Positions 1 through 47,677 of a stretch of 47,677 nucleotides of DNA are shown here, in pieces. The stretch's first letter is position 1; each line of letters opens with the position of its first letter. Origin of the DNA: Chytriomyces cf. hyalinus JEL632 (taxonomy: Eukaryota > Chytridiomycota > Chytridiomycetes > Chytridiales > Chytriomycetaceae); assembly GCA_025435555.1 (NCBI GenBank), contig JAIWWG010000159.1, positions 1-47,677 on the forward strand, given 5' to 3'. Both the position numbers and the translations under genes were made by a program. The notes beneath the pieces are model-generated. The model was not told the origin of the DNA. It saw only the letters and a list, made by a program, of their open reading frames with translations, and searched no databases.

Positions 1-119
1 AAAAAGCACCGAGAGTCCACAACGATCCAATTCATGCGACTTCATTTGTGTCAAGCAAAACTGATGTCGTGGAGACAACAAAGTCAGCTGTTCTCAGGCA
101 GCTCATTGTGTCTGAATGA
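1..119 (+). CDS. Possible 3' end of a gene entering from the left
   Basis: Reading from base 3, about 38 codons stay open and end at TGA (117-119). The stretch is rich in Ser, Thr and Val and looks more like ordinary protein than the competing frame. That frame is open from base 1 to a stop at 304-306 and has a composition typical of a chance ORF. Only the tail is visible, so no family can be named. The sequence between here and the tRNA at 340 would be its 3' flank. Confidence 0.2.
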   Translation, partial: KAPRVHNDPIHATSFVSSKTDVVETTKSAVLRQLIVSE

Positions 120-339
120 ACACACACTCCAGTTGTCGCGACTTGGCTTTTCATTGATTCCCAGCGCCAAATGGAAGGAGATATTGACAACTCGTAATGG
201 CTCAAGCTTAATTTTTCCGATATTCCAGGCCACCTATGACCATTGGCAGCAGACCATTGAACTGATTAAAGTCAAGATTCAAGGCTTGCGCCTTCTATTG
301 ATGTAACAACATAATTGCTCAGTTTTTCGGAAAATCTCA

Positions 340-411
340 TCCCAGATAGTATAGTGGCTAGTATCCGCCCCTGTCACGGGCGAGACCGGGGTTCAATTCC
401 CCGTCTGGGAG
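340..411 (+). tRNA. tRNA-Asp (GTC)
   Basis: The 7-bp acceptor stem pairs TCCCAGA (340-346) with TCTGGGA (404-410), followed by discriminator G, as expected for eukaryotic tRNA-Asp. The anticodon arm CGCCC-CTGTCAC-GGGCG gives anticodon GTC. The T arm carries GGTTCAATTCC (internal B box) and the D arm TAGTATAGTGG (A box). There is no intron. It lies about 170 bp upstream of the phosphatase gene. Confidence 0.97.
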
Positions 412-583
412 CTTTTCCTCCTTGTTTATCGAAAGGTGACACGTTTTGATGCAGATTCCAGGCCTGCCAGGCGTTGGACCGGCCAGACTCATTCCAAGTT
501 TGCTCACACAAAGAGTAAGCAGAGACGCTTTATGCATGACACACACATGGTGCATGCAGAATAAGATAACAAAAAAAAAGCAC

Positions 584-1809
584 ATGAGCAACTACATTGC
601 CACCATCATTGGACCAGTGTCCCTCTCAACTGCATTCGACGCTCAATTCCACTCACTCTGTATTGAATCTCAAATTGCCATTGGCCCAGCCACCGTTCTT
701 GTGCACGGGACTGAATCGGACCCGTCTCCACTGCTGAACGGAATCAAAGTCACTGAAATCCAACTCACGATTCCAACTGGAAGCGAATCTCAGTTCCGCC
801 GGGTCGTCTTTGATGCATCAGCAAAGGCGGGTTTGAACGTGGCTGTGCAACAAAACTCCATCTATCGCAGACATAAACGATTGGCAGTGTTTGACATGGA
901 TTCGACATTGATTCAGCAAGAGGTCATCGATGAAATTGCGCGAAGCTGTGGAGTTGTGGATCAAGTGGCGGTAACAAAAAATGCTTATCTGTCGGCACAT
1001 GCTGGATTGCATATTCTCACATTTGGCTTCATCCCTCGCAGAAAATTACTGAGGCCGCGATGAATGGAGAACTTGATTTCAAAGAGAGTTTGGCGAAACG
1101 TGTGGGACTTTTGAAGGGAACTCCTGTTTCCGTTTTGGATACGGTGCGCGATAAAATCACGTTTACTCCTGGTGTTCGGGAACTGTGCAAGGCTTTGAAA
1201 AAGCTTGGATTTACTTTGGCTGTGATTTCGGGTTGGTGATGGTCTTTATCCGTTCAGCGACGGGCTTACTCTCAAGTTTTCGAACAGGTGGATTCCTTCC
1301 TCTCGCAAAATATGTCAAGAATGAGCTTGGACTGGACTATGCGTATGCCAACCAGGTTCGTTTGATGCTTTAGATTTCTCGCTCACTCGCTCACATGTTG
1401 GCAAAACGAATCAGTTGGAAGTTTCTGCTGACGGCAAAACATTGGAAGGACGGACATTTGGCCCGATTGTCGACGGAACTAGAAAGGCAGAACTTTTGGA
1501 CGTGATTGCGCAGACTGTAAATGTCAATGCTAACCAGGTAAGTCAAGGATATTTTACTCGAATGATTCTCGAGTCGCGCTAATGATATCTTTTCATTCCA
1601 ATCATTCACGACATACAACGTAGGTTCTTGCTGTTGGTGATGGCGCCAATGATCTTCCCATGTTGGGTGTTGCAGGCCTCGGTGTTGCGTTCAATGCCAA
1701 GCCGCGTGTGCAGGAGCAGGCTGAAGTCTGTTTAAATCAACCCAGCTTGATCTATGTTTTGACACTACTGGGACTCTCGTTCAGTGAAATTCAGGAACTT
1801 TTGCAGTGA
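584..1809 (+). CDS. SER2: Phosphoserine phosphatase (HAD family)
   Basis: Last step of serine synthesis: hydrolyses O-phosphoserine to serine in the cytosol. Five exons join in frame: 584-970, 1042-1231, 1288-1355, 1415-1537 and 1624-1809, giving 317 residues. Introns are 56-86 nt and all start GT and end AG. HAD motif I is DMDST at residues 104-108; motif II is in VISGG, split by intron 2; motif III is GDGANDLPML in exon 5. The first ~95 residues form a regulatory-type N-terminal domain, as in long SerB/SER2 enzymes. The start at 584 is the first ATG giving a family-like N-terminus; in-frame codons further upstream look non-coding. Length and motifs fit an intact enzyme. Confidence 0.93.
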
Positions 1810-2002
1810 ATGTCCTGAAATAAACAACCTTTGAAAATGCACGTCACAATGTTCAGTTCATATATACACCAGCATCAGTTGGACATGTCCCGCAGTTTCA
1901 CGTACCAGTTCCACGACAGAAAACGACAGGATGAAAGAAAAACAATGAATCAGAAGTGTTGGAATTCGAAATTAAAACGCTCTGCTGACAAACTCAAAAA
2001 CA

Positions 2003-2533
2003 ATGATAGTCATCCAAGCAACCTCGCAACATGTGCCAGTCATTGCCAAGATGGCAGCAGAAACATTTGTCGAGAACTTTGGCCAGTACTTCACTCCAGA
2101 GAATCTGGAAGCGCATGTCGCAAAGAGCTACACGCATGAGCAAATCCAGGCGGATTTGGACAACGGCGAGCAAGTCTACTTCCTGTGCAATGACGCGGAT
2201 GTAGAGGGTCTGAATCCGCTTGGATTCTGCCAGACTCGGCGCAAGGATCCTCGCCAAGTGAGTCCAGAGTTGTCAGTAGAGTATCCGCAACCGAGCTGGG
2301 AGATTCGGAGGTGCTACGTGCTGCGAAGCAGTCAAGGCAAGAATGCGGGTTCATTGCTGCTTGAAGGCGTGCTCTCGAGGGTGAAAGAGGCTGGGGCAAA
2401 GACGGTGTGGCTGTTTGTTTTGGATGAAAACGTCAAGGCGCAGAGGTTTTATGAAAAGTTTGGACTGGCAAACACGGGACACTCCTTTACGTACATGGCT
2501 GGTCCTCATAATTTACTTGTGAAGCAATTGTGA
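2003..2533 (+). CDS. GNAT-family N-acetyltransferase
   Basis: Intronless ORF of 176 residues. It opens like many GNATs (MIVIQATSQHVPVIAKMAAE), continues with an acceptor-side segment (FVENFGQYFTPENLEAHV), and has the acetyl-CoA loop at RSSQGKNAGSLLLEGV, a version of the Q/RxxGxG/A motif A. It ends with the usual C-terminal strand/helix (VWLFVLDENVKAQRFYEKFG). By family it transfers an acetyl group from acetyl-CoA to an amine; the substrate cannot be told. The start follows an A-rich leader. It lies 193 bp after the phosphatase gene on the same strand, but nothing suggests a shared role. Confidence 0.88.
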   Translation: MIVIQATSQHVPVIAKMAAETFVENFGQYFTPENLEAHVAKSYTHEQIQADLDNGEQVYFLCNDADVEGLNPLGFCQTRRKDPRQVSPELSVEYPQPSWEIRRCYVLRSSQGKNAGSLLLEGVLSRVKEAGAKTVWLFVLDENVKAQRFYEKFGLANTGHSFTYMAGPHNLLVKQL

Positions 2534-2605
2534 ATATTATTGCGCAAATAGGTTCTCCTCGTTGTGAATGAGACGAGACTTTGGTAAAAATAAACAAGTA
2601 AATAA

Positions 2606-3347
2606 ATGCAAACACGAAAGCGGCGCGCAAAAACAGACGCATCAACATCGAATGAAGCAGAACCATCAGATTCAAATCCAAACGAACCATCAAAAAGAGT
2701 CAAGCGTGTCAAACTCGCCGTGCCAGAGCCCATCTCATCCGGCTACTGGCTCATTAAAGCCGAGCCCGAGACACGACTCGAGCGGGGCAAGGACGTTGCC
2801 TTCTCAATCGACCATCTCAAAGACAAGGGTTCGAGCGAGTGGGATGGTGTCAGGAACTACGAAGCACGCAACAACATGCGGAGGATGAGGTTTGGGTCAT
2901 TGTTGCAAAAAGGGGGGTATTTGTAATCAATCTGCATTACAGACTAGGCGACATTTGTCTGTTCTACCACTCCAACTGCAAAGTCCCGGGCATTGCTGGC
3001 ACAGCCCGAGTCTGCAAAGAAGCGTATCCGGACTTTTCGGCCTGGGATCCCGAGCATCCGTACTTTGATCCAAAGTCAGACAAAGAGTCGCCAAAGTGGT
3101 TCATGGTGCGTCCGCGCTGTTGAAGCTTGAATATAATCTGTTGATACTAACGGGGAAGCAGGTGGATGTTGAGTACGTGTCCAAATTTGATCGGCTGATT
3201 CCGCTGAAGGAGCTGCAGCAGTGCAATGCGTTGAAGACAATGGCTCTGATAAAGAAAGGCCGGCTTTCGGTCCAACCTGTCACTGCCGCCGAGTACGAGT
3301 TCATTGGTACCCTTGCTGGCACAGTTGAACAAGTTGGTTCTGAATAA
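2606..3347 (+). CDS. EVE-domain protein, THYN1-like
   Basis: Three exons (2606-2889, 2943-3105, 3162-3347) give 210 residues. The N-terminal ~45 residues are basic and Ser/Pro rich with a KRVKRVK stretch, a likely nuclear localisation signal. The EVE domain follows, with diagnostic [32 protein letters not shown] and GIAGTARV. Thymocyte nuclear protein 1 and relatives are nuclear PUA-like proteins thought to bind modified nucleic-acid bases. Intron 2 contains a TACTAAC branch site 8 nt before CGGGGAAGCAG. Without splicing, both breaks would cut the conserved domain, which supports the model. Confidence 0.9.
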
Positions 3348-3586
3348 ATTTGGTATTGATGAGATTTACACCCCAACCCAGTCTGAAGAAGGCTGGCACA
3401 GTTGAGACAACTTTCGCGCCAACATTGGAATCTAAGGAGCAAACGTGGTCGACAGTAACGCAATCCGAAACCGCGAAATCTAGAACGTTGCTATTCCTGC
3501 CGGTTCGCTTCGTTGGCTAAAAATATACCCATCCAACATCCGAACTTCACGGGTGAAATCTACAGCTATCACCTGACAGTCTTCGA

Positions 3587-4706
3587 ATGAGACCTTCCTC
3601 GATGGGTGAGCACTATACGCGATAATCTCTCTCTCAAACCAACAAACTCACACTTCAAATCAAAATCAGTGGGCCTCGAAATCAACGACTCTGTCAGCAA
3701 CGAGCTCCAAATCCTCCAAAAAGCCAACATTGCGCGAATAAAACCTTCACTCCCTCCGATTCGCCCGCTTTCATCGTCCGTGATCCCTGTCATTGTTCCC
3801 GGCGGTCCACCAGAACATCCCATGCGCGCAACGATGCTCGCGCAAGCAGCGCAGCCAAATTCATCGAGTCCTATCGATACTCCGAGTGCGAGTCCGTTCT
3901 TGACACGAAGCAGTCGGTCAACCAACAACAACGCAACGACTGAGGCTATTTCGACACAGGAGCGGACACATTTATCTCCGTCCACGAAGCAGAGCATCTC
4001 CGCCGTCAATCCCGATTCAACGTCATCGAATCGAAAACCGCAGAACTCACAGCAACAACAACAGCAACAACAGGAAGCCATGAAAATTCAAAAGAAGCGA
4101 TCGATGAACGCAGCTGCAGCGCAGGAAGCAGCAACAGCCACCGAGGAGCGCAAACTCGGATTCTTTGGAGCTTTATTTGGAGGCGGTGGTGGCAGCAACG
4201 GAGGTAAAGTCTTGATTCGGACAAAAGGTTGTTCAACAAACAAGAACAGATCCAAAACACGCATCGCACAAAGCAGAGAAACAGCCGAGAGAAAAGAACA
4301 CACTTCCGGATGGTTGGGCTGAGGCAACGACAAAAGATGGGCGCTCCTACTTTGTCGATCATGTTTCGAAAATTACAACTTGGACCGATCCACGGACTTT
4401 GACTGTTAATTCAAAGTACACGCAGTTTTTGTTTTTATTTTAGCTTTCTGTCAGTCTGTTGACTTTTTTCTTATTCTTGCGCTCAGGTTTCGCGCAAAGG
4501 ATCATAACGGCACAATTCAGGAGGTGGTGCTGACAAGTAACTACCGGGCTCAGGTCCAGGCATCCGGTCGACAGGCTCCTCAGCAACAACAGCAGAATAT
4601 AACATCATCACAACAGCAATCGTCGCAGCAGTCGGGTTTGTTTCAAGATCCGCGGAAAAAAGCCGAGGAAAGAGTCATGAAACAAGTCCGGGACATGAAG
4701 GGATAG
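3587..4706 (+). CDS. WW-domain protein with Gln-rich regions
   Basis: Model of four exons: 3587-3605, 3670-4203, 4250-4415, 4487-4706; 312 residues. A first mini-exon is needed because the long open frame has no ATG. ATG 3587 (or 3602, same frame) joins through GTGAGC...CAG to the main frame. Intron 2 is only 46 nt. The WW domain lies in exon 3: [20 protein letters not shown], then TTWTDPRT, with both Trp and the Pro present. The rest is low-complexity: a Gln run before the WW domain, a Gly run, and a Gln/Ser-rich C-terminus. WW domains bind Pro-rich ligands; partners here are unknown. The splicing and the WW call are solid; function beyond protein binding is open. Confidence 0.78.
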
Positions 4707-4802
4707 ATTTGAAAAGAGTTCCTTTTTTATATATACACGCTCCTTCTAGGGAAATAACAACGCCATTCTAAACAAGAGCACAACAGAAGCATATACACAC
4801 AA

Positions 4803-6016
4803 TCACAAATACAGGCGAGTAATAACAAAGAAATGATCCATCAGACGGATAAAGTAAATAAATAAAACGGAGAGAACGAGAGTCCTTTTACAAGCTCTGC
4901 GCAGGCTTGTTTCGATACGAGAAACCCAAGCATCTTGCGGCACACATCCAGCGTGTTCACATTCAGGCGGAAACATGCTCGTCAGTCCTAACCGTTCATA
5001 CGCGTTTGGGCAAACGAGAGAGAGCGCGCTAAACACGAGCATCGCCGGTTGAAACCGCAGCATGGACATGTCCGTAAGCGCGAGGGAAAAGAACACTTCA
5101 CATTCATTTGTGATTTTGTCTTTGAGGACAGTTGGGAATAATTCTCCGATGCTTGACAAAAGTTCGCTGAGAATGGACTGTGGTAAAGTGTACCGGTCAG
5201 AATTTGTTCGACGCGATTCATTCAAACAAAGCGATGGACATACCTGAGGTGAAACAGGCGTCAGCTCCCACTTCAACTCCTTCAGTACTTTTGCCTCCAT
5301 CCGCTTGACATCCTTGATGCTGCTACCAAACATGGACAATGCGCTCACATCGCTGATGCATGGCTCTTTGAGCTCCTCGCCAAACTTTGCAGCTAAGTAG
5401 ACACAACTGGACGCGAGAAGGTATAATTGTTGGATTCGGACAACTTTGGTGCTGGATAAATATCGGTCTAGAAAGTTGACGCTCAGAAAGATGGTTTCCG
5501 TGTTGAATTGGAATTCTTGCGACAGGCTGGAGCACCAGTTGACAAGGGCTAGGGTTGTAACGGTCAGTATGTTTGCCATGTGAAAAGGACCAAGCAATTA
5601 AATCGTGCTCAACTGGGTCTAATGTCGTTCCGCATCTTTCCTTGCTGCACAGTCGAGTCGTAGAAAGGGTTCGGGAGATGTAGATGCTGGCGATTCATGA
5701 GGTTCAAGAGTCTTTTCGATGGAGCGAAGGCGACAGCAAGCGGCGTCAATGTCAGCTGCTGCGGTGTCTGGACAGCCAAGCATTGATCCTGGGTCGCAGC
5801 CAAGCAGTCGCTCGCCATATCCACGCCAGAGTCGCGCCGGTTCTGAGTAGTTGACAGTGGCTCGTACGGACGTATTGGATTCATGTGCTTGGACAGGGGC
5901 ATCTCGCAAGGGCTTGTAGGTGTCAGATACACGTCGTGAAGTGGGCGGGCCATCTTCTTGGGCGGGGGTGTGGGTGTTGAAGAGGTGTCGATGGAGAGAG
6001 GCAGCGATCGCTTCAT
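4803..6016 (-). CDS. Cyclin (A/D-like) with N-terminal extension
   Basis: Three exons on the minus strand (6016-5614, 5548-5244, 5177-4803) give 360 residues. Splicing exon 1 to exon 2 rebuilds the start of the cyclin box, MRNDIRPTLVNW. It is followed by FNTETIFLSVNFLDRYLS and LLASSCVYLAAKFGEE, the hallmark MRxxLxxW...DRxL...A.KxEE pattern. A second cyclin fold follows after the 66-nt intron 2. The first ~110 residues are Pro/Ser/Thr rich and disordered, a typical place for degradation and phosphorylation signals. Cyclins activate a CDK; the box resembles A/D-type cyclins acting around G1/S, but the subtype is uncertain. The hydrophobic C-terminal tail (VLSVLFIYFI) is unusual. Confidence 0.85.
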
Positions 6017-6572
6017 TGGGGTAGATGGGAGTGGGTGGTCTAAGCGAGAGTTGAGAATAGTTTTGTTTTGATTGCTGCGTTAGCGTATTTAAACTGGAAA
6101 TGCGGGTTTGGGTTTCACAAAACAAGGTCTCGGCCCTTGCAAAGCAAAGTCAGACACCGCCCATTTTGGCAGTGAAAGATGCGAACATGTGGCGCGTGTC
6201 GCGGTCCCAAACTGTTTTTGAACTCGCGCACGCTTAGACAAGAGAGACCGCGTACAAGGCGGTTGCAGGCAGCCATGATGCTTGCGAGAGCTAGGAACTA
6301 CTTGTACGAGGTCACCAGTCAGAAGCCAAATGCCAGTCAGACTCATGATCGCCGTCAGTGTCGCTGCGCCAGCCGCGGTTTCGTAGCAACGCACTGACTT
6401 CGACGCTGAGGCCCCTTTTAGATATTATATTTACACCGGCATATATGCAGCCAAATGGACGAGCAATGGTCACTGCAAAGAGTCCTGCCCACCCTCAAGA
6501 ATAAAGACGTGACGGGGGAATTCAGATAAAGTGACTGCGATCGCAGATAAAGATTTGGTCGATAAAAAGTAA
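6017..6572. other. Divergent intergenic region
   Basis: 556 bp between the divergently transcribed cyclin and dehydrogenase genes. It must hold both promoters. I see no RNA gene and no convincing conserved protein; the open frames here are short and of mixed composition. Confidence 0.5.
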
Positions 6573-8318
6573 ATGCAACGCTTGTTCGCACATACACAGC
6601 GACGCTTCTTTGCGGCAAAGGCGATTCCATTGACGGGCGAGCGTCTCGGTCTCAAGCGCCAGGCGCAGTTTGCACAGCTTACTCCCGATGATGTGGCCGT
6701 GTTTCGAGGCATTCTGAATGGCAGTGCGACCAGTGTTTTGACCGATGCAGCAGACGTGGCCGCGTACAACGAGGTGAGTCATGCTTCGATGACTTAGTTG
6801 CTTCGAAGCATCAGTGGCTCATCATCAGCTCGTATCTACCGACAGGACTGGATGCGCAAATACAAAGGCGCTTGTCAACTCGTGCTCAAGCCAAAGACTG
6901 TCGAACAGGTTTCAGCCATCCTCAGCCACGCCCATTCCCGTTCTCTTGCAGTCGTGACCCAGGGCGGCAACACGGGTCTCGTTGGCGGATCCGTTCCCGT
7001 CTTTGACGAAATCGTGCTATCGACATCGAGCATGAACCAGATTCAGCATTTCGATCAAACCGCGGGAATTCTGACGTGTCAAGCGGGATGCGTGCTGGAA
7101 GTGCTGGATAACTGGCTTGCTGAGAGGGGTTATGCTATGCCGCTTGGTGCGTCCTTTCTTTTGCTCTCACGCGACGATATCTGACATTGAACTTCGCGCA
7201 CAGATTTGGGTGCAAAAGGTACATGCCAAATTGGTGGAAACGTTGCAACAAATGCTGGCGGGCTTCGATTGCTGCGATACGGCTCCCTTCATGGCACTGT
7301 TCTTTCGATGGAAGTTGTGAAAGCGGACGGGACAATTATGAAACTTGGACAGCCCCTGCGAAAAGATAACACGGGATACGATTTGAAGCATCTATTCATT
7401 GGAAGTGAAGGGACATTGGGAGTGATCACGAGCGTCTCCATCTTGACACCACGGAAACCGACTGCTGTGAATGTTGGTCAGTAGATCAGATTGCTGAGGA
7501 ATTTGAGATATACTTATCGACCATTTAATTCAAACACAGCTGTCTTGGCGTTAAATAACTTTGAAGCCGTGCAAAGCGCGTTTAAACTTGCGCGAACAAA
7601 TTTGACCGAAGTACTCAGCGCGTTTGAATTCTGGGACGGAGCCTGCGCAGATCTTGTGTTGAAGCATGTGCCCAACACGCGAAACCCTTTCGAAGCTGAA
7701 ACACCGAGTCCATTCTACGTCTTGATTGAAACCAGCGGCTCCAACGCCGAACACGACACTGAGAAATTGGGAAACTATCTCGACATGTTGTTTGAACAAG
7801 GAATTGCGACGGACGGAGTTCTTGCCGAAAGCGATACCCAAAAAGCGCAACTTTGGAACTTCCGCGAATCCATCCCTGAAGCATGCAGTAAAGATGGAGC
7901 CGGCGGAAACCTTAAATACGACATTAGCGTGCCAGTCGAACACATTTACGACATTGTTCCCGTCATGCGCAGTCGGTTGGAGGCAAATGGATTATACGAT
8001 CCAGTAGATGCGGCTGGAACGAAGCGAGAGGGTCGCGTTGTTGGGTTTGGGCATTTCGGCGACGGAAACTTGCACTTGAACATTACCGGTGCCGCATGGG
8101 ATAAAGATGTGGAAGATACTGTCGAGCCTTTTGTGTATGAGTGGGTTCAAAGCAATAATGGATCCATCAGTGCTGAACATGGACTTGGTGTTATGAAAGC
8201 GCCGTATATTGGATACTCAAAGAGTCCGGAGGCAATTCAAGCGATGCGTGAAATTAAGAAAATATGGGATCCGAAGGGTATTCTGAATCCATACAAGTTT
8301 TTGCCTCATCAGGAATAA
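6573..8318 (+). CDS. FAD-linked D-2-hydroxyglutarate / D-lactate dehydrogenase
   Basis: Four exons (6573-6773, 6846-7146, 7204-7476, 7540-8318) give 517 residues. The N-terminus ([16 protein letters not shown]) is Arg-rich, without acidic residues, and resembles a mitochondrial presequence. The PCMH-type FAD domain includes [35 protein letters not shown] and [13 protein letters not shown]. The C-terminal FAD-oxidase domain has [12 protein letters not shown] and AEHGLGVMK, which carry the metal/substrate ligands. The enzyme oxidises a D-2-hydroxyacid and reduces FAD; the D2HGDH/DLD3 branch fits best, with 2-oxoglutarate as the expected product, but D-lactate cannot be excluded. Introns of 57-72 nt all keep phase, and all domain motifs are intact. 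Confidence 0.9.
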
Positions 8319-8500
8319 CTGGTCGGAAATCGTTTCGAAATAAACGAAGTTTTCATTGCGACTTGTCTATTGTGAACGTGCGCGTTCCTGCTGGTTTTTA
8401 CCTCCGAATAAATGCACGAGACTCACTCGGAGGACACAAAACAAAATCAGTGCGAATCAAAAACACAAGCTTTATTCAATTGTCACTGTTTTGTTGTGTA

Positions 8501-10759
8501 TTAGCTTGGTGCATGTCTCTGGTGATTTGTAGCATTCCTATCATGACTCCATTTGAATCGGACATGAGCAAGACGGTAGAGTCGGTTATTCCGTAAGCAG
8601 TACCGCCTCAGAGTTTTCAGAAACTGAATCAACTCCTCTCCCAGTTCACCCGTCAACCCGCATTCCTTCAGCATGAGAACTTCCAAGTGAGTCAGCTCTA
8701 TAATGGAAGTGGGAATGTTTGTGCCGTCAAACCTGTACACTCAGAGGGTCAAAAAAAAAAAGACGCGATTTAAGAAGTTAACTGTAAAAAGGGTGACCGC
8801 ACCGATTGCGCGACAGCACCAACTCCGTTAAACTGCGCAAATGCTTGATGCTGTCTGGGATCGCACCAACCAAACCGCTGTTGCTTAAGTGAATGCAAGT
8901 AAGACTTGTCCATTTGCTAAAAGTGGCAGGGAAGATGTTCAGCTTGTTGTCTCGCAGCGATGCGTACTTGATGTCATCACAAACAATTTGCAACCCGTTT
9001 ACATTCATTTCCAAATACGCAGCTTGAAACGCGCGTGGCCCGTGAAATAACATCTGATCGAGCCAGTGTTGCTCAGTCATATGGCGCGACGGCACCAATT
9101 GTAAGCGAAATTTGAACAAATGCCGCGGGACTGACTCGTCTTCAAGAAGCGTCCAGATTCTGCGCGAAGTGGGTCGCAAAAGTATACATTCCTTTGGATG
9201 AAGCCATTGAAATATTTGAACAAGGATTTCATTGGGCATGGCTGAAAGAGTGGAGTCTCGTGCTTCTGGTGGTTCAAAGTATCGCATTTGCTTTTCGAAG
9301 GACACTGGTCCAAGTCCAGCAGCGTTTCGATACATTGAAGCCACCGAGCTTACGGCTGTGGAGTAGCCCTGGACTGCGGCAGCGTGGAAATGATCAAGGG
9401 CTTCTTTATCCTTCTTTCCTTTTTGCAGGACGTGTGCGGTATTGTATAAATCGTGACTGATACTTGAGTGCGGCCCCAAGCATGATTTGGCACGGTCGTA
9501 TTTCAAGCGAACCGCCATTCGATAATAATCGATTGCCTTGAATAGATTGATTGCCACACCGTTCCCGCACTGAAACACAACACCGCAGTTGTATGCGCCA
9601 TTTCCATCGCCCAATGCTGCAGCTTGCTGATAAAGGTCTGCTGCACGAACTGAATCCTTGACGCATCCTTGACCCTCACCCAGCAAATAACCAAGATTGC
9701 TTTTTGCTGGCGCATGGTTCTGTTTGGCGGCGCGCTTATAGAATTCGATTGCTTGAGTGTAATCTTGCTCGACGCCTGTTCCATTCGCGTACTTGAAGCC
9801 CAGGTAGGTATAAAGCCCATGAATCGTCAAACTTTGCAGCTTCCAGATAATATTGTAAAGACAGGTCGTAACTCTGCTCAACGCCGATCCCTTGATCATA
9901 CAAGTAACGCCAGGCATCGCATTGAGGGTGCTGGATCATCCTCGAGTTGCAATGCTTGTTTGAAATACGTTGCTGCTTTGGTCGGATCGTTTGGAATGCC
10001 AACATCCCCAGCCTGATAAAGATCCCCAAGATAATAGCGTCCAAAACCACATCCGAGGCTAATTGCTTTTTCGTAAAGCTCAACTGCCTTCTTGATGTTC
10101 TTTTCGACCCCAGTTCCGTCACGATACAAGTAACCTACTTGGCCAATGCAGTCGACGCTCCCAGCATCCATTCCCAAGAAATAGTGTTCGATTCCTTTGG
10201 CGTGGTTCACAGGAACACCGTACCCGTCCATATACATGGTTCCGACTGTGCTATGTACATCCGCGAAGCCTTGATCAATTGCTGCTTGCGCCCAACGCAG
10301 TGCTTCGACTCCATTTTGTTCACATCCATTACCTCTCGACAAGCATGTAACCAACTGCCGTTGTGCTTTGGGAAAACCGAGCGTCGCTGACTTTTCAACC
10401 CATGAAAATCCCTCCGTGCGATCGACAGCTGCGAAACAAAAATGTTTGTTGGAATGCATGTTTGGGATGGTTTTGTTTTTGGTCAAGCGTTGGGGAAACT
10501 CACCCGTGCCTTGGCTGAACATGATACTAACGCCGTAACTGCACATGCCGGCTACGTGTCCGAGATGTGCAAGGTATTCAAAGACTGCGAAGGCGTCCTC
10601 AGGATACTGCCGCTTGAACTTGATCTCTTCGGCGTGCTGGTGGAGGGCGTCGTGATAGCTCTCAATGATTGCTTCGTTCTCCTGCTGGGATGACCAGTCG
10701 TCGAAGCAAGGGAAGTGGCTGAAGACAGTTCCACCGTTGTTGCTGGGCAAGTCCGCCAT
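8501..10759 (-). CDS. Sel1-repeat / F-box / LRR protein, with two apparent frameshifts
   Basis: Minus strand, starting MADLPSNNGG at 10759. Intron 1 is 10429-10503 (75 nt, in frame) and the last intron is 8733-8802. Roughly ten Sel1 repeats run from residue ~85 (motif A..LG..Y..G.GV......A...Y..AA). An F-box follows (STLSAMPNEILVQIFQWL), then LRRs (LTCIHLSNSGLVGAIPDSI) completed across the last intron. The Sel1 run changes frame twice, near 9925 (after LEDDPAPS) and near 9809 (after DDSWALY), without splice sites there, because the repeats are contiguous in homology. Either the gene is newly dead or the assembly has two indels. F-box proteins recruit substrates to SCF ubiquitin ligases; Sel1 repeats bind proteins. 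Confidence 0.7.
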
Positions 10760-10913
10760 TCTGGGGTTCTTTCATAATTTTTTTGCGAGGAAAGTTTTTG
10801 TGGTGCTGTGCCGCCCTTCTGATTTTGTTTGATGACAACAGAGGCAGCGAACATTATGACTGAAATGCCTTTAGCAGTTTACCAAATATGATTTCGAAAA
10901 AACACTTTGTGGC

Positions 10914-11506
10914 TCAGAAAAATCCTCCATGAGGAGCAGAATTGCCAGTTTCTGGCGGGGCTGAATGAGCAGCTTCGAAAGGGGCATCGTAATCATCCAC
11001 AAGAACGACGCATTGCCGGCTATGGTGTCGAGTGAGGAATTCTGTCAACAGGATTTGTTTGTTTACTAATTCATGGTTGAATTTGACACTATTGAACATT
11101 GCTAACAAACTTGAAACGCCAATGACCACCCAACACCCAAAATAAACAAACCTTCAAGTCAAGCGAGATGACAGGATGCCGCCCAAATGGTCCATCAGCT
11201 TCAAACAGCGCTGGTCGATTCGTTTCAATCAACAGCTTGTCAAAGAGGCCTTCGATTTGCTTCCGGATTCACCACTCCGTTACGGTTCACCACCATTTCA
11301 AAGAAGGTCTTGAGCATGGATAGGTTCATGGACTTTCCAGATTGGCAAGGACGGAGAATGAGGTTGACTTTTCATGCACCGATGACTTCAGCAATGAACA
11401 TGGACTTGTCGACAAACGTAAGTTTCTCCTTCACTATGATTTCGAACGAAGAGGAATATTCCACTGGCAGCTGCAGTCCGAAGCAGATATTTGCCTGAGG
11501 TGGCAT
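10914..11506 (-). pseudogene. AAA-ATPase-like (DUF1703-associated type) relic
   Basis: Minus-strand remnant starting near 11506 (MPPQANICFGLQLPVEYSSS). It shows the family order: FVDKSMFIAEVI, then Walker A region LILRPCQSGKSMNLSML, then GLFDKLLIETN, PVISLDLK and Walker B CVVLVDDYDAPFEAA. A TGA at 11372-11374 sits where a Gly codon would fit, and at least one frame change follows. The C-terminal nuclease-like part usually found in these proteins is missing. Family known from expansions in bacteria and in some fungi; here it is clearly decayed. Confidence 0.7.
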
Positions 11507-11986
11507 GTTTTGGGGGATTGATTTCCATGATGTGTATTTGATGAAATAAAAAAATAAAAAAGGAAAAAATCGCGTGCATCTCAGAAAATCGACAGACAGT
11601 GTCCAGCGGGTACAAACGCGGGCAGGTTGCCATGCATCATTTTGCACTCACAGACAGCAGTCCTGAAAGCGCCCAAAGACGCGTGTGATTATGCTGAATA
11701 GATTCTGGTGTTCAGCAAGGCTCGATTCTAAATGATGCAATGGTTATGAGCCGCTGTGTTGCTCATTGAAGTGGTTGGTTCTCTCTGGCACGCTGGCTTA
11801 TTTCACGCAGCAGTCAGAGTTGGGCGGTTTGGAAGTGGCGGAGGTTCTACATTCAAAGCCGTGTGAGTGTCTTTTTTCTTGTACGTTTGGAATTGTCAGA
11901 TGTCAATCTTCACAAAACTGGTTGGATATTTTACAGACTTAAAGTACCCTCAGTCAATAAAGGAGAATGATGAACGCGTTTACATG
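11507..11986. other. Intergenic stretch
   Basis: About 480 bp between the AAA-ATPase relic and the F-box gene that ends at 11987. Open frames on either strand lack family features. Nothing else is visible. Confidence 0.4.
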
Positions 11987-13057
11987 CTACTTAATACTCC
12001 GTTGAAAGATTCTGTAATCCCTCCGTTCGCCCTCTTCGTGCCAGCCATGCTCGACAAAGAAGGAATCAACCCAGCTGGCATCCGCCTCAAGGTCATTATT
12101 ATTTCCCCTGTGATGAATCAAGTAAGACAGCTTGCGTATGCGACCCTTCTTAATGTCCGTCATAAAGCGGGGCAAGATTACTTGCAGGTTCTTGGAAAAC
12201 TGCAGCGACCTGATTTCAAGCTCCTCCAAATCAACACATTGCGCGATAATCTCCATACTGCGCTCATCCAGCCTTGCCAGATAAAGTACTGAAAGCCCTG
12301 TAATGTTTGGAAGCTCGTTCAAGATTTGCGATGGAACGGCGCCGTACAGTTTCAACTCTTTCGGCGACAAGAAAATCAAATTGCGCACAATTCGATGGGC
12401 GTCAAAGTGCTTTTCGAATTCGAATTCCAGATGAACCAACTTTTTCTTGCTCTCCTTCACGAGACTCAAAAAATGGCTTAAACCGCTGCCCGTCTTAACA
12501 TCGCCAATCACGACCCTTAGGGAGTCAGGAAGCGCGCCAACGACATTATCGAATCCCTTTGAGCAAGCGACAGTTGCACTTCCAGAGTGCCGAGAGACGA
12601 TGTGAGAATATACGCTCAACGCAAACAAGTGCCGGTTTCGGAAGTCAATGTTTCCTGAGAGTGGATATTCAATCGTCCAGATCGCGGTTGGGAGTGTGTA
12701 ATGCGGCCAAAAGTTTAACCGGTCATATCGAAGCGGGTCTGCCACGTCGAGCATGGCCTTGGAAATGTATTTGAAGTATGGTACGGAATGGCACAGGGTC
12801 AAGATGGAATCGCCGTCAACAAACGAAGCGATTTGATCGAGGATTTCAGACGGCATGCATTCGAACTGCGGGGACACGGGCTGTGGGATGTCGGGCGTGG
12901 ATGGTTGTAAGGGTGTCAAGAAGGCAGCAATGCTCGTCAATGGCTCCATTCGCAGCAGAGTCCGGTACAAGTTGATCTCTTCGAGGACTGCGTCTTGCAG
13001 ATGCTGCTCTCGAATGGTGTGCGCCTCACAGCATGGACAACGTGCTGGACAAGGCAT
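11987..13057 (-). CDS. F-box protein
   Basis: Single-exon ORF of 356 residues. The N-terminus has a Cys-rich motif (MPCPARCPCCEAH), which could be a partial metal site. An F-box lies at about residues 68-100 (FECMPSEILDQIASFVDGDS). The rest is Leu-rich with irregular LRR-like strands (LKLYGAVPSQIL, LSVLYLARLDERSMEIIAQC, LEELEIRSL), typical of F-box substrate adaptors. It would recruit a target to an SCF ubiquitin ligase; the target is unknown. The antisense ORF at 11867-12292 is taken as a shadow. Confidence 0.8.
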   Translation of the reverse strand: MPCPARCPCCEAHTIREQHLQDAVLEEINLYRTLLRMEPLTSIAAFLTPLQPSTPDIPQPVSPQFECMPSEILDQIASFVDGDSILTLCHSVPYFKYISKAMLDVADPLRYDRLNFWPHYTLPTAIWTIEYPLSGNIDFRNRHLFALSVYSHIVSRHSGSATVACSKGFDNVVGALPDSLRVVIGDVKTGSGLSHFLSLVKESKKKLVHLEFEFEKHFDAHRIVRNLIFLSPKELKLYGAVPSQILNELPNITGLSVLYLARLDERSMEIIAQCVDLEELEIRSLQFSKNLQVILPRFMTDIKKGRIRKLSYLIHHRGNNNDLEADASWVDSFFVEHGWHEEGERRDYRIFQRSIK

Positions 13058-13681
13058 GGTATGGTGTGTTTTGTTGACAGGTGGTTAACATGCTGTGGTG
13101 CAGCAATGGCCAATCAAAACAAAGTTAGGGTTTCTCTCAAACTTCTGACCAATCAGAAGTCTTCAAAAGTCAAATCTGTGACCCTGAAAAGTCATGTCCG
13201 TGGGATCGAATTTAATTCAATTTAATTCAAAAAGACAGGATTTTTGGCACCAACTAGCATGGCCTCCACTGCTCCTGATGTTAAAGCCGCTCTGCGCATT
13301 GGTCTGGTGCTGGCTGCGGAGAATGCCTGACTGGGGGAAGGTGCTGGACAATGTGAAAACTGGAAGAAAGAAACAAACAATAGCGTACTTTCTGTAAAGA
13401 CGCTCATATTTCGTCGCGCAAGAAGAATATCAAAGGCTCGCAATAGCTTGCTCACTGCGATGCACACGCGTAATGTCTATCTTACAACTGGATTGAAGAA
13501 CGCATGTTCGGGTCAAATGGAATAACGCAATGGAGTGGCACATCAGCCAAATGGTGAAAGTTATCGAAAGCACAGGATAGATTCAAGGTGCGAAGCCAGT
13601 CATAGGCACAATGACTTTGTCTGGACAACAGGCTCTGAATGGTGCGAGCATTGTGATTTGTTTGAGATGAAAACCAAAAGG
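13058..13681. other. Intergenic stretch upstream of tRNA-Ser
   Basis: 624 bp. A 23-codon plus-strand ORF starting at 13258 (MASTAPDVKAALRIG...) looks protein-like but stops quickly and joins no visible second exon. A CAATTTAATTCAATTTAATTCA short tandem lies near 13208-13230. No RNA gene other than the tRNA that follows. Confidence 0.4.
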
Positions 13682-13763
13682 CGTCACCAGCAGGGTTTGA
13701 ACCTGCGCATCCAGAGGATATCAGATTTCAAGTCTGACGCGTTAACCACTCCGCCATAGTGAC
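13682..13763 (-). tRNA. tRNA-Ser (TGA)
   Basis: Reading the minus strand, acceptor GTCACTA pairs with TGGTGAC, discriminator G. The anticodon arm CAGACTTGAAATCTG gives anticodon TGA. A long variable arm (about ATCCTCTGGAT) and T arm GCAGGTTCAAACCCTGC are class II tRNA-Ser features. 82 nt, no intron. Confidence 0.96.
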
Positions 13764-13894
13764 TTTTCATTATTAATGCAAAGCTTCTTTAATTCTGCAC
13801 TAAATTTGCACATGTCGGATTGGGGACACGAGATGAAATGACCCAACTAACACCCCCGCTGTTGTTGGGGTGTGCTGGCTCCCTCCCTCTGCCG

Positions 13895-14851
13895 GAGGCA
13901 TTCTTCCTCTCCTCAGCCCAAAACATTTCCGCATTTAATGCTCGAGTCTACGTGTAATTCTGTAGCATGTACGCAACCAGAATGGTCATTGGATCGGTGA
14001 CATTTAATTCAGGTACAACAGGTATGAATTGATAGAAAGGACTAGCACCGAGCGCAGCACTGAAATTTAGGCTTTGCTGACAAGGTGTGATCTTGCCGTT
14101 ATCCTTCACAATCATTTCTCCAATCTTCCCGAAGGAAGAAAACAAGTACTGGCAGTTGAACCCAATCGAAACGACCGTGCAAAACGCGTCGCAAATCAAA
14201 TCGGCCGCGTTGTATCCGAAGCCACTCAAAGGGTATTGATAGTACGAGCAGATATCAGTCTCTGGATCGTAAACACCAGTAGACTTTGCAATGTCCCAAC
14301 CGGTCCACAGCACAATGATAGCAATAAAATTCAACACAACTCTATTTCTTTTGCTTGCAGCATATGTCTTGTGGAGCATGAATTCGTCTGGATTTAGAGC
14401 GGGTGTTTGTTGAGTCACTGAACTATCCAATAAAACATGCAGGCAGCACTGACTCACCATAACTCACGTAAAACATGTGCGAGGAGATGTTTGTCATTTC
14501 ATTGATCACCAAGCAATTTTCCTTGACTGCGAAGGAGCTCAAGTGTAAAGAACACCATGCAGATGATGCACCAAACGTTGAAAAAGAGCATGATCGACCC
14601 TAACAAAAGTTGTTGCTCCCGTCCTTTTTGAGGAGACGCATAATGATGGTAATTATGTCCGTGAACGAAATCTCAATCACGAGACCGACAGTAATTGAAA
14701 GGAACGCGTATTGGACCATTGAGAGGCCAGATCCACCGCCGCCACCGCCATTGTTTGCGGCAGCAACTGTAGAATTTTTAGTGCTCGAGAATGTGGAATT
14801 CGTCGTGATTTCTGTGTTGGCGATGTTGGACATGTGGTGAACGCTGACCAT
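13895..14851 (-). pseudogene. Dead paralogue of the neighbouring 7TM protein
   Basis: Homologous along its length to the gene at 15033-16196: a Gly-rich linker (GGGGGGSGLSMVQYA), the second helix region (IMLFFNVWCIICMVFFTL), WDIAKSTGVYDPETDIC, YPLSGFGYNAADLI and MTILVAYMLQNYT. It has an in-frame TAG just after NNFC (near 14608), a frame change beside it, another one-base change near 14540, and TAG at 13955-13957. That last stop is where the intact copy has Tyr (QNYTYTRA); matching residues (TRALNAEMFW) follow it. These lesions mean it is not functional as it stands. Confidence 0.8.
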
Positions 14852-15032
14852 TCGGGCGCCATGGTTTCAAAATGAACAATTTTTGAAATGAAAATCTCAC
14901 GTTGGACGCCTGCATTGACTAAGCTTCGTTCTTAAAAGATTTAAATGCAAGCATGCGAATGCGAATTCGGTGGGCAATGCAAGGATAAGGGTGTATTTAA
15001 TAAGGGTTCTTTTATTTTATATTCTCTTCCAA

Positions 15033-16196
15033 TCATGACGCACTGTTCTGAGGATTGAAGCTTTTTTGATGCGTCGAGTTTGATATAGTCGTCTTTTGAA
15101 GTTGCTGAGCGATACTTGCTCTGGCACTGTACCCACCGGAACGGCCTCCACTGCCAGTATCGAGAGAGCTCTGCATCACATTTCTGCGCTCCTCCACCCA
15201 AAACAACTCTGCATTCACGGCACGCGTGTAGGTGTAATTCTGAAGCATGTACGCCACCAAAATCGTCATGAGGTCCTGGACATGCAAGTTGACGTACATG
15301 AGGTACGAGTTGACTGACAGAACCAAAACAGACCGTAATACTACCAGGGTAAAGCAAGGTTTCAATGTCAATTCCTCATCAAAACAAATATGCTTACTGT
15401 TCTCCTTTGCAATGACTTCACCCAGCTGTCCAAACGAAGTAAACAAATATGCCCAGTTTGCTGCGATCGAAACGATTGTGCAAAACGCGTCAATAATCAG
15501 GTCGGCTGTGTTGTATCCGAATCCGCTCAACGGGTATTGATAGTATGCGCAAACATCAGTGTCGGCATCGTAAACGCCAGTGGACTTTGCAATGTCCCAG
15601 ATGCTCCAAACGGCGCGATTCGCAAGAAGTAGCACAATGATGGCCAGCACAACTTTGTTGCGCTTGCTGACGGCGTAGGTTTTGTACAGCATGAAGACGT
15701 CTACAACCAACGCGTGATTAGTCATCCAAATATAGTTAGCCGAATGCCGTATGATGACAATCAATGTAAAATAACAACGAAAACAACGAAAAAAAAACAA
15801 AAAACACTCCATCTCACCATAACTGACGTAAAACAAATGAGAAGAAACATTCGACGACGAGTTGATCAAGACGCAGTTCTCTTTGACCGCAAAGTAGCTG
15901 AGCGTGAAGAACACCATGTACACAATGCACCACACGTTGAAAAACAGCATCAGACACGCCATTTTCCAGAAGTTCTTGCTCTCTTTTCTTAGCACGCGTA
16001 ACGTGATTGTCAGGATCCCAGTGAAGGATATTTCGATCACAAGCCCAACAATGATCGACAGCAACGCGTATTGTGGGATTGTTAGACCCGATCCTCCGCC
16101 TCCGCCGCTGGAATCCGGTTCAAGCGTGGGAATGGTGCTGTTGGTGGATGTGGCATTCGATAAATTCGAATTCGCGAAACTATTCAGGCGAGGCAT
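15033..16196 (-). CDS. Seven-helix membrane protein (GPCR-like, unassigned family)
   Basis: Exons 16196-15818, 15700-15398 and 15340-15033 give 329 residues. Both introns (117 and 57 nt) are free of stops and keep frame, so unspliced RNA would still encode a longer protein. The N-terminus is Asn/Thr/Ser rich with NLSNAT/NST glycosylation sites and a Gly run, fitting an extracellular end. Seven hydrophobic stretches follow: YALLSIIVGLVIEISF; LMLFFNVWCIVYMVFF; the region across intron 1; VVLAIIVLLLANRAVW; DLIIDAFCTIVSIAANWAYL; SVLVLSVNSYLMYV; LMTILVAYML. The tail is Ser-rich. The topology resembles a receptor, but I recognise no named family and no signalling motif; function is unknown. Confidence 0.72.
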   Translation of the reverse strand: MPRLNSFANSNLSNATSTNSTIPTLEPDSSGGGGGSGLTIPQYALLSIIVGLVIEISFTGILTITLRVLRKESKNFWKMACLMLFFNVWCIVYMVFFTLSYFAVKENCVLINSSSNVSSHLFYVSYGEMECFLFFFRCFRCYFTLIVIIRHSANYIWMTNHALVVDVFMLYKTYAVSKRNKVVLAIIVLLLANRAVWSIWDIAKSTGVYDADTDVCAYYQYPLSGFGYNTADLIIDAFCTIVSIAANWAYLFTSFGQLGEVIAKENSKHICFDEELTLKPCFTLVVLRSVLVLSVNSYLMYVNLHVQDLMTILVAYMLQNYTYTRAVNAELFWVEERRNVMQSSLDTGSGGRSGGYSARASIAQQLQKTTISNSTHQKSFNPQNSAS

Positions 16197-16608
16197 GCGG
16201 GCGGCCAGTGCGTACAGCTTTGTTTACTGACAATTTCAAACACCCTCATGTAATAAAATAAATCTTGAGAGCGTACATCTGGTAAGAGCTTATGTGATGT
16301 GTCAGAAATGTACAGCTGCAGATTTCACGACCTCATTCAGAGAAACTGGAAACGCTCGGTTGCAACTGACAGTGTCGAGTCAGAGTCGCTGGTACCGTTT
16401 CCAAACATGCTCGAGACTCTGGGACCAATATCCACACACTCCCATGTGCTCTTTAGACGCGCAACTGGAACGCGTTTCAGAGGCAAATATACTGAATCGG
16501 ATTTCATAAATATTTAAACTGAAACAAGTAAACGCACATGTGTTGTCCCGATAAATTCCGTTGGTTTCCGATAAGGACGGAAAAAAAAAAAGATCGGATT
16601 CATTCACC
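16197..16608. other. Divergent intergenic region
   Basis: 412 bp between the 7TM gene and the MLRQ-like gene; it must contain both promoters. An A-run at 16581-16591 lies just before the latter's start. Nothing else recognised. Confidence 0.4.
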
Positions 16609-17242
16609 ATGGGCATGTACACTCTCACCAAGGTCCCCGTCTGTGTAAGTATGCGTCATCCTTACTTCCTCTGACGTGGTGCCGGTCAATCCCTGGAATG
16701 AGCGCGGATGAGTCCGCGTGACAGCGTTGTCCTTCTGGGTAAACTGGCCAGGCACCTGTCAACTCTCATGCCTTGCCTTCACTCTTGCCGGTGGACGCCG
16801 CTGGATAAACCCCCATCCCGATGCATAACAGACCAGCATATCGCTGCCTCTGTCGGTTATCGCCTCCTGACATTTTGACAGCACCTGTCAACCAATTTCC
16901 ATCCCTGTTACAACCGCAATCACCAACATCTCAACCGTTTCTAAACCGCCATTCTTTAAACAGGTTTACCCCATCTTTGCCATCATGGGTGTTGCCGTCA
17001 CCGGTGCCTCCTGGTACGTCAGCCGTCTGGCTCGCTCCCAGGACGTTGTCTGGAACCGCAGAAACCAGTCCCCATTCCTGGATGTTCCCCAGGGTTTCAC
17101 CGTCAAGGTGCGATCGACTTTCCTGCGTTTGCCGTTTGCCATTTTTTTATCTCATACCTGACTCTTCTCGTTCCTCTATCTGCAGTTGATGGACCCCAAC
17201 GGTAGCTTCAACGGACAGTTCTACAAGCGTGAGCGCCTCTAA
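16609..17242 (+). CDS. NDUFA4/MLRQ-like (B12D) respiratory-chain subunit
   Basis: Three exons (16609-16644, 16964-17107, 17186-17242) give 78 residues. The protein has one transmembrane helix (VYPIFAIMGVAVTGASWYV), then the family pattern R(L/M)AR..DVVW(N/D)R+.N (SRLARSQDVVWNRRNQ) and a C-terminal LMDPNGSFNG resembling KLLDVNGKF. These small inner-membrane proteins associate with complex I or IV. Intron 1 is 319 nt, four to five times longer than the other introns in the window. Codons favour C-ending synonyms strongly, as in highly expressed genes. Confidence 0.85.
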
Positions 17243-17477
17243 GCATCTAGACTGGCCTGCATCCAAGAACCTGCCGGCCCCCCAACCTTAAGCCATGTTG
17301 TTGCCCTTTTTTTTCTTTTTTTCTCTTGAGTCCGCTATTTTATCCGGCTGTTGCTGTATGGTCGTTCGCAGTACTTTTCATGTTTTGATCAAGTTGAGAG
17401 AATTAAAATGATGCAACGCTGGACCTCATGAACACCTCGTTACCCTTTCCACGTGATGAAACCGATTTCAAAAATCT

Positions 17478-19715
17478 TTACTCAACACAATCAGAACAAT
17501 TCGACGGACGCGACTCAATTTCCTTTTCCCAGCGAAACTTAATCACTATCTTGTCCACCAACTCTGTTCGAAAACGTTCCGGCAAATCCCCTTCAAAATG
17601 GTTCCCGCTCAGATCCAGCAGTTCTGAAAGATCGCAGCTATCAAGACTTTCGGGAATCAATCCGCTGAATTGGTTGTTGCTCAAATCGAGCAGCTCGATT
17701 TGTTTCATCTCTCCGAACTCCCGGGGAAGACTACCGTTGAAGCAGTTGTTACTCAGATCCAGGCTTACGATGTACACACAAGAACATATGAACGCAGGAA
17801 TAGGGCCTGTCAGCTGATTGCAACTGAGATTCACTCTATTCATGCTGATCCGAGTGACCGAGTCAGCTGGGATGTGGCCAGAGAAATGATTGTGGTCCAG
17901 TTGCACATCTTGAATCCAACCCAACATTCCAAATTTCGGAAGCGGACCCGACAGTTCATTATGATTCAACTTGAGCGTGCTCAAATGCCGCAGCAAAACG
18001 AATTCCGGGGGCGCGGATCCAGTCAATTGATTGTGGCTGAGGTCCAACGTGGTCAATTCGGTCATGGCTCCAATATCTGGATGCAATCCACCAGCAAGGT
18101 TGTTGTTGTTCAAATGAAGAGTCGATAGATCTAAAAGCGTGCAGATGGACGGTGGAATCTCGCCCGAGAGTTTGTTGTGACTGAGATCTAACGTCCGTAA
18201 ACGCGTCAGGCTTCCTATTGACTGTGGAATTTCACCACAAAAACAGTTGTGACTGAGGATGAGAGTCTTGAGAGAAGGAAAAAGTCCAATTTCCATCGGC
18301 AACCGGCCGCTCAGCTCATTGTAATCCATTTTGAAAAAAATGAGATGTTCTAGCGAGGTAATTGAAGCTGGGATGCTGCCAACAAACAAGTTCCGGCTGA
18401 GGTCCAGGTGGACCAACGCGATAAGACCGGATATGGAGTCAGGTATGGTGCCAGAGACTTGGTTGTTGCCTAGATGCAGGAGCTGCAACTTTGGTAATCC
18501 TCCAATGTCAGTTGGTAACGGACCCTTGAGGATGTTGTTTTGCAGGTAAAGGATCTGAAGATTTGTGAGCAATGAGATGTAGTTGGGAAGTGTCCCAGAG
18601 AGCTGGTTGTGAGAAAGATTGAGCTGTGACAGGAACAGCGAAACTCTCCCTCCTTCGAGTTGATTTGACGCAACATTCAGTGACTGCAGACCAAGCGACG
18701 CTGATGGGGATGGAGAGATGGTTCCAGTGGTATGATCAAAGTCAGAATCAGCAACTGATGTCGGCTGGGTAGTTACCGTTTCGACACATTCCCCTCCCGC
18801 ATTGCGAGTCGGCGGAGTTTTGGAAATAATAAAGTTGCTTCCAAAATTCACGCATTGAAGCAGTGGCAGTCGCAATATCGATTCAGGGATGCAACCCGAA
18901 AATCTGTTCTTTTCACACTTCAGAGTCGCCAGCTGCATGCATTGACCGATGGATCGCGGTATCAGCCCTTCCAAATGATTGACGTCCAACATCAAAGTTC
19001 GCAGCTTGCTCATCCCTCCAAACATTTCCGGCACCTTGCCCGAAAGTTCGTTACCCTGCAGACTGAACTTGACCAAGTTGATCAAGTTCCCCAAACTCGC
19101 CGGAATTGAGCCAATCAGTCTGGCTTGAGACATATCGAGCTCCTCAAGGTTGATCAGGTTCCCAAAACTGTCGGGTATGGCGCAATCGAGACATATTAGG
19201 CTGAGACTCAGATTCTTCAAGTTGACGAGATTGCCCAATTCCGACGGGAGAGGGCCAGTCACGTAATTGCCAACCAATTTCACGATCGTAAGCTTCGTCA
19301 TGTTGCCCAAAGCGCGCGGAAGGGGGCCACACAAGGTATGGCCCTTCAGGCTTTCAACCAAGGAAACGTCGTCGATTTCGGTGAGAGGATTGATCGGGGC
19401 CGCATTCAGAGTGCTGATGGGATACTTTTCGAATCGTCCAAGTACATGTGAATTCCGCACGTGCGCTTGCACTTGAGTCAAGAAATCCTTCCCAAAGCAT
19501 GCTGGTGTAACGAAACAGACGATATCCCTGTTGCCCCTCGTCCAGTCAATGTGGGTGTGTCCAATATGAGCGAGGCCAATCAGATTCGAGAAGCGGCGGT
19601 CTGTTAATACGGTGTTGAAGGAGCGGCAAACTCGCCGATAGTGTGCGACCTTGAATGGTTCCAGCTGCAGAAAGATGTGCAGCAGGACTTCGACGGGCAA
19701 GTCCAGCAGATGCAT
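17478..19715 (-). CDS. F-box / leucine-rich-repeat protein (intact copy A)
   Basis: One open frame of 745 residues from the ATG at 19715 (MHLLDLPVEV). An upstream in-frame ATG at 19769 is less likely, since the paralogue at 22469 starts at the equivalent point (MDKLPFEV). The N-terminal F-box (LPVEVLLHIFLQLEPFKVAH) is followed by about 20 plant-like LRRs (LxxLxxLxLxxNxLxGxIPxxL), for example LVHLDLSRNLFVGSIPASI. It should act as a substrate adaptor of an SCF ubiquitin ligase. A Thr/Ser-rich insert (TVTTQPTSVADSDFDHTTG) sits exactly where the paralogue has an intron. Confidence 0.85.
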   Translation of the reverse strand: MHLLDLPVEVLLHIFLQLEPFKVAHYRRVCRSFNTVLTDRRFSNLIGLAHIGHTHIDWTRGNRDIVCFVTPACFGKDFLTQVQAHVRNSHVLGRFEKYPISTLNAAPINPLTEIDDVSLVESLKGHTLCGPLPRALGNMTKLTIVKLVGNYVTGPLPSELGNLVNLKNLSLSLICLDCAIPDSFGNLINLEELDMSQARLIGSIPASLGNLINLVKFSLQGNELSGKVPEMFGGMSKLRTLMLDVNHLEGLIPRSIGQCMQLATLKCEKNRFSGCIPESILRLPLLQCVNFGSNFIISKTPPTRNAGGECVETVTTQPTSVADSDFDHTTGTISPSPSASLGLQSLNVASNQLEGGRVSLFLSQLNLSHNQLSGTLPNYISLLTNLQILYLQNNILKGPLPTDIGGLPKLQLLHLGNNQVSGTIPDSISGLIALVHLDLSRNLFVGSIPASITSLEHLIFFKMDYNELSGRLPMEIGLFPSLKTLILSHNCFCGEIPQSIGSLTRLRTLDLSHNKLSGEIPPSICTLLDLSTLHLNNNNLAGGLHPDIGAMTELTTLDLSHNQLTGSAPPEFVLLRHLSTLKLNHNELSGPLPKFGMLGWIQDVQLDHNHFSGHIPADSVTRISMNRVNLSCNQLTGPIPAFICSCVYIVSLDLSNNCFNGSLPREFGEMKQIELLDLSNNQFSGLIPESLDSCDLSELLDLSGNHFEGDLPERFRTELVDKIVIKFRWEKEIESRPSNCSDCVE

Positions 19716-19737
19716 AGCTTGGATATATTTTACAGTT

Positions 19738-19908
19738 TTATTTACAGATATCCCGATTGTTGAACACAAGTGCTGGATTTGAATGCGGCCAGGTCAATAC
19801 ATCGTCGAAGGATCGGCATACTCGTCGGTACTTTGCGATCTTGAACGGTTCCAGCTGCCAAAAGATTTGCACCAGGACTTCGGTGGGCACGTCGAGCAGT
19901 TGGCACAT
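19738..19908 (-). pseudogene. Isolated F-box stub of the LRR family
   Basis: 56 codons from ATG 19908 (MCQLLDVPTEVLVQIFWQL, then EPFKIAKYRRVCRSFDDVLT), closely matching the N-termini of copies A and B, then a stop at 19738-19740. No LRRs follow; copy A starts only 23 bp further on. It is most easily read as the leftover 5' end of a deleted tandem copy, although a small F-box peptide is possible. Confidence 0.7.
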
Positions 19909-20119
19909 GCAAGCTCCAGTTTATTTTTCCTGAAGTTAAGTTGAAAATGTTGAACATGATTCAGGAGATGGATGATGTTCAAAGATCATATGTGCTGATT
20001 CCAACTTCCAGCCTCCGCATGTAAAAAAATAAATAAAGGGCAATCCCAAACTACTCGTGCTGAAAGTGCGAACAGCTCCGCGAAACCCATTCCTCCTTCT
20101 TCAGGGCAATCATCGCTTG

Positions 20120-20935
20120 GAGCAAAATCCATTCTGGGTAACATGGACATGCAACTTAGCTAGCCTCTCGATTCTCAGCAGTAAATCTCAACTGCGGAAA
20201 TGCAGAACCTGTGATTTGATAGCGCCCCGAATTGTTCAATCGATCAATTTATTCAGACTGCCCCAGTATATACACGAGCACTACGCGATGACGGCGACTA
20301 TTCTTTTCTCAGTCTCCCACCGAAAAGGAATCCCCGACTTGTCCGCTGACTGCGTTCGAAAACGTTCTGGCAAATCCCCTTCAAATTCGTTTCCGCTCAG
20401 ATCCAACAGCTCCAACATTCTGCAGTTATCAAGACTCTCGGGAATCAAACCGCTCAACTGGTTGTTGCGTAGATTGAGCATCTTGATTCGTTCCATTTCT
20501 CCAAACTCCCAGGCAAGAGTCCCGTTAAAACTGTTGTCACTCAGATCCACGCTTTCGATGTACATGTTGGAAAATATGAACGCAGAAATAGGGCCTGTCA
20601 ATTGATTGCGGCTGAGATTCACACTTTTCAGACACATCAGGCCGAGCGAATCTGGTGGGAGGTGGCCAGAGAATTGATTATGGCCCAAATGCAGGCTTTG
20701 AATCCACCGGATAGCTTTAAATTTCGGAAGCGGACCCGACAGCTTGTTGTGATTCAAATTGAGGGTGCTCAAACGCCGCGGCAAAACGATCTCCGACACG
20801 GACCCCGTCAATTGATTGTGGCTGAGGTCCAACGTGGTCAGCCCTGTCAAAGCTCCAATATCTGCATGCAATGGCCCAATCAGGGAGTTATTGTTCAATT
20901 GAAGGGAGATGAGATGCGAGAGCATAAAAATTCCA
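20120..20935. repeat. Segmental duplication, copy 1 (816 bp)
   Basis: Direct repeat of 22712-23527 at a constant offset of 2592 bp, with no net insertion or deletion and only scattered substitutions. It covers the 3' flank and the last ~210 codons of LRR copy B. Edges are abrupt: GAGCAAAAT at the left and AAAATTCCA at the right. Confidence 0.9.
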
Positions 20936-22469
20936 GGTATAATTTCGCCAGAGAGTCGGTTGTGACTGAGATCCAACCTTCTCAAATTTCCGAGGGTTCG
21001 TATTGACTCTGGAATTTCACCGCAGAAGTGGTTGCGACTGAAGTCCAGAAACTGTAGAGAAGTTAAAAGTCCAATTTCCGCTGGCAACGGACCACTAAGT
21101 TTGTTGTTCTCCAGCAACAGATAAGTGAGATTGACAAGCGAGGTGAGTGAATCTGGAATACTGCCGCTGAACAAGTTGCCTCTAAGGTCCAGATTTCTCA
21201 ACGCGGCAAGACCGGATATGGAGTCAGGAATGGCACCAGAGATTTTGTTGTTTGCGAGTGTCAGGATCTCCAATTTTGATAACCTTCCAAGTTCTGATGG
21301 TAACGGACCATTGAGGTTATTTTCTTGTAGGTACAGGTTCTAAAGGCTTTTCAGTGATGTGATGTAGTTTGGAAGTATCCCCGAGAGCTGGTTGCAAGAA
21401 ACATCCAGCTGTGACAGAAACAGCGAAACCGTGTCTTCATCAAGTTGATTCGACGGGACATCTGGTGACTTGAGGTCAAACGATGCTAAAGGAGACAGAG
21501 TGATTGTTTCAAGTCATAGTTATAAATTAATTGGAAGTCAGGACATGTCTCTTCCTTACCGACAAATTCGCCACTTGTATTGTAAGTTGGTGAAGTTTCG
21601 GAGATGATCAAGTTGCTTCCAAAACTCACGTACTGAAGGAGTGGCAGTCGGAATACCGATTCTGGAATAGAACTTGAAAATCTATTCCCTTCCCACTTCA
21701 GAGTCGTCAGTTGCATGCATTGACTGATGGATCGCGGTATCGGCCCTTCTAGATGGTTGTTGTGAAACAAAAGAGTTTGCAGCTTGGTCATGCCTCCAAA
21801 CATATCCGGTACCTTGCCTGAAAGCTCGTTACGCTGCAGACTCAACTTGACCAAGTTGATCAAATTCCCCAAACTCGCCGGAATTAAACCGGTCAACTTG
21901 GCTTCAGACATATCCAACTCCTCCAGATTGATCAGATTCCCAAAAGTGTCGGGTATTGCACTGTCAAGACGCATGCGACTGAGACTCAGAGTCTTCAAGT
22001 TGACGAGATTTCCCAATTCCGAAGGGATAGGTCCAATCAGGTAATGGCCGATCAAATTCACAATCGTGAGTTTCCTCATCTTGCCCAAAGCGCTCGGGAG
22101 GGGACCACACAAGATATGGCCCTTCAATTTCTCAAACAGGGAAGCGTCGTTGATTGAATCAAGTGGGTGGATGGGAAGGACCTTCAGGCTGCTTTCGGGA
22201 TACTTCTTGAATCCTTCATCACCGCATGAACCAACATGTTTCTGTAAATTTGTCAAGAAGATCTGCCCAAAGCATTCAGGCGTGACGAAACAGAGGACTT
22301 CCACTTGCTGGTTGGTTTGCCCAATATTGACCAGGCCGATCAGATTCGAGAAGGGATGCGCCGTCAAAACATTGTTAAAAGATCGGCAGACTCGTCGGTA
22401 CTTTGCGATCTTGAAAGGGTCCAGCTGCAGAAAGATTTGCACGAGCACTTCGAATGGCAACTTGTCCAT
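20281..22469 (-). pseudogene. F-box / LRR protein copy B with one TAG stop
   Basis: Two exons (22469-21560, 21485-20281) with a 74-nt intron (GTAAGG...TTTAG). F-box at the N-terminus (MDKLPFEVLVQIFLQL), then about 20 LRRs, collinear with copy A; full length would be 704 residues. A single TAG at 21340-21342 interrupts it inside LRR repeat SLKSL-stop-NLYLQ, where copy A has CAG (Gln). The ~350 codons after it are clean and well conserved, so the lesion is recent, is a sequencing error, or is read through. The C-terminal part is duplicated at 22873. Confidence 0.75.
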
Positions 22470-22711
22470 GCCTTGGTTTTTATATATTTTTTGAACTTCA
22501 AATTGTTGAACATGAGGGTTTCGTTGCTTTGTATGGCCGTTTGTTATTATGAGCGCGTTTTATGGTCTTTCCCGAGGCCTGACCAAGCTCGAATCCTCAA
22601 CACAAATATCAAACTTGGCAGTATTTCGAATAACCCGAATCTGCCAACCTGACGAGAGAACGGACTTCCCATGGCGCACAAGAGAGTCTCTGGATCGATT
22701 GCTGGACACAT

Positions 22712-23527
22712 GAGCAAAATCCATTCTCGGTAACACGGACACGCAACTTAGTTAGCCTCTCGATTCTCAGCAGTAAATCTCAACTGTGGAAATGCAGAAC
22801 CTGTGATTTGATAGCGCCGCGAATTGTTCAATCAATCAATTTATTCAGACTGCCCCAGTATATACACGAGCACTACGCGATGACGGCGACTGTTCTTTTC
22901 TCAGTCTCCCACCGAAAAGGAATCCCCGACTTGTCCGCTGACTGCGTTCGAAAACGTTCTGGCAAATCCCCTTCAAATTCGTTTCCGCTCAGATCCAGCA
23001 GCTCCAACATTCTGCAGTTATCAAGACTCTCGGGAATCAACCCGCTCAACTGGTTGTTGCGTAGATTGAGCATCTTGATTTGTTTCATCTCTCCAAACGC
23101 CTGGGAAAGACTCCCGTTAAAAGTGTTGTTGCTCAGATCCACGCTTTCGATGTACATGTTGGACAAAATGAACTCAGAAATAGGGCCCGACAATTGATTG
23201 CAGCTGAGATTCATGCTTTTCAGACACATCATGCCGAGCGAATCTGGTGGGAGGTGGCCAGAGAATTGATTGTGGACCAAATGCAGGTGTTCAATCCAAG
23301 CCAACGTTTCAAATTTCGGAAGCGGACCTGACAGCATATTATGATTCAAATGAACTGTGCTTAAACGCCATGACAGGGAGTTTTCCGGCACGTATCCAGT
23401 TGATCGATTGTGGCTGAGGTCCAAAGTGATAAGCCTTGTCAAAGCTCCAATATCTGGATGCAATGGACCAGCAAGGCAGTTGTTGTTCAATTGAAGGGAG
23501 CTGAGATGCGAGAGCATAAAAATTCCA
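22712..23527. repeat. Segmental duplication, copy 2 (816 bp)
   Basis: Second copy of 20120-20935. The flanks outside both edges are unrelated to those of copy 1, so only the 3' part of the LRR gene and its downstream DNA were copied. Confidence 0.9.
22873..23527 (-). pseudogene. 5'-truncated LRR fragment C
   Basis: Open minus-strand frame of about 218 codons with eight LRRs (LSSLQLNNNCLAGPL, IEHLHLVHNQFSGHLP and so on), ending like copy B (RWETEKRTVAVIA). It has no F-box and no promoter of its own, because homology stops at the duplication edge 23527. ATG 23517 could start a small LRR protein, but this is probably a by-product of the 816-bp duplication. Confidence 0.75.
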
Positions 23528-23685
23528 TTGCTGGATATTGAATTCCGGTTCTGTCAAAACCTTGTCCTTTCAAAGAACTCACGCGGTTTAATGAGTACCA
23601 GCTGCAGAAATGCAGAATCAGTGAGTAGAAGGTGTTGCACGTTGCATCCAATATTTTTGAACACTTTATTAACCACATCTCACCA

Positions 23686-24285
23686 TTATAACAAGGGATC
23701 GATTTCCTTTTCCCACCGAAACGAAATCGCCATGTTGTTCGCCAAATGCGTTCGAAACCGTTCCGGCAAATCTCCTTCAAAATCGCTTCTGCTTGGATCC
23801 AACAGCGCCAACCGGCTACAACTATCAAAACTCTCGGGAATCAATCCGCTCAACTGGTTGTTGCTCAAATCGAGTGTCTCGATGAATTCCAAGTTTTGAA
23901 GCGACCCACCAGGTAGAGTCCCGCTGAAGCAGTTGTTGCTGAGATTCAAGCTTTTGATGAATCTATGAGACATCATGAACGCAGAAATGGGGCCAGACAA
24001 CTGATTGTAGCTGAAATTCACGCTTTTCAGACGCCTCAAGCCTTGCGTGTCCGTTGGCAGATTACCAGTGAATTCATTATGATCCAAGTGGCGGGTGTCA
24101 ATCCACCGCAACACTCCAAACTTGGGCAGTGGCCCCGACAGTTGATTGTGGTTCAGTTTTAGAGAGCGTAAGGGCACTTGCAAGATACTTTCTGGCAAGG
24201 AACCGGAAAATTGATTGTGGCTTATATCTAAAGTGCTCATATAGACCAAACCTCCAATATCTTGATGCAACTGGCCAACGAGCTT
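23686..24285 (-). pseudogene. 5'-truncated LRR fragment D
   Basis: About 200 codons of LRRs (MSTLDISHNQFSGSLPESI, FIETLDLSNNQLSGLIPESF), ending FRWEKEIDPLL, like copy A's C-terminus. Homology begins abruptly at KLVGQLHQDIGG (24285), fused to the tail of fragment E. Some LRR positions have decayed (LLDPSRSDFEG instead of LLDLSGNEFEG). A degenerate tandem copy. Confidence 0.7.
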
Positions 24286-25470
24286 GTGCCATCCGACGGC
24301 CGGGATTCAGTTTCACTCTCCCACCGAAGCGGAATCACCGAACTGCCCCCCGCCTGCGTTCGAATATGTTGCGGCAAATCCCCCTTCAAACTGGTTCCCG
24401 CTCATATCCAACAGCTTCACCTGACAACTCCTTAAAAGCTCCTCGGGAATCAACCCGCTCAATTGATTGTTGCTCAAATCCAGTGTCATAATTTCTTGCA
24501 GACTATCACGCAACCAATGGGTCAGAGTTCCGCTGAAGCTGTTGTTGCTCAGATTCAAGCTTTCGGTGAATACGAGAGATGACATAAACTCAGAAATAGG
24601 GCCTGATAACTGATTGTAGCTGAAATGCACGCTCCTCAGACTCCTTCGGTATCCGTTACCCGTCGGCAGGCGGCCAGAGAATTGATTATGATCCAGGTGA
24701 AGGGTTTCAATGTGCATCCATTCTCCAAAATTCGGCAGCGGGCCCGACAGTTGATTGTGACTCAGTATTAGAGAGCGCATGGGCACATACAAGGTACTTC
24801 TCAGCACAGAACCGGTCAACTGGTTGTGGCTAAGGTCCAAAATTTGCATCCTGGCCAGTGGAGGCAATGGGCCAGTGAGGCTGTTGTTGTTCAACTGAAG
24901 CGTGGAGAGATTTGATAGCATAAAAACGCAAGGCGGAATCTCGCCGGTGAGCAGGTTATGACTGAGATCCAACGTCCGTAAACGTGTCAGGCTTCGTATT
25001 GACAGAGGAATTTCGTCACAGAAGCAATTGTGGCTGAGGTTCAGAACTTCGAGGGAACTCAGCAATCCAATTTCCGTCTGTAACCGACCACTAAGACCGT
25101 TGTGGCTCAGATCAAGATGAATGAGATGTGCAAGCGAGGTGATTGAATATGGAATCCCACCAACAAACAGGTTCCGGCTGAGGTCCAAGTTTCTCAATGC
25201 CGCAAGACCGGATATCAAGTTAGGAATTAATCCAGAGAATTGGTTCCTGCAAAGTGACAATGTACGTAAGTTTGCGAACCCTCCAATTTCGGGTGGAAAT
25301 GGACCATCGAGATTGTTTTCATTCAGGCGAAGGTCCTTGAGGTTTGTCAGTGATGTGATGTAGTTCGGAAGTCTCCCAGAGAGTCTGTTGCGAGAAAGAT
25401 TCAACCTTGTTAATGATAGTGAACCTCCAATATATGTGCCTTCTCGTTCGATTTGATTCGATTGTCCTTT
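24286..25470 (-). pseudogene. 5'-truncated LRR fragment E with a frameshift
   Basis: About 13 LRRs (LRNLDLSRNLFVGGIPYSI, LKDLRLNENNLDGPFP). The 5' homology ends near 25467 (SNQIEREG), next to the coiled-coil ORF. Near the 3' end a run of five C (24380-24384, G on the coding strand) shifts the frame: the family tail GDLPQHIRTQAGG...IPLRWES continues in the next frame while the open frame runs on as nonsense (GGFAATYSNAGG). There is no F-box. A homopolymer sequencing error is possible for the shift, but the 5' truncation is real in this sequence. Confidence 0.75.
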
Positions 25471-25534
25471 TCAAGTAAAAATTACTTTCTGCTTTTTTGC
25501 TCGACACGAAGTTGCTGAGATCCACTGACAACGA

Positions 25535-26563
25535 ATGCCACGATTGCGACTCCTTCCAATGGTCAAGAAGTACAAGACCCAAAAGTTCGAGCAAGGTGCT
25601 ATTCAGCTGAATCCTGTTGAGTTTGATGGATCATACGATGAACTCCAACAAACCCTCTGGGAGATTGCGCAGCCAAAGATCAAAGGCCTTGCACGAATTA
25701 CGAATAACGTCGTTGAACTGGATAGCACTCCGCAACCAATTGATCAAATATCGAACTTTGTGATCATCATCAAAAACAGCAGGTCATACACATTTGGAGG
25801 TTCTTATCTTGTCATGGCCACTCTGCATTGTAAAGACTCATTTCTAATCCCTCAATGTGATCCAGATGTCTCTTCTCCAGTCATTTCAATCAGCAATGAT
25901 CTTTCGAATCTGACTGCAAAGCGTGGTGCAGAGGAAACTCTCACAACAATCATCTATGAGTATTCGCGGAACATCACCAAAGCCGGGGATTATGAGCGTG
26001 TGATGGCATCAGTGACAGGCGGTGCAGCTGCAAGAGATCGCTCTGGGGCGCCAAATCAAAGCCGGTTCAATGACATTATAGCACGACTCAAAGAACTGCA
26101 TCCTCAGCTGCAAGGGGAAGACGTGATCTGGAGCAGCTGGGCTGGAGTCCTTCTGCGAAATCAAGAAACACTGGAAGAGCAGATTAGACTGCCACCACCT
26201 CCAGAAGTAACATTGTACTTTGAGCGGCAGACCCAATCAGAACAGCAGCTTCACAATGTGAGGCATTCTTTGCGCATTGCAAGTGAACTTGCAAAGGATC
26301 AGCAGGATGCAATTGAAGATCTGATGAAAGCCTTTGAATATTCGTATCTGGATCTCCGAAATCAGTTGCTGGAGCAGAAGAGAAATATCAAGGTGTACAA
26401 GCGCACCATTTCTAGTGTTTTGAACGCACTCACCCCAATTGAAACTGCTTCTGCTTCTAGCTTCTTGAGGAGTGTTGAAAATGTGAATGATGATGATCAC
26501 AGTAATGGGGAGTCGATTGCCGGTGATGACAATCCAGATGATTGGAGTGACAGAGAGGAGTGA
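25535..26563 (+). CDS. Unknown 342-residue protein with coiled coil and acidic tail
   Basis: Single open frame; MVKKYKTQKF at 25559 is an alternative start. I recognise no family. Residues ~1-150 look like a mixed alpha/beta domain (NFVIIIKNSRSYTFGGSYLVM). About 230-295 is a predicted coiled coil (ELAKDQQDAIEDLMKAFEYS, then LLEQKRNIKVYKR). The end is acidic (DDDHSNGE...DDNPDDWSDREE). It converges on the transposase with only 69 bp between stop codons, in which both polyadenylation signals (AATAAA at 26583 and its complement near 26624) are packed. It may be a second gene of the same mobile element or a host gene. Confidence 0.65.
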   Translation: MPRLRLLPMVKKYKTQKFEQGAIQLNPVEFDGSYDELQQTLWEIAQPKIKGLARITNNVVELDSTPQPIDQISNFVIIIKNSRSYTFGGSYLVMATLHCKDSFLIPQCDPDVSSPVISISNDLSNLTAKRGAEETLTTIIYEYSRNITKAGDYERVMASVTGGAAARDRSGAPNQSRFNDIIARLKELHPQLQGEDVIWSSWAGVLLRNQETLEEQIRLPPPPEVTLYFERQTQSEQQLHNVRHSLRIASELAKDQQDAIEDLMKAFEYSYLDLRNQLLEQKRNIKVYKRTISSVLNALTPIETASASSFLRSVENVNDDDHSNGESIAGDDNPDDWSDREE

Positions 26564-26632
26564 GAACCAGTGAGATCATATAAATAAAGTGTTTGTAGAC
26601 AGCAACTGTAACTGGTTTGATCTCTTTATTGT

Positions 26633-27691
26633 TCAAGCAAAACCCATTTCTCTTGTTTTTGATTCGTAGGATACAGTTGGGTTGAAGCTGCCTGCACGAA
26701 CATACCCACAGTGACGAAATATTGGTCGAAAATCAAAGTGGCGGTAGTGCATAAATGCCTCTGCAACAAGAAGAGGCAGATTTTTTGCATTGATCTTTCC
26801 TTCTGGATAGATTCGACGCAGACGTTTCTTAATCAGCCCAAACATCACTTCAATTGGGTTGAAGAATGGACAGTATGCTGGAAGGAATATGGGAATGATG
26901 CCAAGGCAGCGAAGATACATGACCAGTTCAGCAGAGCGATGAATTGCGGCACCATCAAGAATCCAGATTGAGTTAGCACCAGGGTAGACTTTGACTTTCT
27001 GTGATAGTAACGCAAACTTGCGGCAGCACTCGGTAAACTTGAGGCGATCAAAAGTTCCTTCAGTGGAATAGTTTTCGAGAAGCCCACTGCAGCCAATGAA
27101 GCTCAGCATGGAAACACGAGGAAGCCGCTGATATTTGCCTCGCACAAGCAGTTTCTGTCCTTTCAGAGCATAGCCACGTCTCCGAAGCATGCCTCGATTG
27201 TCAAAAGATACTTCATCCAGAAATACAATGTTGAACAATGTCCAATCCAGGCTATTGATCTCAAATGTAAATCGCATTATGTCCACTTCCTTGATGTGTA
27301 TTGCTCTTCGCTCGACAGATTTCCATTGCATGCCAAATGAATTGAGAGTCCTCCATACTGTTGAAATGCTGATTGATTCCCCCCACTTCGCTTTAAACGC
27401 TGACTGAGCCTCATCCAAGAAGGAGAGGGGATTGTCAAAGAAGAATTGTCGTATCCAGAGCCGATGTTCAGTTGTGAACTTTTGTCCAGAGCTGCTCTTC
27501 CTCCTCCTGGACACACTCCCTGTGAGCTTGAATTGTCTGATCCAGCTTCGAATTGCTCCAGGAGATTTGACGTAGATGCGCGCGATCTCAGAAACAGGCT
27601 TGTGGTGGTAGAAGTAGTTGTAGAGGGCGTGAATCTTGGTGTTCTCACTTGCCTGTGTATGCAACACAACCTGCTCAATGTCTGTGGCCAT
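26633..27691 (-). CDS. IS630/Tc1-type DDE transposase
   Basis: From ATG 27691 (MATDIEQVVLHTQ), 352 residues. An N-terminal helix-turn-helix (KPVSEIARIYVKSPGAIRSW) binds transposon ends. The catalytic DDE_3 core has D159 (VFLDEVSFDN), D246 (WILDGAAIH) and E281 (FNPIEVMFGLIKK). All three are present and the frame is open, so it could encode an active enzyme. The frame continues upstream to 27874, but that part is Leu/Phe-rich and unlike the family. Imperfect inverted similarity between 25462-25500 and 27772-27802 may mark element ends. Confidence 0.88.
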   Translation of the reverse strand: MATDIEQVVLHTQASENTKIHALYNYFYHHKPVSEIARIYVKSPGAIRSWIRQFKLTGSVSRRRKSSSGQKFTTEHRLWIRQFFFDNPLSFLDEAQSAFKAKWGESISISTVWRTLNSFGMQWKSVERRAIHIKEVDIMRFTFEINSLDWTLFNIVFLDEVSFDNRGMLRRRGYALKGQKLLVRGKYQRLPRVSMLSFIGCSGLLENYSTEGTFDRLKFTECCRKFALLSQKVKVYPGANSIWILDGAAIHRSAELVMYLRCLGIIPIFLPAYCPFFNPIEVMFGLIKKRLRRIYPEGKINAKNLPLLVAEAFMHYRHFDFRPIFRHCGYVRAGSFNPTVSYESKTREMGFA

Positions 27692-27823
27692 TGTGGATGC
27701 GCTAGTGCGGCTGGTTGTGTCGATTCGGCTGTTTAGGCAAGTCAGCAGCAACACAGCGCTGATGCTTTGTTGAAAAAAGCAAAAGGTAATTTGGAAAGAC
27801 AGCAGCAATAAATATATAAAAAA

Positions 27824-28252
27824 ATGAGCAAATTCGCACGATTCCCATCCGCGCTGAAAGAGTTGCGCATCCACAGCAGCCCAACCAACCCAGGATCAAA
27901 AGGAGTCCGGTAACACACCTCTCGCAAGATGTCCCTCTTCGTATCGCAGCATTCTCCTGACGTCAAACACCATCAGCGACTTTGTTGTGTCACAGTACTC
28001 GGCGCTGAAGCAAGCAAATCCATCTCTTCCGATCCTCGTTCGAGAGGCACAGAATGTGCAGGCGCGTGTTTTTGGACGATATGGTGGGCATTCATGTTTC
28101 CCTTTGTTCTCTGGCAGTGCTCTGTTGCTAACTTGGCTGGGGCAGCCAACGGTGTCGAACGCAAAATCATTCTCGAAAACTTGGACGAATCTGCAGTTGC
28201 GGACAAGATTCGTGCGTTGGCCGAAACGACTCCATCAGCTTCGCAAGTCTGA
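27824..28252 (+). CDS. NDUFA2: NDUFA2 (complex I B8 subunit)
   Basis: Three exons (27824-27909, 27977-28083, 28146-28252) give 99 residues. Spliced, it reads ALKELRIHSSPTNPGSKGVR, then DFVVSQYSALKQANPSLPIL, VREAQNVQARVFGRYANGVE and a C-terminal ENLDESAVADKIRAL. This is the thioredoxin-like L51/S25/CI-B8 domain, including LRxH, DF...YP.LK..NP..PILVRE and ARY..G.E. It is a supernumerary subunit of the NADH-module arm of mitochondrial complex I. Its promoter must lie in the short gap to the transposase start (27691) or overlap it. Confidence 0.92.
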
Positions 28253-28388
28253 GATGGCTTATGTCACTTGTTGCTTCTCTCAATAAAGAGAAAAGAACAG
28301 ACGTAGTCCTCTCCGCCCACCTGTTCTTTTTTCTGTTACAATGATACTAGCTGGGTTTCAATGGATAGCCTCGAAGAGTCGACCCATT

Positions 28389-31300
28389 TTATTTTGCGAG
28401 ACGCTTCGTTTTCTCTGCCTCAAGTCTACAAAGTGCAATTGTCTCCTGCATCCGCCGTTTCAATGTGCTCGTATGAGGACTTTGACGAATGTGTGACTGT
28501 GTTGTACCACTCTTTGCAGCAGGAGAAGAAATCGAATATGATTCCTCCCCAATTTCCAACAACGCTCTCGGCAACGGGGTTCCATATCGAATGCTATGTG
28601 GCGAAGACATGTGAGAGCCTGAAGACCAAGATTCACTCAGAAAAGTGGGTCTCCTCGATTTTGGTGTGGGAGTCAACAGCACGCGGTCTTCGCGGAAAGC
28701 CATCGGTCGCGATTCGACTGAAGAAACGGGAGATGTGTCCCTCACCGTTTCTTTCAGTTTGACTGCGCTTGTCCAAGGTTGCATTACTGAAGTTTCCCAG
28801 TCACTAACAATTCCATCCAAAGCGTGCGTTAATTCCGACGCCACAGTCGGTATTTGGTGCCAGTCGTACCAAGGGCTTTTCACTTCATCCACTCCTCCGC
28901 TAATCTTTTGACCCAGTTGCTGCAACTGTGTTTTGAGTGCTTCCACACCTTCGCTTATCAAAGCCAGGCCCACTTTACTCAGTGGGAAACCGGTGGACGC
29001 ATTTCCATTTCTTGTAAACTTTTTTGAAAACAGTCGCGTTTTCTCAAACTGGGCGAGACGGCTCCATAAAATGGAAAGAAGGGAATTCGAGTTGCTGACT
29101 AGAGATGACTGCGACAGAGTCCCGATATACTCTTGATATTGCTGCTTAATTTCTTGAAAGTTTCTTGATGCATTGTTGCTGCCCCCGTTGATGTTTTCAT
29201 TTCCCTGCTGCATGAGTTGCATTTGAGGCAACCTGAATGATTCCAAGGTGGTTTGAACAGTCTCAAGAGCTTCCAAGGAATTCCAGGACGTTGGGGGATA
29301 AACGCGGCGCAGAGTTGTTAAAGATGCAGAGACGGCTGATAGTTCTGCACATGGCCAAGGAATCATGCCGTTATCTTTGTTGGCGAGCAAGGAGATAATG
29401 CCTTCAAGTTGGGCATTGTACATTTTCACGATGGTGTTAAAGGAGGAAACGTGGGCAGAGACATCCAGCACTGTTCATGCAATAGAATTTCAATGAGATT
29501 GCTTTGAAAGAGATATTTCATATTTTGTGCTCACCAAAATCAAGATTTGACATCTGAACCTCGATTCGATTCAGAGCAAGTCGAACGGAATCTGCCGCGT
29601 GCGGTTCAATGAAATCTACAAAGCACCAATAATGAGACCACTTTCCAAAAGGATGCAGTAAAACCACAAAAATCATACCTTTCACAATTTGACTCCGAAT
29701 GAATGGCTGCGACTCAGACTTTTCAGCCATCCACACAACGCATCTCTCCAACAAATCCACAGCCTCTAAAAACTCAATCTCGTTTTCTCGACGCATAGGG
29801 ACAGTTCGAATATCAATTGCAGTAACCGGGCCTCCATTATCAACGAGGACCGATTCCAGATTGAACTGGGTGGCAATATCTTGGACAAATTCTTCTGCTG
29901 AAAGTGATGCGCTTGGGAAATACCACAAAACCAGGGGCACTTGTGAGCCAAGGGGTAGAGTGCTCAAGAGCGAGTATAGACGCTCTCTTTCCGCTTCCCA
30001 CCAGGTACTAGAAATTGGAAAGACAAAAAAAAAAGGATTGAGCTCCATGACAGGATGGCGAACGAGGGAAAATGTATGCACTCACCTCATCTCAATTCCT
30101 GCCTCCCAATCAAACACGCTCAACTGGAACAAAACAGCCCGCGTTCCACTTGAAACTGCAGCAGAGTTTTCCTTCAATGGATAAGCGGCTTCCTGGGCCA
30201 CATGCACATGCGTGACATGAACACTCAAACGCACATCCTTCGCGGCAGCTTTTCGCACTTTTAACGGTACCCCAGATGCTTCAGTCACTTGTAAATCGAT
30301 GCACAATCGCCGCAACTCGTTAAGAACGTATCCTCCTACTTCTTTACTTCTATGCCTCCATGAATCGCTTTCATCCGCGGTTTCATCCCCAATCCATCGA
30401 CTTGGTGCCATACCAACCCTAGAATCTCCACTCCCATCGCCACCCGCACCAAACTTACTACAAGTCCATAGAGACGCTATCCGGTTGAAATCAGAAGCTG
30501 ATTCCTGCTGATTCTGGGTGTAGAATGATGGAGTGGAAATGACGAGTTTCCATTGAAGTTGCGGTGGAGTTGCTTTTTCCTTTGGCGGGATAGATTGGTT
30601 TGATGGTGCGTACGTTTTGGTCCATAATGGTTCGAGAATGAGTTTTGGGATATCCAAGTACATGAATTGAGTCACGTCAATGAGAGGGCGAGGCGGTGGT
30701 GATGGGCTTTCGATGCGCTGGAAATCAAACAAAAGTTAATACTTTTATACCCAGAAATCAACAAGAGCTCACGAATCGAGTCGCCGCTGCTTGTTTTGGC
30801 CTTTGCGAAACCAAAGAAGCGCCATTCAAAAACGCGCTGCCCAATAGTACATCGCGATAAAACCGCGCTGCCTTCTCGCGCCGCCTCTTTTCGCCCTCTT
30901 CTCTCTTCACCGCACGCCTTTGGGCAACGCAAAACCACCTGCGAAAGGCACCGGTTTGTCTGCGCAGGCAATCTGCTGCCACTGCCTCCGCGCGTGCAAG
31001 TTGCAAGGATTCGTAAACTTCTTGCACGATAGTCGCCGTCTGGTCGTCGAGAACTTGGAGCATCAATTCGTTTGCCCAAGGGAGAACGAGGAATTGGTCA
31101 GTTTGAACAGCTTCACGAAGCATGGTGAGGATTTCGTCATCAATGAATGCGTTGATGAGGTCAACTTCGTTGGAAGTTGCGGGTTGTGGTTTCGCACTGA
31201 AGGATGTGGGTATAGGTTGCGATTGCTGTAGCGGAGGATCGATTCGAAACGGTGCTGCGGGTTGATTGAAGGATATTGGCGCATTGGGACGGTGTGGTTC

Positions 31301-33781
31301 CTTGCTCAATGATTGGGCTGCGACTTCAAATGTTGGTCGAGGAGGCAATTGGTTTGTAGAGCTTTCACGAGGTATTGAACTATTCAATACACCAAATCCA
31401 GTAAAGCTGGGAAAGGTTGAGGAGGTTGGCTGTGGCACAATCTGGGGAGTCGAAAATTGTTTCTCAGAAATGTCAGCGGAATCCGCGGTCAGCCCAGCAA
31501 AGAAACCCTGATTATTCGCGGGCGGAACTGACTGACTGGATGGCATTGCACTTAAAAATGTGGGCAGTTCGATCGGGTTTGCGAGATTATTTGGTTCAGC
31601 AGTTGGATTTGGAACTTTGATTTCTGAATTCGTCGCATTTTGCGGTTTTAATTCTGGCGCAGACGGCGACAAGTTTGAAAACACACCGGATTTCGCGCCA
31701 ACTGCTTTCGGTCCAAATACTGAACTTCCAAACACAGAGGATCCACCGAATGCAGAAGATTTTGGTTTCGATGCGTCCATAGCCGGTTGTGACTTGCTGG
31801 AAATGGGTAATGCTGAAACAGTGCTTGATGATGATGGAAGTTGTCCGTTCAAAGTCGTGAGGCTCTTTCCGGTCCAATTTTGCATCGGTTTTGCATCGGA
31901 AAAAGAATTTGCAGGCATTTGCTTTTTGATAGAGGGTGGGGTGAATGGTGGCGCAATGTTTGATTTTGCAGTGTACCCATCAGGGGGCGGAACTAGTTTC
32001 GCGAGTCCAACATCAAATCCGTCAATAATATCCTGAATTTGAACGCCAGCTGATTTCGATCCCACCAAGCGGATTGAAGGCCGCGGTTGCAGACTCACTC
32101 TTTTGCCGTCTAATGTTCATTCAGCAAAACAGTTTCCTCCATGCGAAAGGAAAAACAACTGAAATCTACCTTGAAACGTTTTTGACTTGAGCTTTGAGTT
32201 TATCGTTGGCGGATCCTTTCCCAAACAAGCAACCCACTCCCCTTCCATTGTTTCCTCCATCTTCACTTCGTAGTACTTCAGCACCGTCGCCACTTCCTGC
32301 TCATCATTATAGCCCAGCAAAGCAGCCAATTCGAGCAACGAAACTCTTGGCTCCAAATCCCACAAAACACGGTTCATGCTCCTCAACGCATTACAACGTA
32401 CACGGTCAAACTCTTGATGCAACAACGCAGCCACAAGATACGATGTGTGCGTGTCTGCAACTTTTGCAAAAAAACGCGTGTAAAACGAGAGACTCCCCAG
32501 ACTGCGTTTCATGCCTTTGAACACGGGCGCCGTGCTGCATTGCGCAAGGTGCTGGAATTCGAGGGCGAGCTGTACGCGTGGATCGTTGAAGATGTGAAAT
32601 GGAAGAGTTTCAGCGAGTGTTGCAATGTCGTTGTTCCAGATGTGTGATAGAATGTAGTACGCTTGGAATTCGGCTTCGTTGGGGCATGGGATGGATTCTT
32701 TACGCATGTCTGTGTAGTATTCTCGGAGACTTTGAAGAGCTGGATGTCGTGGTGGACAAACGATGCCGGTTGAGTTTTGAGGAGACGGAACAAAAATATG
32801 TGGTTTGTACTTTTTCGAATTTGCTCCATTTCTTGTTGCAGAGAGAATCCTTCATGCGCAATGAGTTGAGACGCGACAACAATATGATATCGCGCAATTC
32901 GCTCATGGCACATTATCGCTTCCATTTGGCGATAATTTTGAAGTGTGAAATCGTTTCGAATTCCGCGAGTTCGGTCGCGCACAAACGGCTGAGATTCTTG
33001 AAGACCGTGTTCGGCAATCACAGTGTGGAATAGATAGTCCAGAGTTTTCTTTGTTTTTTATGGTGTTTCATTGTGGTCAGTTTCACTTGGATTTGCTGAT
33101 GCAACAGTGACGTACGATGAGGATGTGCGGCGGTCGAACATCACAGGGTAGCAAGGTATGTCCGTCTGAAGCTGAACGCCTGTATCTCTTTACAGCCCGC
33201 TGGTGGTCCACAAGTTCTGTTCCTGGAATCTGCGAAAGGTCAAGTTCCCCATCATCCACATTCAAATTGAACCAAAAAACACTCTCGCACCTTTTCCAAT
33301 GGATGCAATCCACGCTGATATTCTCTTTCATGCCGCTCAAACTCTGGGCACATATCGAGACATTCACCCACCAACGACACCGCGTCGTTCAAAGAGACTT
33401 TTGCGTCATCCGCCAGAATCTTTCCCTCTCGGATGTACTTTTCCTTCAAAGTATCTCGCTGGCTCTTCATCTAATTATCCACCGATCAGCAGAAGAGATG
33501 CATCAGATTCGCAATGAGGTGAAAAGAAAACCCAGGCCAATCACCAAAAGAAACTTGTTCCCATCCGGCGCATCTGTAAAACGCGCGGTTCGATCGCTGT
33601 TATTCGGTGCATCTGAAACCGTGCTGGCGGGCTGCTTCGGTGTGAACTGCGGATGTGGGGTTGATACGAGGGGTGTGGATAAGACGGCTGATTTGTTTGC
33701 GAATCTCGGCTTCGATTCTGTGGAAACGGGCGTCGTGCTTGTTGCCTTTGGCCCAAAGACTGAGCTACCAAAGACGCTCAT
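28389..33781 (-). CDS. SAC3/GANP family protein (TREX-2 mRNA export)
   Basis: Ten exons: 33781-33545, 33470-33291, 33229-33116, 33048-32811, 32739-32170, 32109-30773, 30717-30086, 30007-29679, 29615-29535, 29470-28389; 1599 residues, every junction in phase. FG-type motifs (VFGSSVFGPKA) occur near residues 3-13 and again near 570-580. The SAC3/GANP domain spans about 100-400: GECLDMCPEFERHERE, VKRYRRSA, RPPHILIKTLDYL, then the PCI-like part (FDRVRCNALRSM, LLELAALLGYNDEQEV). The C-terminal half is long, as in animal GANP/MCM3AP, and ends in a probable coiled coil (CRLEAEKTKRLAK). Sac3 scaffolds TREX-2 at the nuclear pore and couples transcription to mRNA export. No acetyltransferase-like domain was identified. 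Confidence 0.9.
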
Positions 33782-33899
33782 CGCAGTGCCCAGTTTTGCC
33801 GATTTGTTTTATGGGAAGTGAAAGTTTTAAACGCTCCCAAAGTGGTTAAATTTAGTTCTGTAGCGATTTGATAGTGCCGTCATTTTTTGAACAATATCA

Positions 33900-33970
33900 G
33901 CATCAGTGGTTTAGTGGTATAATTATCGCCTGCCACGCGGTAGTCCCGGGTTCGATTCCCGGCTGATGCA
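33900..33970 (+). tRNA. tRNA-Gly (GCC)
   Basis: Acceptor GCATCAG pairs with CTGATGC, discriminator A. The anticodon loop CTGCCAC gives GCC. A box TGGTTTAGTGG and B box GGTTCGATTCC are canonical. 71 nt, no intron. Confidence 0.97.
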
Positions 33971-34090
33971 CTTTGTTTATTTTGGACTCGACTCATCGAT
34001 ATTAACTTGCTTGCTGCTGCTGTGAGCATCAGACTGATCTTTCTTCACTTAACACGAAATGCTGTTTATTGTGATAACCAACCAAGCGAA

Positions 34091-35149
34091 TCAAGGGTTC
34101 AACACAATCTTTCCAACTGTGCGTCCAGTCTCGCTAAGGTCCTGCGCTTTTCTGGCCTCTGCGAGAGGAAGCGCCAAACTTGTTACCATCTTCAAACTAC
34201 CATTCGCAATCCATTCCGCGACGACAGGAAAGTCAGAAACTGGAATTGATGAAATGAATTTGTAGCGCCGCGAACTTGACACGGCACGCCAGGCGAGGGT
34301 TCCGACCATGTTGGTCATGTTGCCCACACTGACGGGTCCGTCGAATGGTGGAACTGGACTGACGAATAAACCGCTTGGTTTGAGGATGGTTTGCGCGAGT
34401 TCCCAGTTTTTTCCATTGTCGCCAGCCACTACATCGTAAATGACGTCAAATTCGTTTTTGGTGGATAATTGTTGTGCGAGCGGTGCGAGAGTATAATCGA
34501 CGAAGCTGTCCGCTTTGAGTGTGTTGACAACAAAGCCTTTGTTCTTGCCAGACGCAACGGCGGTAACATGAGCGCCGAGCAACTTGGCAATTTGCACAAC
34601 AAACATGGCAACTCCCCCCGATGCACCAATCACCAGTACTCTGCGGCCCGCATTCTCTGCAACATTTTTCCAAAGACCTCCGTAAGGCACCAAGCCCACA
34701 TAGGCAGTCAAGGCCACGACTGCAACGCCGCCAGCATCGTTGAATGAAACATTTTCCGGCAGCGGAACAACCAGATCCATCTTTGTATCGAGCTTGATGT
34801 ACTCAGCATACGTGCCATTGTCCTGCATATTGGCAGTCTTGCCGTACACGCGATCCCCGACTTTAATTGGTCCCGAGTATTTAGAGTGAAGAGCGGCAAC
34901 GATTCCAGCGTAGTCGAGACCGGGGATTGCTGGGAAGTGCAACTTGACCATCGTGGCCATGTCGCCTCTACGAACTTTGCAGTCTGCGGGGTTGACGCCG
35001 GCAGCGTGTACGCGAACAAGAATACAGCTTGTGTCCTTGTCTGATAGGACCGGAGTTGCAATGGTTTGGTGTTCAAGCACGCTGGAGTCGCCGTACTTGC
35101 TGAATGTGATTGCTTTCATCGTTGCTGGGACTGAAGAGATGTTGGTCAT
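34091..35149 (-). CDS. MDR-family quinone oxidoreductase-like protein (copy 1)
   Basis: Intronless, 352 residues from ATG 35149 (MTNISSVPATMKAI), chosen because the paralogue starts at the same point; the frame is open to 35314 but that extension is Arg/Leu rich and not shared. The GroES-like N-terminal part has AGVNPADCKVRRGDM and FPAIPGLDYAGIV; the Rossmann part has VLVIGASGGVAMFVVQIAKL, the NADPH-binding loop. Zinc-binding cysteines are absent, as in quinone oxidoreductase/enoyl-reductase relatives. It probably reduces a quinone or alpha,beta-unsaturated carbonyl with NADPH; the substrate is unknown. Confidence 0.88.
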   Translation of the reverse strand: MTNISSVPATMKAITFSKYGDSSVLEHQTIATPVLSDKDTSCILVRVHAAGVNPADCKVRRGDMATMVKLHFPAIPGLDYAGIVAALHSKYSGPIKVGDRVYGKTANMQDNGTYAEYIKLDTKMDLVVPLPENVSFNDAGGVAVVALTAYVGLVPYGGLWKNVAENAGRRVLVIGASGGVAMFVVQIAKLLGAHVTAVASGKNKGFVVNTLKADSFVDYTLAPLAQQLSTKNEFDVIYDVVAGDNGKNWELAQTILKPSGLFVSPVPPFDGPVSVGNMTNMVGTLAWRAVSSSRRYKFISSIPVSDFPVVAEWIANGSLKMVTSLALPLAEARKAQDLSETGRTVGKIVLNP

Positions 35150-35444
35150 TTTGGAAGTATTTGTGTACAAGTGTGCTTCTCTGGATGCATGTTTATAATG
35201 AAGTTTCAACAACCCTCCTTCCGCAATACGCGCCCACAGGGGGAGGAATAAGCGCAAGCGGTCAGCGCGTTTCTTTCCAAAACCCTGAAAAGCCTGGGCA
35301 AAATTGTTTTGCATTTTAATGACAAATCATCACAGACGACAACGACACGACATGATTGGACAAATAGTTTACTGTAAATAATAACTGCAAGAGCCAAAAA
35401 CAAAGGCGACACCCATGCCAAATCAAAACACAAACACGCCAATA

Positions 35445-36483
35445 TCACGGATTCAACACAATCTTCCCAACCGTGCGTCCAGACTCACTCAGCTCATGCG
35501 CCTTTTTGGCCTCGGCGAGAGGAAGAGCCACGCTTGTTACCAGCTTCAAGCTGCCCTTTTCGATCCATTCTGCGACTGGTGGAAAATCTGGAACAGGGAT
35601 TGCTGAAATGAATTTGTAGCGGCGCGAACTCGTGACAGCTCTCCAGGCAAGAGTTCCCGCAAATTTGGCCACATTACCCATGCTGATACCACCTTCAAAC
35701 GGTGCTGCTGGACTGACGAATAAGCCGCTTGGTTTGAGAATTGTTTGCGCGAGTTCCCAGTTTTTGCCATCATCGCCAGCCACGGCGTCGTAAATGACGT
35801 CAAATTCATCTTTCGTGGATAATTGCTGCGTAAGTGGTGCAGTCGTGTAGTCCAAGAAGACATCCGCTCCGAGGGTGTTGATCACAAAGTCTTTGTTCTT
35901 GCCAGATGCAACGGCAGTCACATGAGCACCGAGCAACTTGGCCATCTGAACTACAAACATGCCGACACCGCCCGAGGCACCAATCACAAGCACTCTACGC
36001 CCAGCATTTTCCGCAGCATCTTTCGAAAGCCCCCCATACGGCACCAAGCCCACATATGCAGTCAACGCGACAACACCAACTCCACCAGCATCGTTGAAAG
36101 AAACGCTCTCTGGCAGAGGAACGACCAAATCCAATTTCGTATCGAGCTTGACGTATTCGGCGTATGTGCCTTTCCCCTGGACACCGGCAGTCTTGCCATA
36201 CACGCGATCGCCAACTTTAAATGGTCCAGAGTATCCAGAGTGCACGGCGGCAATGACACCGGCGTAATCGATACCAAGGATGGCTGGGAACGGCATAGCG
36301 ACCATTGCGGACATGTCGCCTCTGCGGACTTTGTAATCGACGGGCGTGTACACGAACGAGAACACAGCTTGTGTCCTTGTCTGAAAGAACTGGAGTTGCA
36401 ATGGTTTGGTGTTCGAGCACGCTGGAATCGCCGTACTTGCTGAACGTGATTGCCTGCATCGTTGCTGGGACGGAAGAGGCCAT
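35445..36483 (-). pseudogene. MDR-family paralogue (copy 2) broken by a 13-bp deletion
   Basis: Tandem duplicate of the gene at 34091-35149, closely similar throughout. The start (MASSVPATMQAITFSKYG, 36483) is intact to LVRVHA; the frame then shifts. Compared with copy 1, thirteen bases coding for most of AAGVN are missing at about 36341-36345, and homology resumes as VDYKVRRGDM in another frame that is open to the normal end (GRTVGKIVLNP). The rest, including VLVIGASGGVGMFVVQ, is well kept, so the loss is recent or an assembly error. Confidence 0.8.
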
Positions 36484-36600
36484 TTTCGAATCGAAAGAAC
36501 AAATGCTTCATACAAGCCGACGGTTATGATAAATCGGAAAAATGATCAGCGTCACCACCTCCCCATTGTTACCTCTGATTCAAAATCATTTATTGACACC

Positions 36601-38325
36601 TCACAAACCGCATTTGTATCGCGACACTAACACGCCGCTCCAACTCCCGTTCCTCTCAATGAATTTCCCAGGCCCGGCCATTAATGAGCACACTCCGGCT
36701 TCATCCAGCACCCACGCAACGCACTCTTCCTTTCCCTCGCATTGCGCGAGACACGCTTCCGGCACACTTCCAGGCGACATCACAATCGCATCTCCCTCCA
36801 GCAACTTTCCTTTGACGGCCGTGTTGCTTTGCATTCTGTACGCGCTCGGCGTTTGCCCTTTCGAAACCGCGTACGCCGTTTTAAAGTTCATGTGATGGTA
36901 CAAGTCGCTCATTGTGATGAAAGTGGGTCCTTTTGAGTCAAGAAGTTTAGATTTCGCGCGTTCAATCTCATGGAATATTTGGATTTGATGCTGTGTCGAG
37001 TGATGGAATACGAGTGGGCGGGTGCATGGATCATCGGGGAATCCAAAGTCTGCATTGGGTCTGTGTAATTTGAGAAATGAGTTGATGGGAATGGCGAGAT
37101 ACAGTGATACAACTCACGGGAATCCATAGAATTCGCGAAAATGTTCAACAAGGATTCCTGAATCACGCATGCAAAGACCAACGCGAATATCACCGGCTGT
37201 TGTGAAAGGAAAGAATCCAGAAATCAGAATTATTTTGATATTCGCAACAAAGGACTCTCACCCCAACAGGATTTATACCGCATTATACAAACATCGATAA
37301 TGTTCATCATTGTCTTTAAGGCGCCTTGAGACGTGACAATTCCTGATCCGCCTTGCGCAAATTTGGGCCCGTCTCCCATTTTGCGGACTCCATCGCATCC
37401 TCGGAATCTGTTTGCTTGGCCAATGTAATGATTTTCGGATGGATCTCTTTTCGATAAGAAATGTCGAAGGTTGTCTCTGCGCGGGAATAAACGGACTTTA
37501 GACCATGAATTCTTGTTCCAGCTTGCATTGGGTCTCACAGGAAAATGTATGAATCATCGTCAATCATAATGTACCAGTCTGCGTTGGGAAACTTGTTGTA
37601 AAGTAGACGAAATGCAGGCAAGTTTTTATGCGCGTCCATCGTCCTGCGAGGGTTGAACAGCGCGTTATTACTGACATAAATGATGGTTCAAAAGACAAAT
37701 CTCACCATCCCTTTGTCTTTGCCTTCTGTCCAGGAACTACAAACCCCTTTTCAAGACCAACTTTCGCGGACCCTCTGCGCGACAATCCACTCCGTTTTCG
37801 CAAATGATCATCCTGTTTCACCACCTCATTTTCAGACGAATCAATGGGCCCCTTCTCCTTCTCTGATGCATCCACTTCTTCTTTCAAGTGTTTTACAATA
37901 CTTGGATGCTTGTCCAAATACTGCATACGCTGTATCCATTCCTTATCCGCAGAAGATGCTTGAACACGTGCCTTTGCATCCTCATACACGCGCGTATACA
38001 CATCCACCATCTCTTTTCCGCCGATGGAATAACCTGGCAACTCTCCAACTATCATTAAATCAATTGAACTCGTGTTTGAAAGGAACGTTAGCAGTTGTGT
38101 CGCTGTGCGTGTGTATAGCGTTTCTGAGCCGGTTTTAAGTGCGACAGCGATTCGATGAGAAGGTGGGTTTGTTTGTTGTTCGGTGTGCGAGGATGATGAA
38201 GAAGCGTCGGTCGGTTTTTCGAGGCAGTTGATTGGGTTTTCGAGAATGATGACAGCGATTAGGATGCAAACGGCCAGGACTGTGAGACGAGGTTTCCGAG
38301 GGATTGTGAAGACGCGTTTGGACAT
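36601..38325 (-). CDS. GT31 (Fringe-like) glycosyltransferase with PAN/Apple-like C-terminus (copy 1)
   Basis: Five exons (38325-37706, 37643-37539, 37476-37262, 37196-37118, 37060-36601) give 492 residues. A single N-terminal signal anchor (LTVLAVCILIAVIIL) predicts a Golgi type II protein. The Fringe-type domain has IAVALKTGSETLYTR, the metal-binding DDD at residues 235-237 (WYIMIDDDSYIF), HYIGQANRF, FAQGGSGIVTSQGAL and GDIRVGLCMRD. After the catalytic part comes PLVFHHSTQ and a Cys-containing PAN/Apple-like segment (SVPEACLAQCEGKEECVAWV). It should add a sugar to glycoproteins or glycans in the secretory pathway; donor and acceptor are unknown. Confidence 0.87.
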
Positions 38326-38461
38326 TGCGAGGGAGGTCTATGTGCTGTTTAGATGGCGTGAAGTTTGGGAAGGTGGAGATGAGAATTGTTTGGGTTTACC
38401 CCCTGGTCTGGAAGAAACGCCCAAGCATTGAACCATATTTTATCAACAAGTTAAAGTCATC

Positions 38462-39301
38462 ATGAACTGGACTGGTGGAAACGGACAAAAGGGCTTTGGA
38501 CGCGGAACTCGAGCGCAAATACATACACTCTCTGCGCATGCAGTCAAGCAAAAGAGTAAACTGAGACGTGCGTTCAAGCCGGGGAAGACTGCAACAACGC
38601 TCTTTGAGACGCTCTCGCGATCGAGGCAGTGTCCTGTTGCAACTGGGTCGAAGGACGTTGCTTTGCTGCGTATGCCTGTGTCTGTGGAAGAGCGGTCTGC
38701 AGTGCAGGAGTTTGAACGGGACGAGATGGAATGCCAAGTCGACGAGGCTTCGCGACGATCATTATCACCTGCGCCATCGGATCATCAGGCTTCTTCACCG
38801 ATTCTTTCTGCAGAATATCCCATCCTTCGACCCGCCACAGCTGTATCCTTCTCTATGCAAGAGGAAACACTGTCGAATGTTGATTCTCGAGCGATGGCCA
38901 TTTTAACATCCCACAATTCCCGCGTCCATCAAACAAAGCAGCCGACGCATAAAGAAGCACGTAATAATGTTGGATCTATTGTTTCGTACGTGGGATCATC
39001 AACTACAGCCGTCGAATCATCTGCAGCATCGGTCGACTTGAACGCAAACATGGAAAGCAATGAATCGAATGTGAGAAGGGAGACTGATTGGAAGAAACTT
39101 TTGTGGCCCACACACGCACCGTCAGAGAGTATCGTGTCTGTTGTTGCTGAAGAAAGTAACCTGACGAAGCGCGGGACAGAAGAACGTACAACCACAAGGA
39201 CACGGACACCGAGGCTCGAGCCAAACGCGCAAGATTTGACAAGCCGCATTTCAGCACTCGAATCACGCGTGAAACGATTGGAACACAAAGTATGCATGTG
39301 A
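38462..39301 (+). CDS. Hypothetical protein, Ser/Thr-rich
   Basis: Single open frame of 279 residues (MNWTGGNGQKGFGRGTRAQ...). It is basic at the N-terminus, Ser/Thr/Glu rich and probably disordered in the middle, and ends in a short coiled coil (LTSRISALESRVKRLEHKV). I recognise no domain. It lies head-to-head with GT31 copy 1 (136 bp between starts) and tail-to-tail with GT31 copy 2, an island between the paralogues. Confidence 0.6.
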   Translation: MNWTGGNGQKGFGRGTRAQIHTLSAHAVKQKSKLRRAFKPGKTATTLFETLSRSRQCPVATGSKDVALLRMPVSVEERSAVQEFERDEMECQVDEASRRSLSPAPSDHQASSPILSAEYPILRPATAVSFSMQEETLSNVDSRAMAILTSHNSRVHQTKQPTHKEARNNVGSIVSYVGSSTTAVESSAASVDLNANMESNESNVRRETDWKKLLWPTHAPSESIVSVVAEESNLTKRGTEERTTTRTRTPRLEPNAQDLTSRISALESRVKRLEHKVCM

Positions 39302-39422
39302 ATAAATGTTGTAATTTATTTTTACTCCCAGTCTCCGTTTTGCATACACACACACAAATTAAATACCCAAGGAACCCGAAAGAAAACGGTTGTATATAAA
39401 AGCATTGCCCCCTTCGTCTCAG

Positions 39423-41061
39423 TTAGAAGATGCGCCACCAGGGCTTCTCCTCACACACGAACCGGTTTGGCAACACCCCACTCCAAACCCCTTCCAACTT
39501 CTCCTTCCCACCGGGCGACTTTTTCAACCAACACCGTTTCTTTGCATCATGAAACCAACTCACACATTGAGAATAATAAATACACCGCCGCTCGCATTCT
39601 TCAAACGTGGCAGTATTAAAATTCATGAACGTTCGCCCGACACGTTCAACATCCTTGTCTCGAATCGCATCGTCGCGGTCTTGTGGGTTCAAAGAGGGTT
39701 TTTGGAATGCATGGTACATGTGTGCGCTTGGAAGCGCGCGGTTTGGGTGTTTGGTTTGGAAGGATTGTTCAATTTCGTGGATTTGTTTCATTTGGTCCGG
39801 GAGGACGTGGTGGTATGTGAAGGGGACTTCGCATGGGTTTGGACTGAAGATGAAGTTTCCTTGTGGGCTGTTGGTTTTTTGTTACGTTTGTTGAGTGGTT
39901 TTGTTCGTGAAATGATTGATACAAGTGCTCACGGCCATCCGTTTAATCCAGCCAAGTGTTGTAATCGAATATCGGCATCGCGAAGACAAAGCGCCACGCG
40001 GATATCGCCAGCTTTTTTTCGAAAAACAATAAATTAGATGCGTGAATCGGATCGAGTAAAAGGAAACATTTACCCCAGCATCCATTGTATTTCACAATAC
40101 ATTCATCCACAACTTTCAACATGGCTTCAAGAGCACCCCTAGACATGATGATGCCTGCACCGCCTTGAGCAACAAGTGGCGCCTTGAGCGAATCGTCATA
40201 TTCCATCACACCATCGCAACCTCGAAATCGATTTGCTTGTCCGAAATACAGTTTTTGCGATGAATCGTATCGTGAAAGGTATCGTTGAAGGTTGTCTCTG
40301 TGTTTGCGATATTTCTTTCGCCTGAGTTTTTCGAAATGGGCAGGCAGGACGCACTCACAAAAAAACATAAGTATCGTCGTCGATCATCATGAAAAAGTCC
40401 GCGTCAGGGAATTTCTCAAAGAGTAGTCGAAACCCGGGCAAATTCTACCATCGCAGTCAGCGCATATTTCAACAAGACCTGAGGTCGAATGAAAAAGTAC
40501 CTTGTGAGCGTCAGCTCTCCATCCATCGCTGTCAAACCAGCCACTGGTGCTCGTATCGTTACTATTGTGCCCTTGTTCCATACGCCTGACTTTTATGTTT
40601 GCTTTCAAAGTTGTTGCATTAACAAGCCTATTGCTCATTCCTTCGCCCGTCTGAATCACGACACTCTTTCCACTCTCTTCTACCCGCTTTTTTGCCCGTT
40701 CAAACTCGCCCGTGTATACATCCACCATCGTATGCCCACCCTTCGAGACTGCCTCTTTATCCCCAACCAGGACAACATGGACACCGTCCTTCTTGTCCAG
40801 GAACGAGTCTAACTGAGAGTCTACACGGGCATTGAATGTTTCGATACCGCTTTTGAGGGCAATTGCGATTGTTGTTGCGGAATTGGGTTTCGATGTTTTG
40901 AATCGGGAGTTGTTTCTGGTTTGTGCATTGGGTTGGGCGGAGGGGTGGAGTAGCGGGGTTTCAATGATTCCAGAGAGACTGAGGAGGAGGCCGGCACCGG
41001 CGAGCATTGCGAGGAGCGTAAACAGGCGTCGTCGCCGTATTTGTACGCACGTGCGGTTCAT
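39423..41061 (-). CDS. GT31 (Fringe-like) glycosyltransferase with PAN/Apple-like C-terminus (copy 2)
   Basis: Five exons (41061-40501, 40444-40359, 40297-40074, 40011-39933, 39867-39423), 464 residues; exon phases match copy 1 at the last three introns. Signal anchor LFTLLAMLAGAGLLLSLSG. The DDD metal site is at residues 209-211 (FFMMIDDDTYVFL), followed by LYFGQANRFRGCDG, VAQGGAGIIMSRGAL and GDIRVALCLRD. The C-terminus again has a Cys-rich PAN-like segment (TFEECERRCIYYSQCVSWF). Sequence divergence from copy 1 is substantial, so this is an old tandem pair with likely distinct acceptors. Confidence 0.86.
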
Positions 41062-41373
41062 TTTTTTAAATTACAAAAAATAGATTGGGTTTATTATTGG
41101 AACAGCAGTTCATTGCAGCAATGGAGGTATTTCCCCGGTTGGTTCGGTAATGTTTCGGCTGGATGTATTTCTTGGGGGGTTTTCTTCGGGCGTTTCATGC
41201 CCAGATCTGCATTGACATATCGGCCAATATTGACGCCACAGAAATTGAGGCAATAACACGAAACGGCGATGCATTCCTCCGATCGGCGCTTTCTTGGGAC
41301 AAGACTATATAAAGGGGTATAAGTTCAAATACTCCGTCAATTTCACTCTAGAACGGGAAGGACATCAGTAACA

Positions 41374-41568
41374 ATGTGCCTCAACTCTGTGCACTCCATA
41401 TCGCTCTCATACACGGTCGAAGGCAGAAAGAACGCATTCAAGCGCAAGAAGGAACTTGAATTTGGGTTGGATACGATGGTGATGCTGGCGTACATGCGAA
41501 TGTATGATCCAGGAGTGCAAGCGACTCCTCTCATCAGTGCCAGGGTTGATGGCAAGAGTGGACGTTAG
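41374..41568 (+). CDS. Small hypothetical ORF with an upstream TATA box
   Basis: 64 codons (MCLNSVHSISLSYTVEG..., ending ARVDGKSGR). A clean TATATAAAGGGG lies at 41304-41315, about 60 bp before the ATG, which is why it is listed. No family recognised; it could equally be the 5' exon of something larger or chance. Confidence 0.3.
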   Translation: MCLNSVHSISLSYTVEGRKNAFKRKKELEFGLDTMVMLAYMRMYDPGVQATPLISARVDGKSGR

Positions 41569-41593
41569 AGCGTATTCTCTCAGTCTCTCAATG

Positions 41594-41627
41594 CATCTCA
41601 TCTCATCTCATCTCATCTCATCTCATC
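41594..41627. repeat. CATCT pentanucleotide microsatellite
   Basis: About 6.8 perfect copies of CATCT, 34 bp, just outside the left end of the transposon-like unit. Confidence 0.95.
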
Positions 41628-41715
41628 CACCCCAATCGGTGCTGTACTATAGCATCTTTTACCGTAGCAAGCTCTTATTGATAATGGTACACTACGGGGT
41701 GCAAGCATGCGGGTG

Positions 41716-41942
41716 ATTCTTGTGGAAGAATGCCGGAATATTCTTGTGCAAGACAAGAAATGAAATCAATTGACAAGAATTCGAGAATATTCTTGTGCAA
41801 GAATGCGAGACGGGCTGAATTAGTTGACAAGAATCCACACAAATTGATCCACAAGAATGCTGCCGGAATAGATACACAAGAATGTGAGGACGGCTGAATT
41901 AGTTGACAAGAATCCACAGCACAGAAATTGATCCACAGGAAT
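41716..41942. repeat. Left subterminal array, nine 16-bp units
   Basis: Units start at 41716, 41740, 41765, 41789, 41819, 41843, 41868, 41898 and 41927 (spacing 24-30). The outer ones are near-palindromes such as ATTCTTGTGCAAGAAT (41789). The inner ones keep the right half CAAGAAT but have left half ATTGATC or ATTAGTT (ATTGATCCACAAGAAT at 41843). A longer direct repeat, GGCTGAATTAGTTGACAAG onward, occurs twice (about 41814 and 41892). Confidence 0.9.
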
Positions 41943-42782
41943 GCGCACACACGTGAATGAACCCTAACAAGAGAGCAGCAGCTGAATAAAAATGGTCGCT
42001 TTGAACGAAAACGCTGGGAAACGGAGCAACAAGAAGACTGTCAATGAACAATAAAGATGCGACGTGTTTATTTTAACAGAGTTGGCATGGCGTTGAGGTG
42101 AAAATAGAAAAAATAGGAGAATAACTGAATAAAATAGACGAGAATTAAGAATATGAGAACAAAAGAGATGAGGATTCCACACAAGAAGGTTCCATGTGAG
42201 ATGTGGGTGAAAGAACTCACTTCGACACAATTTCGCCAAGAAAGGATTGAGCAATAAAGATGGATTGATACCGGCAATTCCAGCGGCGTGAGATTGCCAA
42301 ACAATGACTTCATATTCCATAGCTGCAGCGTGTGTTCGGAAAGATTGGTGGCTCCGCAAGACGAGGGAAGGGGCTTCGACAGATTACTCCTGGTTCGCTG
42401 CTGCTGCCCTGCAAGCCCAGGTACCCCTCATAAGCAAGCACGCCGCTTCGGCGTGGACTGGACCGAAGATGTGATGATAGCAAGCGCAGATGCAATATGG
42501 CAGAGATTGGAGAGAGATGCTGCCAAAGACGGCCACTCAAACGTCTCCAGGCGCATTGGAGAGGTTTGAGAGGTGTCTTCGGACGGACAGATAGACAGAA
42601 GGAGGTGAATGGATGGATTCGACCAATGGCTTCTCGTCCAGTGAATCTTGAATTTTTTTTATCGACAAAGATTGGCAGCAACAAGCAATTTGACGCGTGC
42701 ACAGATCAAAGAACTTGCACGAAATATTGAACGGTATACAAATGAATAAAGACACTTCAAATTCTTGAAGGAGTGTTCATCA

Positions 42783-43130
42783 ATGTTGTTCATCTCAATT
42801 CTGCTTTCGGGGATTTTTGTGGGATATTTATTTATCAGTTGCGCGTCATACACATCAAATCAAGATGATTCTCCCTTTTTCAGCCAGTATGACCAGTCGA
42901 GCCGATCAGTCCCCTCCCAACACGCCTCCCAACAGGTGAGGCAAGCCCACTCACAGCAATCCGTCAGCATGCAGGTTTGCATCAACAACCTTATCATCAC
43001 TCTGCAAATGCTGAACAGCCCAATCAGCTTTCCCTTCCTTCATTCAGCCTTGTCGCAACCTGACAGTCAAGTCCAGCCACGCAGTTCCTCTGATGAGTAT
43101 GGATTCTCCGCGTATAATGTTACAATGTAA
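42783..43130 (+). CDS. Small ORF inside the transposon-like unit
   Basis: 115 codons from ATG 42783. The first ~25 residues are hydrophobic (LFISILLSGIFVGYLFISC) and could be a signal peptide or anchor; the rest is Ser/Gln rich. No family recognised and no transposase motif. It lies in the interior of the 41690-43928 unit and may be chance. Confidence 0.25.
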   Translation: MLFISILLSGIFVGYLFISCASYTSNQDDSPFFSQYDQSSRSVPSQHASQQVRQAHSQQSVSMQVCINNLIITLQMLNSPISFPFLHSALSQPDSQVQPRSSSDEYGFSAYNVTM

Positions 43131-43552
43131 GGCGTCTCTGTTTTATTAACATCATTTATGAACTGATCTAACATCCGACCCTCTGACTGTCGCAGGCAAC
43201 TGCCAATATAAATTGATTGAACAGCATGTGCCCAGAGATTCTCTCTGCGCTGGAAAAAAGAAGTGAGAAGTCGCCAATTTATTTTATTGCGTTCGAGCCG
43301 ACAATTTAACGCTTCTGGCTGCATCAAACAGCTATCACGCCAAGAACTCCACGCGCGCGAGCATCTCTTCTTAGCGCGGATTCAATGCGCACTGCCGCGC
43401 TGCTCTGCGAACGTCGAGCATCTTTAATTCTTCAATGATTCCTTAATTCACCATTCCTTCCTTTCTGTTCCTCCGCTATTTATCATCAATAAAAAAAGGA
43501 TTTTATTTAATAATTATTAAATTCTGCATTAATTGGCAAGAATACGCGTGAA

Positions 43553-43911
43553 GTCTTGTGGATCAATTTTGTGGTGCTCTTGTGGATCAATTCTGGCAGC
43601 ATTCTTGTAGATCAATTTCTGTGGGATTCTTGTGCAAGATGCTTGTTGAGCATTCTTGCGCAAGCATCGGCAACTGTATTCCTGCACAAGCATGAAATCC
43701 GGATTCTTGTGCAAGAATGTCGGGAAATCCCGATTCTTGTGCAAGAATACCAGTATTCATCCACAAGAATATCGCGCATTCTTGTGGATGAATATCCATA
43801 TTCTTGCACAAGAATTTTCTGCATTCTTGGGCAAGAGGCTTGTTGAGCGCTCTTGTGCAAGAATCCTCGAAATTCATCCACAAGAATTTTTGAGGATTCT
43901 TGTGCAAGAAT
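43553..43911. repeat. Right subterminal array, fifteen 16-bp units
   Basis: Units begin at about 43553, 43577, 43601, 43626, 43652, 43678, 43703, 43733, 43755, 43778, 43800, 43823, 43849, 43872 and 43896; spacing is 22-30 bp, mostly 22-26. Exact ATTCTTGTGCAAGAAT occurs at 43703, 43733 and 43896, and ATTCTTGCACAAGAAT at 43800. ATTCATCCACAAGAAT (43755, 43872) and its exact reverse complement (43778) also occur. The three innermost units carry CTTGTGGATCAAT or close variants, the reverse complement of the inner units of the left array. The near-24-bp period keeps all frames open, producing spurious ORFs. Confidence 0.93.
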
Positions 43912-43928
43912 ATTTATTGCCTGTAGTG

Positions 43929-44828
43929 TAAATATTTGAATATATAAATAAAGAAGCTGTCTGTTAGTGATGAATCACTCCAACGCGTCAATCAAAAATT
44001 GCATCAAATACATTCATGCATGCATGCATCAGCTGAAGTAAGAATGGGAAGAACTGACGTACTCATCTGACATACACACACAGATCTCCAGACATGATCA
44101 TGATGGTGGGTGGACTCCCTTGTTTGTTGAGTTGAATCTTTTTGATTCTTAATGGCGACAATGTTTATTAACACTGACTGCTGTAATAAGGATCCTCATG
44201 TAAACTAGTCGTAAACCTAGAGCGTCTATAATTGGCTTCATGGAGGCATATCGGACATAGAGCTTAGGCCATATCTCACATTAGCAGGTGTCACATTCTA
44301 CTGAAGGAGGCAAGGCTCCACACAGACATCAAGCATTCAGCGGTACCATGGATAAGGTGGAGATCTTCATAGTTAGCCTGTGTGTATGTAGCTAGTACTA
44401 ATATAAAATCTACTTTTCGCGTGTGATTTGCTGGTCGGTCGGTCGGTCGGTCGGTCGGTCGGTCTTCGTGGAAGACTGGAGATGCCAGCGGTTACATTGC
44501 GTGTTACATGGTGTACCTCCTTCGTTGATGCGCACGTACGTTTTTTGATTGGAAAGGTTACGATCAACTGCAACACATTTTTTGTGACTTGTCTTGCTTG
44601 GTGTCGATTCTTGTTTCCAACCGTTGGTGCACCTACCTGCGCATGAATTACATGCCAAATTAAAGACTGCGGTCAGCGCACGCATCGATTCTGATGAGTT
44701 TTATCGATTACTTGAAGCATTTTCCTGCCAGTGCGAAGTTCGCGACCTCGACAAAATGAAAGCGTTTTTCGCACTACTCATGTTGGAACTTTTCAAGTTT
44801 TTGTTGGAGAGAATAGACAGGCAGCAGA
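43929..44828. other. Gene-free stretch with GGTC microsatellite
   Basis: About 900 bp. It contains eight perfect GGTC units (44433-44464) and a CATGCATGCATGCAT run near 44016-44030. No gene, tRNA or recognisable element end was found; the small ORF at 44428-44646 is created by the microsatellite. Confidence 0.5.
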
Positions 44829-45398
44829 TCATTGCTCCATAAAGCGGGGCGTGCGACGACCGAGGAAAACACGTATGCGACGCGCCAAAAGTGCTGGTTT
44901 CCTCACGCGTTTCTTGCCAAACATCAAAATCATGAGAGCGCTCCTGAAGACCATTGCCGACATAATCATTGAAAATCCAAGAAGAAACATCGATATCCGC
45001 AACTTGCAAAACAATTTGTTGAATTCTCCAAGATAGAATAGCAACGATGCGTATGATACAACAGCCCCCATCAAGGAAATCGTTGCTTCCGGCAAAGAGA
45101 GAGCTTTGACGGCCGGATGGTCTTTCGATCTCCACAATATAAAGCTTAGGAAGAGTGCAAAGATGATTCCCAATATGATAAGGACTGTGATTACAGTCCC
45201 GACTCCCTTTGCGGCTGAAAGGAAGGCAATGATCCGCTTTTCTGCCCCATCGCCTGGAAACTCTACGACCCCTGTCAGAATATGTACAAGAGGTGCGTCC
45301 AACAATACCTCTCCAAAATCCGGACGTCGTATTCCGGCCTGCAGAGAACGCAGTCATGTAAACATCTGTGTGTCCAAATGGTACGCATTCATACTCAT
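44829..45398 (-). pseudogene. Class C GPCR (GABA-B/7tm_3-like) 3' fragment
   Basis: The minus-strand frame ending at 44829 keeps helices of the class C seven-helix domain: VITVLIILGIIFALFLSFIL, then ATISLMGAVVSYASLLFYLG, FCKLRISMFLLGFSMIMSAM and FRSALMILMF. Upstream lies the end of a ligand-binding part (LTGVVEFPGDGAEKR) and, one frame away, YECVPFGHTDVYMTAF, so there is a frame break near 45345. The gene is cut at 45398, exactly where a copia LTR begins. Too few helices remain to make a receptor. Confidence 0.65.
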
Positions 45399-45588
45399 TG
45401 TTGAGTTTTGTGAAAGAGTAATCTTTATTTGTCCGAACATACCGTGTTAAATACTTAAAATAAAGTCCGATAGAAATGTAATAAGAGAAAACCGGTGGCT
45501 AATGAACGACAATAAAACAATCTCATGAACCACCCAAGTGCCGCCCAACAATCTCATGAGCGAGGCACTGACGCTGGGGATTCCAACA
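45399..45588 (-). mobile_element. Ty1/copia 3' LTR (190 bp)
   Basis: On the minus strand it follows the pol stop codon and a purine tract (GGGGGAG), starts TGTTGGAATCC and ends ACTCAACA, so the ends are TGTTG...CAACA. A polyadenylation signal (AATAAAG) lies near its 3' end. The partner 5' LTR is not present. Confidence 0.65.
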
Positions 45589-46188
45589 CTCCCCCTACCC
45601 AGCGACGCTAGTCTCCAACCCCATCGCGGCTCGGAACCTCTCGAACTCGCTTGGTCCTTTTGACTTGGTAAGTCCATCCGCCTTCTGATCTTTGGTAGGT
45701 ATGAACACTAACTCAATGTTATGTTCCTTGATAGCTTCTCTTACGAATGTGGTCTTCCCGAGCATGTGTCTTGTACGGTCGTTGATGATGGCGTTTCTGC
45801 TCGAAGCTATGGCCGCCTGGTTATCCTCATAGATGGTGGTTTTGATACCCGAGACACCCAAATCGGTAAGTAACTCTCTTAGCCACATCACCTCCTTGAT
45901 GACATCTACTAACGCATTTACTTCTGCTTCCATCGATGATAGTGCTACCAACTTCTGTTTCCGGGATCTCCAGCTGACTAGGTTCCCTCCGACGAACACT
46001 GCATGTCCACTCACTCCATATGCTCCCTCGCTGAGATGACTGGCATCGACCCACGCCTCGATTGAGTTCTCCTTTCCGGTCCTGTACGTTAGTTCCAGTC
46101 CTTTTGTGTTCACCAAGTACCCGGTCAATCGTTTCAACGCTATCCAATGTGGTTCTGTTGCTCTTGATGCGAATCGCCCCAGGTAAGC
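45589..46188 (-). pseudogene. Ty1/copia RNase H, 5'-truncated
   Basis: The open frame covers the copia RNase H: ALKRLTGYLVNTKGLEL, YGVSGHAVFVGGNLVSWRSR, KLVALSSMEAEVNAL, IYEDNQAAIASSRN, HMLGKTTFVREAI, then KDQKADGLTKS. Catalytic acidic residues (WVDASH, SSMEAE, YEDNQAA) are present. Nothing upstream: reverse transcriptase, integrase and gag are missing, replaced at 46189 by an LTR-like unit. A stop at 45595 is followed by the purine tract and LTR. Confidence 0.85.
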
Positions 46189-46519
46189 TGTGAGGATTTG
46201 GGTTTTGGGCTTTGATAGGATTTATTATCTTAAGGTGAATCACAACACAACAAAACAGCTCTCCTTATATACATTTTTGGCTCCTGCAAAATCTCATTGG
46301 GCTTTCTTCAGTTTCACTTTTGAGCCACCCTTTTTTCCATTTCATTTGTCATTTCAGTTCTACAAATGAGATTTGATGTGAAATCATCCATTTTTCATTT
46401 TGCAGTTTGAAATTGCTGAAAAAGTGAGTCAGTGCTGACAATTCAGTTTTTTCAGGCTGATTAGTCATTCATTGCTGGCTGACAGTTAAGGCTTGTCAAT
46501 CATAATTAATATCCCCACA
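46189..46519 (-). mobile_element. Solo-LTR-like unit (331 bp)
   Basis: On the minus strand it begins TGTGGGGATATT and ends AAATCCTCACA: TG...CA ends with a 9-bp imperfect inverted repeat. Inside are a TATA box (GTATATAAGGAGAGC, about 46261-46275) and AATAAATCC further on, in LTR order. CTTACC occurs just outside on both sides (1-3 bp off the ends), a possible target duplication, but the pol sequence does not resume beyond it. Confidence 0.45.
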
Positions 46520-46661
46520 CTGGGTAAGGTTATTGATTAATTGCTTGACTGGCTTGACATATTAGTCATACAAAAGTAGTAATAGAATACTTTTCCAAGT
46601 TGATTTCTATTTCTTCTTCTTCTGCTTATTTCTCTATAAAGATCAGAAGATAGCTGCATGA

Positions 46662-46733
46662 AACTGGCAGCAGTGTGGGTTGAACCAGGGACCTGTTGGT
46701 CTGTAGTCGCGAACCTTAACAACTAGGCCAGCA
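46662..46733 (-). mobile_element. tRNA-derived SINE-like module
   Basis: The minus strand carries a Pol III A box (TGGCCTAGTTGTTAAGG, 46714-46730) and a B box (GGTTCAACCCA, 46676-46686) at tRNA spacing, but no proper acceptor or T stem. It is followed by unrelated sequence ending in an AGAAGAAGAAG stretch near 46613-46627. This is the usual head of a tRNA-derived SINE or a decayed tRNA. The remaining DNA between 46520 and 46977 shows nothing else. Confidence 0.5.
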
Positions 46734-46977
46734 TCATATATATTCCAGACAATTACTTTCAACCATCTTTATGCTTGATCAGAGCAAGAATAGTTGAAGT
46801 CATGTAGTGAAATAAGCTATCATCATCTACAAGTCCGCACCCTTCATAGAACACGTGTATTCGTGTATTCATTCTTTGTTATAGTATCTACTAGACGTTT
46901 ACCCTACTCAATGTCATAATTCATGCCCATATGTATTGAGGTTGGTGGAATGGTGAGGTGCATGACTCTTCTTTATC

Positions 46978-47445
46978 TGCAGTAGAGAATAAGAGATGAA
47001 TCAGGGAGACTTAACCTTTATTGATGTTGGAACCACACTCTTTTGGGTTCACAATGATTATGACCAGAGAGAATCTGATCAGGTAACTTAAACAGTGATG
47101 TCAGTATCACTGCTCACTTGCACTATAAGTTCACCAATAGTTTAATACCTTAAACAGTGATGTCAGTATCACTGCTCACTTGCACTATAAGTTCACAAAC
47201 AGAAAAGAGAAAGAAATGGTCCAACTAAATAGGAAAAGGTAGAAGAATGAAAACCAATCAGAATCATCCTGGAAGCATGACAATGGAAGCAGTTTTCCAT
47301 TGTCATGGAAAATCCGAAATTTCTCTCCAGAACTAAAAACAATTTTCCCACTCCTCCAATCACAAGCTGCACACCAATCACTAGTTGCAAGCTTGCCTCC
47401 TTCATCTCCACTCCTCATGACACCTCCAACACTGGTGTCTCAACA
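46978..47445 (-). mobile_element. Second Ty1/copia 3' LTR (about 468 bp, right edge firm, left edge tentative)
   Basis: On the minus strand the LTR starts TGTTGAGACACC directly after the polypurine tract GAAGGGGAG, and the pol stop codon lies inside its first bases. A plausible end is ...CTACTGCA at 46978, after an AATAAA signal about 50 bp earlier. It holds the tandem repeat at 47087-47196. Confidence 0.55.
47087..47196. repeat. 48-bp direct repeat inside the LTR
   Basis: Two identical copies (47087-47134 and 47149-47196), period 62 bp, of a unit containing AAACAGTGATGTCAGTATCA. The unit itself has inverted symmetry (AGTGAT...ATCACT). Its position in U3 suggests a duplicated enhancer. Confidence 0.9.
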
Positions 47446-47677
47446 CTCCCCTTCAAGCAAGCAACTGTTAAACTCCAGTCCTGCTTGTTCCATGTGTGCT
47501 CTATGCAAGTTCTTTCCAAGTGACTTGGTCATTCCATCAGAGAGCATATTGGTTGTATCCACTTTGCTGACAATCAACTTTCCCTGTTGTATCTTTTCTC
47601 TCAGATACTGGATCCTGACCAATTCATGTTTCATGCGATCAACTATTCCTTCAGATTGACATAGTAGGACTGCTCTG
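47440..47677 (-). CDS. Ty1/copia pol 3' end (partial, runs off the window)
   Basis: The open frame enters from the right edge with the end of the copia RNase H (GIVDRMKHELVRIQYLREKI, then TTNMLSDGMTKSLGKNL) and stops at 47440-47442 in the LTR start. The visible ~78 codons carry no break, so this element may be more complete than its neighbour; the upstream part is outside the window. Confidence 0.82.
   Translation of the reverse strand, partial: RAVLLCQSEGIVDRMKHELVRIQYLREKIQQGKLIVSKVDTTNMLSDGMTKSLGKNLHRAHMEQAGLEFNSCLLEGEC

Follow-up and report, generated by a model that had tools for sequence, protein, structure and literature searches.

What kind of genetic element is the 2239-bp unit at positions 41690-43928 of contig C67 of Chytriomyces cf. 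hyalinus JEL632, and what are the regular repeat arrays situated just inside its CACTAC and GTAGTG ends good for? We addressed this question both in the window, by which we mean the whole of contig C67 with its 47,677 bases, and in the entire genome assembly (37.8 Mb; 242 contigs). The explanation that we favor, with a probability of about 86%, is that of a non-autonomous DNA transposon belonging to the CACTA-Mirage-Chapaev (CMC/CMCT) kind, which targets the dinucleotide TA and duplicates it, and whose subterminal dyads would be bound by a dimeric protein encoded by the transposons themselves.

Structure and borders of the element

Reading of positions 41688-43930 bore out the description given in an earlier note on this DNA, according to which the unit possesses CACTAC/GTAGTG ends that are flanked by TA on both sides. 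The left end reads CACTACGGG and the right end ATTGCCTGTAGTG (Table 1); the terminal inverted repeat (TIR) proper of the element is about 13 bp long.

Table 1. Features of the transposon-like element in the window (contig C67).
Feature	Position	Strand	Remark
TA, left border	41688..41689		Read directly; target-site duplication inferred from the C12 relative
Left TIR CACTACGGG, shortened	41690..41698	+	63-bp deletion relative to the C15 copy at 41698/41699
Left subterminal dyad array, 9 units	41716..41942	+	Outer units with ATTCTTG/ATTCATC half-sites, inner units with ATTGATC
Interior without intact gene	41943..43477		Substitution pattern, frame-breaking gaps, Pfam
Interior block aligned with C12	42460..42968	-	62% identity; positions 834-1342 of the C15 element converted to window coordinates
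Right subterminal dyad array, 17 units	43478..43911	-	Innermost unit (43478) weak, 50 bp off
Right TIR ATTGCCTGTAGTG	43916..43928	-	One base unlike the C15 copy
TA, right border	43929..43930		Read directly

Further copies of the element in the genome

The best match to the window element is found on contig C15 (2267 bp; 99.8% identity). Since the flanks match as well, with 3109 bp (97.2%) in common on the left and, on the right, 38 bp followed by a 6.1-kb stretch present only in C15 and then 81 bp at 100%, the C15 copy most likely represents this very locus in the other haplotype, the alternative being a segmental duplication. The C15 copy comprises 2302 bp and has complete TIRs (CACTACGGGCAAT and ATTGCCCGTAGTG). 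The 63 bp that the window copy has lost beside its left TIR correspond to two outer array units and half of a third. A relative present on contigs C239 and C160 (99.96% alike) is 87% identical to the window element over the whole match and shares its terminal base in TACACTACGGGCAATAAATATTCTTG. The opposite side of this relative is lost, and the sequence found there resembles positions 46768-47024 of the window. This window segment is 93% identical to the sequence beyond the cut end of the C239 copy. Additional relatives reside on C228/C150 and at C199:797.9-799.3 kb, the latter with decayed tips and without flanking TA. A search for the far ends of the C239 and C228 copies did not find them.

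When the assembly was searched with TACACTACGGGCAAT (at most one mismatch), nine places were recovered, while the reversed control gave none. Both ends intact together with TA are present at just two independent loci, namely at C67/C15 and in the longer C12 relative described below. Hence, other copies with the same ends exist (C15 with both ends, C239/C160 with one), and the borders at 41690 and 43928 fall on the same bases in the aligned copies, in C15 at both ends and in C239/C160 at one. The proposal that the unit is a transposon was upheld by these copies and their shared borders.

The element itself (window 41690-43965; 99.8% over 2267 bp) is more alike between the likely haplotypes than is its left flank (97.2% over 3109 bp), a difference that could stem from gene conversion or from a different history of this stretch. 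The approximately 6.1 kb beside the element in C15 (C15:28411-34494) are missing from the window contig, and by match coordinates the eight bases TGTCTGTT (window 43958-43965) lie on both sides of them, an arrangement such as would be left if one haplotype had received an insertion that duplicated an 8-bp target. Two other candidates were not counted as further copies: C170:107744-107758 (L045:4742-4759) carries an exact 15-base TIR, yet the 9-kb stretch fetched there contains neither dyads nor a partner end, and L048 (C217) possesses a perfect 23-base inverted repeat together with dyads of a different kind, but lacks CACTAC ends.

The subterminal arrays are built from dyads

Each array unit is a 16-bp dyad consisting of two inverted 7-bp half-sites separated by a 2-bp spacer, and three types of half-sites (ATTCTTG, ATTCATC, and ATTGATC) are present in the arrays of the window element. 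Allowing up to two mismatches, ATTCTTGTGCAAGAAT matched the window at 20 positions, all within 41716-43911, and ATTCTTGTGGATCAAT at ten, all within 41716-43887; in each case 0.09 matches were expected. A scan for two such half-sites with a 2-bp spacer and no more than three mismatches per unit in all detected 26 units in the 2239-bp element (nine on the left, 17 on the right), while 100 mononucleotide shuffles of the element yielded 0.78 units on average and three at most; outside positions 41001-44200, the remaining 44,477 bases of the window contained 27 units. Most steps from one dyad to the next measure 22-26 bp, some 29-30 bp, and a single one 50 bp. This step pattern is kept between relatives: the left arrays of C228/C150 and of C199:797.9-799.3 kb show the same succession of 30, 24, and 25 bp as that of the window element.

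The ATTGATC half-site is confined to the inner units (41843, 41868, and 41927 on the left; 43552, 43576, and 43601 on the right), and it points toward the nearer end in all three units on either side. This placement and facing substantiate the claim that the two arrays are mirror images of each other in orientation and in type order. The description of the arrays as 16-bp units likewise stood, yet it needed amendment insofar as the units are dyads of three half-site types and the left end is damaged.

In the whole assembly, the exact symmetric dyad ATTCTTGYRCAAGAAT occurs at 18 distinct places, 17 of which are located in the ends of these elements, and all 30 places carrying the exact asymmetric dyad ATTCTTGTGGATSAAT were assigned to such ends; the reversed-pattern controls gave no match for either. 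The assignment of the ATTCTTGTGGATSAAT site at C197:131971 was made through an adjoining TIR match, and that of the sites at C199:362602 and C199:362629 solely through the expected far end of the C199 transposase element. A single exact symmetric dyad (C235:92083-92098) lies away from any identified element. Because the dyads are almost confined to one group of transposons, the most plausible reading is that a protein encoded by this group targets them, and the arrays are thus most likely bound by a transposon-coded protein acting as a dimer. The earlier reading of the repeats as binding sites is therefore retained in that the arrays are transposon-specific, as are the subterminal repeats of CACTA elements; the foldback alternative that accompanied it is not needed.

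The interior of the window element looks non-coding

Between the window element and the C239 copy, we counted 118 substitutions, with no excess at third positions in the five longest internal open reading frames, four of which are disrupted by gaps whose lengths are not divisible by three. None of these five frames matched a Pfam family above its curated cut-off (best: SpoIIM; E = 0.0034, below the cut-off). The interior hence looks non-coding, and the claim that the window copy carries no transposase held true. Part of the interior block listed in Table 1 recurs at nine other fetched loci. Six loci (L049-L051, L055-L057) that contain the internal block were rejected as full elements, as no TIR of the present type was found in the fetched stretches. 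L056:1656-1755 displays a perfect 50-bp tandem duplication inside an internal block common to several loci. Outside of the element, the window contains an open reading frame (45595-46137, minus strand) with no Pfam match over a cut-off; we take it to resemble the terminal RNase H part of a copia-type retroelement.

A longer relative carries a transposase-like reading frame

The segment C12:73304-80467 constitutes an element of 7164 bp that is flanked by TA and has the tips CACGGCCGGCAATAA and CACGGCTGGCAATAA (read inward). Its ends are of the form CACGG..CCGTG, its TIR measures about 15 bp, and dyad arrays lie inside both ends. Three collinear segments of the C15 element can be aligned with it: positions 1-255 with one tip (68% identity), positions 834-1342 with the sequence between the C12 reading frame and this same tip, the 3' end of the C12 element (62%), and positions 1935-2302 with the other tip (63%). 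The C12 element carries a transposase-like reading frame of 496 amino acids, and a search of the genome with this protein gave 57 matches, itself included. An end of the same type with adjacent dyads is found at C24:14627, 2.9 kb upstream of one of these matches (3.3 kb in C12), and another at C199:358551, 0.3 kb from a match. Both of these TIRs came from a search with a general TIR pattern and one mismatch allowed, which produced 29 matches in comparison to 23 for the reversed control; single TIR-like matches consequently weigh little, and it is the adjacent dyads that lend weight to the C24 and C199 ends. On C147, a coding match lies at the end of the contig, and about 2 kb further on TACACTACAGGCAATAAA (read inward) equals the 18 bases of the right end of the window element. 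The dyads at the C147 end are of a different type (ACTCATCCACATGAGT): C67 has ATTCTTG/ATTGATC, C12 has ATTCATC-rich dyads, and C147 has ACTCATC.

Aligned fragments of four loci revealed a C(2)C motif in all three loci that cover this part of the protein, an H(3)H motif in three of the four, and a later E in all four. The C12 reading frame contains the H(3)H...E portion; the stretch with C(2)C is missing from it, and L060 is longer there by about 460 bases. The L053 and L060 fragments contain stop codons, and an intact transposase of the C12 subfamily was not seen among the loci read. Accordingly, relatives with such ends close to transposase-like matches, which the earlier note had proposed to look for, do exist (C12, C24, C199, and C147), but an intact transposase was not seen in what was read of them. 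CMCT transposases (PMC12730594) and a fungal CMC element (PMC4592977) are described with this same succession of motifs in those portions of the two reports that we used.

The 496-residue C12 protein matched neither a Pfam family nor, in a sequence search, an entry of the PDB. The strings WNKYESW and TPVEILH...LLG presumably resemble those of fungal tnp2-type transposases. The transposase pieces of L060 had no match in Pfam, and those of L053 a single meaningless one (E = 0.11). The last third of the Plavaka profile PF18759 matched the distant paralog L061 below threshold (E = 0.17). Searched against the whole genome, PF18759 found no match, with its control matching once below the cut-off; the corresponding search with PF02992 was uninformative, as its control remained without a match, too. 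Judged by motifs, ends, and target, the protein most likely fits the CMC/CMCT transposases, with the first two catalytic D residues not placed. A related protein that is 29% identical to the C12 frame is encoded at 32 places (e.g., C199:777531-778313, L061), with the same open frame of 494 amino acids, no stop codon, and nearly all scores identical; a second transposon family has probably undergone a recent burst here.

The target site

A dispersed repeat with no fewer than 35 copies (query positions 85-209; the L042:2189-2313 region and 34 others) surrounds the C12 element. As an empty-site query, we used 400 bases in which both C12 flanks are joined with one TA. This query gave 45 matches, and 34 of them cross the joint by at least four bases. 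The two empty sites of L058 that can be read have no gap at the joint and possess a single dinucleotide (TT and TC, respectively) versus a TA on each side of the C12 element. These paralogous empty sites imply that the C12 insertion added two bases beyond CACGG...CCGTG, and they indicate that it duplicated the 2-bp target TA, on the assumption that the target copy would itself have read TA. For the window copy, a search of the genome found no empty site; judging from its kin and from the TA that flanks the C67/C15 copy on either side, its target duplication is presumably TA as well. The earlier proposal of a TA target is hence indicated by empty sites in the case of C12, and the window copy is consistent with it.

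Relationship to known transposon groups

The published systems are compared here on the basis of portions of the reports cited. CMC/CMCT elements have, in most cases, CA..TG termini, and they create target duplications of 2-5 bp; the elements studied here carry CACTAC..GTAGTG (C67/C15) or CACGG..CCGTG (C12) and a 2-bp TA. EnSpm/CACTA elements proper, of the plant type as well as fungal EnSpm, create 3-bp duplications, from which the 2-bp TA of C12 and the TA on both sides of C67/C15 depart; they also possess subterminal repeat arrays, which are present here (26 dyads versus 0.78 in shuffles). The plant CACTA/En-Spm element Tgmt shares with our elements CACTA-type ends, subterminal arrays, and non-autonomous derivatives (PMC2613891), and its arrays of direct and inverted repeats are cis-acting sites for a TnpA-type protein; it differs in the 3-bp target duplication of plant CACTA elements and in repeats that are asymmetric between the two borders, whereas ours are mirror-ordered dyads (PMC2613891). 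Plavaka elements (PF18759) resemble the present group by the sub-threshold L061 match (E = 0.17) and by the 2-bp duplication of PlavakaA, but they end with TGT..ACA or CATCA..TGATG (PMC12730594), unlike the CACTAC/CACGG ends found here.

CACTA-like elements with TA duplications were named recently, ESTA in 2025 (PMC12730594) and CNEST in 2026 (PMC12810828). CNEST of Cryptococcus neoformans is about 7.2 kb in size, has 33-bp TIRs beginning with CACGG, 2-bp TA duplications, and a CMC supergroup transposase (PMC12810828); by this description it is similar to the C12 relative (7164 bp; CACGG ends; TA), from which it differs in the length of the TIR (33 versus about 15 bp). ESTA, EnSpm-like transposons with TA duplications from rust fungi, are by description alike in the TA duplication, the C(2)C and H(3-4)H motifs, and the CA..TG-type ends typical of the CMCT clade; in distinction, they were named for carriers of TET/JBP genes, although relatives without TET/JBP also exist (PMC12730594). 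The word "subterminal" is absent from both reports (PMC12730594; PMC12810828), which is weak evidence of absence, and the literature searched, as far as its excerpts extend, yielded no account of TA-targeting elements with dyad arrays in mirror order.

The suggestion of the earlier note that the unit is a candidate new family is not supported if a family outside of the known groups is meant, given that transposase-related elements of the same genome share its ends and dyads; the CACTA-Mirage-Chapaev motifs and the TA-duplicating CACTA-like elements published in 2025-2026 (PMC12730594; PMC12810828) also speak against it. It is a new family of the known TA-targeting CACTA-like kind, with ESTA and CNEST compared by description only. 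That these elements form a new lineage of this kind, set apart by long, regularly stepped dyad arrays, mirror-ordered half-site classes, and subfamilies whose TIRs, dyads, and transposases diverged together, is a tentative proposal that we consider somewhat doubtful.

Alternative explanations

Elements of the pogo/Fot1-like Tc1/mariner type duplicate TA, and a non-autonomous member of this type, in which the CACTAC ends would be coincidental, would account for the TA duplication and the short TIRs. The C12 element, however, whose tips and interior align with the window element, contains a reading frame with H(3)H...E and has kin with C(2)C, and this frame matches no DDE family of Pfam; we thus regard a Tc1/mariner origin as extremely unlikely. 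The arrays might instead be sub-repeats of the TIRs of a foldback-type element, acting through hairpins and with no dedicated binding protein. They are indeed inverted copies of each other in part: complementarity amounts to 89% between 47-nt arms at 41835 and 43578, and likewise to 89% between two neighboring 38-nt arms at 43733/43778. Yet the TIR is short (13 bp), the individual units are already dyads whose spacer is always 2 bp long, relatives share the step pattern, and the kinship in tips and interior is with the longer coding C12 element, so that little credence can be given to a foldback mechanism.

We judge it to be just as improbable that the dyads are sites for a host factor involved in transcription or silencing that were picked up by the transposon family. 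The exact symmetric site at C235:92083, away from identified elements, would suit such an origin; set against it, 47 of the 48 distinct exact sites for the two patterns in the 37.8-Mb assembly reside in the ends of these elements, with no site for the reversed controls.

Proposed mechanism and implications

For the CMC/CMCT-type element with transposon-coded binding protein that we favor, we infer binding of this protein, pairing of the ends, and movement in trans. A DDE-type transposase encoded by relatives elsewhere in the genome would mobilize the window element by cutting at the CACTAC tips and inserting at TA. The dyads would be occupied by a dimeric protein that the transposons encode, be it the transposase through its DNA-binding part or an accessory protein of the kind called TnpA in CACTA elements; given the mirror symmetry of the arrays, equivalent complexes would form at both ends and could be paired for excision. 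With its outermost left units gone, the window copy may be less suitable as a substrate than the C15 copy.

A single genome thus presents transposase-related and non-autonomous copies, subfamilies, paralogous empty sites, and candidate binding sites that are nearly exclusive to these elements. The dyads predict what a protein recognizing CACTA-type subterminal repeats outside of plants might look like, namely a dimer contacting inverted 7-bp half-sites across a 2-bp spacer. If the concerted divergence of the subfamilies is true, they would represent a natural experiment in which a transposon-coded dimeric protein has co-evolved with its own arrays.
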